Of a stretch of 64,000 nt of DNA, positions 1 to 64,000 are shown in pieces. The first letter of the stretch is position 1, and each line of letters starts with the position of its first letter. The DNA lies in NCBI RefSeq assembly GCF_016865255.1, contig NZ_CP033381.1:496001-560000 (forward strand), written 5' to 3'. Under the pieces are notes generated by a model that worked only from the letters and a program-made list of their open reading frames with translations, ran no database searches and was not told the DNA's origin. The DNA comes from Methylomonas sp. LW13 (GTDB lineage Bacteria > Pseudomonadota > Gammaproteobacteria > Methylococcales > Methylomonadaceae). Position numbers and translations under genes: made by a program.

Positions 1-1137
1 GGCGTGAAAATTTCGACCATGGGTATGTCCGGTTTACGCAACAATTTTGCGATTCACGATCTGGTGGGCGCCAATAAGTTGATGCTAGATATTCTCAGCA
101 ACAATAAAAACCAATTGGGCGTGTTATCCAATAATTTCGCCGAAACCTTAAGCAAAACCGACGCGATGTTGAAAAGCGCGGCGACGGTGACGGTTGCCGA
201 GCAGCGCTCAACCCCTAATGCGCTGGACTTTACCTTGCAGATTAACAGCACTACCGGACACAAGCTGCCAACCAGCTATCCGTCGCGGCGAGCTGTCGTG
301 CATGTCGTGGTGACCAACGCGCAGAATCAAATCGTTTGGGAGTCCGGAAAAGTCAGGGCCGACGGCAGTATTGTCGGGGTTGATGCCGACGAAAACGGCG
401 CCAACTTTGAGCCGCATTACGATCAAATCACTGCTGACGATCAGGTGCAAGTTTACGAAGCGATCATGGGCAACGACCAAGGCGAAGTGACCTACACCTT
501 GTTACGAGGTAAGGAGTATTTGAAAGATAACCGCATTCTGCCACCCGGTTTTAATAAAACCAGTGCGCCCGCCGATGTGCGGGTCGCCGGTTCCGCAGCG
601 TCCGACAGCAACTTCATCGGCGGTAGCGATCAGATCAGCTACCAAATCGGCGGTCTGCCGGTGGGTAACTATACGGTCAAGGCTGAGCTGGTTTATCAAA
701 CCCTGTCGCATGCCTATGCCGAGGATTTGTTCAGCGACACGGCCACGCCGGAAGTCGCGGACTTTAAAACCATGTTCGATGCCTCCTCGCAAAAGTCCAG
801 CGTAATAGCCAGTGCTGAGTTCGCCGGCACGGTCGCTGCACCGCCAGCGCCGGATTCCGACGGCGACGGCGTGTCCGACAATCTGGATAACTGCAAACTG
901 GTCGTCAACGCCAATCAGCGAAATACCGACGGCGATAGTTTCGGCAATATCTGCGATCCGGACTTCAACCAGAACAACGTCGTCGATCCGGCCGATTTGT
1001 CCAGGCTGAAATCCAAGCTCGGCACGGTGTCGGCAAATGAAGACTTAAACGGCAATGGGGTCGTCGATTCCGCCGACTTGAGTCTGTTGAAAACCTATTT
1101 GGGTAAAGCACCCGGACCAACCGGTATCGCGCCCTAA
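1..1137 (+). CDS. Secreted protein with thrombospondin type 3-like and dockerin-like C-terminus (5' partial)
   Basis: The frame is open to the left edge and the first possible start (GTG at 4) has no visible ribosome site, so this is probably the C-terminal part of a longer exported protein. The first ~280 residues contain a beta-rich region whose function I do not recognise. Around residues 284-318 there are Asp-rich DSDGDGVSDNLDNC-type calcium-binding repeats. They are followed by two EF-hand-like segments, DFNQNNVVDPADLSRLK and DLNGNGVVDSADLSLLK, spaced like the duplicated repeats of a type I dockerin. Dockerins bind cohesin domains, and the next gene encodes a cohesin-like secreted protein. 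The N-terminal part might belong to a multihaem cytochrome-like protein, but no CXXCH motif is in view. Confidence 0.75.
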   Translation, partial: GVKISTMGMSGLRNNFAIHDLVGANKLMLDILSNNKNQLGVLSNNFAETLSKTDAMLKSAATVTVAEQRSTPNALDFTLQINSTTGHKLPTSYPSRRAVVHVVVTNAQNQIVWESGKVRADGSIVGVDADENGANFEPHYDQITADDQVQVYEAIMGNDQGEVTYTLLRGKEYLKDNRILPPGFNKTSAPADVRVAGSAASDSNFIGGSDQISYQIGGLPVGNYTVKAELVYQTLSHAYAEDLFSDTATPEVADFKTMFDASSQKSSVIASAEFAGTVAAPPAPDSDGDGVSDNLDNCKLVVNANQRNTDGDSFGNICDPDFNQNNVVDPADLSRLKSKLGTVSANEDLNGNGVVDSADLSLLKTYLGKAPGPTGIAP

Positions 1138-1140
1138 GTT

Positions 1141-1177
1141 TCGCGGGGGGGGGGGCTCGTTTAAAGCCCCCCCGCGA
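1141..1177 (+). terminator. G-tract/C-tract hairpin after the dockerin gene
   Basis: An 11-bp arm TCGCGGGGGGG at 1141-1151 is the exact inverted complement of 1167-1177. An uninterrupted run of 11 G lies at 1145-1155. The stem is strong but no T tract follows directly, so intrinsic termination is plausible and not certain. Confidence 0.5.
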
Positions 1178-1219
1178 GCACGGTCAATCTCGTTTACTTT
1201 TAATTGAATGGAGCATTAC

Positions 1220-1813
1220 ATGAAACATCCTGTTTTACTTATCGGCGCGCTAGCCGCGACACTACTAACGGCCGCGCCGGTTTCGGCCACCGTTATCGCC
1301 ACCAGCGTAGTAAAATTCAGCCAGGGCGAGAATATTAACGTTTCAGCCGGCGATACCTTTACCGTGGACCTAATCGGTGAAAACTTTCCGGATGGCCCCG
1401 ACGGCGCGGCGTTTTCCTTGTCTTGGAATCCTGGTGTATTGAGTTATGTGGGCACTGCAATTGCCAATCCGCCGTGGGATGCAAGTTTTATCAGCGACGG
1501 CAACGCCGGCACTGGTCTCATCGACTACGTCTTTCTGGGCAAGAGTGTAGGAAATGCCGGTACTAATTTTGCTTTGGCGTCTTTCACTTTCAACGTGGTG
1601 GGTAACCAAGGTGAATCCAGTGCGCTGAGTTTGAACATTGACTCCTTCAATGTTGGTTTCGTCAGCCCGGGTGCGCTGCCGATCAATACCAGCTTTATCG
1701 GCAGTCAAGTTCAGGTTGTGCCTGTTCCGGCCGCAGTTTGGATGTTTGCTACCGGCTTGGCTGGGCTGATGGGCTCCAGCAATCTGCGCAAGAAACAGGG
1801 TTTAACCGTATAA
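1220..1813 (+). CDS. Secreted cohesin-like protein with PEP-CTERM-type sorting signal
   Basis: 197 residues. The ATG at 1220 is preferred over the in-frame ATG at 1208 because GGAG at 1210-1213 lies at good spacing before it. Residues 1-23 form a signal peptide (MKHPVLLIGALAATLLTAAPVSA). The body, with VSAGDTFTVDLIGENF, GAAFSLSWNPGVLSYVG and a later FALASFTFNVVG stretch, has the strand pattern of a cohesin or carbohydrate-binding-like domain. The tail VPVPAAVWMF, a hydrophobic helix and a final RKK cluster form a PEP-CTERM variant typical of methanotrophs, which sends proteins to an exosortase. Its neighbour upstream carries dockerin-like repeats, so the two products may bind each other outside the cell. 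The cohesin assignment is by eye. Confidence 0.7.
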   Translation: MKHPVLLIGALAATLLTAAPVSATVIATSVVKFSQGENINVSAGDTFTVDLIGENFPDGPDGAAFSLSWNPGVLSYVGTAIANPPWDASFISDGNAGTGLIDYVFLGKSVGNAGTNFALASFTFNVVGNQGESSALSLNIDSFNVGFVSPGALPINTSFIGSQVQVVPVPAAVWMFATGLAGLMGSSNLRKKQGLTV

Positions 1814-1822
1814 ATCTATTTC

Positions 1823-1843
1823 CCCCGGCCAGCTGAGCCGGGG
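1823..1843 (+). terminator. Terminator hairpin after the PEP-CTERM gene
   Basis: CCCCGGC at 1823-1829 pairs with GCCGGGG at 1837-1843 across a short loop. A second hairpin, CCGCAAG-A-CTTGCGG followed by TTTCTT, lies near 1872-1893 and is the better intrinsic terminator of the two. Confidence 0.6.
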
Positions 1844-2097
1844 CATTTCCAAGCACCGTTACTCTACTAACCGCAAGACTTGCGGGTTTCTTAATGGCAG
1901 AGTAGTCGCCAACTGAGGCAGTAAAATCACACTGCATTGATTTGCACAACCCCCTTTTTTGAGTTGGTCGTAGCGGGTTGCGTAACCCTAGCGCGGCATG
2001 AATGAACCAAGCAAGGCCGGAGACGATAATGCAGCGCGGCGCTATATGTTAAAAAAGGCGGTTTGGCATTTTGGATTATTACCCAGCCCTTCAATAT

Positions 2098-2198
2098 CGT
2101 CGCTCCCGCGCAGGCGAGAGTCCAGTTGCTACAATGGATTCGCTGCGCGGTCTAACGGCTCCCGCTTTTGCGGGAATGATGGCTATAGGGAGTTTAAG
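2098..2198. repeat. Dispersed ~100-bp palindromic repeat (REP-like), copy 1
   Basis: This element begins CGTCGCTCCCGCG and ends GGGAGTTTAAG, with internal CTCCCGC/GCGGGA inverted segments. A second copy with the same ends lies at 37577-37679, and a decayed piece lies near 33206-33260. It occupies part of the gene-free stretch 1814-2331. The rest of that stretch holds the two terminator hairpins at 1823-1893 and nothing else I can recognise. Confidence 0.75.
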
Positions 2199-2331
2199 GG
2201 CCGAGTTAATAATGAGCGATGACATGCGCAGGTATTGCCGTTTGCCGGGAGAACAGTGAATGAACGCATCAATAACTACGCCATGTATTGCCGCTGACCA
2301 AGGCGGCGGTTGAAATGGATGGGCAAGCTCA

Positions 2332-3015
2332 ATGAAACCGCAAATCAGCATCATCATGCCGGTGATCAACGAAGCGGCGCAGCTTGCGGACAAATTGCAA
2401 GCCTTGAAGGCACTGAGATCGCGCTGCGAATTATTGGTGGTCGATGGCGGCAGTCGTGATGCCAGCCCGCTTATAGCGAAGCCTTTGGTCGATCAGATTT
2501 TGCCCAGTCAGCCTGGCCGGGCCAGGCAGATGAACCTGGGGGCGCAACAAGCCCAAGCCGACGTGTTGCTGTTTTTGCATGCCGATACCCGGCTGCCGGA
2601 TCAGGCTATCGCTTTAATTTTGTCTGCGGTCGCGCAAGGCTGGTCGTGGGGGCGTTTTGATGTGCAATTCGACAGCCCAAAAGCCATTTTTAAATTGATC
2701 GCCGGCATGATGAACGCGCGCTCCCGCTTGACCGGTATTGCTACCGGCGATCAGGCCATCTTCATTACTCGTCAGGCATTTCGAGCCGTGGGCGGTTTTC
2801 CGGAGATTGCCTTGATGGAAGATATTGCCATCAGTGCGGCGCTGAACAAGCTAGGTAAACCTTGCTGTTTAAGGGCTAGGGTCGTTACTGCCGCGCGGCG
2901 TTGGCAAGAACACGGTATCCTCAGAACGATCTTATTGATGTGGTGTTTGCGGCTGCGGTATTTTTTCGGAGCCCATCCGGATGAACTGGCAGCGCGGTAT
3001 TATCGGAGGCAGTGA
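2332..3015 (+). CDS. TIGR04283-type family 2 glycosyltransferase
   Basis: 227 residues. The GT-A fold start SIIMPVINEAAQL, the VVDGGSRD segment and the LFLHADTRLP metal-site region are all visible, and the pattern GRARQMNLGA matches the TIGR04283 subfamily. Such proteins are often annotated as arsenosugar or rhamnosyl transferases, but the true acceptor is not known. The C-terminus has a short hydrophobic stretch (LLMWCLRLRYFFG). The stop overlaps the next start by one base (TGATG), so the downstream hydroxylase-like gene is probably co-translated. Confidence 0.8.
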   Translation: MKPQISIIMPVINEAAQLADKLQALKALRSRCELLVVDGGSRDASPLIAKPLVDQILPSQPGRARQMNLGAQQAQADVLLFLHADTRLPDQAIALILSAVAQGWSWGRFDVQFDSPKAIFKLIAGMMNARSRLTGIATGDQAIFITRQAFRAVGGFPEIALMEDIAISAALNKLGKPCCLRARVVTAARRWQEHGILRTILLMWCLRLRYFFGAHPDELAARYYRRQ

Positions 3016-3734
3016 TGGAAGCAATGGTGCGCTTGGGCGTGTTTTTGGGGATATTTTTGCTAATGGCGGCTTGGGAGTGGCTGCGGCCCAAGCGGCGATT
3101 GGCGGCAACGCGCCGCCGCCGTTGGCCGGTCAATTTGGGTTTGGCGATTCTGAATGTCGGTGTGATGCGGCTCAGCATCGGTGCCGCGGCTTGGCTGGCG
3201 GCGAACTGGGCTGCCGAGCAACAAATCGGCGTATTCAATTTGCTGTCGGTGCCGAATTGGCTGTCGATAACGCTGAGCCTGTTGCTGCTGGATCTTGCCA
3301 TTTACGCCCAACATATCGCCGCCCATCGCTGGCGCTGGTTTTGGCGGCTGCATCAGGTACACCATAGCGATATGGATTTCGATACGACGACTGCCGTGCG
3401 CTTTCATCCCCTGGAAATCATGCTGTCCATGCTTTACAAGGTCGCGCTGGTGCTGTTACTCGGGGTCGATCCGCTCGCGGTGATCGCTTTTGAAGTGATA
3501 TTGAACGGTTGCGCGTTATTCAATCACGGTAATGTCGGCTTGCCGCCTGCGCTGGAGCGCGGCTTGCGCTTTTTGATAGTGACACCAGACATGCATCGCA
3601 TTCATCACTCCGCGTTTCAATCGGAAACCGACAGCAACTACGGCTTCTCGCTGTCATGCTGGGATAGATTGTTCAAAACCTATTGTCCACAAGCGCGCGA
3701 AGCACAGACTGCCATGATGATAGGTTTGTCCTAG
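3015..3734 (+). CDS. Sterol desaturase / fatty acid hydroxylase family membrane protein
   Basis: 239 residues. Diiron-type histidine clusters are present: HIAAHRWRWFWRLHQVHH in the first half and DMHRIHHS near the C-terminus, with NHGN between them. Several transmembrane segments surround them (for example LGVFLGIFLLMAAWEWL and LSITLSLLLLDLAIYAQH). The family carries out O2-dependent hydroxylation or desaturation of lipids; the substrate cannot be read here. The ATG at 3015 is preferred over the GTG at 3012, with GGAGG at 3005-3009 upstream. It is translationally coupled to the glycosyltransferase. Confidence 0.82.
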   Translation: MEAMVRLGVFLGIFLLMAAWEWLRPKRRLAATRRRRWPVNLGLAILNVGVMRLSIGAAAWLAANWAAEQQIGVFNLLSVPNWLSITLSLLLLDLAIYAQHIAAHRWRWFWRLHQVHHSDMDFDTTTAVRFHPLEIMLSMLYKVALVLLLGVDPLAVIAFEVILNGCALFNHGNVGLPPALERGLRFLIVTPDMHRIHHSAFQSETDSNYGFSLSCWDRLFKTYCPQAREAQTAMMIGLS

Positions 3735-3802
3735 TATCGCGATAGTGCGCAGTTGGGCTTTGTCGGCCTGTTGGCGCTGCCGTTTCGCCGTCTACGCAGT
3801 CG

Positions 3803-3838
3803 ATAAGCCCAGTTAAACCGGCTTGCGGTTTGGCTTAT
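3803..3838 (+). terminator. Terminator-like hairpin
   Basis: ATAAGCC at 3803-3809 pairs with GGCTTAT at 3832-3838, and AAACC/GGTTT pair inside. TTGGGTTGTTT follows. It lies downstream of the hydroxylase-like gene. Confidence 0.55.
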
Positions 3839-3943
3839 TGGGTTGTTTCCTGTTAGCGATTAATCAATGTGTTTTTAGTGTCATTGTTAATTAATGTCGG
3901 CGGGCATATAGTCTAAATGCCTTAATTACTTCGGGAAGCGACC

Positions 3944-4093
3944 ATGAAACGCTTACATAAAGACATTTTGACCGGGCTGGTGTTTGTGACCGGCGTTATC
4001 GAGTTTATTTCTGGCGATTTTATTGTTTCCTCGGCCTTGTTCGCGGCGACTACTTTTGCCAGTACTATGGGTTCGAGCCGCAAAAAACCGTAG
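3944..4093 (+). CDS. Small membrane protein, 49 residues
   Basis: An ATG with GGGAAG about six bases upstream opens a 49-residue frame starting MKRLHKDILTGLVFVTGVIE and ending GSSRKKP. The middle is hydrophobic with acidic interruptions (two short helices) and the ends are basic, so inner-membrane insertion is likely. I do not recognise a family. It stands alone between a terminator and the DUF5710 gene. A ribosome site and a sensible composition support it, but the length leaves doubt. Confidence 0.5.
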   Translation: MKRLHKDILTGLVFVTGVIEFISGDFIVSSALFAATTFASTMGSSRKKP

Positions 4094-4237
4094 GACTGGA
4101 TTGTTCTGCGGCGTGAGATGTATTGATAAATGCTTTCAGCGTTAGGTTTTCTGGGTAAGATTGGATTATCCGCGCCGCTTGCATAAGCAATGTTTTACAA
4201 TATTGCGATGCAATTAAACTTTGACCGGCTACGGTAA

Positions 4238-4513
4238 ATGGCTGACGCGAAAACTTATCTGAATGTACCCTATGCCGAAAAGGATGCGGCGAAAGCGCTT
4301 GGCGCCAGGTGGGATGCGGCTGTCAAGAAATGGTATGTCCCCGCCAATAAAGACGTGGCGCTGTTTGCCAAATGGCAGATGGAGTCCGAGATTGGACAAT
4401 TGCCCGGCGGCGAGGCGAAAAGTTCAAAAGCCGACAGTGTCGTCGGCGGTACAACCCGGTCAAGCGATAAAAACTTTGTAGCCTATGACGGAGACGAGCC
4501 GCCATGGGATTGA
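4238..4513 (+). CDS. DUF5710 domain protein
   Basis: 91 residues. The N-terminal half, YLNVPYAEKDAAKALGARWD followed by KKWYVPA, is the DUF5710 signature also found attached to primases and nucleases. The C-terminal part is polar and probably disordered. A short acidic tail (DGDEPPWD) ends 25 bases before the ygjP start. No catalytic residues can be assigned; a nucleic-acid-linked role is only suggested by the family's domain partners. Confidence 0.75.
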   Translation: MADAKTYLNVPYAEKDAAKALGARWDAAVKKWYVPANKDVALFAKWQMESEIGQLPGGEAKSSKADSVVGGTTRSSDKNFVAYDGDEPPWD

Positions 4514-4538
4514 ACCAAGCGGTGCGCGGTTTGAGCTT

Positions 4539-5042
4539 ATGCGCCCGTTAAAATACCTGGCCGGCTATGCGCCTGCCATCACCGCGCAAGTGCATGCGCT
4601 GATCGACAGCGACAAACTGCCCGAGCTACTGCTGAAAAAATATCCCCGGCCGCATGATATAAAGACCGACAAGGCGCTTTATGTCTACACGATGGATCTT
4701 AAAAATCAATTTCTGCGGCAATCCAACCCTCTCAGCAAAGTCGTTTACGACGACAAAATCGATGTATTGCATCAGGCCTTGGGCTTGCATTCGGTGGTAT
4801 CGCGGGTGCAGGGCGGCAATTTAAAGTCAAAAAATGAAATTCGCATTGGCGCGATCTTTAAGCTGGCGCCGCCGGAGTTCTTGCAGATGATCGTCGTTCA
4901 TGAGCTCGCGCATCTACGTGAAAAGCAGCATAACAAGGCGTTTTACAAATTATGCGAATACATGGCGCCGGACTATCACCAATGGGAGTTCGACATGCGG
5001 CTTTATCTGACCTGTCTGGATTTGGGTCGGGCGATTTATTGA
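4539..5042 (+). CDS. ygjP: YgjP-like metallopeptidase-fold protein (DUF45)
   Basis: 167 residues, the length of E. coli YgjP as I recall it, and colinear with it: the start MRPLKYLAGYAP resembles the YgjP N-terminus, followed by KYPRPHDIKTDKALYVYT, LGLHSVVSRVQGG and the zinc motif VVHELAHLREKQHNKAFY (HExxH plus a third His). The start at 4539 is chosen for this reason. A longer frame begins at 4485 but would add 18 residues without a family match. The family shares the SprT/M48 zinc-protease fold; its substrate is not known. Confidence 0.85.
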   Translation: MRPLKYLAGYAPAITAQVHALIDSDKLPELLLKKYPRPHDIKTDKALYVYTMDLKNQFLRQSNPLSKVVYDDKIDVLHQALGLHSVVSRVQGGNLKSKNEIRIGAIFKLAPPEFLQMIVVHELAHLREKQHNKAFYKLCEYMAPDYHQWEFDMRLYLTCLDLGRAIY

Positions 5043-5207
5043 GTCGATCCAAGTGCCGCGGGCGAAGGATTCACGGCCGTGCTTCGCGAATGAATGGTTG
5101 TGTGCAGCCATCAAGCAGCGATATTTCTTAATTTTGCCTGGCTATAGTGGCACTATTGCGTCAGAATTTACTTACTTTTATACAGACATTTTTATGGGAG
5201 AAACAGC

Positions 5208-5675
5208 ATGCGCGTAGCAGAGTTAATGACCACCAAGGTATTTACCGTCGAACCTCACGATCTGATCGATCGCGTGTTCTTTTTGATCCATTACGAGAAA
5301 ATCCGCCACTTGCCTGTGGTTGAAAAAGGCAAATTGGTCGGTATCGTTTCCGACCGGGATTTATATAAAGCCCTGGGCCCCAAAAGTAATTCCAATGCGG
5401 TGGAAGCTAGTAAAGACAGCACCCAATTGCATGTGGTCACGCAAAAAGTCGTGCATATCATGCATCGCGGCGTTTATACCGTTACCCCGGAAACGCCAGC
5501 GTCCGAAGCGGCGGCGATGATGGCGGAACACCGCGTCGGCGCGCTGCCGGTGGTGGAAAAAGACAAACTGGTAGGCATATTGTCCGCTACCGATATTTTA
5601 AGAGTGTTTGCCAAGTTGGAACGCGCGCACGAAAAGCTGGAACAACAGATCAAGGAAGGCGCGGCGCACGGCTAA
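5208..5675 (+). CDS. Tandem CBS domain protein
   Basis: 155 residues with two CBS domains, roughly residues 1-60 (MRVAELMTTKVFTVEP to KLVGIVSDRDLYKAL) and 80-145 (VVHIMHRGVYTVTPETPASEA to KLVGILSATDILRVF). CBS pairs bind adenine nucleotides and act as energy or redox sensors. A charged helix (KLERAHEKLEQQIKEG) closes the protein and may mediate dimerisation. A clear GGGAGAAA ribosome site precedes the ATG. No effector domain is fused, so it would act on a partner protein. Confidence 0.85.
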   Translation: MRVAELMTTKVFTVEPHDLIDRVFFLIHYEKIRHLPVVEKGKLVGIVSDRDLYKALGPKSNSNAVEASKDSTQLHVVTQKVVHIMHRGVYTVTPETPASEAAAMMAEHRVGALPVVEKDKLVGILSATDILRVFAKLERAHEKLEQQIKEGAAHG

Positions 5676-5751
5676 GGTCGGATGGGTTTACGGCGTAAAC
5701 CGTCTGAAAGCAAATGGGGCGATGCTTATTGTTTCGCCCCGGGCCAAAGCC

Positions 5752-6117
5752 TCAACCGGTAATCGCGGCTCTTTTATCCACTAAGTAAATCCAGTCGTCT
5801 TGTTCTTTGACTTTCAGCGCGGTCAGTTTTTTGCCCAGGCAAATTTCGCTTAAAGACTCGCCGCTGATCGGGTCATAGCAAATACTGTGCATGGAACACT
5901 GCAAATAGCGTCCCGATTCGTCGAAAATGTTGCTGTTCTCACAATCCAATGCCCTAGGCATGTGGACGCATTGGTTTAGATAAGCGTATACCTCGCCTTG
6001 GAAACGCACCAGAACCGCAGAGCGGGGCGAGCCTCGATAGAGCAGTTCAAACGGAAATTTGCCGAGCTCGGGAACTTGTTGAGCAGGGCAGATGGCAAAT
6101 GGGTGTTTCACCGACAT
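5752..6117 (-). CDS. Rieske [2Fe-2S] domain protein
   Basis: 121 residues forming one Rieske domain. The cluster ligands are CVH near residue 50 and CSMH about 25 residues later, separated by a loop containing CEN. There is no signal peptide or membrane anchor, so it is a soluble cytoplasmic ferredoxin-like electron carrier, or the small subunit of a dioxygenase-type system. No oxygenase gene is adjacent. Its stop lies 76 bases from the end of the convergent CBS gene. Confidence 0.85.
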   Translation of the reverse strand: MSVKHPFAICPAQQVPELGKFPFELLYRGSPRSAVLVRFQGEVYAYLNQCVHMPRALDCENSNIFDESGRYLQCSMHSICYDPISGESLSEICLGKKLTALKVKEQDDWIYLVDKRAAITG

Positions 6118-6242
6118 GGTTGTTTATCCTCCCCCACGATTGCCAGCAAACCTTGGGCCACAATGCTGTATTTTTTCGATGGATTTTCGGCAATTGAGCA
6201 AGCGGACGGCGTTACTCGGCAAATCAAACTGACAGCGGATAA

Positions 6243-7328
6243 CTAGCAGTCTTTACCTTCAGTGTTCGCTTGGCTGTCCAGCTCCTGCTGTTCATTGCGA
6301 ATCAGCCAGTCCAGCACCAAGGCATAGCTGGTGGCCAGCAGGGTCGGGCCGATAAATACGCCGATAAAGCCAAATGCTAACAGCCCGCCGAAGATGCCGA
6401 ACACGATCAACACGAACGGCAATTCCACTTCCCGGCTGATCAAAATCGGCCGTAGCCAGTTGTCGATGGTGCCGACGAATAACAAAAACCACAATGCGAT
6501 AAAAACCGCCCAGCCGGTTTCGCCTTCTGCCAGCAGCCACAAGGCAATCGGCAGCCAGATCACCGTGCCGGCCGCTGGAATGATCATCAAAAAGAAGGCG
6601 ATGACGCCTAACACAAAGGCGTAAGGCACGCCGGCAATCACAAAGCCCAGGATGGAAGCCAGTGCTTGTACCAGCGCGGTGCCGAGGATGCCGTATACCA
6701 CTGCGCGCAGACTGGAGCGGACGATATGCAGGATGCGTTGGGTGCGCTCGCCGGCCAGGCGTTCGACGCCAATCACGACATGCTGAGCAACATGCTCGCC
6801 GTCGCGATAGAAAAAAAACAGCACCAAAATAGCCAGGCCCATATGCATCAGTTCGCCGGCCAAGCCAATGCCTTGTTGCAGCAACCAGCTACTGGCGCCC
6901 AGCGCATATTGCCGGGCCAGATTGACGAGGCGGCTGGAGTCTTCGCCGACACTTTGCCAGGCGGCAACAGCGTTGTCGCCGACTACCGGCAACGATTGCA
7001 ACCAAGCCGGAGGTTCCGGCCACACATGCCGGCTTTGATTCAGCCATTGCAGCAAGTGGTTTATGTCTTCCGTAAATGTCAGCGTGGCGGCGACGAACGG
7101 CGTCAGCAGTAATATGCCTATCGGCAGGACCATGGCGGTGGCGGCCCAGTTGGCGGTCAGCTTCCAATCGCGCAAACGCAAATACAGCGGCCAGGTGACA
7201 AAACACAGAATCGCCGCCCACAACAAATCGAAAATAAACGGTTTTAATACCTGATAACAGGCAAATAGCAGCAGGCACAAGGCCGCCAGACTGGCGATTT
7301 TTTCGTAACGGGAAATCTGGATAGGCAT
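6243..7328 (-). CDS. AI-2E family (YdiK/PerM-like) transporter
   Basis: 361 residues from the ATG at 7328; a TTG at 7364 could add 12. The architecture is that of the family formerly called UPF0118: two N-terminal helices, a central loop domain, and a C-terminal block of helices (GILGTALVQALASILGFVIAGVPYAFVLG, then PIALWLLAEGETGWAVFIALW and IFGGLLAFGFIGVFIGPTLLA). Family members export autoinducer-2 or exchange sodium and protons; the substrate is not predictable here. It is transcribed away from moaB, and the 118 to 154 bp between the starts should hold both promoters. Confidence 0.83.
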   Translation of the reverse strand: MPIQISRYEKIASLAALCLLLFACYQVLKPFIFDLLWAAILCFVTWPLYLRLRDWKLTANWAATAMVLPIGILLLTPFVAATLTFTEDINHLLQWLNQSRHVWPEPPAWLQSLPVVGDNAVAAWQSVGEDSSRLVNLARQYALGASSWLLQQGIGLAGELMHMGLAILVLFFFYRDGEHVAQHVVIGVERLAGERTQRILHIVRSSLRAVVYGILGTALVQALASILGFVIAGVPYAFVLGVIAFFLMIIPAAGTVIWLPIALWLLAEGETGWAVFIALWFLLFVGTIDNWLRPILISREVELPFVLIVFGIFGGLLAFGFIGVFIGPTLLATSYALVLDWLIRNEQQELDSQANTEGKDC

Positions 7329-7482
7329 GATCGAGTAGGCGGCAGCTAACTGAATTGGAATCAATATCCGGAGTTTACGGCATTATCGGTTAAGCCGGTA
7401 TGACAGCCGTTGAATTAAACAATGCTTGCTTGTCCGGCGGCGCTTTACATAGAATGCGGTAGCCTTTATCTGGAGCCGCACT

Positions 7483-8004
7483 GTGAGCCAAGCCCGAGAG
7501 TTTATTCCGATTAATATCGCCGTATTGACTGTCTCCGATACTCGTACCGAATTAGACGACGTATCCGGGCAAACCTTGGTCACCGGTTTGACTGCGGCCG
7601 GGCATAACTTGATCGACAAAAAAATCGTTCCCGATGATATTTACCAAATCCGCGCCGCCGTCAGTCAATGGATCGCCGATCCGCAGGTCAATGCGGTTAT
7701 CACCACCGGCGGCACCGGCGTGACGGGGCGCGATGGTACCCCGGAAGCGATTCAACCGCTGTTGGATAAAGTATTGGATGGCTTTGGCGAAGTGTTTCGG
7801 ACGATTTCCTACCAGGACATCAAAAGCTCGACGATGCAATCGCGGGCTATCGCCGGCGTGGCCAACGCCACTTATATTTTCTGCGTGCCCGGTTCGTCCG
7901 GTGCTTGCCGGACTGCCTGGGATTCCTTAATCAAGGAACAATTGGATTACCGCACCCGGCCGTGTAATCTGGTGCAACTGATGCCGCGCCTGCTGGAGAA
8001 ATAA
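7483..8004 (+). CDS. moaB: Molybdenum cofactor biosynthesis protein MoaB
   Basis: 173 residues from a GTG with GGAG at 7471-7474. The MogA/MoaB fold is clear: INIAVLTVSDTRTELDDVSG at the N-terminus, then ITTGGTGVTGRDGTPEA, the molybdopterin adenylylation loop, and CVPGSSGACRTAW near the end. In E. coli, MoaB is structurally MogA-like but not essential; in other bacteria it adenylylates molybdopterin. No other moa gene is nearby. Its stop overlaps the DUF423 start by one base (TAATG). Confidence 0.92.
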   Translation: MSQAREFIPINIAVLTVSDTRTELDDVSGQTLVTGLTAAGHNLIDKKIVPDDIYQIRAAVSQWIADPQVNAVITTGGTGVTGRDGTPEAIQPLLDKVLDGFGEVFRTISYQDIKSSTMQSRAIAGVANATYIFCVPGSSGACRTAWDSLIKEQLDYRTRPCNLVQLMPRLLEK

Positions 8005-8375
8005 TGCGTCCGCCTTTTTTGTTTCTGGCCGCGGTTGGCGGTTTTATCGGCGTAGCGATGGGCGCATTCGGCGCGCATGGCTTGAAGCATTTATTATCCG
8101 AGCATCTGCTGGATGTTTACAAAACCGCGGTAAGCTACCAGATGTGGCATGTGTTGGTTCTGGCTTTGATCGCAGTGTTACCGGAACATAAATTGCTGCG
8201 CTGGGCCGGCTGGTGTTTGGTGGCGGGCGTTGTGCTGTTTTCCGGCAGTCTATACTTACTGGCGATATTGAATATCGGTTGGCTGGGTATGATCACGCCG
8301 TTGGGCGGCCTGGCTTTTTTAGCCGCATGGGCCTTGTTGGCTTATGTGGCTTGGCAGAAAAACCAGGAGTTGTAG
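8004..8375 (+). CDS. DUF423 membrane protein (YgdD-like)
   Basis: 123 residues with four predicted helices. The N-terminal GGFIGVAMGAFGAHGLK, then YQMWHVLVLALIA and a Gly-rich last helix, define DUF423. These are small inner-membrane proteins without a firm biochemical role. The start overlaps the moaB stop by one base and the stop abuts the next ATG, so moaB, this gene, psiE and pepN form one tightly packed unit. Confidence 0.88.
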   Translation: MRPPFLFLAAVGGFIGVAMGAFGAHGLKHLLSEHLLDVYKTAVSYQMWHVLVLALIAVLPEHKLLRWAGWCLVAGVVLFSGSLYLLAILNIGWLGMITPLGGLAFLAAWALLAYVAWQKNQEL

Positions 8376-8924
8376 ATGGACAGTAAACCGCCCGTTCGAC
8401 CTTCCGTGCCGCCACCGGCATCTTCCCGGCCCAGCGCTAACCGCAATTTGCGCGAGGAAGGCCACGAAGTAAAAGTACCGCCGATTCCGGAAGATGCCAT
8501 GCTCAAAGTCCTGCACGCGGTCATTCATTTCGCGGTCAGAATATTGGCGGTGCTGATGGTGTTGGTTATCTTGTGGGGCGTGGCTGATGTGGGTTATGTG
8601 ATGTACCAACGGGTGGTCGCGGCGCCGTTTTTGATGCTGACGGTGTCCGACATACTGGTGATTTTTGGGTCATTCATGGCGGTGTTGATCGCGATAGAGA
8701 TATTTATCAACATCACGCTGTACATCAAACACGACACGCTACCGATTAAAATGGTCATAGCCACTGCCTTGATGGCCGTGGCCCGAAAAGTGATCATGCT
8801 GGATTTCAAGGATTTGGATCCGGCTTACATTACGGCCATTGCCGCGGTCATCGTGGCGCTGGGCCTTACTTACTGGCTGATTTCCTATAAACCGCCACAA
8901 CCTGTCAAACAAGACGAGCGATAA
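8376..8924 (+). CDS. PsiE family membrane protein
   Basis: 182 residues. The first 45 are Pro/Ser-rich and cytoplasmic. Four helices follow, with the PsiE signature around SDILVIFGSFMAVLIAIEIF, YIKHDTLPIKMVIATALMAV and RKVIMLDF. PsiE was named for phosphate-starvation induction in E. coli; its role is unsettled. The ATG follows the previous stop directly, with AGGAG inside the upstream gene's last codons. Confidence 0.85.
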   Translation: MDSKPPVRPSVPPPASSRPSANRNLREEGHEVKVPPIPEDAMLKVLHAVIHFAVRILAVLMVLVILWGVADVGYVMYQRVVAAPFLMLTVSDILVIFGSFMAVLIAIEIFINITLYIKHDTLPIKMVIATALMAVARKVIMLDFKDLDPAYITAIAAVIVALGLTYWLISYKPPQPVKQDER

Positions 8925-11570
8925 ATGATGCGCGATGCAAGCCCGCAAACTGTTTTCCTGAAAGACTATACCCCGCCCGAATATCTGATCGAACAGATTG
9001 AACTGAATTTCGACCTGGACGAGCAACACACGCAGGTCCGCTCAACCTTGAGTTTACGCCGCAATCCGCAAAGCCAAGACAGCAGTACCGCATTAACCTT
9101 GCTCGGCGAGGAATTGCAGTTGGTGAGTATCGCGATAGACGGCCAGGCACTGGAACAGAGCCAGTATTTGCTGGGCGAGGAAGCCTTGGTCGTGCATGAA
9201 GTGCCGCAGGATAGGCCGTTTCAGATCGTCATCGAAAATGTCATCAATCCGCAAGCCAATACCGCGCTGGAAGGTTTGTATTTATCCAGCAGCATGCTTT
9301 GCACGCAGTGCGAGGCACAGGGCTTTCGGAAAATCACCTGGTTTTTGGACCGGCCGGATGTGATGAGCCGTTTTAAAACCACCTTGACTGGCGATAAGAG
9401 CAAATATCCGGTCTTGCTGTCCAACGGCAATAAGGTCGGGCAGGGTGATTTGGAAAACAACCGGCATTGGGTGAGTTGGGAAGATCCCTTCGCCAAGCCT
9501 TGTTATTTGTTTGCCCTGGTGGCCGGGCAACTGGAATGCGTGGCCGACGAGTTCATCACCATGACCGGTCGGCGGATCGCGTTGGAAATATTCGTCGAGC
9601 AGCACAATGTCGACAAATGCGACCACGCCATGCAGTCTTTAAAAAACGCCATGCGTTGGGATGAAGAAACTTACGGTTTGGAATACGACCTGGATTTGTA
9701 CATGATCGTTGCGGTCGACCATTTCAATATGGGCGCGATGGAAAACAAAGGCTTGAACGTATTCAACACCAAATTCGTGCTGGCCCGGCCCGACACCGCC
9801 ACCGACAGCGATTACGAGCACATCGAAGGCGTGATCGGTCACGAGTATTTCCATAACTGGTCCGGTAACCGCGTTACTTGCCGCGACTGGTTTCAGTTAA
9901 GTTTGAAAGAAGGCTTTACTGTGTTCCGCGACCAGCAATTCAGCGGCGACCGCACGTCGCCGGCGGTAAAACGCATCGAAGACGTCAACGCTTTGCGCAC
10001 CCGGCAGTTTGCCGAAGATGCCGGCCCGTTGGCGCATCCGATTCGTCCGGAAGCCTATATCGAAATCAACAATTTCTACACGCTAACCGTCTATGAAAAA
10101 GGTGCGGAAGTAGTGCGGATGCTGCACACCTTGCTGGGCGCGGCTGGTTTCAGGAAGGGCTGTGATTTATATTTCCAGCGCCACGACGGCCAGGCGGTGA
10201 CTTGCGAGGATTTCGTCAAGGCTTTGGAAGACGCCAATGGCGTGGAGTTGAAGCAGTTCAGACTTTGGTATTCGCAAGCCGGTACGCCGGTGTTGACGGT
10301 GAGCCAGCAATACGATTCCGAATCTCAACAACTGCATTTGACCATTCAACAAAATTGTCCGCCTACGCCTAATCAACCGGTGAAAGCGCCGCTACATATC
10401 CCGGTAAAACTGGGTTTGCTGGCTGCCGACGGTTCGGCTGCGCAGATTCATTACAACGGTTCCAGTCAGGCGGAAATTACCTTAAATGTTACGGAAGCGG
10501 AGCAAACTTTTAGCTTTGATAAGTTATCTCAGCAGCCGGTCGTGTCACTATTAAGAGGTTTTTCCGCGCCTGTTACCTTGAAGATTGAGCGTAGCCTGGA
10601 AGAATTGGCGTTTTTGCTGCGGCACGACAGCGATACATTTAACCGCTGGGAAGCGGGACAGCAACTGGCCGTGCAGGTAATTTTCAAGCTGATCGATGCG
10701 ATAGAATTGGGCCGGCCTTTGCAACTGGAGCCGGTTATCGTCGATGCCTATCGCAGCGTGTTGACCGATAGCGGCGGTGATTTGTCTTATCAAGCGTTGT
10801 TGCTGGCGCTGCCGGAAGAAAGTTATTTATCCGGGCAAATGGCTGTTATTGATGTTGAAGCTATCCATCAAGCCCGCGAGTTTGTCAAAAAGACCTTGGC
10901 AGACCAATTGCAAGCCGAGTTTAAGCAGTTGTACCAGCAACATCACCGCGACGAATCCGGTAGTTTCGATGCCGGTGCGGTCGGGCGGCGGCGCTTGAAA
11001 AATGCCTGCTTGAGCTATTTGAGCAAGCTGGAAAATCAGGATGTTTATCATATCGCCGAGCAGCAGTTTTATAGCGCCCGGAATATGACCGATCAGTTGG
11101 CGGCGTTGTCGGTCATCGTCAACAGTAACCATCCGGCCAAGGCCAGAAGTCTGGATAGTTTTTACGTGCAATGGCGGCAGGAAGCGCTGGTGATAGACAA
11201 ATGGTTTACCTTGCAAGCCACAAGCAGCATGCCCAATACCTTTGCTACTGTGCAGGCCTTGATGAAGCATCCGGCTTTCGATATGAAAACGCCCAACCGC
11301 GTGCGCTCATTGATTGGTGCCTTCAGCCAGGCCAATCCACTGCATTTCCATGCCATAAACGGCGAGGGCTACCGCTTCCTGGCCGACCAAGTGTTGGCGC
11401 TGAATACCCTCAATCCGCAAATCGCCTCGCGGATGGTCACCGGGCTGGCGCAATGGCGGCGTTATGATGCAGCCCGGCAGGGCTTGATGAAACAGCAATT
11501 ACAGCGTATCGTCGCTACCGAGCATCTGTCCAAGGATGTCTATGAGATCGCCAGCAAGAGTTTGGCGTAG
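8925..11570 (+). CDS. pepN: Aminopeptidase N (M1 family)
   Basis: 881 residues, the normal length for gammaproteobacterial PepN. The exopeptidase motif GAMEN is near residue 269, and the zinc site HEYFHNW with the distal Glu in SLKEGF lies near 306-328. The C-terminal helical half (residues ~545-881) matches the PepN-type DUF3458 regions. It removes N-terminal residues from peptides in the cytoplasm. Two ATGs stand in tandem at 8925 and 8928. It is last in the moaB-DUF423-psiE-pepN series; the next start (hisB) is 49 bases on. Confidence 0.95.
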   Translation: MMRDASPQTVFLKDYTPPEYLIEQIELNFDLDEQHTQVRSTLSLRRNPQSQDSSTALTLLGEELQLVSIAIDGQALEQSQYLLGEEALVVHEVPQDRPFQIVIENVINPQANTALEGLYLSSSMLCTQCEAQGFRKITWFLDRPDVMSRFKTTLTGDKSKYPVLLSNGNKVGQGDLENNRHWVSWEDPFAKPCYLFALVAGQLECVADEFITMTGRRIALEIFVEQHNVDKCDHAMQSLKNAMRWDEETYGLEYDLDLYMIVAVDHFNMGAMENKGLNVFNTKFVLARPDTATDSDYEHIEGVIGHEYFHNWSGNRVTCRDWFQLSLKEGFTVFRDQQFSGDRTSPAVKRIEDVNALRTRQFAEDAGPLAHPIRPEAYIEINNFYTLTVYEKGAEVVRMLHTLLGAAGFRKGCDLYFQRHDGQAVTCEDFVKALEDANGVELKQFRLWYSQAGTPVLTVSQQYDSESQQLHLTIQQNCPPTPNQPVKAPLHIPVKLGLLAADGSAAQIHYNGSSQAEITLNVTEAEQTFSFDKLSQQPVVSLLRGFSAPVTLKIERSLEELAFLLRHDSDTFNRWEAGQQLAVQVIFKLIDAIELGRPLQLEPVIVDAYRSVLTDSGGDLSYQALLLALPEESYLSGQMAVIDVEAIHQAREFVKKTLADQLQAEFKQLYQQHHRDESGSFDAGAVGRRRLKNACLSYLSKLENQDVYHIAEQQFYSARNMTDQLAALSVIVNSNHPAKARSLDSFYVQWRQEALVIDKWFTLQATSSMPNTFATVQALMKHPAFDMKTPNRVRSLIGAFSQANPLHFHAINGEGYRFLADQVLALNTLNPQIASRMVTGLAQWRRYDAARQGLMKQQLQRIVATEHLSKDVYEIASKSLA

Positions 11571-11619
11571 TTGTCACAATCACGTAAACTAGCGCCGAAA
11601 TAAGCCATCCGCATCAAGC

Positions 11620-12213
11620 ATGAACCCACGCACCGCCCAGGTTGAGCGCAATACGCTCGAAACCCAGATCAAAGTTTCCATTAATCTCGACGGTAACGGC
11701 TCGGCTTCGTTTACCACCGGTTTGCCGTTTTTGGACCACATGCTGGATCAGATAGCCCGGCACGGCTTGATAGACATAGAGGTTGTCTCGCACGGCGACC
11801 TGCACATTGATGCCCATCACAGCGTGGAAGACATCGGCATTACGCTCGGTCAAGCCTTTGCCAAAGCGCTGGGCGATAAAAAAGGCATTTACCGTTACGG
11901 CCACGCTTATTGCCCGTTGGATGAATCGTTATCGCGGGTGGTGGTGGATTTCTCCGGCCGTCCGGGCTTGTTCTATCAAGTGGAATTCAAACGCGCGTTC
12001 ATCGGTAATTTCGACGTGGATTTGTTTAAAGAGTTTTTTCAAGGTTTTGTGAATCATGCCGGCGTGACCTTGCATATCGATAATATCAAGGGCGGCAATG
12101 CGCATCATATTGCCGAAACCGTATTCAAGGCATTCGGCCGGGCCGTGCGGATGGCAATCAGCCATGACGAGCGGATGGCCGGTATCATGCCTTCCACTAA
12201 AGGCAGTCTATAA
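11620..12213 (+). CDS. hisB: Imidazoleglycerol-phosphate dehydratase
   Basis: 197 residues, monofunctional; the HisB phosphatase domain of enterics is absent. Metal-binding repeats are visible: [35 protein letters not shown] and, in the second half, [21 protein letters not shown]. It dehydrates imidazole glycerol phosphate to imidazole acetol phosphate in histidine synthesis. It opens the run hisB-hisH-hisA-hisF-hisI, all on the same strand with gaps below 70 bases. Confidence 0.96.
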
Positions 12214-12260
12214 TTCCCCCATTTTTCGCCTAGAAACCCCGACCTTGTATCTCTAGTTTT

Positions 12261-12902
12261 ATGTCATCAGTAGCCGTTATCGATTACGGAATGGGAAATC
12301 TGCATTCCATTGCCAAAGCGCTTCAACATGCCGATAGCCGGGTAAACGTACAAATAACCGCCGAAGCCTCGTTGATCCGCGCGGCGGATCGCGTGGTATT
12401 TCCGGGGGTCGGCGCGATACGCGATTGTATGCAAGCCTTGAACGAGAGTGGTTTGGCGGATGTGATCCGTGAAGTAGCGCAAAGCAAGCCTTTTCTGGGC
12501 ATCTGCCTGGGGATGCAGGCCTTGCTGACCGACAGCGAGGAAAACGACGGCATCGCCTGTCTGAATATATTCCCCGGCCATGCCCGCCGTTTTGCCGATC
12601 ACATGTTGGATGCCAACGGCAATGTTCTGAAAATTCCGCATATGGGCTGGAATCAGGTCAAACAACATCCGCATCCGCTCTGGCGCGACATTCCGGATCG
12701 TAGTCGCTTTTATTTTGTACACAGCTATTATGCGGCGCCGGACGATTCGCGCCACAGCGCCGCAACGGCCGATTATCCGCAAGCCTTTACCTGCGCACTG
12801 GCAAAAGAGAATATGTTTGCCGTGCAATTTCATCCCGAAAAAAGCCAGACTGTAGGATTGCAGCTATTGCAAAACTTCCTGGCTTGGGATGGGACCGCGT
12901 AA
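12261..12902 (+). CDS. hisH: Imidazole glycerol phosphate synthase, glutaminase subunit
   Basis: 213 residues. This is a class I glutamine amidotransferase: [15 protein letters not shown] at the start, the nucleophile Cys in [10 protein letters not shown] near residue 85, and the His-Glu pair in [11 protein letters not shown] near 190. It feeds ammonia to HisF, encoded two genes downstream. Confidence 0.96.
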
Positions 12903-12970
12903 CTCCCCAACCCTTAGATGTTGGCTTTACTAACCTTTAGATTTAGTGTTTTAACTGTCGAGATTTAAAT

Positions 12971-13717
12971 ATGTTGCTGATACCCGCAATTGACTTGAAG
13001 GAAGGAAAATGTGTCCGTTTGCGCCAGGGTCGTATGGAAGACGATACCGTATTCTCGGACGATCCGGTGGCTGTGGCCGGGCGCTGGGTTGAAGCAGGGG
13101 CGAAGAGATTGCATCTGGTCGATCTGGACGGCGCCTTCGCTGGTAAACCGAAAAATGCCCAGGTTATTAACGCCATCGTCCAGGCTTATCCCGATGTGCC
13201 GGTGCAAATCGGCGGCGGTATCCGAGATGAAGACACCATCCAGGCGTATCTGGAAGCCGGTGTGCAATATGTGATTATCGGCACCAAGGCCGTCAGCGAA
13301 CCGCATTTCGTGCGCGACGTGTCGATTGAGTTTCCCGGCCATATCATCATCGGTCTGGATGCCAGAGACGGCAAAGTAGCAATCGACGGCTGGTCGAAAC
13401 TGTCCCGCCACGATGTCATCGATCTAGCACAAAAATTTGAGTCCAACGGCGTTGCCGCCATTATCTACACTGATATTTCCCGCGACGGCATGATGCAGGG
13501 CGTCAATGTCGAAGCCACTGCAAAATTGGCGCGCTCGGTGCACATTCCGGTCATCGCCTCCGGCGGTATCACTAATTTGGACGACATTCGTGCGCTGGGC
13601 GAGGTGGCCCACGAAGGCATTATGGGTGCCATCACCGGTCGGGCTATTTACGAAGGGACGCTGGATTTTGCCGAAGGCGAAAAGCTCGCCGAGTCTTTCG
13701 GTGGAGCAGATGTCTGA
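12971..13717 (+). CDS. hisA: ProFAR isomerase
   Basis: 248 residues, a TIM barrel starting [17 protein letters not shown]. The catalytic Asp of the first strand (AIDLK) and the Asp of [15 protein letters not shown] are present, with phosphate loops QIGGGIRD and IASGGITN. It isomerises ProFAR to PRFAR. The next start, hisF, is 24 bases downstream. Confidence 0.96.
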
Positions 13718-13741
13718 GCTAATGCTGCTAAATCGTAAACC

Positions 13742-14515
13742 ATGAGCCTAGCCAAACGTATTATTCCCTGCCTGGATGTCGATAACGGCCGCGTCGTTAA
13801 AGGCGTAAAGTTCGTCGATATTCGTGATGCCGGCGATCCGGTCGAGATTGCCCGCCGCTACGATAGGGAAGGCGCGGACGAAATCACCTTCCTGGACATC
13901 ACCGCCACTCACGACAACCGCGACACCATCGTCCATGTGGTCGAACAAGTGGCCAGCGAAGTATTTATCCCGCTGACCGTGGGCGGCGGCATCCGGGTGT
14001 TGGAAGACATCCGCCGCATGCTCAACGCCGGCGCGGACAAAGTGGGCATCAACAGCGCTGCGGTATTCAGGCCCGTGTTTGTTAAGGAAGCGGCTGAAAA
14101 GTTTGGTTCGCAATGTATCGTGGTGGCTATCGACGCCAAAAAAGTCAGCCAGGAAGGCGAGGAAAACCGCTGGGAGATATTTACCCACGGCGGCCGCAAA
14201 CCGACCGGCATTAATGCCGTCGAATGGGCCGTCAGAATGAAAGACTACGGTGCCGGCGAAATTCTGCTAACCAGCATGGACCGCGACGGTACCAAATCCG
14301 GCTTTGACTTGGCTTTGACCCGTGCGATCAGCGAAGCGGTCAGCATCCCGGTCATCGCTTCCGGCGGTGTCGGCAATCTGGACCATCTAGCCGACGGCAT
14401 TACCCAAGGTAAAGCCGACGCAGTGTTGGCCGCCAGCATTTTCCACTTTGCCGAATATACGATAGAGCAGGCCAAGAAACATATGCAATCCAGAGGCATA
14501 GAGGTGCGTTTATGA
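13742..14515 (+). CDS. hisF: Imidazole glycerol phosphate synthase, cyclase subunit
   Basis: 257 residues, a TIM barrel paralogous to HisA. It starts with [22 protein letters not shown]; the catalytic Asp residues lie in PCLDV and [12 protein letters not shown], and the phosphate loops are VGGGIRV and IASGGVGN. It forms the cyclase of the HisH-HisF complex. It overlaps hisI by four bases (ATGA). Confidence 0.96.
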
Positions 14516-14898
14516 GCTTGGCTTGGTTGGAGGAAATCCAGTGGACCGAAGACGGCCTGTTGCCGGTCATCGCCCAGCTGCATGACAGCGGCCGCGTGGT
14601 GATGTTTGCCTGGATGAATCGCGAGTCACTGGCCTTGACGGTTGCCGAAGGTTATGCGGTATATTGGTCCCGCTCGCGCAACCGTTTGTGGCGCAAGGGC
14701 GAGGAGTCCGGGCATAGGCAAAAAGTCATCGACATGCAATTGGATTGCGATGCTGATGTAATATTGCTTAAAATTGAACAGGAAGGCGGCATCGCCTGCC
14801 ACACCGGTCGGGAAAGCTGTTTTTACCGCAGCCTGAAAGATGGTGCATGGCAAGCCACCGAGCCGGTACTCAAAGACCCCAAAGCCATCTACAAATAG
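14512..14898 (+). CDS. hisI: Phosphoribosyl-AMP cyclohydrolase
   Basis: 128 residues, cyclohydrolase domain only: [33 protein letters not shown], the Asp-rich metal site [23 protein letters not shown] and a final Cys. Many enterobacteria fuse this to HisE; here no HisE domain follows and no hisE gene is in the window. The gene ends 10 bases before tRNA-Thr. Confidence 0.95.
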
Positions 14899-14908
14899 AC
14901 AATCACAC

Positions 14909-14984
14909 GCCGGCATAGCTCAGCAGGTAGAGCAGCGCACTCGTAACGCGAAGGTCGTAGGTTCGATTCCTATTGCCGGCACCA
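14909..14984 (+). tRNA. tRNA-Thr (CGT)
   Basis: A 76-nt cloverleaf including encoded CCA. The acceptor arm GCCGGCA pairs with TGCCGGC, the D-arm is GCTC/GAGC and the T-arm contains GTTCGATTCC. The anticodon loop CTCGTAA gives CGT, as in E. coli thrW, which has very similar arms. The anticodon stem has A-C and G-A ends. Confidence 0.95.
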
Positions 14985-15247
14985 TTTAAATCAACACTCT
15001 ATCCTTTTTAGACATTTGCAAAAGTTGCTTCGTTATACTCGCGCGCGGGATGTCGGGGAGTTTGATAGCGCGTGCAAAGATGCGGATGGTCTATAGACTT
15101 ATACCGTTTTGGCCGGCCAGTTTTGGTTAGTTCCGACCCTATAGGCCGCAACCGCTAATTTTAAGCGCCGTCCGGACGCTTTAAATCCTGACTTTTTATC
15201 CGAAGGTATTCAAATCCTTTCCTTGCACTTTACAGAGACAACACATT

Positions 15248-16372
15248 TTGAGTTTAAATAGTTACCAGTCGGTTGATCGCGAACAATTAGCCAAAGACAT
15301 CAGCCAAATTCACAAACAAGCGTTAGCCGATATTGGTCCTGCCGATTTCGAACATTTAAAAAAAGTCGAACGTTGGGGCAAGGTTTGCTCTCTCGTGGGT
15401 TACGCGACCGCCTGGATTTTTCCCAACCCGATTTCCGCGTTGTTGATCAGTCAGGGTAGTTTTTCCCGCTGGACCGGGGTAGGCCACCCCATCGTGCATA
15501 AAGCCTTCGATAAAATGCGGGATGTGGACAAAAACTACACCAGCAAGAAGTTTGCAAAGGGCTGGCGGCGGTTTTTGGATTGGCCGGATTGGATGACCCC
15601 GGCCGGTTGGCATCACGAACACGATTTATTGCATCATTACAACCTGGGTGAGGAGACCGATCCCAACAATGCCCAGCACAATATGGAATGGTTGCGGCAA
15701 TCCAAACTGCCGATGTGGCAACGCTATGCCATCGTGGCGTTGTTTTCCGGTATCTGGAAAATCATTTATTACACCCCGCGCACGCATAAAGAATTGGTTT
15801 TAAATGCCGCCCGCCTGCAAGGTAAACCCAAGCCCGAGACCACACGTATCGGTGCCTGGAGCTTGTTTACCCCGCAAGGTAAGGCGCTATGGCTGCAAAG
15901 CGTATTGCCTTATAGCGCGTATCGTTTTGTATTAATACCGCTGCTATTCTTACCGCTGGGCGGGTTTGCCGCTGTCAGTGTATTGATCAATTCGATTCTG
16001 GCGGAAATTTTCACCAATATGCATAGCTTTCTGGTGATGATCCCCAATCATGCCGGCGATGACGTGATGATGTTCGATGAAAAATCGCATAGTAAAGGCG
16101 AGTTTTATCTGCGGCAGATTTTGGGTTCGGTCAATTATCCAACCGGGTCTAATTTCAATGACTTTTTCTACGGTTGGTTGAATTATCAAATTGAGCACCA
16201 TTTATGGCCGGATTTGCCGCTAAGCCAATACCAAAAATTGCAGCCGCAAGTGAAAGCGCTGTGCGAGAAACATAATATTCCTTACTGCCAGGAATCGGTG
16301 TTTAAGCGCATGCTGAAAGCCGCGGATATTATGGTAGGCAAAACCTCAATGCTGAAGCCGGCGACTGTTTAA
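15248..16372 (+). CDS. Membrane fatty acid desaturase
   Basis: 374 residues from a TTG start. Three histidine boxes are visible: HEHDLLHH near residue 122, with a partner GHPIVHK at 78-84; NMHSFLVMIPNH near 257; and QIEHHLWPDLP near 313, which resembles acyl-lipid (front-end/delta-type) desaturases. Hydrophobic segments lie between the boxes. It would introduce a double bond into membrane acyl chains using O2. The 263 bp upstream (14985-15247) contain no gene. An in-frame ATG start is lacking near the N-terminus, so the exact start is uncertain. Confidence 0.85.
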   Translation: MSLNSYQSVDREQLAKDISQIHKQALADIGPADFEHLKKVERWGKVCSLVGYATAWIFPNPISALLISQGSFSRWTGVGHPIVHKAFDKMRDVDKNYTSKKFAKGWRRFLDWPDWMTPAGWHHEHDLLHHYNLGEETDPNNAQHNMEWLRQSKLPMWQRYAIVALFSGIWKIIYYTPRTHKELVLNAARLQGKPKPETTRIGAWSLFTPQGKALWLQSVLPYSAYRFVLIPLLFLPLGGFAAVSVLINSILAEIFTNMHSFLVMIPNHAGDDVMMFDEKSHSKGEFYLRQILGSVNYPTGSNFNDFFYGWLNYQIEHHLWPDLPLSQYQKLQPQVKALCEKHNIPYCQESVFKRMLKAADIMVGKTSMLKPATV

Positions 16373-16524
16373 TACGTCCAGCGCGAGTTGTTCAAATAAC
16401 CCACTGAATCAAACTTTATGTTTTAGGCGAAGAGTCTATGCGATTCTGGGTGACTGGCGATGCGCGCTAATTTATGTCAATGCAGTTAATCTGCCCACAA
16501 ACGAGTGTAATCAACGAAAATACT

Positions 16525-16710
16525 ATGAGCGACATCAGAGATACCAAGCCCGAACCCATCGCAGCAAAACCAAACTGGAATTACGACTCGTACTTTCTAG
16601 CCCAGCTTGAACGGATAAATCAGCAGACCGCTATTAAGAAGTCGAAAAAGCGCGTTGTCGATGCCGCCCCGAAAGACGACAACGACACTGTGGACGAGCA
16701 GAATAAATAG
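16525..16710 (+). CDS. Small charged hypothetical protein
   Basis: 61 residues from the ATG at 16525. An in-frame ATG at 16474 would add 17 residues. The sequence is polar, with a basic KKSKKR patch and an acidic DDNDTVDEQNK tail. No family is recognised. It is probably expressed alone; no strong ribosome site can be seen. Confidence 0.45.
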   Translation: MSDIRDTKPEPIAAKPNWNYDSYFLAQLERINQQTAIKKSKKRVVDAAPKDDNDTVDEQNK

Positions 16711-17061
16711 TTAACCCGGGTAAACCGTGCAACGCGGTTTAGTCGTGTTACGCCGCCTTTTGGCGGAGGACTGCCAGCGGTTTTGTGGTAAACGCATTCA
16801 GGCAAGGTTCCACCTGATTTTTCTGGACCTGCCGTGTCGTTGAAAGCAGCGATAAACTTGGCGAGAGGGTGCGTTCGCTATTTGCCGGGATTGGTTTAGT
16901 TACTGGCGTACAGTGTAAGCACTGTGGCTGGTCAGGTTCGTAAAGCGTTGCATCTCTATCGTCAAGGCGACTAACGAAACGGCATAAAAATGTGCGCACG
17001 GACTACACATTTTTCCATATCGCAGTAATATCGTCACTTAAAGAGTCTGTCGGAGCGCAAA
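16711..17061. other. Gene-free stretch with two hairpins
   Basis: TAAACCG at 16721-16727 pairs with CGGTTTA at 16735-16741, and CCGCC/GGCGG pair near 16752-16767; these may end transcription of the small gene upstream. Nothing else in this stretch is recognised. Confidence 0.5.
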
Positions 17062-17529
17062 ATGTACTGCCCAAACTGTGGAAAACAAAATCCTGACAAT
17101 GCAAATTTCTGCCTTGAGTGTGGCGCAGCCATGCAAGCGAATAACGGCTATCGCGGGCCAGTGGCTAACGGACGGAATATGACGTTTACCGAAGCGGTGT
17201 CCGGCTGTTTTGCAAAGGCATTTGTTTTTACAGGTAGAGCCTCGAGAGCCGAATACTGGTGGTTCGCGCTTTTCACACTATTGGTGTCGATGATAGCGGG
17301 GATCATCGATCAATCGTCCTACGGCGAGCCGGCAACCGTCACGGCGATCACCAATTTGGTAATTCTATTTCCGTCGCTGGCTGTTAATATCCGCCGATTA
17401 CACGATACCGGGCATAGCGGCTGGTGGTATCTGATTATTCTGACCATCATCGGCATCATTCCGTATTTCATTTGGATGGTGTCAAAAGGCGATGACCGTG
17501 CAAACGAGTATGGGGCGCCGCCTGTTTAA
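17062..17529 (+). CDS. Zinc-ribbon DUF805 membrane protein
   Basis: 155 residues. The N-terminus has a zinc ribbon (MYCPNCGKQNPDNANFCLECG). The DUF805 domain follows: FVFTGRASRAEYWWFALF, helices around residues 70-120, then NIRRLHDTGHSGWWYLI, which carries the family's RLHD motif, and a final helix before KGDDRANEYG. DUF805 proteins are small inner-membrane proteins of unclear role. It lies just upstream of another membrane protein with a zinc ribbon. Confidence 0.85.
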   Translation: MYCPNCGKQNPDNANFCLECGAAMQANNGYRGPVANGRNMTFTEAVSGCFAKAFVFTGRASRAEYWWFALFTLLVSMIAGIIDQSSYGEPATVTAITNLVILFPSLAVNIRRLHDTGHSGWWYLIILTIIGIIPYFIWMVSKGDDRANEYGAPPV

Positions 17530-17571
17530 TCCCCTTCATTTTAAATTTCGTCGATCAGTCAATTAGCCGGG

Positions 17572-18084
17572 ATGATGATCAATATTGTTTTGTCCGCATC
17601 GCTAATATTGAACATTATTTTGGTCGCGCTGCTGGTCTTCAAGGCCCGAAAAGTTCGACGCAAACATCAAAATCAAAAGCAGCCCACCCTTAGAACGCCT
17701 GCCAATGTAAGGACAATTTCCTGTCCATCCTGTGCGCAACACATTAAATTTACGTTACCCATCGAGGGTAACAAAGCGCGATGCCGAAAGTGCTATGCAC
17801 AATTCAAATTGGATATCGACGAACATCGCAATGTGTATATAACCGAAATAAAACTGCCTGAAGACGATCAACACATCAAATCGTTAGCGGATTGTTATTT
17901 AATTCTCGGTCTAACTGCCGATGCCATACCGATAGACATCAAAGCAGCATACAAAAAGAAAATTTCCGAATACCACCCGGACCGAGTCGGCGTGTTTGGC
18001 GAAAAAATCAAACAACTCGCCGAGGAAGAAACTCGGCAGATCAACGCCGCCTACGCCATGCTGCAAGAGCAGGGCAGGGTGTGA
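17572..18084 (+). CDS. Membrane-anchored protein with zinc ribbon and C-terminal J domain
   Basis: 170 residues. One N-terminal helix (IVLSASLILNIILVALLVF) is followed by a basic linker. A CPSC...CRKC zinc ribbon lies near residues 47-72. The C-terminal 60 residues are a J domain: DCYLILGLTADAIPIDIKAAYKK, then YHPDRVG with the HPD motif, and NAAYAML. It should recruit DnaK to the membrane, like DjlA/DjlC-type proteins. The zinc-ribbon pairing with the preceding DUF805 gene suggests co-expression. Confidence 0.8.
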   Translation: MMINIVLSASLILNIILVALLVFKARKVRRKHQNQKQPTLRTPANVRTISCPSCAQHIKFTLPIEGNKARCRKCYAQFKLDIDEHRNVYITEIKLPEDDQHIKSLADCYLILGLTADAIPIDIKAAYKKKISEYHPDRVGVFGEKIKQLAEEETRQINAAYAMLQEQGRV

Positions 18085-18233
18085 CATCGCCAAGTTGGTT
18101 TTAGGATGATTGGCGCTGACAACGGCTAAACGATTTTAACCGGCCATCGATTTTTAACATTGGCGTGTAAACATCACCAGCGGCGTAGCACTTAACAAAC
18201 GCCGAACTCTTGCTGTGCCGGGTCGATTCAGCA

Positions 18234-18261
18234 TTGATGAATACCTGCAAACGACTACACT
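18234..18261 (+). promoter_or_regulatory. Candidate sigma70 promoter for cas3
   Basis: TTGATG at 18234-18239, a 16-bp spacer and TACACT at 18256-18261 resemble -35 and -10 boxes. It is the best match in the 234 bp before cas3. Transcription would start near 18268, upstream of a perfect palindrome. Confidence 0.4.
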
Positions 18262-18275
18262 ACCTGGCGGCGTAG

Positions 18276-18292
18276 CATATCTGTCAGATATG
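18276..18292. promoter_or_regulatory. 17-bp perfect palindrome before cas3 (operator candidate)
   Basis: CATATCTG-T-CAGATATG has 8-bp arms around a central base. It sits just downstream of the candidate -10 box and 26 bases before the cas3 GTG. This is a typical place for a dimeric repressor site. No repressor gene with a clear HTH lies in the cas locus. Confidence 0.5.
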
Positions 18293-18318
18293 GATTTCAA
18301 TCAAATCAAGGACTGAGC

Positions 18319-21030
18319 GTGACAGCATCGTATTTCCAATATTGGGGTAAAGCCAAGCCAGAATCCGATGACGGTCCGGCTTATCATTTATTGCCTTACC
18401 ATTGTTTGGATGTGGCGGCGGTAGGATCGCTCTGGCTTGCTCCGAATACAGCGGTTTGTAAGCAACTAGCAATGCGCCTGCAAGTCGAGCCGGAATGGCT
18501 GCAACGTTGGTTTACCTTTTGTCTTGTCCTGCACGATCTAGGCAAATTTGCTCGTGCGTTCCAAGGTTTGCGAACGGATTTGTCGGACGGTTTGGTCAAG
18601 CCGAATCCCAGAATGACTTATTCGGAACGTCACGATAGTCTGGGATTTGCGTTGTGGCGGGACGTGTTGCAAGAAAAATTGGCGCAGCACCTTCAGCCGG
18701 TTCAGGCTACTTGTATCAACAAAATCGATCCCTGGCTGGAAATCGTCACCGGCCACCACGGCATGCCGCCGAAATTGGATAGCTTTCGGCTTGGTAATTT
18801 CTTCGAGGCCGACGACGAGCAGGCAGCGTTCGTCTTCGTGCAGCATTTGCTGGATTGCTTTCTGGCTGATTTCGACTTTCAGCCCCTAGCGGACAAGAAC
18901 CTTTATAAACGCCTGAAGCCGTTGTCCTGGCAATTCGCCGGTATAGCCGTGTTGGCCGACTGGTTGGGTTCGAATCAGGAGCATTTCACTTATTGCGCCA
19001 AGCCGATGCCGCTTACCGAATATTGGCAAAACTTTGCGTTACCCAAGGCCAAACAAGCGCTTGCCGGTTTGCCTAAACCGCCTGTAGCCGGAAAATTCGA
19101 AGCCGTGCAAACCCTGTTTCCCTTTATCCAGCAGCCTACGCCGTTACAACGATACGCTGCCGAAGAGCCGTTGGCCGATCAACCGCAGTTCTTCATCCTC
19201 GAAGACGTCACCGGTGCCGGCAAAACCGAAGCTGCGTTGATTTTGACGCAACGCTTGATTGCAAAAGGTTTGGCTGACGGTCTGTACATCGGCTTGCCGA
19301 CCATGGCGACCGCCAACGCCATGTACCAGCGCTTGGGTAAGGTCTACCGCAGCTTTTATGAAGTCGGCGAACAGCCATCGTTGGTACTGGCGCATGGTGC
19401 TCGGGAATTGTCGCAAGCCTTTCGTGATTCGGTGCTACTGGCCGAGCAAGCAAATCTAGATACCGATTATCAGAACGGCCGACTCGAGGAAGATCAGGAA
19501 CTGAGCGCTACCGCTTACTGCAACGCCTGGCTGGCGGACAGTCGCAAAAAAGCCTTACTGGCGGATGTCGGCGTCGGCACGCTCGACCAAGCTTTATTGG
19601 CGGTGTTGCCGGCGCGGCATCAATCCTTGCGTTTACTGGGTTTGGGGCGCAAGGTGTTATTGGTGGACGAGGTCCACGCCTACGACAGCTATATGCGAGA
19701 ACTACTTTCGGCATTATTGGAAGCCCATGCCCGCCAGGGTGGCAGCGCGATTCTGTTGTCGGCCACCTTGCCGCAAACCATGCGCGAAACTCTAACCGCG
19801 GCTTTTCATCGCGGACTCGGATTGGAAGCGCCGAATTTGGCCTATCCGGCGGCTTACCCGTTGGCGACTCACACGCCGGCACAAAACCTGGAAAAGCCCA
19901 TCGATACCCGCGCCGAAGTCAAACGCACGGTTCACGTTCAACGCCTCGACAGCGAAGAACAAATCATTGCCAAAATTCGCCAAAGCGCCGAGCAAGGCCT
20001 CTGCGTTTGTTGGATACGCAATACCGTCAAATCGGCTCGGCAGGCTTATCAAACATTGCTCAGTCAAGGCGTTGCCGCCGAACGCTTGAGTTTGTTCCAT
20101 AGCCGTTTTGCGATGATAGACCGGCAAGTCATCGAAAACCGCACCTTGCAAACCTTCGGCGAACAATCAGGGCATGACCAGCGCAACGGCCAAATCCTGA
20201 TTGCCACCCAGGTAGTCGAACAATCCTTGGACTTGGATTTCGATGTACTGATCAGCGACTTGGCACCCATCGATTTACTGATTCAACGCGCCGGCCGTTT
20301 GTGCCGCCATGTCCGCGATGCGTTAGGCAACCGTTTGTGTGAACAAGGCGCGGAAGATCGCCGCGGCGCACCGGTGTTTTACCTGTATGCTCCGACGCCT
20401 TCGGACGATGCAAACGCCGCTTGGTTGAAGCCGGATCACGCCGGCACCCAGGCGGTTTACCCCCACGTTGGTCAGCTATGGCTGTCGGCTCGATTATTGG
20501 CAGATAAAGGTGGTTTCGCCATGCCGGACGATGCGCGGGAATTGATTGAAGGCGTGTATGCCGATGAAGCGCAGGCTCGCATACCGCTTGCATTGGAAGA
20601 AGCGTCGTTCGACGCGGAAGGTAAAACCATGGTGCAAAAAAGCATGGCAACGTTGAATGGGCTTGATCTGGGAAAGGGTTATACCCGGAAAAGCGGCGAT
20701 TGGGATGAGGAAACCCGAATTCCCACACGTCTCACCGAAGAGGAAAGTATTTCGGTGGCGTTGGCTGTGCTGGTTGACGGTCAGCTTAAGCCTTACGCCG
20801 ATGTCGAGCGTTACGCTTGGGCGTTGAGCACGATTAAGTTGCCGGAACGTGAATGGAAAAAAGTCAGTCTACAAATACCGGAAGATTTGAAACCGCAGAT
20901 TGAAGCTTTGAAAAATGAACAAAAGGCGTTGCGTTGGTTGGAGGTGTTGCCGTTAGTGGATGGGCAAAGCCTGTATTCGGCGACGGACGGATTTGTCGGG
21001 GAAGTCCCCGCGGGTGCGGGGAACGAATGA
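18319..21030 (+). CDS. cas3: CRISPR-associated helicase/nuclease Cas3 (type I-E)
   Basis: 903 residues from a GTG with AAGGA upstream. The HD nuclease comes first (H28 in YHCLD, LHDLGKFARAF near 71-81, TGHHG near 153). The SF2 helicase follows: DVTGAGKTEA near 296-305 (Walker A), VDEVHAYD near 450 (DEVH box), LSATLP, and the conserved QRAGRLCRH motif of the second lobe. A C-terminal domain closes it. Cas3 nicks and degrades DNA bound by Cascade. The last ten codons (GEVPAGAGNE) lie in a copy of the CRISPR repeat read from the other strand. It is separated from casA by 759 bp holding a guide-RNA-like element, a small ORF and hicBA. Confidence 0.96.
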   Translation: MTASYFQYWGKAKPESDDGPAYHLLPYHCLDVAAVGSLWLAPNTAVCKQLAMRLQVEPEWLQRWFTFCLVLHDLGKFARAFQGLRTDLSDGLVKPNPRMTYSERHDSLGFALWRDVLQEKLAQHLQPVQATCINKIDPWLEIVTGHHGMPPKLDSFRLGNFFEADDEQAAFVFVQHLLDCFLADFDFQPLADKNLYKRLKPLSWQFAGIAVLADWLGSNQEHFTYCAKPMPLTEYWQNFALPKAKQALAGLPKPPVAGKFEAVQTLFPFIQQPTPLQRYAAEEPLADQPQFFILEDVTGAGKTEAALILTQRLIAKGLADGLYIGLPTMATANAMYQRLGKVYRSFYEVGEQPSLVLAHGARELSQAFRDSVLLAEQANLDTDYQNGRLEEDQELSATAYCNAWLADSRKKALLADVGVGTLDQALLAVLPARHQSLRLLGLGRKVLLVDEVHAYDSYMRELLSALLEAHARQGGSAILLSATLPQTMRETLTAAFHRGLGLEAPNLAYPAAYPLATHTPAQNLEKPIDTRAEVKRTVHVQRLDSEEQIIAKIRQSAEQGLCVCWIRNTVKSARQAYQTLLSQGVAAERLSLFHSRFAMIDRQVIENRTLQTFGEQSGHDQRNGQILIATQVVEQSLDLDFDVLISDLAPIDLLIQRAGRLCRHVRDALGNRLCEQGAEDRRGAPVFYLYAPTPSDDANAAWLKPDHAGTQAVYPHVGQLWLSARLLADKGGFAMPDDARELIEGVYADEAQARIPLALEEASFDAEGKTMVQKSMATLNGLDLGKGYTRKSGDWDEETRIPTRLTEEESISVALAVLVDGQLKPYADVERYAWALSTIKLPEREWKKVSLQIPEDLKPQIEALKNEQKALRWLEVLPLVDGQSLYSATDGFVGEVPAGAGNE

Positions 21031-21087
21031 GTTGCTTCACATAATGTAGTCAGCGAAGCGGTTCATCCCTAATTGGCTTAAGGAACG
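20998..21087 (-). ncRNA. Mini-CRISPR guide RNA gene (CreA/CreR-like)
   Basis: On the minus strand this reads pseudo-repeat (21087-21059), 32-nt spacer (21058-21027), pseudo-repeat (21026-20998). The unit sizes 29/32/29 equal those of the main array. The first pseudo-repeat is identical to the array repeat over its last 11 bases (GGGATGAACCG), which contain the 8-nt crRNA handle. Its stem is rebuilt as CCTTAA-GCCAA-TTAGGG. The second matches over 20 contiguous bases covering the GC stem, but the handle is lost. Cas6e cleavage of both would release a crRNA-like RNA. The spacer partly matches the promoter region at 21131-21147 next to an AAG PAM. This organisation is that of CreA/CreR guides; expression is not shown. 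Confidence 0.82.
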
Positions 21088-21093
21088 AGTGAT

Positions 21094-21122
21094 AGTTTAA
21101 AGGTTGTGGATGTATATGTAAA
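21094..21122 (-). promoter_or_regulatory. Candidate promoter of the guide RNA
   Basis: On the minus strand, TTTACA (21122-21117), a 17-bp spacer and TAAACT (21099-21094) form a fair sigma70 promoter. A start seven bases beyond the -10 falls at about 21087, the first base of the first pseudo-repeat, so no separate leader would be needed. Confidence 0.55.
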
Positions 21123-21127
21123 ACTTT

Positions 21128-21162
21128 AAGCTTCGTTGACTTCATTAAAATTGACATTGTTC
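21128..21162 (+). promoter_or_regulatory. Cascade target site for the guide RNA (PAM plus partial protospacer)
   Basis: AAG at 21128-21130 is the standard type I-E PAM. The following 32 positions, compared with the mini-CRISPR spacer, match at 1-5, 7-11 and 13-17. Mismatches fall at 6 and 12, the positions flipped out of the duplex in Cascade. From 18 on the match is lost. Seed-only pairing of this sort is known to allow binding without Cas3 cleavage. The site covers the -35 box at 21151 and lies between two divergent promoters. Confidence 0.8.
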
Positions 21163-21180
21163 AATTGTATCGCCTATGAT
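21151..21180 (+). promoter_or_regulatory. Near-consensus sigma70 promoter before the 36-aa ORF and hicBA
   Basis: TTGACA at 21151-21156, an 18-bp spacer and TATGAT at 21175-21180 match the consensus at 11 of 12 positions. The predicted start is about 21187, 24 bases before the small ORF. It is the strongest promoter I can see in the cas locus and overlaps the guide RNA target. Confidence 0.8.
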
Positions 21181-21210
21181 TTCCCCGTCAGAATTTTTTG
21201 AGGGTCAGTC

Positions 21211-21321
21211 ATGGGGCAGATCAAGGGTTTGATAGATGCGGTCAACGCTTTTGCGCCAAATCCGCTGGCGGTTATTTGTTTAGCTCTGGTACTTGCAATC
21301 ATCTTGGCGTTGAAGATGTGA
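21211..21321 (+). CDS. 36-residue hydrophobic peptide (candidate CreT-like toxin)
   Basis: The ATG at 21211 has GAGGG at good spacing upstream and lies 24 bases after the predicted start of a near-consensus promoter. The peptide has a short polar N-terminal helix (MGQIKGLIDAVNAFAPN) and one transmembrane helix (LAVICLALVLAIILAL), ending KM. The form is that of small membrane-acting toxins. It is the first gene behind the promoter that the guide RNA appears to target. No family is recognised, and it could also be a short leader ORF for hicBA. Confidence 0.6.
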   Translation: MGQIKGLIDAVNAFAPNPLAVICLALVLAIILALKM

Positions 21322-21357
21322 TTGCAATATCCAGGCAGGTGTTTTTTGGAGAGAAGC

Positions 21358-21561
21358 ATGAAATTAAAAGTCATCATTCACGAAGCCGAAGAAGGCGGTT
21401 ACTGGGCTGAAGTGCCGTCGATTCCGGGCTGTGTAACCCAAGGCGAAAGCTTTGACGAGTTGCTAAGCAATATTTATGAAGCAGTGGAAGGGTGTTTATC
21501 GGTGGATATAGACGAGGCCAGCGTTGGCAGTAACGACCGAATCATGGAGATTGCCGTGTGA
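21358..21561 (+). CDS. hicB: HicB-like antitoxin (short form)
   Basis: 67 residues from an ATG with GGAGAGA upstream. The fold is UPF0150/HicB: KLKVIIHEAEEGGYWAEVPSIPGC, then QGESFDELLSNIYEAVEG. This is only the HicA-binding half. The C-terminal ribbon-helix-helix or HTH domain by which long HicB proteins repress their own promoter is missing. It overlaps hicA by four bases (GTGA). The order antitoxin-toxin is common in this family. It sits inside the cas operon, between cas3 and casA. Confidence 0.88.
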   Translation: MKLKVIIHEAEEGGYWAEVPSIPGCVTQGESFDELLSNIYEAVEGCLSVDIDEASVGSNDRIMEIAV

Positions 21562-21764
21562 AGGCTATCAGCGGCAAGCGCATGTGCCGATTGCTGGAAA
21601 TGCGCGGTTGGGAGCTAAAACGAATCAACGGCAGCCATCATATTTACGCCAACGCCGTTAGCACAATGAGGATTTCCGTGCCGGTGCATGGCGATAGCGC
21701 GTTAAAGATCGGTTTGCAAAAGCAGATAATGAAAATGGCCGACATAGGCGAAGCTGAGTTGTAA
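21558..21764 (+). CDS. hicA: HicA-like mRNA interferase toxin
   Basis: 68 residues from a GTG, coupled to hicB. The dsRBD-like HicA fold is clear: SGKRMCRLLEMRGWELKRINGSHHIYAN contains the catalytic His after the NGSH turn, followed by VPVHGDSALKIGLQKQIMK. HicA cleaves mRNA and stops growth until HicB binds it. casA follows after 25 bases with its own AGGGAG site, so readthrough from the hicBA promoter would express Cascade. Confidence 0.9.
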   Translation: MKAISGKRMCRLLEMRGWELKRINGSHHIYANAVSTMRISVPVHGDSALKIGLQKQIMKMADIGEAEL

Positions 21765-21789
21765 TTTCAATTTCAAGCAGGGAGACAAG

Positions 21790-23367
21790 ATGAATTTAAT
21801 AACGGATCGCTGGATACCGGTCATTCGCCAAAACGGCTTACACGATTTGATCGTGCCCTGGCAAATCGCCGAAACCGAAAACCCGGTGGTCGAAATCAAC
21901 GCGCCGAGGCCGGATTTTCAGGGTGCACTTTATCAATTCCTGATTGGTCTGCTGCAAACCGGATTCGCGCCGGAAGACGAAGAGCAATGGTTGGAGTATT
22001 GGGACGAGGCGCCGGATTCAAATGAATTGCAAGCCCGTTTTTCCCAATTGGCACCGGCGTTCGAATTGATCAGCGACGATGGCCCGGCATTTTTACAGGA
22101 TTTGGCACTGCCGGATGGCGAAGCCAAGCCTATCGCGGCGTTGCTGATCGAAGCGCCCGGCGGTAAAACCCTGAAAGACAATCTTGACCACTTCATCAAA
22201 CGCGGTTTGGCGAACCAACTATGCCCAAGTTGCGCGGCCAGCGCATTATTTACCTTGCAAACCAATGCACCATCCGGTGGCGTTGGGCATCGGGTCGGAT
22301 TACGCGGTGGTGGACCGTTGACGACCTTGGTGCTTCCCAAAGCCACCCAAACCGCGTTGTGGCAAAAGCTTTGGTTGAATGTGTTCAACCAGGAAGACCT
22401 GCAACCCTTAGATAACCTGGAAGCCGCCGTTATGCCCTGGTTGGGCAAAACCCGCACTTCCGAAAAAGGCCAGATCACCACGCCGGCAGATGTTCATCCG
22501 TTGCATGCTTATTGGGGAATGCCGCGCCGGATTCGCTTGAGCGAAACGCCCGAGCCGGGCGTTTGCGACTTATGCGGATGCCATGCCGAATCGTTGTTTC
22601 GCGAATACCGCACCAAAAACTATGGCACCAATTACGATGGCGCTTGGCAACATCCGTTAACGCCTTACCGCCACGATCCAAAAAAGGTCAATCCACCGCT
22701 GTCTTTGAAAGGCCAGCAAGGTGGCTTGGGTTATCGGCATTGGTTGGGATTGGCGTTACAGGACGATAGCAATGGCGACAAAGCCGCTCAGATTGTTCGG
22801 CACTACAACCAGGAGCGTGGACGGATGCTGGCCGACCGGGGCGGAGCGGCATTGTGGTGCTTCGGTTATGACATGGACAACATGAAGGCGCGTTGCTGGT
22901 ACGAAGCGAGGTTTCCGGTGTTTTATCTGTCCGTGCAACAGCAACACCAGCTTATCGGTTGGGCTGGCGAGTTGATCGATGCGGCACGGGAAACGGTGAA
23001 GATCCTGCGCAGCGAAGTCAAAATCGCCTGGTTCCGCCGTCCGGAAGATGCCAAAGGCGATATGAGCCAAATCGATACGCAATTTTGGCAAGCCAGCGAA
23101 GCCGAGTTTTTTCGTTTGTTGGATCGCTTGGCTACTTTGTCGGCCGGCGGTGGTATGGCACCGGCTGAAATTTACGCCGATTGGTTTGCAGTGTTGAAAT
23201 CGAAAATGACCGGGGTTTTTGAAGTCGCGACTTTAAGCTCCACGCCGGAAGATCTCGATTTAAAACGTATTATCAAAGCCCGTAAATCAATGCTGGATCG
23301 GTTTCGTAACAACAAAATTATCAAAGAACTAAAAGCTAAAGCCCAATCGGAGGAAGTAGCCAAATGA
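21790..23367 (+). CDS. casA: Cascade large subunit Cas8e (Cse1/CasA)
   Basis: 525 residues, normal for Cse1. It starts MNLITDRWIPVIRQNG, typical of the family, and has a zinc-type pair CPSC near residue 142 and CDLCGC near 260. In Cascade this subunit reads the PAM and recruits Cas3. AGGGAG lies before the ATG. It overlaps casB by four bases (ATGA). If the mini-CRISPR RNA guides Cascade, this protein must also accept its AAG PAM. Confidence 0.95.
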   Translation: MNLITDRWIPVIRQNGLHDLIVPWQIAETENPVVEINAPRPDFQGALYQFLIGLLQTGFAPEDEEQWLEYWDEAPDSNELQARFSQLAPAFELISDDGPAFLQDLALPDGEAKPIAALLIEAPGGKTLKDNLDHFIKRGLANQLCPSCAASALFTLQTNAPSGGVGHRVGLRGGGPLTTLVLPKATQTALWQKLWLNVFNQEDLQPLDNLEAAVMPWLGKTRTSEKGQITTPADVHPLHAYWGMPRRIRLSETPEPGVCDLCGCHAESLFREYRTKNYGTNYDGAWQHPLTPYRHDPKKVNPPLSLKGQQGGLGYRHWLGLALQDDSNGDKAAQIVRHYNQERGRMLADRGGAALWCFGYDMDNMKARCWYEARFPVFYLSVQQQHQLIGWAGELIDAARETVKILRSEVKIAWFRRPEDAKGDMSQIDTQFWQASEAEFFRLLDRLATLSAGGGMAPAEIYADWFAVLKSKMTGVFEVATLSSTPEDLDLKRIIKARKSMLDRFRNNKIIKELKAKAQSEEVAK

Positions 23368-23945
23368 GCGAATTCGAAACTATGGAAAAACGGTTACAAG
23401 CCTGGCACCGTTGGTTGGACGATAATCGTGGTGACCGCGCCCGGTTGCGCCGAGCCGAAAGCCCGGAGGACATTTTACTGACAGATGCATTTTTTCACTT
23501 TTTGGAATGGCTGAAACCTTTTCAAGAATGGTCGGAAAAGACGCCAATGTTGGCCAAGGCTTGCATTGCCGGAGCCCTGGCGCACGTCAAAATCGATAAA
23601 CAAATGCCAAGTCGCATTTACCACAGCAAAAGCAAAGACGATGTCCCCACCAAAATTGCCAGTTTTGCAGAGCAATTGGCTACGCCGCTAGAGGGTAAAA
23701 GTAAAGCGCCTATGAGCGAGCTGCGTTTTCAACAATTGCAAAAAAGCCCGACTGTTGACGATTTTTACCGCCGAATCATCCGCGCTATTCGATTGTTAGA
23801 TGGCAACGTCAATATTGTGTCGTTAGCTAAAGATATTGCACATTGGCATCGGGAATTCGAACAACCGTTAGGACGACACCCCGCCAAACGCCTAGCCGTG
23901 AGCTGGGCTACCGATTATTTCTCAGTGCCAACCCCAAAAAACTAA
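23364..23945 (+). CDS. casB: Cascade small subunit Cse2 (CasB)
   Basis: 193 residues, all-helical: WHRWLDDNRGDRARLRRAESPEDILL is the usual N-terminal signature. Two copies line the inner face of Cascade and stabilise the R-loop. It overlaps casA by four bases and is followed after 18 bases by casC, with AAGGAGAG before the casC start. Confidence 0.93.
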   Translation: MSEFETMEKRLQAWHRWLDDNRGDRARLRRAESPEDILLTDAFFHFLEWLKPFQEWSEKTPMLAKACIAGALAHVKIDKQMPSRIYHSKSKDDVPTKIASFAEQLATPLEGKSKAPMSELRFQQLQKSPTVDDFYRRIIRAIRLLDGNVNIVSLAKDIAHWHREFEQPLGRHPAKRLAVSWATDYFSVPTPKN

Positions 23946-23963
23946 CCTCAAGGAGAGACTTAA

Positions 23964-25031
23964 ATGAGCCGTTTCATTCAATTGCATTTGTTGACCGCTT
24001 ACCCGCCCGCCAACCTGAACCGCGACGATCAAGGTAGCCCCAAAACCGCGAAGATGGGCGGCTACGACCGCTTGCGGGTATCGTCGCAATGCCTGAAAAG
24101 AACCTGGAGAACTTCGGACTTGTTCCAGGCGGCGGTTGGCAGCCATTTGGGTACGCGCACCAAGTTGCTCGGCCTGGAGATATACAACAAATTGCTGGCA
24201 GGCGGCGTTAAAGAAAAAGACGCCAAGGAATGGACCAAGTCCATCGCCGGCGTATTCGGCGCCTTGAAAAAAGCCGACAAGAACGACCCTCTGGCCGAAA
24301 TGGAAATCGAGCAGTTGGTGCACGTTAGCCCCGCCGAGCGGGCAGCATTGGATGCGCTGGCCGCCAAACTGGTCGCCGAACAGCGAGCGCCGGAAAAAGA
24401 CGAATTGAATTTGCTGCGAGTCAAGGAACAGGCGGTGGACATTGCCTTGTTCGGCCGCATGCTGGCTTCCAGCCCGGCTTTTAACATCGAAGCCGCCTGC
24501 CAAGTAGCCCATGCCATCAGCGTGCATCCGGTGGTGATCGAAGACGATTATTTCACCGCTGTCGATGACCTCAATATCGGCGAGGATGACATGGGCGCCG
24601 CCCACATCGGCGAAACCCGCTTCGCCGCAGGTTTGTTTTACGCCTACATCTGCATCAACCGCGAGTTGCTGATTAAAAATCTGGACGGCAACGCCGAGCT
24701 TGCTAATAAAGCCATTCGCGCCTTGACCGAAGCCGCCGTCAAAGTCGCGCCGGAAGGCAAGCAAAACAGCTTCGCGTCCAGGGCTTATGCGTCGTTCGTG
24801 TTGGCGGAAAAGGGCGACCAGCAGCCGCGTTCGTTGTCGGTGGCTTATTTGAAACCCGTTGGCCGCGAAGCTGACGATTATGCTATTCAGGCCATTTCGG
24901 CGTTGAAAGCGCAGAACGAGAGCTTTGACGAAGTTTACGGCGCTTGCGCGGATAGCCGTTACGAACTGAATGCCTTACCGTCGCAACGCCAAGGTACTTT
25001 GGCCGGCTTGCTCGACTTCGTCGCTCAATAG
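23964..25031 (+). CDS. casC: Cascade backbone subunit Cas7e (Cse4/CasC)
   Basis: 355 residues. FIQLHLLTAYPPANLNRDDQGSPKTA at the N-terminus is the Cas7e signature, with SSQCLKRTWR close by. Six copies bind the crRNA and kink it every sixth base, which is why guide-target mismatches at positions 6 and 12 are tolerated. It lies 9 bases upstream of casD. Confidence 0.95.
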   Translation: MSRFIQLHLLTAYPPANLNRDDQGSPKTAKMGGYDRLRVSSQCLKRTWRTSDLFQAAVGSHLGTRTKLLGLEIYNKLLAGGVKEKDAKEWTKSIAGVFGALKKADKNDPLAEMEIEQLVHVSPAERAALDALAAKLVAEQRAPEKDELNLLRVKEQAVDIALFGRMLASSPAFNIEAACQVAHAISVHPVVIEDDYFTAVDDLNIGEDDMGAAHIGETRFAAGLFYAYICINRELLIKNLDGNAELANKAIRALTEAAVKVAPEGKQNSFASRAYASFVLAEKGDQQPRSLSVAYLKPVGREADDYAIQAISALKAQNESFDEVYGACADSRYELNALPSQRQGTLAGLLDFVAQ

Positions 25032-25040
25032 GAGCCGGTC

Positions 25041-25823
25041 ATGGACCTATTGTTATTCCGTTTATACGGGCCGATGGCGAGTTGGGGTGAAATCGCCGTT
25101 GGCGAAAGCCGGCATAGCGCCAATTATCCGAGCAAGTCGGCGATATTGGGATTGGTCGGCGCGGCGCTGGGTATAGAGCGAAGCGACGAAGCGCAACAAG
25201 CCAGTTTGCAGAATGGTTACCAAGTGGCCGTCGAAGTGTTCAGCACCGGCCAATTGCTGCGCGATTACCATACTGCGCAAGTGCCGGACTCGGCCGGCAA
25301 GTTTGTTTACCGTACCCGCCGCGACGAATTGGTGTTGGGCAAGGAGCGCTTGGGCACGATATTGTCCAGCCGCGAATACCGTAGCGATGCCCTGGCCGTC
25401 GTGGCTTTGCGCGCTTTACCGGATGCGCCGTTCAGTCTGATACAAATCGAGGAAAAACTGCGCAAGCCGGTGTTCCATTTGTATTTGGGGCGCAAATCTT
25501 GTCCGCTGGCCGCGCCGTTGCATCCGCAATTGCTGACCGAGCAAGCCGATCTGTTGTCGGCGTTCAAAGCCTATCTGCATAAACCGTTATTGCCGCACAA
25601 GGAGGCAGATGGCGCACTGGGCCAACCCGATAAGCAAGATGCTTATTGGCTGAATGCCGGTGGTGAGCGCCATTATTACTGGGAAGGCGAGCCTGATGAC
25701 TTTGCCAAAGACATCGATTTGCAGCTCCGGCAAACCCGCGTTCGCCACGATCAACCCTTATCGCGCAAACGGTGGCAATTCGCGCCGCGTCAGGAACATT
25801 ATTTTTATCAGGGAGGCGAGTGA
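25041..25823 (+). CDS. casD: Cascade subunit Cas5e (CasD)
   Basis: 260 residues. It starts MDLLLFRLYGPMASWGEIAVGE, the Cas5e form, followed by HSANYPSKSAILGLVGAALG, the Gly-rich RAMP loop. It caps the 5' handle of the crRNA. AGGAG precedes the ATG and the stop overlaps casE by one base. Confidence 0.95.
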   Translation: MDLLLFRLYGPMASWGEIAVGESRHSANYPSKSAILGLVGAALGIERSDEAQQASLQNGYQVAVEVFSTGQLLRDYHTAQVPDSAGKFVYRTRRDELVLGKERLGTILSSREYRSDALAVVALRALPDAPFSLIQIEEKLRKPVFHLYLGRKSCPLAAPLHPQLLTEQADLLSAFKAYLHKPLLPHKEADGALGQPDKQDAYWLNAGGERHYYWEGEPDDFAKDIDLQLRQTRVRHDQPLSRKRWQFAPRQEHYFYQGGE

Positions 25824-26701
25824 TGTATTTTTCCAGGGTCAGGATACGGCCGGATATTTACAAATCGTCGCAGTTGGCGAGGGTATTGGAAGGCAACGTT
25901 TACGGTTGTCATCAATTGTTATGGGATTTGTTCCCGGAACAGGACAAACGGACTTTTCTCTATCGCGAAGAAATTGCCCGCGAACAGATTGGTCCGTCGC
26001 CGGCGGTACGCGGCGAGCCCTTGTATTACGTCGTTTCGCAAAATAAGCCTATTGAGCTTGAAGGATCGTTGTTCAAGGTCGAGAGTAAAGAATACGACCC
26101 ACGATTGGCGAACGGCCTATGCCTGCAATTCGATTGCCGGGTCAACCCAGTGGTCAGTCGGCAAGGCAAAAAGCATGATGTGGCGATGGATGCGCAATTG
26201 CAGTTTTTGGCGTCGTTGATCAAATCGCATGGCCTGGATGTTTCTTTGCCCGCCAAAACCGATAAAGGTATTTACAAAAGGCTGTTACTGGAAAAGGGCG
26301 GGGCGGCGTTGGAGGCTGAATTATCCGAATTATTGGCTGGGGATCGTTACTACGCCGAGCGTTTGGGGCAAATTTCCGGCTTGGCTGATAAGTTGGAATG
26401 GGCGATCAAAGCCTGCGTCGATCAGGCACTGACTAGTTGGATGATCAAGCAAGGCGAGCGTTGCGGATTTACGTTACTGAGCGGCGATGACGGTTTACCC
26501 AAGTTGCAAAACAGCACTTACGCATGGCACGGCTTGCAGCAAAAGGCTGTCAAAAAAGGCGAAAAATCCGGCTTTAGCTCGGTCGATTTCACCGGCGAAC
26601 TGCAAATCACCGACGCCGAAAAATTTCGCCAAACCCTGTTCACCGGCCTGGGCCGGGCCAAGGCATTTGGTTGTGGTTTGCTGATGGTGCGGCGGTTATA
26701 A
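25823..26701 (+). CDS. casE: CRISPR RNA endonuclease Cas6e (CasE), enlarged
   Basis: 292 residues, against about 200-210 in the E. coli and Thermus proteins. The N-terminal RAMP fold with the putative catalytic His (GNVYGCHQLLWDLF, near residue 33) and the C-terminal half (SSVDFTGELQITD, then GLGRAKAFGCGLLMV) are standard. Between KHDVAMDA (~residue 120) and WMIKQGERCGFTL (~210) lies an extra ~85-residue, charged, helical segment. Cas6e cuts the repeat hairpin and stays bound to it. The ATG at 25823, after GGGAGG, is chosen over upstream in-frame starts. Confidence 0.92.
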   Translation: MYFSRVRIRPDIYKSSQLARVLEGNVYGCHQLLWDLFPEQDKRTFLYREEIAREQIGPSPAVRGEPLYYVVSQNKPIELEGSLFKVESKEYDPRLANGLCLQFDCRVNPVVSRQGKKHDVAMDAQLQFLASLIKSHGLDVSLPAKTDKGIYKRLLLEKGGAALEAELSELLAGDRYYAERLGQISGLADKLEWAIKACVDQALTSWMIKQGERCGFTLLSGDDGLPKLQNSTYAWHGLQQKAVKKGEKSGFSSVDFTGELQITDAEKFRQTLFTGLGRAKAFGCGLLMVRRL

Positions 26702-26710
26702 TTCGGACTT

Positions 26711-26725
26711 AATTCAGTCTGAATT
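26711..26725. promoter_or_regulatory. Palindrome before the Phd/ParE pair (operator candidate)
   Basis: AATTCAG-T-CTGAATT has perfect 7-bp arms and lies 24 bases before the antitoxin ATG. Phd-type antitoxins repress their own operons by binding such sites, so this is probably the autoregulatory operator. Confidence 0.5.
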
Positions 26726-26748
26726 TATTTCATTGCGAGCAAAACCAA

Positions 26749-27024
26749 ATGAAACTATCCGAAAACATAAAACCCATCAGTTACTTAAAAGCCAACGCCG
26801 CTGAGGTGATCGAAAAATTAAAAACCGATCACCAGCCTATGGTCATCACCCAAAACGGCGAGGCGGCGATGGTGGTACAGTCGGTAGCCGATTACGAGCA
26901 AACTCAGGAAACCCTGGCCTTGCTGAAAATGTTGGCGCAAAGTCAGCAAGCGCTAGCGGAAGGCAAAACGGTGTCCAGCGCAGAGGCGTTTAGTCGTTTA
27001 CGCGAACGGCGCGGCTTGGCATGA
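26749..27024 (+). CDS. Phd/YefM family antitoxin
   Basis: 91 residues. The N-terminal DNA-binding part is NIKPISYLKANAAEVIEKLK followed by PMVITQNGEAAMVVQS, the Phd/YefM core. The C-terminal helix (KMLAQSQQALAEGKTVSSAEAFSRL) should wrap the toxin. It overlaps the toxin gene by four bases (ATGA). It is placed between casE and cas1, where most type I-E loci have nothing. Confidence 0.9.
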   Translation: MKLSENIKPISYLKANAAEVIEKLKTDHQPMVITQNGEAAMVVQSVADYEQTQETLALLKMLAQSQQALAEGKTVSSAEAFSRLRERRGLA

Positions 27025-27350
27025 GTGTCCCGGTACGACTGACCGAACCGGCCTTGGCCGATTTGCTGGCTATCAATGATTATTTCCTAGTGGAAGTCAG
27101 TGATAAGGTGGCAGCAAAAATCATCGATGCCCTCGAAACAGCCGTCAATAGCCTCGCGGATTTGAACGAGCGTGGAACCGTACCTAAAGAGTTACTGGGT
27201 TTGGGCATACGCCAATATCGACAAATCATCGTAAAACCCTATCGCATCATCTATCAACGCATGCCTGAACAAGTGGTCGTCCATGCCATTCTGGATGGGC
27301 GCCGCGATATGCAAACACTGTTAACCCAGCGATTGATAGGCGCTCTCTAG
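27021..27350 (+). CDS. RelE/ParE family toxin
   Basis: 109 residues. The fold is visible in VRLTEPALADLLAINDYF, then LGLGIRQYRQIIVKPYRIIYQRMPEQVVVHAILDGRRDM, the usual RelE/ParE C-terminal strand series with R-Y-R-I-I-Y. Whether it cuts mRNA (RelE) or poisons gyrase (ParE) cannot be decided from sequence. It is coupled to the antitoxin and lies 34 bases before cas1. Confidence 0.9.
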   Translation: MSVPVRLTEPALADLLAINDYFLVEVSDKVAAKIIDALETAVNSLADLNERGTVPKELLGLGIRQYRQIIVKPYRIIYQRMPEQVVVHAILDGRRDMQTLLTQRLIGAL

Positions 27351-27384
27351 CCGAACGATCCCCAAAATTAAGGATGATTTACCC

Positions 27385-28600
<1,216 letters not shown>

Positions 28601-28739
28601 GGGTGCACTAAATTCCTGTTGGGATATAGGGCGCTGTAAGGGTAGTCGCCAGCTTTTTAACAACTTGGAAAATACCGAAAAATTTGGTGGAAATTTAGCC
28701 AGGTTGTTTTTATATGCGTAACAATGAGTTACGATTAGT
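28601..28739 (+). promoter_or_regulatory. CRISPR leader with IHF-like site
   Basis: An AT-rich stretch between cas2 and the first repeat. TAACAATGAGTTA at 28719-28731 matches the IHF consensus WATCAANNNNTTR at all but one defined position and ends eight bases before repeat 1, close to where IHF bends the E. coli type I-E leader. Its side next to cas1-cas2 and the decayed last repeat both place the leader here. Confidence 0.7.
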
Positions 28740-31700
28740 GTGTTCCCCGCACCCGCGGGGATGAACCGTGGTCAGAGCTTTATCCCGCTGTCGATGTGCG
28801 TGTTCCCCGCACCCGCGGGGATGAACCGAGTCCGCTGCCGCCGCACAAGTTGCTGCCGACGTGTTCCCCGCACCCGCGGGGATGAACCGTCTTCAATCGT
28901 GCCGTCCAAATGGGTGCAACGGTGTTCCCCGCACCCGCGGGGATGAACCGATTGATTTGATCTTGAGGTAAAGCTGAGTCATGTGTTCCCCGCACCCGCG
29001 GGGATGAACCGCCCCGGCAGCGATTATGACCCGGCGAGTTTCCGTGTTCCCCGCACCCGCGGGGATGAACCGAAAAATTATTCATCACTGAATATGATAA
29101 ACGAGTGTTCCCCGCACCCGCGGGGATGAACCGTTAATTTCTTCGGTTCAATTTCCGCGTTAGAAGTGTTCCCCGCACCCGCGGGGATGAACCGCCGAGC
29201 CGTTTGAAAAGGTGAGAGATGCAACGTGTTCCCCGCACCCGCGGGGATGAACCGGATAAGCTGTCGGCGAGTGATAATCCCCAGACGTGTTCCCCGCACC
29301 CGCGGGGATGAACCGGCGACGCCGGAAATCGTCGCGGTTATTTTAAAGTGTTCCCCGCACCCGCGGGGATGAACCGGCTGCACGTAGTTATCACCCATCT
29401 CCAACACCGTGTTCCCCGCACCCGCGGGGATGAACCGTCAATGCAGTTCTTTCCAGTTATCTGCATAAAGTGTTCCCCGCACCCGCGGGGATGAACCGTT
29501 GGCTTCGCCGACAATTACAGGGCGTATTGTGTGTTCCCCGCACCCGCGGGGATGAACCGCTCATGCCCACTTTGTCGCCTTTAATTTCTTCGTGTTCCCC
29601 GCACCCGCGGGGATGAACCGCCTCGACAAGTTGGGGAACTGGATTAGAGCAGGTGTTCCCCGCACCCGCGGGGATGAACCGGTTATTGCCATATGCAACC
29701 AAAACCCGCCTAGGTGTTCCCCGCACCCGCGGGGATGAACCGCACCATAGCATAGCCAGAATAAACAGAAAAACGTGTTCCCCGCACCCGCGGGGATGAA
29801 CCGTTCGTTTAGTTCATCATCGCTCAGTGGTTCGCGTGTTCCCCGCACCCGCGGGGATGAACCGCACAGACCGGTAAACCAGATCCACTGCCTGTACGTG
29901 TTCCCCGCACCCGCGGGGATGAACCGAATACGGCACTTTTTTAAAGAACATAGGCACTGTGTTCCCCGCACCCGCGGGGATGAACCGGCTTTGGCCAGCT
30001 TGTCGGCGGATTGGGTAATGTGTTCCCCGCACCCGCGGGGATGAACCGTTATTGGGGGCGATTGCATGATTAACTTATTAGTGTTCCCCGCACCCGCGGG
30101 GATGAACCGAATTAACCGAGCACCCCATATAAAGAGCATAGGTGTTCCCCGCACCCGCGGGGATGAACCGGCGATTGGCATTGCCCAGTGGCATCCTGAT
30201 AGGTGTTCCCCGCACCCGCGGGGATGAACCGGAAAACGGGATGGCGCTCTCCTTGTAGCCCGCGTGTTCCCCGCACCCGCGGGGATGAACCGCAAAATTA
30301 AGCTCTGCTACCGCATCAAATTTCCGTGTTCCCCGCACCCGCGGGGATGAACCGCTATGGGTGTTTGGCGTAGTTTCGTCAATCATGTGTTCCCCGCACC
30401 CGCGGGGATGAACCGCCGACCTGGAAATACCGACCAGACCCCCGGACGTGTTCCCCGCACCCGCGGGGATGAACCGATAGCCGGCGCGCCGTCGTGTATC
30501 CCCGCGATGTGTTCCCCGCACCCGCGGGGATGAACCGCGTTCTCTTGGTGCGTACCAGAGCGACAGGTCGTGTTCCCCGCACCCGCGGGGATGAACCGCT
30601 TAGAGCATGACCGACACAACGGCTCAACCGGTGTTCCCCGCACCCGCGGGGATGAACCGTTGTGCCCGTCTTGCAATGGGTCTGGTGTTAAGTGTTCCCC
30701 GCACCCGCGGGGATGAACCGCCAAAATTGCATCTGTGCTATGCGCTGGGGATGTGTTCCCCGCACCCGCGGGGATGAACCGCCTGCCCGGAAACGGAGCG
30801 GGCTTTTTTTATGGTGTTCCCCGCACCCGCGGGGATGAACCGCTGACTAAGCGGGAAGTGCGCGAGGGTTTGCAGTGTTCCCCGCACCCGCGGGGATGAA
30901 CCGCTGACGATGCCGCCGAGCATGGATAAAACGAAGTGTTCCCCGCACCCGCGGGGATGAACCGCACTGACCGCGTCTTAACCATCAGCCACGAAAGTGT
31001 TCCCCGCACCCGCGGGGATGAACCGGCACTACCATATGAGTATAACCGTACAATTCAGTGTTCCCCGCACCCGCGGGGATGAACCGGATTTTGCTAAATC
31101 TCTGGTTTCGGCGTTGATGTGTTCCCCGCACCCGCGGGGATGAACCGTCCAGATTGACGTTAACCACGGCCAGCGTCAGGTGTTCCCCGCACCCGCGGGG
31201 ATGAACCGTTGCGCGCGGGATTTTGCGCTTGGCCAGAATTGTGTTCCCCGCACCCGCGGGGATGAACCGCCGGTGGCATTGGGTTATGACCCTAGCCGCA
31301 CGTGTTCCCCGCACCCGCGGGGATGAACCGGCGATGATGTAGGCCTTAAACACTTCCGCCTGGTGTTCCCCGCACCCGCGGGGATGAACCGAATTGAATA
31401 CATCGCAACAAAAGACCGTGAAAGTGTTCCCCGCACCCGCGGGGATGAACCGGCGGCAAACGCCTGCAAGAAGCCATCGACGAAGTGTTCCCCGCACCCG
31501 CGGGGATGAACCGCCAGCACAGCGCATTTCAATGCAGCTTCAATCGTGTTCCCCGCACCCGCGGGGATGAACCGCCGCTTCACTAATCAAAGCGTTCTCA
31601 TAGGCGGTGTTCCCCGCACCCGCGGGGATGAACCGTCAAACAAACATCCTACTTATGGTTTGCCAAGGTGTTCCCCGCACCCGCGGGGATGAACCGTGCA

Positions 31701-32611
31701 GAATCGGCCCGTGGTAGGCGTTGGCATTGTGTTCCCCGCACCCGCGGGGATGAACCGTTAACAACCAGCTAACCAGGAGTAGGAAAAATGTGTTCCCCGC
31801 ACCCGCGGGGATGAACCGCGGCGGCTCTTTGGCGCTGAATGAGCCCGGTTGTGTTCCCCGCACCCGCGGGGATGAACCTACTTTGCCTGCCGGCTATTCA
31901 GTTTGATCGTGGTGTTCCCCGCACCCGCGGGGATGAACCGGCGAGTTTAACGGCAACGCTTACAACTACGTGGTGTTCCCCGCACCCGCGGGGATGAACC
32001 GCCAGGAAAGTTCGACCACATCGGCGGTCGTCAGTGTTCCCCGCACCCGCGGGGATGAACCGCACCAATCCAAAAAGGCAACCAACGCAAAGTGGTGTTC
32101 CCCGCACCCGCGGGGATGAACCGTATGGAGTTGCCTGTTGGGTATAGCATCTGCAGTGTTCCCCGCACCCGCGGGGATGAACCGCGGGTAAGCACCGCTT
32201 TTTGTGAGCCTTCGCCGTGTTCCCCGCACCCGCGGGGATGAACCGTCAACGATGCTATCTCGCCACCGTTAAACCCGGTGTTCCCCGCACCCGCGGGGAT
32301 GAACCGTTTTGGAATTTTGCCCAGGCGTCTATGTCGGCGTGTTCCCCGCACCCGCGGGGATGAACCGCCAAAACTCACCCTCATCGCTTTCATATGTGCG
32401 TGTTCCCCGCACCCGCGGGGATGAACCGCCACGAAAAAGCCGCCAAGATTCGCGAGGATTGTGTTCCCCGCACCCGCGGGGATGAACCGACTGAGCGCAA
32501 AAGCGAAGTTAAACGCTGTAAGTGTTCCCCGCACCCGCGGGGATGAACCAGGTTATGTCGCACCTAATTCTGGCGCTGTAGCGTGTTCCCCGCACCCGCG
32601 GGGATGAATGA
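28740..32611 (+). CRISPR. Type I-E CRISPR array, 64 repeats and 63 spacers
   Basis: The 29-bp repeat starts GTGTTCCCCGCACCCGCG and ends GGGGATGAACCG; its GC stem is followed by the ATGAACCG handle. By direct reading I count 64 repeats from 28740 to 32583 (start of the last). Spacers are 32 bp except numbers 1 and 8 (31 bp) and 19 and 26 (33 bp). Repeat 52 (31851) ends in T, repeat 63 (32522) ends in A, and repeat 64 ends TGA in place of CCG. I saw no duplicated spacer. All open frames across the array (FPAPAGMN or SSPRVRGT type) are artefacts of the repeat. Confidence 0.98.
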
Positions 32612-32932
32612 CTTGTTGTTGATCTTCCTCATATCGACTCGTGGCGTTTGTGCAAGTGTCGAGGTATGGAATGCGGGGGATATTCTAGCGGAACGGGTAT
32701 CTCTGATCGGCTTGCCGGCAGGGAAATTGCTAAAATGGCCTGTTGGCAGGCGAAGTGGATGTTTTTCGGTATTCGTTGATTCGGTTTGTATTAGCTCGGT
32801 TCCCCGGGATTAGAAGAGGATTTTATATGATGTTGCAGCAAGGCTTCGCCGATGTTACCAGGGTCGATGCGCGGGAGATGGTGGTCTTAAACAGCCGCAA
32901 ATGTCGCGGATTTGCTGGTGTCATTAACTGAT
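32612..32932. other. Gene-free trailer of the CRISPR array
   Basis: I see no gene, RNA or repeat here. Frames running out of the last repeat are not credible. Confidence 0.5.
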
Positions 32933-33154
32933 ATGAACAAGATTCCACCCAAACGCGGCCTGGGCCGCGGGCTTGAAGCATTGTTAACCGATATGCCGGC
33001 TAAATCGGTAGCGGATAAATCAAGCATTAAGGCGGAAACCGTTCCGGGGCCAGCCGTCCGCCAAGAAAATAGCGATTTGCTTCAAGAAGCCGAAGTGTTA
33101 AAGACCCTGTTGGAGGAACTTGAAAACGTGTTGAGTGACTTCAATCCAGATTAG
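32933..33154 (+). CDS. Short protein with a ParB-type N-terminal motif
   Basis: 73 residues. The start MNKIPPKRGLGRGLEALL is the conserved N-terminal peptide of chromosomal ParB proteins, which contacts ParA. What follows is a polar linker and an acidic coiled-coil-like helix (LLQEAEVLKTLLEELENVL); the ParB box and HTH domains are absent. It may be a truncated ParB copy or a dedicated small ParA-ATPase activator. The gene is intact and ends in its own stop. Confidence 0.6.
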   Translation: MNKIPPKRGLGRGLEALLTDMPAKSVADKSSIKAETVPGPAVRQENSDLLQEAEVLKTLLEELENVLSDFNPD

Positions 33155-33205
33155 CCTATTAATTAGTCTTTAAGTATCGATTTTCCAGCTATGACCATAA
33201 CCCAC

Positions 33206-33260
33206 CGGCTATTTTGGATTTCTGCTTTCGCGGGTATGGCGACTCCAGATACGTTAAGGG
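33206..33260. repeat. Decayed fragment of the dispersed ~100-bp repeat
   Basis: The segment with GGATTTCTGCTTTCGCGGG and CCAGATACGTTAAGG resembles the right half of the repeats at 2098-2198 and 37577-37679. It is only a partial match. Confidence 0.4.
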
Positions 33261-33396
33261 GCGGGCTAATATTAAATGCCCATTTGATCAGGGTTTCGGA
33301 AGCGGGTTTGCCGGGCATGGCAAAAGACTATTTGCTACTAAATGCCTCTCGGCAACATCGTACGCAGAGTCAAGATAGGGTAGGAAACATGTCAAA

Positions 33397-33473
33397 TGGC
33401 GCGCCCGAGAGGATTCGAACCTCTGGCCTCAGCCTCCGGAGGGCTGCGCTCTATCCAGCTGAGCTACGGGCGC
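33397..33473 (-). tRNA. tRNA-Arg (CCG)
   Basis: A 77-nt cloverleaf on the minus strand with encoded CCA. The acceptor is GCGCCCG/CGGGCGC, the D-arm GCTC/GAGC and the T-arm carries GTTCGAATCC. The anticodon loop centres on CCG, as in E. coli argX. Confidence 0.95.
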
Positions 33474-33626
33474 TATGTGATTTGCGGTCAAGCGGTTTAG
33501 GCTTTTTACCCTAATCCTGAAAACCCAAGGGGATTTCCTTTCAGGATACGTATCGGCCACTGGACCGAATCGGGTGAGCGGGCCATTATAAGATTAAATG
33601 CCGTTAAAGTCATTGCCAATCCTGGC

Positions 33627-34199
33627 TTAAATAGCGGTTTTTCCTTTATTAAGTTTCGCCAGCAGCTGTTTTTGCCGATTCAGCCGTTCGGACTTTTCCG
33701 CTTCCGCTTTGGCTTGCCGCCGGCTTTTGGCTTGGTGGCGCTGTCTGGATTGCTCCGCATTAGCGGCGGTCCATTCGGCGTTCGCCGGGATCATGCTGAT
33801 ACAGTTGACCGGGCAGGGGGCGATGCATAATTCGCAACCAGTGCATAAGGTGGCGATGACGGTATGCATCTGCTTAGATGCACCGAGAATGGCGTCGGTG
33901 GGGCAAGGCGGCAGGCATTTGGTGCAGCCTATGCAATTTGCCTCGTCGATTACGGCCACTTGCAAAGGCTGCGTCATACCGAACGCCGGATTCAACGGTT
34001 TGGCGGGGACGTTCAGGAAATCCGCCAATAGACGGATACCCTGGACACCGCCCGGCGGACACTGGTTTATGTCGGCTTCACCGTTTGCGATAGCTTGTGC
34101 ATACGGCCGGCATCCTTGGTAACCGCATTTGCGGCACTGGGTTTGCGGTAGCAGCGCGTCGATCTGTACGGCTAGAGATGCCTCGTGTTGCTCGCTCAT
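33627..34199 (-). CDS. rnfB: RnfB-like iron-sulfur protein
   Basis: 190 residues from the ATG at 34199. The first cluster site is CRKCGYQGC with a later Cys (NQCPPGG); two ferredoxin sites follow, [12 protein letters not shown] and [12 protein letters not shown]. The tail is a basic coiled coil ([22 protein letters not shown]). The N-terminal membrane helix of RnfB/RsxB is absent, so it may be soluble. It stands alone beside metG without the other rnf genes, so membership of an Rnf complex is not certain. Confidence 0.85.
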
Positions 34200-34229
34200 G
34201 ACCAATAAGCTGTCTTGCGGCCTCTTGCT

Positions 34230-36299
34230 TTATTTAACCCGCATGCCCGGTTGCGCGCCTTGGTCCGGCGATAGCACCCAGATGTCTTTGCCGCCGGGTC
34301 CGGCCGCCAATACCATGCCTTCCGAGGTGCCGAAGCGCATTTTGCGCGGCTTTAGATTTGCCACTACCACGGTCAATTTGCCTTCCAGTTCTTCCGGGGC
34401 GTAGGCCGATTTAATGCCGGCGAAGATATTGCGGGTTTCGGTCCCCAAATCCACCGTCAGTTGCAGCAGCTTTTCGGCGCCTTCCACCGATTCGGCTTTG
34501 ACGATGCGACCGATGCGCAAATCAATTTTGGCAAAGTCTTCGATCTCTATCGCTTCAGCAATCGGCTCGGCTATCGCTTTTGCTACTTGCTCGGGATTGT
34601 TTTTCACTGCGGCAGCTTGTTTGCCCGGCTTGGCTACAACCGGTGGCGTCTTTTCCAGATTTTCTTTGGAGGCTTCTACAATCGCGGCGATTTTGTCCGG
34701 CTCTACGCGGGTCATCAGCGGTGTAAAGCTATTGATTTTGTGGCCGAGCAGCGGCTGGGCATCGCTCGGCCAGCTTTGTGTGGGAATGTTCAAAAAGCTT
34801 TCGGCGTTGTTTGCCAGCGTCGGAACCACCGGGCGCAGATAAGCTACCAGCATCCGAAACAGATCCACGCCCATGCTGCACACGGCATGTAACTCGGCGT
34901 CTTTGCCTTCTTCCTTGGCGATCAGCCAGGGTTTTTTCTCGTCGATATACTGATTGGCTTTGTCGGCTAACGCCATGATTTCCCTCATCGCTTTGCCGAA
35001 TTCGCGACTTTCGTATAAATCGGCAATCGTGCTGTTGGCGTCGACAAACTGTTGGAATAAGGCCGGTTCGGCGCATTCTGCCGAAAGCAGACCGTCGAAA
35101 CGCTTGGCGATGAAGCCGGAACAGCGGCTGGCGATGTTGACCACTTTGCCGACCAGGTCGGAATTGACACGCTGGCTGAAATCGTCGAAGTTCAAGTCGA
35201 TGTCATCTACGCCGGCGCTGAGTTTGGCGGCGAAGTAATAGCGCAGATATTCCGGATTCAGATGGTCCAGGTAGGTGCGGGCCTTGATGAAGGTGCCGCG
35301 CGATTTGGACATTTTCTCGCCGTTGACGGTTAAAAAGCCGTGGGCGAAAATCGCGCTGGGAGTTCTAAAGTCTGCGCCGTGCAGCATGGCCGGCCAGAAC
35401 AGGGCGTGGAAGTAAATGATGTCCTTGCCAATGAAATGGTACAGCTCGGTGGTGCTGTCTTTTTGCCAAAACTGGTCGAAATCCAGGCCTTGACGGTCGC
35501 AGAAGTGCTTGAAGCTGGCCATGTAACCGATGGGTGCATCCAGCCAGACATAGAAATACTTGCCCGGCGCATCGGGAATTTCAAAGCCGAAATACGGCGC
35601 ATCGCGGGAAATATCCCATTGCTGCAAGCCGTTCTCCAGCCATTCGGCCATCTTGTTGCTGACTTCCGGTTGCAAGTGGCCGGCGGTGGTCCAATCGCGC
35701 AACATCTCGGCAAAATGGCCGAGTTCGAAAAAGTAATGCTCGGAATCTTTTTCGATGGGGCGCTCACCGGAAATGGCGGAGACGGCGTTTTTCAGGTCGG
35801 TGGGCGAATAGGTGGCGCCGCAGGCTTCGCAGCTGTCGCCGTATTGGTCGGTCGCGCCGCATTTCGGGCATTCGCCCTTGATGAAGCGGTCCGGCAGGAA
35901 CATGTTTTTCACCGGATCGTAAGCCTGGGTGATGCTGCGTTGTCTGATATGGCCGCCGGCGCGCAGACGTTTGTAGATCAGTGCGGAGTATTCTTTATTT
36001 TCCGGCGAATGGGTGCTGTGGTACTGATCGAACGCGACGCCAAATTCCTGGAAATCGGCGCGATGCTGTTTTTCCACATCGGCGATCAGTTGCTCCGGGG
36101 TAATGCCTTCCTTGTCTGCACGCAGCATGATCGGCGTGCCGTGGGTGTCGTCGGCGCAGACGTAGTAGCAATTGTGCCCGCGTTGTTTCTGGAACCGCAC
36201 CCAGATGTCGGTTTGAATGTATTCGACAAGGTGGCCCAAGTGGATAGGGCCGTTGGCATACGGTAAGGCGCTGGTAACAAGGATTTTTCGGTTAGACAT
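34230..36299 (-). CDS. metG: Methionyl-tRNA synthetase
   Basis: 689 residues, the long gammaproteobacterial form. The HIGH-type motif is in [13 protein letters not shown], the zinc knuckles are [18 protein letters not shown], and the KMSKS loop is [10 protein letters not shown]. The C-terminal ~105 residues are the EMAPII-like tRNA-binding domain ([19 protein letters not shown]). A linker rich in Ala and Lys separates them. It is transcribed toward rnfB, whose start is 31 bases downstream. Confidence 0.97.
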
Positions 36300-36558
36300 G
36301 GGGTTAAAACAGCCTGGGAAAATGAGGGCGGATTATGGCATAAATCGCCAGGGCTTTCATGGTTTGGGCAGCGGTTTGCCGATTGCCGGCGCGTTACCCT
36401 GATGCGGGGGCTAGGGATGTTTGGTAATAGGGATCAGTAAGGTACAATCCCAACCAAGCCTCCAGCTTAAGCGCTATACCGTCCGGCATGGCATACTTAA
36501 AGTCGGATCGGCCTTAGCCCTTTTTGAATCACTTAAACTTATAAGAAGAGGTAACATC

Positions 36559-36960
36559 ATGAGAAAAACGTTGTTTCTGGCCATCGCGATGCTGGCTTCC
36601 GGTACTGCGGCGGCGGCTACCGATCATTACCTGTTGCGCGACGGCAATCATGTACAGCATTTGAAGATTACGACCTTGGGAAAAGACATTAACGCCACGG
36701 TGGATGTGGATTTTGAACCCAATCCCGACGAAGCTGGCAAGCACGCTTGTTCCGCAACGGTATCCGATGAAGCCAAAAGTGTTGGTGAAAACGAATTGGT
36801 CTTGAAAAAACACATTGAAGGCGAAGCGCGCTCGTGCTCAGTGAAAATTCATCTGACGCCTAACGGTGCCAAGCTGGAGCAATCGGACGAATGCACTTAC
36901 TTCGCGGCCGGTATCTGCAGTTTCTCCAGCAATGGTAAGGAACTGGTCAAAATCAAATAA
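36559..36960 (+). CDS. Exported protein of unknown function
   Basis: 133 residues from an ATG preceded by GAAGAGG. Residues 1-20 form a signal peptide (MRKTLFLAIAMLASGTAAAA). The mature part is polar with four Cys (HACSATV, RSCSVKI, DECTYF, GICSF) that could form two disulfides in the periplasm. No family is recognised. A good terminator follows. Confidence 0.75.
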   Translation: MRKTLFLAIAMLASGTAAAATDHYLLRDGNHVQHLKITTLGKDINATVDVDFEPNPDEAGKHACSATVSDEAKSVGENELVLKKHIEGEARSCSVKIHLTPNGAKLEQSDECTYFAAGICSFSSNGKELVKIK

Positions 36961-36966
36961 ATCCCT

Positions 36967-36993
36967 GGCGCAATGGCTTTGGCTTATTGCGCC
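36967..36993 (+). terminator. Intrinsic terminator
   Basis: GGCGCAAT at 36967-36974 pairs with ATTGCGCC at 36986-36993. A T-rich tail, GTCTTTTCTTTTC, follows. Confidence 0.85.
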
Positions 36994-37252
36994 GTCTTTT
37001 CTTTTCTCCAACAAACCTGCCTGGGCTGTCCCGCTGTGTTTTGCGGTCATTTGTTATTAACGCTTTTTGTCAGCCGCATTTAGGGCTTTTTGTGCAAAAT
37101 TGTGTGATATGCCGCACTGTAGAGACATATTGTCGCGCGGCAATCGGCCACATTTTAAACGTTAGGATTCTTTGCTAGATTATCGCCAGCTCATGCGGGT
37201 TTGCATGGGCGTTAATCGTTCCCCCCGATAATCGAGAAGCCAAGGAGTTTTT

Positions 37253-37501
37253 ATGAAAAAAGCACACATGATGATAATAGCCGCTGCCGTTGCCGCGCTG
37301 GGTTTGACCACGGCGTTGAATGTTACTAATGCTAATGAAGCGGCTGGCGAGGATGTCAAAACCGTCGCTTGGTATGTGGCCAACATTAAAGAGGCGCGTA
37401 CCCAAAACCAAGCTTGTCACGATGATCCGGCTATTCAAGGCAGCGCTAATTGCGCTAATGCCCTGCACGCGCTGGAAATTACCTTCAAAGGTGGCAACTG
37501 A
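37253..37501 (+). CDS. Small exported protein, EexN-like
   Basis: 82 residues with AAGGAG before the ATG and a signal peptide of about 28 residues. The mature part VAWYVANIKEARTQNQACHDDPAIQGSANCANA follows the layout of EexN-type proteins (short helix, Cys, CxNA motif). Unlike the EexN lipoproteins, there is no lipobox Cys. The role is unknown; EexN itself is linked to plasmid entry exclusion. Confidence 0.6.
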   Translation: MKKAHMMIIAAAVAALGLTTALNVTNANEAAGEDVKTVAWYVANIKEARTQNQACHDDPAIQGSANCANALHALEITFKGGN

Positions 37502-37576
37502 TACCCGTTGAACCTATTCGGTTCGACAACTTGCCGGCCAAGACTTTACGAAATGATTAATCCAATTCTTACGTAT

Positions 37577-37679
37577 CGTCGCTCCCGCGAAGGCGGGAGC
37601 CCAGCGGCTATCCCGGATTCGCTGAGAATTCTTTAACGGTTGCGACCTTCTCGGGAATGACGAATCCAGGGAGTTTAAG
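37577..37679. repeat. Dispersed ~100-bp palindromic repeat (REP-like), copy 2
   Basis: This has the same ends as the copy at 2098-2198 (CGTCGCTCCCGCG and GGGAGTTTAAG), with CTCCCGC-GAAG-GCGGGAG at the left end. The remainder of the gene-free stretch 37502-38084 shows no other recognisable feature. Confidence 0.75.
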
Positions 37680-38084
37680 AGTCGGTTTGATAGAGGTTTT
37701 GAGCGGTTTGGTTTGAACCGAGATAATTGTTTTTGGCGGTCACTGCCGCCTGTTTTGTGACCGGGCAACCTCCTTTAATCGATTGTCCGGATAGCGTTTA
37801 CCGGCGTGCTTAGTTGACAGCTGTCGTCTAATTAGGCAAGCCGGCAAACGCAATGCAAATTCCCTCTTTCCGAGTGCTTTCTTTAGTCGCTGCGGATGAA
37901 TAGTCGCTAAAGCGCATGATTTTAGCGGTAACTTTTAAGTCCTTCCTTTCTTCATTTCCATAGCACGTGGTCGAGCGGCAAGTGAAGTCTCTGAGCTAGC
38001 GTCGGCTGCTACTGAAATAATTCTCAAAACTGAAAATCTGCTAAATTAACCTTTCAATTTGTCAGATAATTCGGCCATTAGACC

Positions 38085-38423
38085 ATGTACAAAGCCAGCC
38101 AAAATCAAATTCATATTTCTGCCAACTTGGGCGAATACGCTATTCCGCCGTTAAAAGATATGTTGGTGTTAGGCAAGGAGTCTCCGATTGGCTGCATCGC
38201 CATGCGCCGGGCAATCGAACTATTGGTAAAAGCGCCGTTTGAGCATATTGAGTTTGATGACGATGTGATCAGTGATCTTTTGGTAAGACAGAGCTTGCTA
38301 AAACGTATCAGCAAGGCTGCGTTAATCGATTTCGTGTTGACTCAGATAAAGCCCTTGATGAGTGCCGATGAAATATTGCATGCGGAGATGGATATTTCCG
38401 TTCAGCTAAATACCAAGTTATGA
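38085..38423 (+). CDS. Hypothetical protein coupled to a c-di-GMP enzyme
   Basis: 112 residues, soluble, mixed alpha/beta, with no signal peptide and no family I recognise. Its stop overlaps the start of the GGDEF-EAL gene by four bases (ATGA), so the two are translated together. A sensory or regulatory subunit of that enzyme is a fair guess from position alone. Confidence 0.7.
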   Translation: MYKASQNQIHISANLGEYAIPPLKDMLVLGKESPIGCIAMRRAIELLVKAPFEHIEFDDDVISDLLVRQSLLKRISKAALIDFVLTQIKPLMSADEILHAEMDISVQLNTKL

Positions 38424-40687
38424 AACAACTGGCGGTTGGCGATTGTTTATGGCCGCACGTTCGTCGGGTTATGGAGGAGGAGCGGCCTTGCAGCGTTGAG
38501 CGCAATATCGTTTTTGCCGTTTTTCGGGAAGCACCGGTGGAAGAGTTTTGCGGTTTGGCCACCGATCACGATATATCAAAACATCCCAATTGGATTTTTG
38601 CAGATTTGGTCGAGCATCGGCCTATGCTTAGTGTCGCTCCCAAGCTTGGCGTCCGCAAAGCGCTATGTCTGATGGATGAAAATCAGCTGGGAGCCTTGGC
38701 TGTGCTCAACAAAGGTCAATTCGTCGGCGTGGTTACCCGGCAAAGTATTTTGGAAGTTCTGCTGAACCGTGAGCGACTGCTGCTGAAAGAGACTATGCGC
38801 CTTAAAATTGCGGCGGAAACCAACCACGAGCAAACGGTGGTTTGGGTTGGGCGTCTGGCCGCATTGAACGACGCTGCGCGCAGCTTGCTGGGGGTGTTGG
38901 CCCATACATCAATCGAAACCGAGTTATTGCAGGCCGGCATTGATGCGCTTTGTAATTTGTTGGATGCTCGTTATGGTGCTATTGGGATAGTTGACAACGG
39001 CGGCGCGTTGACGGAGTTTATTTATGCCGGTATCAGCGACGAGCAAGCTCAGCAAATAGGTCATTTACCTGAGGGGAGGGGCTTGTTGGGGGTAGTCATT
39101 GAGGAAAACGTCTCCTTGAGGCTTGCGGATATGGGCAAGGACTCGCGCAGCGCCGGCTTTCCACCGCATCATCCGCAGATGACATCCTTATTGGCGGTGC
39201 CTATTTCTCATCAAGGCCGGGTGTATGGGCGTATCTATCTCAGCGATAAATACAGTGGTGAGCTGTTTACCAAGAACGATGAAGAGTTGGCGTTGAGTTT
39301 TGCGCATTCGTTGTCGCTAGTAATCGATAATGCCCGTGAAATTGAGGAAGTGAAACGCGCACGGCAACGCCTGGATTATATTGCCCATTTCGATGCGCTT
39401 ACCGAGTTGCCGAACCGGACTTTGTTAACCGATAGAGCGTTGCAGTTCATTACGCAAGCGCAGCGCAGGCAAGGCATTATCGCGTTTCTATTTCTCGATC
39501 TGGATAATTTCAAGGCGATCAACGATACCTTTGGGCATGCCGTGGGTGATGAATTACTCAGAGCTGTTGCCAAGCGAATTTCCGGTTGTTTGAGGGAAGG
39601 CGATACGCCCTCCAGGATGGGCGGGGATGAGTTTATTATTATGCTGCCCAATATTGCAGATAGTCTGGATGCCGCCAAAGTGGCCATCAAGATATTACAT
39701 GCCTTGAACGAGCCTTTACAGGTTCAACAGCATCAAATCTATTCAAGGGCCAGTATTGGTATCAGTATTTATCCGGATAATTCGCTTTCGTTCGACGAAT
39801 TGCTGGCGCAGGCCGACTCTGCTTTGTATCACGCCAAAAAATTGGGCAAAAATAATTATCAGTTTTTTACCCCGGAAATGAACAGCGCCGCTCAGCATTA
39901 TCTGAAGCTCGAGCATCATTTGCGTCAGGCCTTGGAGTTGGGCGAACTTGTATTGCACTATCAGCCGCAGGTGAAAATCGATAACGGTTGCATCATCGGT
40001 ATGGAGGCCTTGATTCGTTGGCACAATCACGCCATGGGTATCGTCATGCCGGATCAATTCATCGGCTTGGCTGAAGAAACCGGGCTGATCGTGCCAATTG
40101 GGGCTTGGGTATTGCGAACTGCATGCAAACAGGCACGGGCCTGGCAGTTGGCCGGTATGCCGATTCGAATTGCGGTCAATTTGTCCGGACGGCAGTTTCA
40201 CCGTTTCCAAGATCAGCGTCAGCTGCTGGATGTAGTGTTGGATGTGCTGAAAGAAACCGAGCTTTCGCCGGAGTTGTTGGAGTTAGAGATTACCGAAAGC
40301 ATCTTGATGCATAAGCTGGATACGACGCTGGACACGCTGAATCAGATCAAGCAGCTGGGAGTGCGGATTTCGGTGGATGATTTCGGTACCGGTTATTCTT
40401 CGCTCAGTTATTTGAAACGTTTTCCGCTCGATACCTTAAAAATCGATAAATCGTTCGTGAAGGATATTTGCACCGACGCCAACGATAGAGCGATTGTGTC
40501 GGCTATTTCGGCCATGGCGGGCCAGTTGAAGCTGGAACTGGTGGCCGAAGGCGTCGAAGATCAGAGTCAGTTGGATTTTTTGGGTGGACAGCAGTGCAAT
40601 TACGGACAAGGGTATTTTTTCAGCAAACCCGTGCCGGCCGAGCAGGCGTCGGCCTTGTTGCGGCAGTCCTTGCTGGGCCGGCAATAA
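38420..40687 (+). CDS. CBS-GAF-GGDEF-EAL signalling protein
   Basis: 755 residues. A CBS-like part lies at ~50-120, a GAF domain at ~150-310 (NLLDARYGAIGIVDNGG, LLAVPISHQGRVYGRIYL), GGDEF at ~325-480 with an intact MGGDEF loop, and EAL at ~495-750 with [19 protein letters not shown] and AEGVED. Both cyclase and phosphodiesterase sites look complete, so it may make or break c-di-GMP depending on the GAF and CBS ligands. No membrane segment is seen. Confidence 0.92.
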   Translation: MKQLAVGDCLWPHVRRVMEEERPCSVERNIVFAVFREAPVEEFCGLATDHDISKHPNWIFADLVEHRPMLSVAPKLGVRKALCLMDENQLGALAVLNKGQFVGVVTRQSILEVLLNRERLLLKETMRLKIAAETNHEQTVVWVGRLAALNDAARSLLGVLAHTSIETELLQAGIDALCNLLDARYGAIGIVDNGGALTEFIYAGISDEQAQQIGHLPEGRGLLGVVIEENVSLRLADMGKDSRSAGFPPHHPQMTSLLAVPISHQGRVYGRIYLSDKYSGELFTKNDEELALSFAHSLSLVIDNAREIEEVKRARQRLDYIAHFDALTELPNRTLLTDRALQFITQAQRRQGIIAFLFLDLDNFKAINDTFGHAVGDELLRAVAKRISGCLREGDTPSRMGGDEFIIMLPNIADSLDAAKVAIKILHALNEPLQVQQHQIYSRASIGISIYPDNSLSFDELLAQADSALYHAKKLGKNNYQFFTPEMNSAAQHYLKLEHHLRQALELGELVLHYQPQVKIDNGCIIGMEALIRWHNHAMGIVMPDQFIGLAEETGLIVPIGAWVLRTACKQARAWQLAGMPIRIAVNLSGRQFHRFQDQRQLLDVVLDVLKETELSPELLELEITESILMHKLDTTLDTLNQIKQLGVRISVDDFGTGYSSLSYLKRFPLDTLKIDKSFVKDICTDANDRAIVSAISAMAGQLKLELVAEGVEDQSQLDFLGGQQCNYGQGYFFSKPVPAEQASALLRQSLLGRQ

Positions 40688-40700
40688 GTCCTGGCCGCAC

Positions 40701-42038
40701 TTAGTTTCTTGCAGCCTGTTTCGGATCGATGGCTTTAACGTCCATGTCGAAATTCTGCTTGATGCGTTGCGCTACGGTTTTGGCTTCTTTCTTGTTCTTA
40801 AACGGTCCGGCAACCACTTGAAAGCCACCATCTTTGGCAATTTTTCGGGCAGGAATCGGCGGTCCTTGGTGATTGAGCATGGCTGCCAGCTTTTGGGCGT
40901 CGGTCTCATTTTCGAAGCTGGCGGCCAGAATGGACCAGTCGCTGTCGCTCAATTCGTTGATGACCGGTTGGCCGTAGAATTGCTCAGGATGGGCAAGTTG
41001 CACCGCATCCGCTGTTAATTCGGGTAGATCCGCACTGCCGGGTAGTACTGGAGTGGGGACGCCGTCGGCACGTTGCAAGATGCGCTCAACTTTACTCCAA
41101 TCAACCGTTGCTTGCTTTTCGGATGCTAGTTGTTGCAATTTTTTCCGAATGTCTTTTTGCAGCTGTTTTTGTTGTTTTTCCCATTTGTCTAGGGGTCGAT
41201 GGGCTTCCAGATAAAGCATGTCATCTTGCCAGGTTGCCATGTAGGGCTGGTGGACGATACGAACCGGGGTGCCGACTTCTACTTTGTTGAATAGGACTTC
41301 TATATCTTCAGGATATAGCTGCACGCAGCCGTGACTGACTTGTAAACCAATCCCGTAAGGCTTGTTGGTGCCGTGGATCAAATAGCCGCTGAAACCCAAG
41401 GGCATGGCGTAGCTGCCCAAAGGGTTGTCCGGGCCGGAACGTATCACTTTTGGTAGAGGGTCCCCTAATGCCTGATGTTCGCGGTGAATCGATTCCGGCA
41501 CCGTCCAGTCCGGATTGGCCTTTTTTGCGACAATTTGGGTTTGTCCTAACGGCGTGTTCCAGCCTTGGCGGCCAATGCCGACTGGATAAGTCAGTACGGT
41601 ATTGGCTTGATTTTTGGGGTAATAGAACATGCGCATATTCGCCAGATTCAACACGATGCCTTTGCGCGGAGCGTCTGGGAGTACGAAACGCAATGGCAGC
41701 AACACTGTTTGCTCGGCGGGCAAGGTCCATGGATCGAGATGGGCATTGGCGATGGTAATGTCGTTGTAACCCAAGCCGTAATGGCGGCCGATGTCGGACA
41801 GCGTATCGTTTTCGCGGCTGTTGATACTGGCTAGCGTACCGACCATGCCTTGGCCGCTGCTCAGGTTAAACTCATGACTGGCAATACTGTCCGGTTTGGA
41901 GTTCCAGACTATGTGTTCCGGTTGGTTGTCGGAAAACAACGGTATGCTTTGGCAACCGCTAAGCAAGGCGCTGACGACTGCCACAACGAAGACTAGCGGT
42001 ATCGGTAAAACAGTACGGTTTTGAATGACTGCTGACAT
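40701..42038 (-). CDS. L,D-transpeptidase lipoprotein with LysM and SPOR domains
   Basis: 445 residues. A signal peptide ends in the lipobox LLSGC. A LysM-like segment (ENDTLSDIGRHYGLGYNDI) follows, then the YkuD catalytic domain with the nucleophile Cys in HGTNKPYGIGLQVSHGCVQL. A Lys/Gln-rich coiled coil and a C-terminal SPOR domain (~residues 365-435) end it. It would cross-link peptidoglycan or attach proteins to it. The YkuD-plus-SPOR combination suggests recruitment to septal glycan. It is convergent with the signalling gene. Confidence 0.9.
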   Translation of the reverse strand: MSAVIQNRTVLPIPLVFVVAVVSALLSGCQSIPLFSDNQPEHIVWNSKPDSIASHEFNLSSGQGMVGTLASINSRENDTLSDIGRHYGLGYNDITIANAHLDPWTLPAEQTVLLPLRFVLPDAPRKGIVLNLANMRMFYYPKNQANTVLTYPVGIGRQGWNTPLGQTQIVAKKANPDWTVPESIHREHQALGDPLPKVIRSGPDNPLGSYAMPLGFSGYLIHGTNKPYGIGLQVSHGCVQLYPEDIEVLFNKVEVGTPVRIVHQPYMATWQDDMLYLEAHRPLDKWEKQQKQLQKDIRKKLQQLASEKQATVDWSKVERILQRADGVPTPVLPGSADLPELTADAVQLAHPEQFYGQPVINELSDSDWSILAASFENETDAQKLAAMLNHQGPPIPARKIAKDGGFQVVAGPFKNKKEAKTVAQRIKQNFDMDVKAIDPKQAARN

Positions 42039-42296
42039 GTTTATGATAGGCGCAGATAGTGACGGAGCGGATGGTTGAAGGTAAGCGATCCAAATTAAAA
42101 TCAGATGAAGGCGGCATTAAGTCTTAATTAAGAATTAACTATTAAGGCTAATTGTTAAGTCGTTACGATAAAGCATTATTCTGCAAGAGAAAACTATTTT
42201 TTAATAATGGGGCGGATTTAATGGCGTCCTTTTAAGGTGTTATCATATTCACACTATTTTGCTTGGTTATTATTTCCCCTTACTTCGGAGTTCCGC

Positions 42297-43388
42297 ATGG
42301 CGAGCATTGACAAAACGGCTGTCGAAAATTTACTTAAACACTTTATCGATCCGAATGTGGAAACCGATTTGGTGTCGGCAAAATCCGTTAAGAAAATCAG
42401 TGTGGATGGCAATGATGTCAGCGTCGTTATCGAGTTGGGTTACCCCGCTAAAAGTTATCTTGAAGAACTGAAGGGGGCGGTAACACAGCGTCTGCAAACT
42501 TTGCCGGACGTTGGCAAACTGGATGTGTCGGTCAGTTTCAATATCGTTTCGCACTCGGTGCAAAAGGCGCTGAAACCCTTGCCGAATGTGAAAAACATCA
42601 TCGCGGTGGCCTCCGGCAAGGGCGGGGTGGGCAAGTCCACCACTTCCGTGAATCTTGCTCTGGCCTTGGCGGCGGAAGGCGCCAATGTCGGTATTCTGGA
42701 TGCCGATATTTACGGCCCCAGCATTCCGACCATGCTGGGCTTGTCCGGTAAGCCCGATAGCCCGGACGGCAAAAGCATGTTGCCGAAAATCTCGTTCGGT
42801 GTGCAGACCATTTCCATAGGCTATTTGATTGACCCGGACCAGCCTATGATCTGGCGTGGCCCGATGGTTACCGGGGCATTGCAACAATTGTTGAATCAAA
42901 CGCAATGGCAGGATGTGGATTATCTGATTATCGATCTGCCGCCCGGTACCGGCGATATTCAGCTAACGCTGGCGCAACAGATTCCGGTCAGCGGCGCGGT
43001 GATCGTGACCACGCCACAGGATATTGCGCTAATCGATGCACAACGCGGCTTGGGGATGTTCGAAAAGGTCAACGTGCCGATATTGGGGCTAGTGGAGAAT
43101 ATGAGTGTGCATATTTGCAGTAATTGCGGGCATGAAGAAGCGATTTTCGGCCAAGGTGGTGGCGTGGCGATGGCGGTCAAGAATAAGCTGGATTTGCTGG
43201 GGTCTTTGCCGTTGGATATACGGATTCGCGAGTACGCCGATAGCGGCAGGCCTACAGTGGTGGCCGATCCGGATGGCCGGCCGGCGCAAATCTACAAAGC
43301 GATTGCCCGGAAAATGGCCGCCAAGTTGGCGATGCGCGCGCGGGATTACAGCGGCCGGTTTCCGAATATTGTTATCCAGAATACTTGA
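42297..43388 (+). CDS. apbC: Iron-sulfur cluster carrier ApbC (Mrp)
   Basis: 363 residues from an ATG with CGGAG upstream. A DUF59-like N-terminal domain (residues 1-95) is followed by the ParA-type ATPase with the deviant Walker A SGKGGVGKSTTSVNLALALA. The cluster-binding CSNC lies in VHICSNCGHEEAIFG. It delivers Fe-S clusters to apoproteins. The 258 bp before it are AT-rich and should hold its promoter. Confidence 0.95.
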   Translation: MASIDKTAVENLLKHFIDPNVETDLVSAKSVKKISVDGNDVSVVIELGYPAKSYLEELKGAVTQRLQTLPDVGKLDVSVSFNIVSHSVQKALKPLPNVKNIIAVASGKGGVGKSTTSVNLALALAAEGANVGILDADIYGPSIPTMLGLSGKPDSPDGKSMLPKISFGVQTISIGYLIDPDQPMIWRGPMVTGALQQLLNQTQWQDVDYLIIDLPPGTGDIQLTLAQQIPVSGAVIVTTPQDIALIDAQRGLGMFEKVNVPILGLVENMSVHICSNCGHEEAIFGQGGGVAMAVKNKLDLLGSLPLDIRIREYADSGRPTVVADPDGRPAQIYKAIARKMAAKLAMRARDYSGRFPNIVIQNT

Positions 43389-43431
43389 GTTTGATGGCAG
43401 GCGACTTGGCGAGCAGCTAAGTCGCCTGGTT

Positions 43432-45601
<2,170 letters not shown>

Positions 45602-45616
45602 CTACCGGTATAAACA

Positions 45617-45645
45617 AAAAAGCCCCGCTGAAAACGAGGCTTTTC
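45617..45645 (-). terminator. Hairpin between rpmA and obgE
   Basis: On the minus strand AAGCCTCGTTTTCAGCGGGGCTT folds and is followed by a T run; the plus strand also has a T-rich side. It probably ends part of the rplU-rpmA transcripts before obgE, and works in both directions. Confidence 0.7.
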
Positions 45646-45679
45646 TTTTCAGTTGTGCCAATCAGCACAGCCAAGAAAT

Positions 45680-45937
45680 TTACGCTGCTGCAATGCTGAC
45701 GTATTTGCGGTTTTTAGGACCTTTTTCTTCAAAAACCACTTTGCCATCGACTGTTGCAAACAAGGTGTGGTCTTTGCCGATACCGACATTGGTGCCAGGG
45801 TGAAACTGGGTGCCGCGTTGACGGACCAGAATGTTGCCGGCTTTAACCACTTGACCACCGAAACGTTTGACACCGAGGCGCTGAGCCTGAGAGTCGCGGC
45901 CGTTACGAGTACTACCACCTGCCTTCTTATGAGCCAT
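45680..45937 (-). CDS. rpmA: 50S ribosomal protein L27
   Basis: 85 residues, typical: [20 protein letters not shown], then [20 protein letters not shown]. The N-terminus reaches the peptidyl transferase centre. It is 17 bases downstream of rplU. Confidence 0.97.
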
Positions 45938-45954
45938 TTCTTATCCTCGTTATA

Positions 45955-46266
45955 TTAAGCAGAAATGCCAGTAATCTGGATTTCTGTGTAGTATTGACGA
46001 TGCCCCATTTGTTTCATGTGGTGCTTACGTCTTCTGAATTTAATGATTCTGACTTTTTTGTGTCTGCCCTGGGAAACCACGGTTGCAGTCACTTTGCCGC
46101 CTTCGACAAATGGCTGACCTACTTTTACGGAGTCGCCGGATTGGACCATCAGTACTTTGTCGAACTCTACGCTGTCGCCTGCGCCCAACTCAAGTTTTTC
46201 TATTTTTAAGGTAGTACCCTCTGCGACCCGATACTGTTTACCACCTGTTTGAATTACCGCATACAT
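45955..46266 (-). CDS. rplU: 50S ribosomal protein L21
   Basis: 103 residues from the ATG at 46266 ([17 protein letters not shown]); an upstream in-frame start would add six residues foreign to the family. The C-terminal [22 protein letters not shown] binds 23S rRNA. It is divergent from ispB, as in many gammaproteobacteria. Confidence 0.97.
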
Positions 46267-46472
46267 CAGCGTAAGCTCCATCAAGCATAATCTGTTAATA
46301 GTGAACAGAGGATTATATTTTTTATTTAAGTCACAGTCAAACTAAAATTCCAGGGGAAGCCTGCTGTCTAACAGGTCTATGCGGGGAGTACTATTGACAC
46401 TAATCAGTATTCTTCATAGCATGACCGGTTATTCACGTTATAAGCTAACGAGCGACAAGTTCACAACATCAC

Positions 46473-47477
46473 ATGATAGCTAAAGTTTCAACGCCAGCGT
46501 CAGTCACTATAGACTTCGATTCCATCAAAAATTTAACCAGTGCGGAAACTCAAGCCGTCGACCGGTTGATTTTAGAGGAACTGAGTTCCGATGTTGTGCT
46601 GATTAATCAAATTGGGCATTACATAATCGGTAATGGCGGAAAAAGATTACGACCGATGCTTTTGCTGTTGGCGGCAAAAGCCTTGGGCAAGGTTGATGAC
46701 CATCATCTGATTTTGGCAGCAGTGATCGAATTCATCCATACCGCGACGTTGTTGCACGACGATGTGGTCGACGAATCGGCTCTGCGGCGCGGCAAGGAGT
46801 CGGCGAATGCGGTGTGGGGCAACGCGGCTAGCGTGCTGGTAGGTGATTATTTGTACTCCAGTGCCTTCGAAATGATGGTCCGCACCGATAACATGCGGGT
46901 GATGGCCATTATGTCCAAAACCACCACCGCGATTGCCGAGGGTGAGGTGTTGCAATTGTTAAATTGCAACAATCCGGAGACCAGCGAAGCCCGGTATTTG
47001 GAAGTTATTGCTCGCAAAACTGCCATTTTGTTCAGTACCGCCACGCGCTTGGCGGCAGTCGTTTCAGCGACAGACTCGGCTACGGAAGAAGCGTTGGCGG
47101 TTTATGGTCAGCAATTGGGTGTGGCGTTTCAGTTGATAGATGATGCATTGGATTACAAAGCCAATAGCGAAGAACTGGGTAAAAACTTGGGTGACGACCT
47201 GGCTGAAGGTAAGCCTACCTTGCCGTTGATCTATGCCATCCAGCACGGGAACGAGCAGCAGGCTAAAATTGTGGTCGATGCGATCCGGCAAGGTTCGCGC
47301 GAGGCGTTTAACGATGTCTATGAAGTAGTTAAGGCCACCAACGCCATAGAATACACAGAGCAATGTGCGGACAGGGCCGCTGCGAAGGCGATTGCCGCAC
47401 TACAATGCCTGCCTGATTCCGATTACAAACAGGCTCTTGAAGAGTTGGCGCGCTTCTCGGTGCAGCGCAGTCACTGA
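46473..47477 (+). CDS. ispB: Octaprenyl (long-chain) diphosphate synthase
   Basis: 334 residues. The first Asp-rich motif is LLHDDVVDE (DDxxD) and the second is QLIDDALDYKAN; GGKRLRPMLLLL is the usual N-terminal signature. It makes the quinone side chain. The 206 bp between it and the divergent rplU should contain both promoters. The N-terminal ten residues are not conserved, so the start could be slightly downstream. Confidence 0.95.
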   Translation: MIAKVSTPASVTIDFDSIKNLTSAETQAVDRLILEELSSDVVLINQIGHYIIGNGGKRLRPMLLLLAAKALGKVDDHHLILAAVIEFIHTATLLHDDVVDESALRRGKESANAVWGNAASVLVGDYLYSSAFEMMVRTDNMRVMAIMSKTTTAIAEGEVLQLLNCNNPETSEARYLEVIARKTAILFSTATRLAAVVSATDSATEEALAVYGQQLGVAFQLIDDALDYKANSEELGKNLGDDLAEGKPTLPLIYAIQHGNEQQAKIVVDAIRQGSREAFNDVYEVVKATNAIEYTEQCADRAAAKAIAALQCLPDSDYKQALEELARFSVQRSH

Positions 47478-47481
47478 GCGT

Positions 47482-47886
47482 TTACAGCTTATCCGGCATC
47501 GCAGTTAGTTGCTGGATGGACGATAGTAGCGGCGAATACAGTTTTTCGATTTTATCGAGCAACTGTTGGAAAAACTCGCCTACTTCGCCCGATTCTTGAT
47601 CAGCATGAGCTGCAAACAGTCGTTGTTCCAGTGTGCTGATCGGATCGCTATCGATTAGCTCGTCCAATATCTCCAGTATCTCCGATTCTGCCAGGGTGGC
47701 GTTAAATTCTGCCTTTTTTAAGCCGGCTAATTGGCGGTTTAATGTCTCGATGTTTGTTTTTAGGTTTAGCGCCAGTTTGTTTGTGTCTGCAAGCAAGCTT
47801 AAATCGCTGGTCAAAAATACTAACTGATTTACTGAGTCCTCTATGTCGTTGAGCAGGCGTTTGCTTTGCTTTTTTTGGGATGCCAT
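47482..47886 (-). CDS. Hypothetical helical coiled-coil protein
   Basis: 134 residues, rich in Leu, Asp, Glu and Lys, predicted all-helical (NKLALNLKTNIETLNRQLAGLKK; ILEILDELIDSD). There is no signal peptide or known domain. It is convergent with ispB, 4 bases apart. The function is unknown. Confidence 0.65.
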   Translation of the reverse strand: MASQKKQSKRLLNDIEDSVNQLVFLTSDLSLLADTNKLALNLKTNIETLNRQLAGLKKAEFNATLAESEILEILDELIDSDPISTLEQRLFAAHADQESGEVGEFFQQLLDKIEKLYSPLLSSIQQLTAMPDKL

Positions 47887-48084
47887 GTTTTCTCCTGTTT
47901 TTTAGTGCGTTGATTGCTGCGGCGGCATATGCTCTGGTTTGGCTGTGAATGCTTATGATAGCAAGAGCGCCGGGAGGGATTGATGAGCTTTAAAACCCAT
48001 TGTTTTATAAGCTTTTTGCGCCTTGGGAGCTTGGCGCTGCGCTTGCAATTGGCTCGATTATCATTTAACTTAGCAAGTCACCTG

Positions 48085-50090
<2,006 letters not shown>

Positions 50091-50106
50091 TTCTTGTCCT
50101 ATTCGT

Positions 50107-50132
50107 CGGCGGTGCTGTTCTTGGCACCGCCG
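50107..50132 (+). terminator. Hairpin after thiC
   Basis: CGGCGGTGC at 50107-50115 pairs with GCACCGCCG at 50124-50132. The tail has few T, so it may be a weak terminator. Confidence 0.6.
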
Positions 50133-50291
50133 GCCGTTCCAAATGATCGCTAGCTTAAAAACAGCGCTTGGCGGCATGCCAATATAACCATGTTAAAGTC
50201 TTGGGCATGGCTTGATGAGTTTGGATAAAATCCTTACTTCATCTATAGTTGCAGCACTTAGTTGCAGTAAAACCAATCCAGACTTTTTTTC

Positions 50292-52007
50292 ATGGCGACA
50301 GCACCCTCTAACATCCATTTCAGCGGCTTGGTCAAATGCCTGATTCAGAAAGGTTTGTTGACCGAGGAATCGGCGGCGACCTGTTTGCAGGAGGCGCAGA
50401 AGCGTAAACAAGCGTTTATCAGCTATTTGGTGGAACATAAGTATGCGGACAGCAAAACCGTGGCTACGCTGGCTTCGGCGGAGTTTGGTGTGCCGTTTTT
50501 CGATCTGGATGCCATAGACCCTTCATTCTTGCCGATCAAACTAGTCAGCGAGAAATTGATTCGCCAGCATCATGCCTTACCTTTATTCAAGCGCGGCAAC
50601 CGCTTGTTTGTCGCCACCGCCGATCCGACCAATTTTCAGGCGCTGGACGAGATCAAGTTTCATACCCGGCACAATACCGAAAATATTCTGGTTGAAGAAG
50701 ACAAGCTGATCCGCATGATAGACACGGCGCTGGAGGCTGCCGATACGTCGATGAAGGATCTGTTGGACGACGATCTGGACAATATCGATATTTCCGCAGG
50801 CGACGACAGCAAACCGGCCGACGAAGCAATAGGCTCGGATATTGATGACGCGCCTATCGTCCGTTTTGTGAACAAAATCCTGCTGGACTCGATCAAACGC
50901 GGCGTTTCGGATATACACCTGGAGCCTTTCGAGAAAAAGTTTCGTATCCGTTTTCGGGCCGACGGTATTTTATCGGAGGTGGCTAGTCCGCCGGTGGGCA
51001 TTGCCAACCGGATTATTTCTCGGCTGAAAGTCATGTCGAAAATGGACATTGCCGAACGGCGGGTGCCGCAGGACGGCCGGATCAAAATGCAGATTTCCAA
51101 GAACCGGGCCATCGATTTTCGGGTAAACACCTGCCCGACGTTGTTCGGTGAAAAAGTGGTAATGCGGATTCTCGATCCGACCAGTGCGCAAATTGGTATC
51201 GAGAAACTCGGCTTCGAACCCGAGCAGCAGAAAAATTTTCTGGAGGCGATCCACAAGCCTTACGGTATGGTGCTGGTTACCGGGCCGACCGGTAGCGGTA
51301 AAACCGTGTCGCTGTATACCGGGCTGAATATTCTGAACAGCATCGAAACCAATATTTCCACCGCCGAAGATCCCGTAGAGATCACCGTGGAAGGCATCAA
51401 CCAAGTCAATGTCAATCCCAAGGCCGGCCTGACCTTTGCCGAAGCGCTACGGGCGTTTTTGCGGCAAGACCCGGACATCATCATGGTTGGCGAGATTCGC
51501 GACCTGGAAACCGCCAGTATCGCGGTCAAGGCGGCGCAAACCGGTCACATGGTGTTGTCTACCTTGCATACCAATGATGCGCCGCAAACCATCAACCGTT
51601 TGGTGCAAATGGGCATAGAACCGTTCAATATTGTTTCGGCGGTGATTTTGATCATGGCGCAACGGCTGGCGCGGCGCTTATGCGAGCATTGTAAGCAAGA
51701 AGTTGATTATCCGGAAAGCACCTTGCTGTCGGCCGGGTTTAAGCAGGAGGAAATCGGTACGTTTAAAGTCTACGGTCCGGTGGGTTGCGAACATTGCAAT
51801 AACGGTTACAAGGGCAGGGTAGGGATCTACCAGGTAATGCCTATCACCGAAAAAATGCGTGCGCTGATTTTGAACGGCGGTAATTCCATGCAAATGGCGG
51901 AATTGTCGAAAAGTGAAGGAATCAACGATTTAAGAATGTCGGGGCTGTTAAAAATTAAGCAAGGCGTCACCTCGCTGCAAGAAATTGACCGGGTCACCAA
52001 GGAATAA
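50292..52007 (+). CDS. pilB: Type IV pilus assembly ATPase PilB
   Basis: 571 residues. The N-terminal MshEN/GSPII_E-type domain is followed by the ATPase with Walker A GPTGSGKTVSLYTG, an Asp box (TAEDPVEI), Walker B GEIRDLETA and a zinc-binding CEHCKQ...CEHCNNG pair. It powers pilus extension. The start lies about 200 bp after thiC. pilC follows after 2 bases. Confidence 0.96.
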   Translation: MATAPSNIHFSGLVKCLIQKGLLTEESAATCLQEAQKRKQAFISYLVEHKYADSKTVATLASAEFGVPFFDLDAIDPSFLPIKLVSEKLIRQHHALPLFKRGNRLFVATADPTNFQALDEIKFHTRHNTENILVEEDKLIRMIDTALEAADTSMKDLLDDDLDNIDISAGDDSKPADEAIGSDIDDAPIVRFVNKILLDSIKRGVSDIHLEPFEKKFRIRFRADGILSEVASPPVGIANRIISRLKVMSKMDIAERRVPQDGRIKMQISKNRAIDFRVNTCPTLFGEKVVMRILDPTSAQIGIEKLGFEPEQQKNFLEAIHKPYGMVLVTGPTGSGKTVSLYTGLNILNSIETNISTAEDPVEITVEGINQVNVNPKAGLTFAEALRAFLRQDPDIIMVGEIRDLETASIAVKAAQTGHMVLSTLHTNDAPQTINRLVQMGIEPFNIVSAVILIMAQRLARRLCEHCKQEVDYPESTLLSAGFKQEEIGTFKVYGPVGCEHCNNGYKGRVGIYQVMPITEKMRALILNGGNSMQMAELSKSEGINDLRMSGLLKIKQGVTSLQEIDRVTKE

Positions 52008-52009
52008 TC

Positions 52010-53227
52010 ATGGCAAAGCAAGACGAACAAATCGAGTTCAATTGGGACGGTTTCGATAGGCAAAACAAGAAAACCAAAGGCACCATCAGCGCCAAGAGCG
52101 AGGTCATTGCGCGCACCGAATTAAGGCGGATGGGCATTCGGGTCATCGGTATCAAAGCCAAGTCCAAGCCCTTGTTCGGTGCCAGAGTGCAGAAAATCAC
52201 GCCCGGCGACATCGCGGTGTTCGCCAGGCAGTTGGCGACTATGCTGGAGGCCGGGGTGCCGTTGGTGCAGTCATTCGACATTATCGGCAAGGGGCACGAC
52301 AACGCAAGCATGTCGGAAATGCTGTTATCGATAAAGGCCGACGTGGAGGGCGGCGACACCTTGGCGCAGGCCTTGAACCGTAAGCCACTGTATTTTGATG
52401 CGCTGTTCTGCAATTTGGTCGAAGCCGGCGAACATGCCGGGGTATTGGAAACTTTGCTCGACAAGATTGCCACCTACAAAGAAAAAACCGAATCGATCAA
52501 AAAGAAGGTTAAAAAAGCATTGACCTACCCGATTGCAGTGTTGGTCGTGGCGTTTATCGTCACCGCGATTTTGCTGATTTTCGTGGTGCCGGTGTTTGAG
52601 GATTTGTTTAAAGGCTTTGGCGCCGACCTACCGGCATTTACCCAATTTGTTATTGAGCTGTCGGCGTGGGTGCAGGAATGGTGGTGGGCGGTGATTGGCG
52701 TGATCGCCATTACCGCTTACGTGTTCAATTATTTTAAAAAGCGCTCGAAGGCGTTTAACCATTTTCTCGATAAAACTTTGCTGAAAATCCCGGTTGTCGG
52801 GATGATTCTGGAAAAATCGGCCATCGCTCGTTTTGCCAGAACACTGTCCACCATGTCTGCGGCTGGCGTACCCTTGGTTGAAGCACTGGTTTCGGTGGCA
52901 GGGGCTTGCGGCAATATTTTGTTCTACGAAGCGGTAATGGCTGTGCGCGACGACGTTTCCACCGGCCAGCAATTGAAATTTGCCTTGGAGACCACCGGCA
53001 TGTTTCCGAATATGGTGGTACAAATGGTGGCGATCGGCGAGGAGTCCGGTTCCATTGATGCGATGCTGGATAAAGTCGCGGACTTTTACGAAGAAGAGGT
53101 CGATAACCTGGTCGATAACCTGAGCAGTTTGATGGAGCCTATCATCATGGTGATCCTGGGCATTTTGGTCGGCGGTTTGATCGTCGCGATGTATCTGCCT
53201 ATCTTCAAGCTGGGCGCGGCTATTTAG
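52010..53227 (+). CDS. pilC: Type IV pilus inner-membrane platform protein PilC
   Basis: 405 residues with two GspF domains (FARQLATMLEAGVPLVQSFDII and FARTLSTMSAAGVPLVEALVSV) and three membrane segments, including a long one at the C-terminus. It forms the inner-membrane base on which PilB acts. It is placed between pilB and pilD as in Pseudomonas. Confidence 0.96.
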   Translation: MAKQDEQIEFNWDGFDRQNKKTKGTISAKSEVIARTELRRMGIRVIGIKAKSKPLFGARVQKITPGDIAVFARQLATMLEAGVPLVQSFDIIGKGHDNASMSEMLLSIKADVEGGDTLAQALNRKPLYFDALFCNLVEAGEHAGVLETLLDKIATYKEKTESIKKKVKKALTYPIAVLVVAFIVTAILLIFVVPVFEDLFKGFGADLPAFTQFVIELSAWVQEWWWAVIGVIAITAYVFNYFKKRSKAFNHFLDKTLLKIPVVGMILEKSAIARFARTLSTMSAAGVPLVEALVSVAGACGNILFYEAVMAVRDDVSTGQQLKFALETTGMFPNMVVQMVAIGEESGSIDAMLDKVADFYEEEVDNLVDNLSSLMEPIIMVILGILVGGLIVAMYLPIFKLGAAI

Positions 53228-53300
53228 TTTTGCTACTCCCCGGTACTCTTTATCGTTGCGCCGAGTGCCGGGGCCGAATTACGGATATTCTCTCTTCCCC

Positions 53301-54167
53301 ATGGTTTTTGCCACTCTACAACACTATCCGCTGTTTCTGATCAGCGTCGTTTGCGTGCTGGGCCTTCTGGTCGGCAGCTTCCTAAACGTGGTTATTTACC
53401 GTTTGCCGGTCATGATGCAGACGGGTTGGCGGCGCGAATGCCGAGAATATTTGCAGCTCCCGCAGGATGAAGCAAGCGAAGTGTTCAACCTGATGTTGCC
53501 GGCCTCGCATTGCCCGTCGTGCAAAACCGAAATCAAAGCCTATCAAAACATTCCGGTCATCAGTTACCTGTTGTTGGGCGGCAAATGCGCACATTGTGGG
53601 GTGAAAATCGCCATCCGTTACCCGCTTATCGAAGCGTTTACCGGTTTATGTTCGGCCGTGGTGGCTTGGCATTTCGGTTACGGTTGGGCTTTAGCGTTTG
53701 CATTACCTCTGACTTGGTGTTTGATCGCATTGAGTTTTATCGACATCGATCAGCAATTATTACCGGATTCGATCACGCTGCCGATGCTGTGGCTGGGCCT
53801 GTTGTTAAGCCTGTTTGATATATACACGAATAGCCACGACGCGATCATCGGTGCGGTGGCAGGCTATTTGAGCCTGTGGAGCGTTTATCAACTTTTTAAA
53901 TTGCTGACCGGCAAGGAAGGGATGGGGTATGGCGATTTCAAACTGCTGGCGCTGTTCGGTGCCTGGCTGGGCTGGCAATATCTGCCGCTGATTATTCTCC
54001 TGTCATCTTTGGTGGGCGCTGTCATCGGCATTGCGATGATCGTGTTCGGCAAACGCGATGCCGGCAAACCGATACCCTTCGGGCCTTATCTGGCCATGGC
54101 CGGCTGGCTGGCGATGTTGTTCGGGCCGGAGCTGAATGCCTTATATCTGCATAGTGCCGGTTTGTAG
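53301..54167 (+). CDS. pilD: Prepilin peptidase/methyltransferase PilD
   Basis: 288 residues from the ATG at 53301 (MVFATLQHYPLFL). The four-Cys zinc site is CPSCKTEIK...CAHCG, and the aspartic protease pair is in SFIDIDQQLLPD and GMGYGDFKLLA. It cuts and methylates pilins and type II secretion pseudopilins. coaE follows after 3 bases. Confidence 0.96.
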   Translation: MVFATLQHYPLFLISVVCVLGLLVGSFLNVVIYRLPVMMQTGWRRECREYLQLPQDEASEVFNLMLPASHCPSCKTEIKAYQNIPVISYLLLGGKCAHCGVKIAIRYPLIEAFTGLCSAVVAWHFGYGWALAFALPLTWCLIALSFIDIDQQLLPDSITLPMLWLGLLLSLFDIYTNSHDAIIGAVAGYLSLWSVYQLFKLLTGKEGMGYGDFKLLALFGAWLGWQYLPLIILLSSLVGAVIGIAMIVFGKRDAGKPIPFGPYLAMAGWLAMLFGPELNALYLHSAGL

Positions 54168-54170
54168 GCG

Positions 54171-54782
54171 ATGCTGAAGATTGGTCTGACGGGCGGCATA
54201 GGCAGCGGTAAATCCACGGTTTGCCGGTTGTTTGCCGAATTTGGCGTTCCGATTGTCGATGCAGATCTGATTGCCCGACAGTTGGTCGAGCCGGGGCAGC
54301 CTGTTCTGTCGCTGATCGCTAAATCTTTTGGGCAACAGATGCTTAACCAGGACGGTAGCTTGAATCGCGCCAGACTGCGCGATGCGGTATTCACTGATGC
54401 GGACAAAAAGCGTGAATTGGATGGCATCATGCATCCCTTGGTGTACGGGAAGATCGCGGAGGATGTCCGCGAGTTAACGGCCGACTATTGCATTATTGCC
54501 GTGCCGCTGCTGCTCGAGTCGAAAAATCCTTATGTCGTGGATCGGGTTTTATTGATCGATTGCCCGGTGGATTTGCAAATAGCACGGGTTACTGCGCGCG
54601 ATAAACTCACTCGCCAGCAAGTGCAAGCCATCATCGACAGTCAGATGTCGCGGCCAGAACGTTTAAGCAAAGCGGACGATGTCATCGAGAATATCGCCGG
54701 CCCGGAGCAACTTGCAGAACAGATTAAAAGACTGCACAATTCCTACACTTTATTAGCCACCGTCAGGACACAATCGGCTTGA
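54171..54782 (+). CDS. coaE: Dephospho-CoA kinase
   Basis: 203 residues. The P-loop is LTGGIGSGKST at the start, with VDADLIARQL and VPLLLESK downstream. It catalyses the last step of CoA synthesis. It overlaps zapD by four bases (TTGA). Confidence 0.96.
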   Translation: MLKIGLTGGIGSGKSTVCRLFAEFGVPIVDADLIARQLVEPGQPVLSLIAKSFGQQMLNQDGSLNRARLRDAVFTDADKKRELDGIMHPLVYGKIAEDVRELTADYCIIAVPLLLESKNPYVVDRVLLIDCPVDLQIARVTARDKLTRQQVQAIIDSQMSRPERLSKADDVIENIAGPEQLAEQIKRLHNSYTLLATVRTQSA

Positions 54783-55552
54783 ATACACAAACTATCTACG
54801 AATTCCCTCTCAATGAACGAATTCGGGTGTTTATGCGCTTGGAGCAACTCTTTCAACAGCTCAGTCACTTCATGTTGGGCGCTTCGGTCTTCGATAAACG
54901 CGCCGCCATTTCGGTTTTACTCGACATCTTGATGATCTTCAGCCGCAGCGACTTGAAATCCGAGTTGATCAAAGAGCTGGATAGACACACCAAAGTACTG
55001 AATCAACTGGCGCATAGCCATGGCGTTGATGATGAGAAATTGCAGGAAATACTGCTTGAGCTGAATCAAGCCAGCCGTAATTTGTATAGCGCCAACGGCA
55101 AAATTGGCATCAGCGTGATGGAAAGCGATTTGTTTCAAAGTATCTCGCAGCGCAACTCCATCCCCGGCGGCAGCTGTTCCTTCGATTTGCCGGCTTTTCA
55201 TTACTGGTTGGAGCAACACGAAGCCGAGCAGCAAAAAGACCTGGAGCGCTGGACCCAGCCGTTCGTGGACATACGGGTGGCGATCGATTTGATCCTGGGT
55301 TTTATTCGGCAAAGCAGCGTACCCACGCAGGAGCTTGCCAAAGCCGGGTTTTTCCAGTTAGCGCTGGACAATAAAAACCATCCGGTGCAATTGCTTCGAG
55401 TTGGCTTAGCGGCTGACACCCCGTGTTTTGCCGAAATCAGCGGCGGCAAGCATCGGTTCAGCATCCGGTTTATGAATCCATCGGTGGACGAAAACCGGCC
55501 CAGCCAGACGTTGGACGATATTGAATTTTCTTTGACCCGCTGCATGTTCTGA
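54779..55552 (+). CDS. zapD: Cell division protein ZapD
   Basis: 257 residues from a TTG overlapping the coaE stop. The N-terminus [21 protein letters not shown] is the ZapD (DUF1342) signature. It cross-links FtsZ filaments. The stop overlaps yacG by one base, giving the common order coaE-zapD-yacG. Confidence 0.94.
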
Positions 55553-55755
55553 TGACCGCGAATACCCCGACTATGGTGGCATGTCCCACTTGTCGCAAGC
55601 CGGTAGCCTGGATAGCCGCCGAACCATTCAAGCCGTTCTGTTCCGAACGTTGCAAATTGATCGATTTAGGCGATTGGGCTACCGAAGCCCATAAAATCCC
55701 CGGTCCGCCGCTGCTTGACGAAGACGGCGAAAATTCGGATTTCGAATCCTACTAA
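55552..55755 (+). CDS. yacG: DNA gyrase inhibitor YacG
   Basis: 67 residues. The zinc site is CPTCRKPV...CSERCK, followed by the [14 protein letters not shown] segment typical of the family. It binds GyrB. It is the last gene of the pil-coaE-zapD run and is convergent with the Nudix gene. Confidence 0.94.
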
Positions 55756-55771
55756 GCCGGATTTTATCCGG

Positions 55772-56716
55772 CTAATCTGTCGCTAAAAAGGTGCTGATGC
55801 CGGCTATGCCCTGAGCGCCGGCGGCTAGGGCTCGGTTCAGGTCGTGCCTCCCTAAACCCCCCAAGGCAAACACCGGTAAATTGATGTGCTCGAGCAGTTC
55901 GCTCAAAGCCTGCCAGCCTAGCGGCGTGGCGTCCGGATGGGATGCGGTCGCTTGGATGGGCGCTAAAACCGCAAAGTCCAGGCCCAGTGCTTCCGCGTGT
56001 TGCAGTTCATCAAGGTTATGGCAGGATGCCGCCACCCAGCGATAGCCGTTTGGCCGTTCATGACAAGCCAGCAAGGTGCGGCTGCTCAGGTGCAGGCCTT
56101 GCGCATGAACCGTATCGACAGGCAAGTCGGCGTTGACCAGCAAGCTAACCTGTTGCTGTCGGCAAAGCTGAGAAACTTGTTCGAAGACAGTTTGCAAATA
56201 GGTAATTGGTAAAGACTTGACGCGAAATTGCAGCAGCTTGACACCGTTTGCCAAAATCCGTTGGCAATTGCCTAGCGCTTCCGTCGCGCTGCGGCCTTCC
56301 AGGATGGCGTAATAATGCGGGAGTTGTGCGGCGGCGATAACCGGGATGTTGGCGGCCGGAAAGGTAAACTCCTGTAGTTGCCCGGCATCAACCCAGCGCA
56401 TTGCCTGGCCTTCGCAGCCTTTGGCCTGGCCGGCAAAAGCGGTGACATTCCAGACATCCAGCAACACCTGTCTGTCGCCGTAATCGTGGTTGATTTTGAT
56501 CAGCGGTGTTGCGGTTTCTACCTGAATACCAACTTCTTCCGCCAGCTCACGGGCTAGTGCTTGCTGTACCGGTTCATCTGTTTCCAGTTTGCCGCCTGGA
56601 AATTCCCACAAGCCGCCTTGATGCGCGTGTTTGGCGCGTTGGGTAATCAAAATCCTGCCGTCGCCGTCGCGGATTACGCCGACCGCGACATGCAGGCGCT
56701 GATTATTGCTTGACAT
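55772..56716 (-). CDS. Nudix hydrolase fused to a thiamine-phosphate-synthase-like domain
   Basis: 314 residues. The MutT-type half (1-130) carries the Nudix box GKLETDEPVQQALARELAEEVGI with its EExxE core. The second half (~140-310) has a TMP synthase fold (LQFRVKSLPITYL, VNADLPV, HLSSRTLL, FALGGLGRHDLNRALAAGAQGIAGI). It should clear 8-oxo-dGTP; whether the C-terminal domain is active is unknown. Such fusions occur next to argJ in other gammaproteobacteria. Confidence 0.92.
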   Translation of the reverse strand: MSSNNQRLHVAVGVIRDGDGRILITQRAKHAHQGGLWEFPGGKLETDEPVQQALARELAEEVGIQVETATPLIKINHDYGDRQVLLDVWNVTAFAGQAKGCEGQAMRWVDAGQLQEFTFPAANIPVIAAAQLPHYYAILEGRSATEALGNCQRILANGVKLLQFRVKSLPITYLQTVFEQVSQLCRQQQVSLLVNADLPVDTVHAQGLHLSSRTLLACHERPNGYRWVAASCHNLDELQHAEALGLDFAVLAPIQATASHPDATPLGWQALSELLEHINLPVFALGGLGRHDLNRALAAGAQGIAGISTFLATD

Positions 56717-56728
56717 ACTTTTAGCCGC

Positions 56729-57943
56729 TTAGGTACGGTATTCGGCGTTGATTTTCACGTAATCGTAGGAAAAGTCGCAAGTCAGCACTTCCTCGCTAAT
56801 CACGCCGCGTCCCAGTCTGACGGTGACAACGATTTCCTCCTGATTCATCACGCGCTGACCGTCTTGCTCGGTGTAAGAGCGGGCTCTGCCGCCGTTTTCG
56901 ACGATGCACACCGTGCCTAGGTAAATTTCGATTTTATCCAGATCCATGTTTTCGACCCCGGCCCGACCGATCGCCGCCAGAATCCGCCCCCAGTTAGGGT
57001 CGCTGGCGAAGAAGGCGGTTTTCACCAGGGGCGAATGGGCAATGGTTTTGGCGACTTGCACCGCCTCGGCGCTATCGCGGGCTTGCTCGACGACGATCCT
57101 CATCAGTTTGGTGGCCCCTTCGCCGTCGCGAATAATCAGTTCCGCCAGGCGTTTGCAAACTGTCATCACGGCTTCGGCGAAGGTCGCATACTCCGCGCTG
57201 TCGGCCAAAATTTCCGGGGCTGCGCTACTGCCGCTGGCTAATAGCACGCAAGCGTCGTTAGTCGAGGTGTCGCCGTCTACGGTAATACGATTAAAGGATT
57301 TTTCCGCTGCCGTGGACAAGCATTGTTGCAACAGCGATTGCTCGATACGGGCATCGGTAGCCACAAAACCCAGCATGGTGGCCATATTGGGTTGAATCAT
57401 GCCGGCGCCCTTGGAAATGCCGGTGATTGTCACCGGATGGCCGGCTATATTGATGACGACCGATGCGCCCTTGGGAAATGTATCGGTGGTCATGATCGCG
57501 CGCGCGGCTTTATCCCAATGTGCTTCAGACAAGTTTGCGACAGCGCTCGGCAATGCCGCCGTGAGTTTTTCCACCGGCAGCGGTTCGCCGATGACGCCAG
57601 TGGAGAAGGGCAAAACCTGTTGTGCCAAGGCCTCGACTTCGCCGGCCAGATTGGCGCAGCAGGCAAACGCATCTTGCAGACCTTGTTTACCGGTGCCGGC
57701 ATTGGCGTTGCCGGAATTGACCAGCAACCAGCGCGGATTTTGCGATAAGTGCGCTTTGGCGATATGTACCGGCGCCGCGCAAAAGGCATTTTGGGTAAAC
57801 ACCGCCGCGCAACTGCCGCCTTCCGCCATTTCTATTACTAAAATATCGTCGCGGACGGTTTGTTTGATGCCGGCATTGCAGGTGCCGAGTTTGATGCCGG
57901 GAACGGCATGCATGGTGGGGAAGTCGATTTGTCCTACTGCCAT
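56729..57943 (-). CDS. argJ: Bifunctional glutamate N-acetyltransferase/ornithine acetyltransferase ArgJ
   Basis: 404 residues. The self-cleavage site is in GAGMIQPNMATMLGF, where the Thr after the Ala becomes the nucleophile; VNSGNANAGTG and ASDPNWGRILAAIGRAG are typical flanking segments. It recycles the acetyl group in arginine synthesis. It lies 12 bases upstream of the Nudix gene on the same strand. Confidence 0.96.
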   Translation of the reverse strand: MAVGQIDFPTMHAVPGIKLGTCNAGIKQTVRDDILVIEMAEGGSCAAVFTQNAFCAAPVHIAKAHLSQNPRWLLVNSGNANAGTGKQGLQDAFACCANLAGEVEALAQQVLPFSTGVIGEPLPVEKLTAALPSAVANLSEAHWDKAARAIMTTDTFPKGASVVINIAGHPVTITGISKGAGMIQPNMATMLGFVATDARIEQSLLQQCLSTAAEKSFNRITVDGDTSTNDACVLLASGSSAAPEILADSAEYATFAEAVMTVCKRLAELIIRDGEGATKLMRIVVEQARDSAEAVQVAKTIAHSPLVKTAFFASDPNWGRILAAIGRAGVENMDLDKIEIYLGTVCIVENGGRARSYTEQDGQRVMNQEEIVVTVRLGRGVISEEVLTCDFSYDYVKINAEYRT

Positions 57944-57960
57944 TTTTGTAACCTGTTAAT

Positions 57961-58225
57961 TTGTGTCGCTAATGCGACGGCTTGATTTAACGTCGGGTCT
58001 CGGCCCGACAGCCGAGGTACTTTTCTTTGCTTGTCCAAAGAAAAGTACCCAAAAGAAAAGACACCCGGATGCCGCTTTAATCCTCCGCTCCTCGCTTTTG
58101 AACGGGGTTGCCGAAAGGGGCTTCCTGCCCCTTCGGCAACGTGCGGCATCCATGCCGCACCCCTTCGGGCTGATCCGTCCAAAAGCTCCGGTGCTCGGCG
58201 CGGCATACGGGACAAAACCATCCCG
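57961..58225. repeat. ~265-bp dispersed repeat, left copy (inverted pair)
   Basis: Starts TTGTGTCGCTAATGCGACGG, runs through TTGATTTAACGTCGGGTCTC and AAAAGCTCCGGTGCTCGGCG, and ends near CATACGGGACAAAACCATCC. The same order of segments occurs on the other strand at 59920-60186. Internal short inverted repeats, such as TACTTTTCTTTG/CAAAGAAAAGTA, suggest folding. No transposase is encoded. Confidence 0.85.
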
Positions 58226-58383
58226 TAATTTTGCAAGTAATTCACGCCCCAAAGCCTTTTATTTAACCCTCGTAGTGTGCATTAGCGATAGCGTAATGCA
58301 CCGAATAATCGAAGGCCAACATGCGGCGCAATACGGCTTCGCCTATTGACGCCCTACTGATTGCGCCTTACCGCGTTCATCTC

Positions 58384-58430
58384 ACCAAAAGCTGCGATGC
58401 TCGGCGCGGCATACGGGAGGAAAACCGTCC
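58384..58430. repeat. Partial third copy of the ~265-bp repeat
   Basis: CCAAAAGCTGCGATGCTCGG and CGCGGCATACGGGAGG match the last ~45 bp of the left copy in the same orientation. The stretch 58431-58540 also holds palindromic segments with GTAGGTCAGGG and TTCCCTGAC that resemble another dispersed repeat. Confidence 0.65.
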
Positions 58431-58540
58431 TGAACTTCAAGGAAATATCGGAAATATGTAGGGTATGCATTGCGCAACTACCAATATTTTACAGATTGTA
58501 GGTCAGGGTGCACGATAGCGTTCCCTGACACTTTGGTTTA

Positions 58541-58587
58541 AATTGTCACGTAACCGCTATCACCGCAACGTGACCTACCGGGCTTCG
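58541..58587. repeat. 47-bp direct repeat, copy a
   Basis: This has AATTGTCACGTAACCGCTAT and CAACGTGACCTACCGGGC. The same sequence with a few changes is at 59247-59293 in the same orientation, so the two copies bracket the orphan gene at 58623-59189. Confidence 0.75.
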
Positions 58588-58622
58588 TCTGCATTGCTTG
58601 CCTAAACAGTAGGGTTGAAATT

Positions 58623-59189
58623 TTAGGGGCTATCTTTACTAAAACTAGATTTAATAGAATTAACTAACCGATTACGTACCTCGGAACAATAATTAGCCGT
58701 TTCAATACGCGGATCATCCCTTTGGCATGATTTAAAAAATTCTAAATCACCGGCTTTCAATTCTTCTTCCGCCTTGCCTATATCACCATTGGCTTGGTAA
58801 TAAAAAGAGTTTATCCAGTGATCATCACCATCCCAATATTTCCAAACACAGGGCGAGAATGTTTTACATTGGACAGGCGTCGTTTTTGACAATAGATGTG
58901 CCTTTAATGCGTCGCTATACAGCCCAAGATCATAAAAAGCTGAAGCTTCTACTTCAAGAGAAGGCCCGTCAAGGAGCCCTTTACGCTTTAGTTTTTCCGC
59001 AATTTTAATTACCTTAATGGGTTGATTCTTTAAATGTAGTTTTACATGCTCTTTGACGCACCCATCTTGACTTAATTCATGTTGATTCATATGAATCAAT
59101 GCTTCGAAATCTGGGCGTTTGCATGGATAAGCTGTTGAGCTAACTGTAAATAACACTGAAAGCGATACAACTAATTTCCGACTAAACAT
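58623..59189 (-). CDS. AT-rich orphan exported protein
   Basis: 188 residues with a likely signal peptide (MFSRKLVVSLSVLFTVSSTAYPC). The mature part has seven Cys and two helix pairs that could be TPR-like (EASAFYDLGLYSDALKAHLL; FYYQANGDIGKAEEELKAGD). No family is recognised. Its base composition is clearly more AT-rich than the neighbours, and direct repeats stand on both sides, so recent acquisition is likely. Confidence 0.65.
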   Translation of the reverse strand: MFSRKLVVSLSVLFTVSSTAYPCKRPDFEALIHMNQHELSQDGCVKEHVKLHLKNQPIKVIKIAEKLKRKGLLDGPSLEVEASAFYDLGLYSDALKAHLLSKTTPVQCKTFSPCVWKYWDGDDHWINSFYYQANGDIGKAEEELKAGDLEFFKSCQRDDPRIETANYCSEVRNRLVNSIKSSFSKDSP

Positions 59190-59246
59190 ATATTTCTCTA
59201 ACTTTTGTTCATCATAAGGTACTTGATACGTGCCCTACAGGACTTT

Positions 59247-59293
59247 AATTGTTACATAACCGCTATCGCGGCAACGTGACCTACCGGGCTTCG
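59247..59293. repeat. 47-bp direct repeat, copy b
   Basis: This has AATTGTTACATAACCGCTAT and CAACGTGACCTACCGGGC. It is the partner of the copy at 58541-58587. Confidence 0.75.
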
Positions 59294-59345
59294 GGTGGCC
59301 GTGCGCAAGCGATGCGGAGTCTATTGCATCTGATCTCATGGCCTT

Positions 59346-59352
59346 GTTAGGC
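59346..59352. other. Integron-type core site remnant, inner
   Basis: On the minus strand GCCTAAC follows the GIY-YIG stop by five bases. Its inverse GTTAGGC stands five bases before that gene's start (59852-59858). This is the layout of an integron gene cassette, but a full attC partner site is not seen beyond 59346. Confidence 0.4.
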
Positions 59353-59357
59353 ACTTT

Positions 59358-59846
59358 CTACTTGGAAAAGCCAAAATCGGCTTCACTCTGCGTGATGTAA
59401 GCGCAAAACCTTCCTGTTCCACGATTCTCTGCTTTGTTCAACGGAAAATCATAAAGATCGAGCAAGAGCTGTTCTACGTACTTGGCTTTTCTGTTGGCGA
59501 TGTCAATAAATGTAAAATAGACGATATTTTCTTCGGTGAATCCCTTGCTGTTGGCGTGATCGAAGATTCGCTTTTTCACGAAACCTTTACCTACATAAAT
59601 CGCCCTAGCATGAAATCGATCATGCTTAGGACAATAATCGTTTTTCTCCCAAAGCAAATAGACGCCATCATTTTCTGAAATCGGCCACGCCCCATTTTTT
59701 AGATCATGGAAACCACAGAACCAGCCTAAATTCGAATGCGCTAAATCTTTCGCTGACACTTCGATTTGAGTTTCCTCCGAGATTATCTCATCGAATTCGC
59801 GGCCTTCCGCGCTACAGCAACAATCGCATCCTGTGTAACAAGTCAT
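59358..59846 (-). CDS. GIY-YIG nuclease-like protein
   Basis: 162 residues. A Cys-rich N-terminus (CYTGCDCCCS) may bind metal. The GIY-YIG core is DGVYLLWEKND...RAIYVGKGFVKKRIFDH, followed by a helix with Glu (KYVEQLLLDLYDFPLNK). The catalytic Tyr and Arg are present. The gene is tightly bracketed by GTTAGGC and GCCTAAC, so it may be a captured cassette. The target of the nuclease is not known. Confidence 0.75.
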   Translation of the reverse strand: MTCYTGCDCCCSAEGREFDEIISEETQIEVSAKDLAHSNLGWFCGFHDLKNGAWPISENDGVYLLWEKNDYCPKHDRFHARAIYVGKGFVKKRIFDHANSKGFTEENIVYFTFIDIANRKAKYVEQLLLDLYDFPLNKAENRGTGRFCAYITQSEADFGFSK

Positions 59847-59851
59847 ATTGC

Positions 59852-59858
59852 GCCTAAC
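59852..59858. other. Integron-type core site remnant, outer
   Basis: On the minus strand GTTAGGC lies five bases before the GIY-YIG ATG, as at the 5' end of an integrated cassette. Confidence 0.4.
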
Positions 59859-59919
59859 AAGTATTTAAATGGTTTCTGTATATCGTCCAGTGTTCGCATA
59901 TAAATCGTTCATTTCTGTC

Positions 59920-60186
59920 GCGACGGTTTTTCCTCCTGTATGCCGCGCCGAGCACCGGAGCTTTTGGCGGGAATAGCCCGTAGGGGTGCGGCATGGATTC
60001 CGCACATCGACAGAGGGGCAGGAAGCCCCTTCTGTCGATCCCCGTCGAAAGCTTCGGCGCGCAGGATCAAAGCGGCGTCCGGGTCGCCTTTTCTTTGGAT
60101 ACTTTCTTTTGGCGATGCAAAAGAAAGTATCTCGGCTGTCGGGCCGAGACCCGACGTTAAATCAACCCGTCGCGATAGCGACACAA
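59920..60186. repeat. ~265-bp dispersed repeat, right copy (inverted)
   Basis: This is the inverted partner of 57961-58225: TCGGGCCGAGACCCGACG at its outer end and GCCGAGCACCGGAGCTTTTG at its inner end. The pair encloses about 1.7 kb with two foreign-looking genes. Confidence 0.85.
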
Positions 60187-60209
60187 CAACTCAATCGACC
60201 AGAACCAAC

Positions 60210-60434
60210 TCATCCCACTTCCAAAACAATCACATACTCCCCATCACCCGTACGAGTCTCCAACACCCTATGCCCATTAATCCGACACCAAGCCGGAATA
60301 TCCTGCATCACCCCCGGATCGGTACATTCCACAGTCAGCACGTCGCCGGCTTGCAAGGTCTTGACCTTGTCCTGAGTGCGGATCACCGGCAAGGGGCAGA
60401 GCAAGCGGCGGGCGTTCAAAACATGTTCACTCAT
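60210..60434 (-). CDS. tusA: TusA-like sulfur carrier protein
   Basis: 74 residues from the ATG at 60434. The conserved CPxP motif is in RRLLCPLPVIRTQDKVK, where the Cys carries a persulfide, and the fold ends with GDGEYVIVLEVG. It overlaps the PP-loop gene by four bases (ATGA). The linkage suggests that it hands sulfur to that enzyme. Confidence 0.88.
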   Translation of the reverse strand: MSEHVLNARRLLCPLPVIRTQDKVKTLQAGDVLTVECTDPGVMQDIPAWCRINGHRVLETRTGDGEYVIVLEVG

Positions 60435-61474
60435 ACGAACCACTCCTGTGGAATGTCGTCGGCGAGCAAAGGCTTAACGAACACATTGCGTTCGTTGCCT
60501 TCCCGGTCGCGGATGGTCACTTCCACCTGCTCGGCTTCGCGGCCCTGGCCGTAGCGCGCGGTAATCTGCGCGGCTTGAATCAGGTCATCTTCGCTGGGCG
60601 TGCCGTCGATTAAGGCTAGCGGGCCGCGATGGCTGGCGCAGTTCATACTGACAAACTCTTTTTTATAACCGCTCATGAAACGGGCCTCGCCGTCCTCGCG
60701 AGCAATGATGACTTTAAAATGCGGTTTGGGGCGAATATGCCTACCCACTTTCAGCAGCATCACATCGTCCAGATCGTAATCGCGTTCGCCGCGCGCCTTC
60801 CATAGATCGACCAACTTTAAAGAATAAGCTTCGTCGGTCAAAAAACAGCAGCCGCCGGCCGGTTGGGCATAGTCGGTAAAACCATACTCTTTAGCCAACG
60901 TCATCTGCGGTTTGCGTGACCGACCGCTAAAGCCGAATAGTTTTTCCCGGCTGATCCAGCCTTCGCGCTCCGGTAAGGTGGCAGGCAAATTTTGCGCTGA
61001 TAAAGGCCTGACCAATAAATCGTCGGCACCCGATTGAGCGGCGACAATAGGCATGGTTTGTTTGCGCTGCGACATGGGGCGTTGGCCGACCACTTCGCCG
61101 GTGATGATGAAATCGAAGCCGTTTTCCACCATCCACTGTTTGGCCTTGTTGACCATGAAAATCTTGCAATCCAGGCAAGGGTTTAGGTTGGCACCGTAAC
61201 CGTGCTTGGGGTTTAGAAGGACGTTTTTGTATTCTTCGATAACATCGATGATATGCAGTTTGATACCCAACTGCTCGGCCACCCACAGCGAGTTGTTGCG
61301 CTTGACCTTGTCGGCGTCTTGCTTGCGTATCGCATGGGTGTGGCCTTCCACGCAAAAGCCGGTGAAAAAATTGATGCCCTCGACGTGGATACCTTGCTCA
61401 AGGATGGCTTGGGTAGCCAGCATGGAGTCCAGACCGCCGGAAATCAGCGCCACCGCTTTTCTTTGTTGACTCAT
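60431..61474 (-). CDS. PP-loop ATPase, MnmA/ThiI-like sulfurtransferase candidate
   Basis: 347 residues. The PP-loop is ALISGGLDSMLATQAI. GANLNPCLDCKIFMV supplies a CxxC and FTDYAQPAGGCCFL a second Cys pair, as in tRNA thiouridylases. The C-terminal ~100 residues resemble the NFACT-R/DUF814 domain (LLKVGRHIRPKPHFKVIIAREDGEA). It probably thiolates a tRNA or a similar substrate with sulfur from the coupled TusA. It differs from true MnmA in the C-terminus, so the substrate is open. Confidence 0.8.
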   Translation of the reverse strand: MSQQRKAVALISGGLDSMLATQAILEQGIHVEGINFFTGFCVEGHTHAIRKQDADKVKRNNSLWVAEQLGIKLHIIDVIEEYKNVLLNPKHGYGANLNPCLDCKIFMVNKAKQWMVENGFDFIITGEVVGQRPMSQRKQTMPIVAAQSGADDLLVRPLSAQNLPATLPEREGWISREKLFGFSGRSRKPQMTLAKEYGFTDYAQPAGGCCFLTDEAYSLKLVDLWKARGERDYDLDDVMLLKVGRHIRPKPHFKVIIAREDGEARFMSGYKKEFVSMNCASHRGPLALIDGTPSEDDLIQAAQITARYGQGREAEQVEVTIRDREGNERNVFVKPLLADDIPQEWFV

Positions 61475-61623
61475 AACTCATATGTCTAGCAGGAAAAACG
61501 CCGCATTATACTGTGGATTTCAGCAATATGCGGCCGTCAGCGACGTGGGCAAACAATTAATTGGGCAACTTTCGGCGGGAAAATCCACCAAAAAATCAGG
61601 GGTTTGCCTTGGTGGGTCGGTGA

Positions 61624-61649
61624 TTCGCCGGCCGCTGACGGCCGGCGAA
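61624..61649 (-). terminator. Hairpin after the chemoreceptor gene
   Basis: TTCGCCGGCCG at 61624-61634 pairs with CGGCCGGCGAA at 61639-61649 around a 4-base loop. It lies just past the stop at 61659. No T run follows on the minus strand. Confidence 0.6.
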
Positions 61650-61658
61650 GCGATGGCT

Positions 61659-63413
61659 TTAAATTCTAAAATGGCCAACCGTCTGGCGTAATTGATTGGC
61701 CAGCTCAAGCAACTCATGGCAGGCATCGGCGGTATGTTTGGCGCCGCTGGAGGTTTCCTGGGACACATAGCTGATATTGCTGACATTACGGTTAATTTCT
61801 TCCGCGACCGCTGTCTGTTGCTCTGCGGCGGTGGCGATCTGATTATTCATGTCGTTGATGGTAAATATTCTCTCGCTGATGGTATTGATCGAATCACCTG
61901 CCGAAGCGGCTTGCTCAACACTGGAGGCGGCGCGTTTTCTGCCGTTTTCCATCACCGAAACCGCTTGTTTCGCCCGGCCTTGCAACCTTTCTATGGTTTG
62001 GCGGATTTCCAGCGTCGAGTTTTGCGTGCGGCTGGCCAAGGTGCGGACTTCATCCGCCACCACTGCAAAGCCGCGGCCTTGCTCGCCGGCGCGGGCCGCT
62101 TCAATGGCTGCATTCAACGCCAATAAATTGGTTTGCTCGGCGATGCCCTGAATCACGCTTAATACTTCGCCTATGCTGTTGCTGTCGGTTTCCAGATCGT
62201 GAATCACATTGGCGGCATTTTCCACTTCGGTGGCTAATTCGTTAATACCGCCAACTGCTTGCGTGACGATATTTTTGCCTGACGTGGCTTCCCGGTCCGC
62301 ATTTTCGGCGGCTTCGGATGCTTTGACCGCGTTTTTGGCAACCTCTTGTACAGTCGATGTCATTTGTTTCATCGCATTGGCCACCAGCGTGGTTTCTTGC
62401 AATTGCCGCTCTACGCCTTGTTGGGTGGATTGGGTGATGGTTGCCAGTTTGTTGGCGGCCTGAGCCAGTCGGTCGCTGGTCACGCTGATTTCTTCAACGG
62501 TTTTGGCGATTTTCTTCACGAAGGCATTAAAACTGGAGGCCACCCAGGCAAACTCGGATTTACCCGACGCGCTGAGCCTGGCGCGCAAATCGCCGTCTCC
62601 GCTGCAAATGGCTTGCAGGTTCAGCGCCAATGCAGTCAGTGGGCCGATGATGATTTTGCTCATCACCAGATAACCGGTGATACCGATGATTAAAAGCGTC
62701 AACCCCAAAAAGCCGACAGCATAAAACACGGTTTGTTTTAACTCGCTAAAGGCGTTGCTGAAGGGAGTGATGATTTCGAATGCGCCGTGCAAGTCGCCGG
62801 TCCGGCGGTTTTCCATGGCATAACCGAGTAAATCCTGGCCCTTGCCGTTGCCCCATAAGGCTTGCGAGGTTTGCGGGTCGCCGTGACAAAGCTCGCATTG
62901 TTTGGTCATTTTCACCGGTCTGAAATAGCGAATTTCTTGTTTCTCTTCGTCGACCATGCTGTATTCGGTTAGCGCCGGGTCTTTTTTGAATTTGTCCAAA
63001 ACCTGTTGTTCCAGTTGGTCCGGCATGTTTCTGGGCGGATTGCGCGGATTCAGTGCCGGCGCTTTAAAACGAAAACCGCCTTCCTTGGCTTTGGCTTCTA
63101 TCACGTCCCAGGCATTGGCGGTGGGGACGGTCGCGATAATCAACGACCGGCGGCTGGCTTCATCCTTGCCTTGCACCAACTGCCGGAGGTACTCCGGCGA
63201 GTAAAGGCCGCTTTCCCAATTTTTGGCTACATTGTCGCGAATCGATTCGGAAAGCAGCAGTAATTGTCGGGACGATTCAATCTTGCGGTCTATCAGTTTT
63301 TGTTTTTCGATGTTGGCAAACATCAACAACAAGCCCAAGCTCAGGACGAAGAGTATGCCCGTGGTAATGGCTACCACTTTGACTCCCACCGAATGCCAGT
63401 TCATTAAGAACAT
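61659..63413 (-). CDS. Methyl-accepting chemotaxis protein with haem-motif sensor domain
   Basis: 584 residues from the ATG at 63413, preceded by a GGGGGG ribosome site; longer frames lack one. A first helix ([20 protein letters not shown]) is followed by a periplasmic DUF3365-type domain containing QCELCHGD, a CXXCH c-type haem site near residue 170. A second helix, a HAMP domain and the signalling domain follow, with the tip [32 protein letters not shown]. It should sense redox state or a gas through haem. Confidence 0.92.
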
Positions 63414-63532
63414 AAGATTTCCCCCCGTTAAATTTATTGTTATAAGAGTGAGTGAAACGGCGGATGGACGATCAAACATGCCATGTCGCCAAGTCGTGTA
63501 GACAATCAATGAGGGCTTAAAATGACGGCCAT

Positions 63533-64000
63533 TTAGCTGCCGTTGCGGATGTTTTCCGGTCGAATCGCCCGGTTCAAGCTGTGTATTACACGTTCGAATT
63601 CAGGTAAGGGCATGGGTTTGCCGAACAGGTAGCCTTGAAAGGCATCGCAGCCTATACGCTCCAGGCAGATGCGTTGATCCTGGGTTTCCACCCCTTCCGC
63701 AATCACATTCAGGCCCAGGTTGTGGCCCATGCCGATAATGGTTTGGGCAATGACCGCATCGTTAGGGTCAACGATAAGGTCACGCACAAAGCTTTGATCG
63801 ATTTTGAGTTGGCTAAGCGGCAACTTCTTTAGATAACTCAGTGAGGAATATCCGGTGCCGAAGTCGTCCATCGAAAAACGTACGCCCAATGATTTCAGCG
63901 TTTGCATTTTTTCAATGGCGTCTTCGACATCGTGCAATACCATGCTTTCGGTCAATTCCAGTTTGAGTTTTGCCGAGTTGGCGCCCGAGTTGTTAAGAAT
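63533..64000 (-). CDS. EAL domain protein, C-terminal part (cut by window edge)
   Basis: The frame runs off the right edge. The visible ~155 residues hold [31 protein letters not shown] and AEGVETQ, the second half of an EAL c-di-GMP phosphodiesterase. The N-terminal domains are outside the window. It is on the same strand as the chemoreceptor. Confidence 0.9.

What the first reader, a model, noticed from the sequence alone, without database searches (positions are those of the whole stretch)
20998..21180. A mini-CRISPR guide RNA that appears to steer Cascade to a promoter inside its own cas operon
Seen: a repeat-spacer-repeat unit of exactly 29/32/29 bp on the minus strand at the end of cas3. 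Its spacer matches the plus strand at 21131-21147 in 15 of 17 positions, missing only at 6 and 12, with AAG directly before it, and the site overlaps the -35 of a near-consensus promoter. Known: Cascade flips out every sixth base, so 6 and 12 need not pair; AAG is the type I-E PAM; short seed matches permit binding without Cas3 cutting; CreA and CreR guides use this design to repress creT toxins or cas promoters. Inference: Cascade loaded with this RNA represses the promoter at 21151-21180, giving either addiction to Cascade (CreTA) or feedback control of cas expression (CreR). A match of this pattern, with PAM, within 45 bp of the guide is hard to explain by chance.
Basis: partly seen in the sequence, partly recalled or inferred. 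Interest (0 to 1): 0.96.

Follow-up and report, generated by a model that had tools for sequence, protein, structure and literature searches.

The report
CRISPR guide silencing a membrane peptide
A tiny CRISPR-like RNA gene beside the bacterium's own CRISPR genes appears to steer the CRISPR complex to shut off a very small membrane peptide, possibly a toxin, encoded just ahead of those genes, and in related methane-eating bacteria the RNA and its target have changed together, which is strong evidence that the switch is real.

Summary
In detail: a two-repeat mini-CRISPR on the minus strand at the end of cas3 has a spacer pairing with a site about 40 bp away at every position of 1-17 except 6 and 12, beside AAG. 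It is not chance: shuffles never reached the match, and 18 loci, this one included, each carry a guide fitting its own AAG-flanked target, positions 1-5 in 18 of 18, positions 6 and 12 in only 4 and 6. Swapping guides among 13 representatives never reached the observed fit (0 of 200,000).

It is a 36-aa single-span membrane peptide (21211-21321), conserved as protein. Its 20 profile hits in 237 family genomes, 18 of them already known from cas8e flanks, all lie upstream of cas8e. HicBA, between peptide and cas8e here, does not track the guide.

Best reading: a type I-E CreTA-like module whose toxin is a translated membrane peptide, probably sharing its promoter with Cascade, so CreTA and CreR merge. 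The closest described case is Citrobacter rodentium CreTA. Guide RNA, repression and toxicity are untested. New variant of a known kind.

The parts
20998..21026 (-). psiR2, downstream degenerate CRISPR repeat of the guide gene; overlaps the 3' end of cas3
   Evidence: 22 of 29 matches to the array repeat; 7-bp stem predicted
21027..21058 (-). 32-nt spacer (psiS) of the guide
   Evidence: pairs with 21131-21147
21059..21087 (-). psiR1, upstream degenerate repeat; last 8 nt (21066-21059) ATGAACCG = 5' handle
   Evidence: last 11 nt identical to the array repeat
21094..21122 (-). predicted promoter of the guide, TTTACA-17-TAAACT (9 of 12)
   Evidence: consensus match only
21128..21130 (+). AAG PAM of the target
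   Evidence: AAG in 18 of 18 guide-bearing loci, this one included
21131..21162 (+). Cascade target (protospacer); 21131-21147 pairs at all positions but 6 and 12
21151..21180 (+). predicted promoter of the peptide, TTGACA-18-TATGAT (11 of 12)
   Evidence: consensus match only
21211..21321 (+). 36-aa single-span membrane peptide, the guide-linked gene, putative toxin (CreT)
   Evidence: conserved as protein, found only upstream of cas8e
21358..21561 (+). hicB antitoxin gene; not linked to the guide
   Evidence: Pfam HicB_lk_antitox 2.7e-07; presence independent of guide
21558..21764 (+). hicA toxin gene; not linked to the guide
   Evidence: Pfam HicA_toxin 6.8e-15
21790..23367 (+). cas8e (casA/cse1), first Cascade gene downstream of the guide-controlled promoter
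   Evidence: TIGR02547 2.9e-118
18319..21030 (+). cas3
   Evidence: Cas3_HD 1.9e-45; TIGR01587 9.9e-68
23364..26701 (+). cas11 (cse2), cas7, cas5 and cas6e: with cas8e the full set of Cascade genes
   Evidence: TIGR02548, TIGR01869, TIGR01868, TIGR01907

Best explanation
A CRISPR-regulated toxin-antitoxin module of a type I-E system. The minus-strand mini-CRISPR is transcribed divergently; Cas6e cuts at its two degenerate repeats; the crRNA-like guide loads Cascade. Because only about 15-17 PAM-proximal positions pair, Cascade should bind the AAG-flanked site without licensing Cas3, and so block the promoter at 21151-21180. That promoter drives a 36-aa single-span membrane peptide, most likely a growth-arresting toxin, and probably runs on through hicBA into cas8e and the other Cascade genes. 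While Cascade is intact the peptide is off. If Cascade is lost or inhibited, the peptide is made and, from the same transcript, so is Cascade: addiction (CreTA) and feedback on cas expression (CreR) in one switch. Shown from sequence: guide anatomy, target, PAM, guide-target covariation, conservation of the peptide as protein, its place at the cas8e flank. Inferred: transcription, processing, repression, toxicity, co-transcription.
For: Guide and target in the window, the only mismatch-free site in the genome, not reached by shuffles in any of the 10 closest loci (0 of 300 each; shuffle means 8.5-9.1 of 13, best 12). All 20 profile hits for the peptide in 237 family genomes lie upstream of cas8e (compared); 18 of these were already known from cas8e flanks, so what the scan adds is no copy elsewhere at E <= 0.001 and two more at cas8e. 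18 of the 20 have guide plus target, AAG in 18 of 18 although no PAM was required. Positions 1-5, 8, 10 and 13-15 match 18 of 18, 7 in 16, 9 and 11 in 17; 6 in 4 and 12 in 6 (both left out of the score); beyond 17 near background. Guides fit their own target: 166 of 169 against at most 134 in 200,000 permutations. Published mutagenesis of a CreA found nt 6 and 12 of the first 12 dispensable and the other ten needed (PMC8501985, passage). Peptide: pS > pN in all 36 pairs, dN/dS 0.02-0.23 in the 18 of 36 pairs where dS could be computed; 19-aa hydropathy 2.58-3.28 in nine members. The one peptide locus whose guide is visibly absent (G015) has a frameshifted peptide. A published C. rodentium I-E CreTA at the same cas3/casA site has a toxin that must be translated (PMC12055562, passages).
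Against: No RNA, binding, repression or toxicity data. The peptide matches no named toxin family: best Pfam hit OppC_N at 0.0031, below cut-off, nothing in NCBIfam, PHROGs only 0.057. Peptide and guide co-occur partly by ascertainment: the peptides of the two other subfamilies were noticed in guide-bearing loci. G024 keeps its guide although its peptide has an altered C-terminal part. Only one guide-less locus is informative; in the other (G152) the peptide is interrupted but the contig begins just upstream, so its guide is out of view. Four of the 18 loci have one mismatch outside 6 and 12. Co-transcription with cas8e is unproven here, where 468 bp and hicBA intervene. Some related guides sit before cas8e with no recognised membrane peptide (L052, L073, L074, L081, L090), so the guide need not imply a toxin.
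Confidence: 0.72

Rival explanations
1. CreR only: the guide is a feedback regulator of Cascade expression, and the peptide is a harmless leader peptide or an accessory membrane protein of the Cas operon rather than a toxin.
For: Peptide ends 19-28 bp before cas8e in G220, G117, G189 and G116. Guides of the same layout lie upstream of cas8e with no recognised membrane peptide between in L052, L081, L090 and others.
Against: A peptide kept at dN/dS 0.02-0.23, its co-occurrence with the guide, a frameshifted peptide in the one locus where the guide is visibly absent, and the translated toxin at the same place in C. rodentium. None of these proves toxicity.
Confidence: 0.2
2. The guide mainly controls the HicBA toxin-antitoxin pair behind the peptide.
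For: hicBA lies downstream of the controlled promoter in the window.
Against: Among the 18 closest loci, five have guide and peptide without hicBA (L031, L032, L038, L042, L046) and two have hicBA without guide or peptide (L036, L037). HicB is itself an antitoxin.
Confidence: 0.03
3. An RNA toxin as in haloarchaeal CreT: the short ORF sequesters a rare tRNA and the peptide itself does nothing.
For: The characterised archaeal CreT carry mini-ORFs yet act as RNA (PMC8501985 abstract; PMC10097628 passage).
Against: Synonymous sites are near saturation in most pairs while residues are kept; the window ORF has a single ATA codon and no Arg codon.
Confidence: 0.04
4. A chance resemblance in a decayed CRISPR remnant.
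For: psiR1 is strongly degenerate (14 of 29).
Against: 0 of 300 shuffles in each of 10 loci; 0 of 1,060 shuffles against 16 of 53 family loci; covariation in 18 of 18.
Confidence: 0.01

Closest known systems
Type I-E CreTA of Citrobacter rodentium (PMC12055562, passages read)
   Same: Type I-E; cas3/casA intergenic; guide on the opposite strand upstream of a short ORF; partial target with a I-E PAM at the promoter; toxin must be translated; casD-loss phenotype rescued by deleting the region.
   Different: There a 96-bp ORF with ATG PAM and target over the UP element; its authors report no homologue by BLAST. Here a 36-codon ORF, AAG PAM, footprint over the -35, and a conserved peptide family. 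The C. rodentium peptide sequence could not be obtained, so homology is untested.
CreTA of Haloarcula hispanica / H. hubeiense (type I-B) and Acinetobacter (type I-F)
   Same: crRNA-like guide with degenerate repeat(s), Cascade-dependent repression of a toxin promoter; for H. hubeiense pairing at 1-5 and 7-11 with 6 and 12 free (PMC8501985 passage).
   Different: Those CreT act as RNA (tRNA sequestration or a bactericidal small RNA); here the peptide is under selection as protein.
CreR (Liu et al. 2023; known here only from the review PMC12737573)
   Same: Cascade with a crRNA-like guide represses a promoter upstream of cas genes.
   Different: Described as generally not coupled to a toxin gene; here a conserved peptide ORF comes first.
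CrePA (Shu et al. 2025; known here only from the review PMC12737573)
   Same: Guide-repressed protein toxin.
   Different: CreP is described as typically a KilA-N domain protein acting on FtsZ; here a 36-aa membrane peptide.
Type I toxins such as TisB, Fst, Ldr (recalled)
   Same: Short single-span hydrophobic peptides controlled by an RNA.
   Different: Their antitoxin RNAs act on mRNA (recalled); here the RNA guides Cascade to DNA. No family hit to them.

Membership tests
CreTA (CRISPR-regulated toxin-antitoxin) | crRNA-like gene outside the array with two degenerate repeats, 8-nt 5' handle kept | tested here: met
   for the window; psiR1 and psiR2 in 10 of 10 closest guide-bearing loci. In one search a handle of at least 7 of 8 was a search condition; 14 of 18 found have 8 of 8
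CreTA (CRISPR-regulated toxin-antitoxin) | PAM-flanked seed pairing with the promoter region of the controlled gene, positions 6 and 12 free | tested here: met
   promoter is a prediction
CreTA (CRISPR-regulated toxin-antitoxin) | Lies within a type I cas locus with Cascade genes | tested here: met
CreTA (CRISPR-regulated toxin-antitoxin) | Cascade plus guide represses transcription of the toxin gene | not testable with these tools
   needs reporter and RNA data
CreTA (CRISPR-regulated toxin-antitoxin) | The controlled gene is toxic | not testable with these tools
   indirect only: peptide frameshifted in G015, where the guide is gone; interrupted in G152, where the guide is out of view
CreTA (CRISPR-regulated toxin-antitoxin) | The toxin acts as RNA (original haloarchaeal definition, type VIII TA) | tested here: inconclusive
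   selection is on protein, which argues against an RNA toxin, but mechanism not assayed
CreR | Guide targets a promoter that drives cas genes | tested here: inconclusive
   cas8e is downstream on the same strand, 19-28 bp from the peptide in 4 relatives; 468 bp and hicBA between here
CreR | Not coupled to a toxin gene | tested here: inconclusive
   a conserved peptide ORF is first in the transcript; its toxicity is untested
CrePA | KilA-N domain toxin | tested here: not met
   36-aa membrane peptide, no Pfam family above cut-off
Type I-E CRISPR-Cas | cas3, cas8e, cas11, cas7, cas5, cas6e, cas1e, cas2e | tested here: met

The most novel reading that the evidence does not exclude
One Cascade-repressed promoter drives both a membrane-peptide toxin and Cascade itself, so a fall in active Cascade at once poisons the cell and rebuilds Cascade: a timed kill switch that merges CreTA with CreR. 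The three peptide subfamilies seen in type I-E systems of this family form a new, translated class of Cascade-repressed toxins.
Probability: 0.48. Interest if true: 0.8.

Novelty: new variant of a known kind. Interest (0 to 1): 0.72.

Why it matters
It would be a further type I-E case of a translated Cascade-repressed toxin, here as a family with many natural variants, and would link such toxins to membrane peptides. The 18 naturally varying guide-target pairs are a record of what Cascade appears to need to silence a gene: PAM, positions 1-5, 7-11, 13-15, with 6 and 12 free. If toxin and Cascade share a promoter, addiction and autoregulation of CRISPR-Cas would be one circuit, testable in cultured methanotrophs.

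Tried and rejected
HicBA as the guide's partner: rejected, because it and the guide occur independently. Chance: rejected. Mobile origin of the peptide: viral contigs gave 115 pattern matches but no relative; plasmids no match to the window peptide. Wider spread: in 369 class genomes the profile found nothing convincing besides the window's own; four weak hits (0.002-0.009) lay in frames of 87-318 aa. The genome-contig scan gave 8 loci out of 237 pattern matches; by peptide and guide they appear to be loci already held. A Cas8e tree was built with 14 of 24 loci because my extraction failed on ten, so it is used only for a remark. The promoter scan for the eight loci of the other two peptide subfamilies was inconsistent and is not counted. 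Homology of the three peptide subfamilies is suggestive only (hhalign E 1.2e-4 and 1.4e-4, probability 52-55 %). The C. rodentium peptide could not be fetched. On rechecking, one of the two loci I had counted as guide-less (G152) only has its guide out of view; I lowered the main reading from 0.75 to 0.72 and the novel case from 0.5 to 0.48, and raised the CreR-only rival from 0.17 to 0.2.
Full report
WHAT IS THERE. The window is part of a 5.23-Mb single-contig genome; named relatives of the peptide are Methylomonas species and methanotroph MAGs, one MAG being called only 'uncultured proteobacterium'. A complete type I-E system runs on the + strand: cas3 18319-21030, cas8e 21790-23367, cas11, cas7, cas5, cas6e, cas1, cas2, then a long array of the repeat GTGTTCCCCGCACCCGCGGGGATGAACCG. 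Between cas3 and cas8e lie, on the minus strand, psiR1-spacer-psiR2 (21087-20998), and on the plus strand a predicted strong promoter (21151-21180), a 36-aa ORF (21211-21321), hicB and hicA. The spacer pairs with 21131-21147 at 15 of 17 positions, all but 6 and 12, beside an AAG PAM. A second, divergent promoter-like site (21122-21094, minus) is placed to make the guide.

IS IT CHANCE. No. A search of the own genome with AAG plus the pattern and up to 3 mismatches gave one mismatch-free site, this one. For each of the 10 closest guide-bearing loci, 300 dinucleotide shuffles of the neighbourhood never reached 13 of 13; the best-match choice alone gives 8.5-9.1 on average and at most 12. Over 53 upstream stretches of family cas8e genes (18 + 8 + 27), a handle of at least 7 of 8 with a PAM-flanked match of score 13 or more was found in 10, 1 and 5, against 0 of 1,060 shuffles. 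The 53 are most but not all of the Cas8e places (59 of 237 genomes), plus one; L054 and L056-L058 and some weak or split matches were not screened there, and L041 has little upstream sequence. Pairs just under the threshold, or without one of the four PAMs, were seen in L050, L140, L133 and L052.

COVARIATION. Cas8e relatives in the family gave the first ten pairs: guides and targets differ between loci (three are nearly alike), yet positions 1-15 without 6 and 12 match in 130 of 130 cases. A profile of the peptide then gave 20 places in 19 of 237 genomes; 18 of these were already known from cas8e flanks, and 12 are the source of the profile's own rows. Eighteen of the 20 have a guide, and its best match, chosen on positions 1-15 without 6 and 12 and without regard to the PAM, is preceded by AAG in 18 of 18. 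Position by position the matches are 18 of 18 at 1-5, 8, 10, 13, 14, 15; 17 at 9 and 11; 16 at 7; 4 at 6; 6 at 12; 13 at 16; 11 at 17; then near background. The high rates at the scored positions are partly by choice of the best match, which is why the shuffles matter; AAG and the low rates at 6 and 12 were not selected for. With one representative per near-identical group (13 loci) the sum is 166 of 169, and 200,000 permutations of guide against target reach at most 134. This is the pattern expected if Cascade reads the pair: in a haloarchaeal CreA nt 6 and 12 were dispensable while the other ten of the first 12 were needed (PMC8501985, passage).

WHAT THE GUIDE CONTROLS. In all 20 places the peptide lies upstream of cas8e, within about 525 bp (positions compared; for G152 the cas8e start is read). 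It is 36 aa in eight and 40 aa in one of nine members aligned (G024, altered, left out); K5, F14, P16, P18 and much of the membrane segment are invariant (M1 is so by convention, some starts being GTG or TTG). In all 36 pairs synonymous exceed non-synonymous changes per site, dN/dS being 0.02-0.23 in the 18 pairs where it could be computed. It is therefore kept as a protein. In four relatives (G220, G117, G189, G116) it ends 19-28 bp before cas8e. Two further subfamilies of mostly 35-36-aa single-span peptides (58 aa in G209) stand in the same place before more divergent cas8e genes, each with its own guide; they were noticed because the guide was there, and their homology to the first is suggestive only. 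No hit in NCBIfam for the window peptide, none above cut-off in Pfam, none convincing in PHROGs.

HICBA. Of the 18 closest loci, five have guide and peptide without hicBA and two have hicBA without guide and peptide. The pair is a passenger here, though it may share the transcript.

TOXIN OR REGULATOR. For a toxin: in G015, where psiR1 and guide are not recognisable, the peptide frame is shifted. In G152 the peptide gene is interrupted, but the contig begins just before it, so its guide is out of view. A type I-E locus of C. rodentium has the same layout, and its short ORF arrests growth only if translated (PMC12055562, passages). Against: G024 keeps its guide with an altered peptide; nothing has been assayed. 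For a cas regulator: cas8e is downstream and in several relatives close, and guides of the same layout lie before cas8e without a recognised membrane peptide in L052 and in other members of the class (5 of 29 class loci, one of the 29 being G015 of the family, pass the strict threshold against 1 of 580 shuffles). The two roles do not exclude each other, and I think both apply.

GEOMETRY. In the window and two close relatives the target is on the plus strand and its PAM-distal part covers the -35 of the peptide promoter. In the other 15 it is on the minus strand. In the window's own subfamily the predicted peptide promoter overlaps target plus PAM in 9 of 10 loci, often by 1-2 nt only; in the seven minus-strand cases the target also overlaps the predicted guide promoter, so the guide may limit itself; in the three plus-strand cases it does not. 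These promoters are consensus predictions.

NOVELTY. CreTA, CreR, CrePA and a I-E CreTA with a translated toxin are described (PMC12737573 section 10 and passages; PMC12055562 passages). Liu et al. 2023 and Shu et al. 2025 were seen only as described in that review. Of PMC9458426 and PMC10097628 I saw search listings and passages; of PMC8501985 the abstract, outline, section 14 and passages. In the result lists I saw no title or abstract start that describes this peptide family or a methanotroph CreTA; the lists were capped. A survey of CRISPR-derived regulatory RNAs (Shmakov et al. 2023, recalled) is not held and may list these loci. Hence: new variant of a known kind.

Noticed in passing
L097 7503-7542 (handle and spacer) and 7357-7372 (target), E. 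coli K-12 cas3-casA intergenic: E. coli K-12 has a similar candidate: minus-strand repeat piece with handle ATAAACCG and a spacer matching an AAG-flanked site over 16 nt except positions 6 and 9 (score 11.5, below the strict threshold, no shuffle control run). The region has a match in 1126 of 5426 E. coli genomes, 1104 over at least 80% of it.
   Followed up: partly
L133, guide near 1018, ORF 1194-1478: In G061 a weaker guide-target pair (score 12, AAG) sits before a ParE-family toxin gene (Pfam 6e-12) instead of the peptide; possibly a guide-controlled ParE-type toxin. Whether an antitoxin lies nearby was not checked.
   Followed up: partly
L052, L073, L074, L079, L081, L085, L090: Guide-target pairs upstream of cas8e, all but L052 from the class sample, mostly without a recognised membrane peptide: candidate CreR. 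L073 has only 6 of 8 handle letters and L052 an AAA PAM. L085 has an ORF of 71-81 aa without Pfam family instead.
   Followed up: partly
26749-27350: A Phd/YefM antitoxin and ParE toxin pair lies between cas6e and cas1; with hicBA and the guide-controlled peptide the cas locus carries three toxin-antitoxin-like modules.
   Followed up: no
20998-21030: The last codons of cas3 are written by psiR2 of the guide gene; in five of the closest loci without the module or hicBA (L034, L035, L040, L043, L045) cas3 ends within about 62 bp of cas8e or overlaps it.
   Followed up: no
G229, same species as the window: A genome of the same species shows neither cas8e nor the peptide: system and module are absent together.
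   Followed up: no
L158 (G152) and L163/L047 (G015): G152: the peptide gene is interrupted near its start and the contig begins just before it, so the guide cannot be seen. G015: shifted reading frame of the peptide and no recognisable psiR1.
   Followed up: partly
L031, L032 versus L029, L030, L033: In the Cas8e tree the loci with minus-strand target and no hicBA sit among those with plus-strand target and hicBA (14 rows, one fork at 87/87 and one at 85/85), hinting that the cas3-cas8e cassette is swapped between strains.
   Followed up: no
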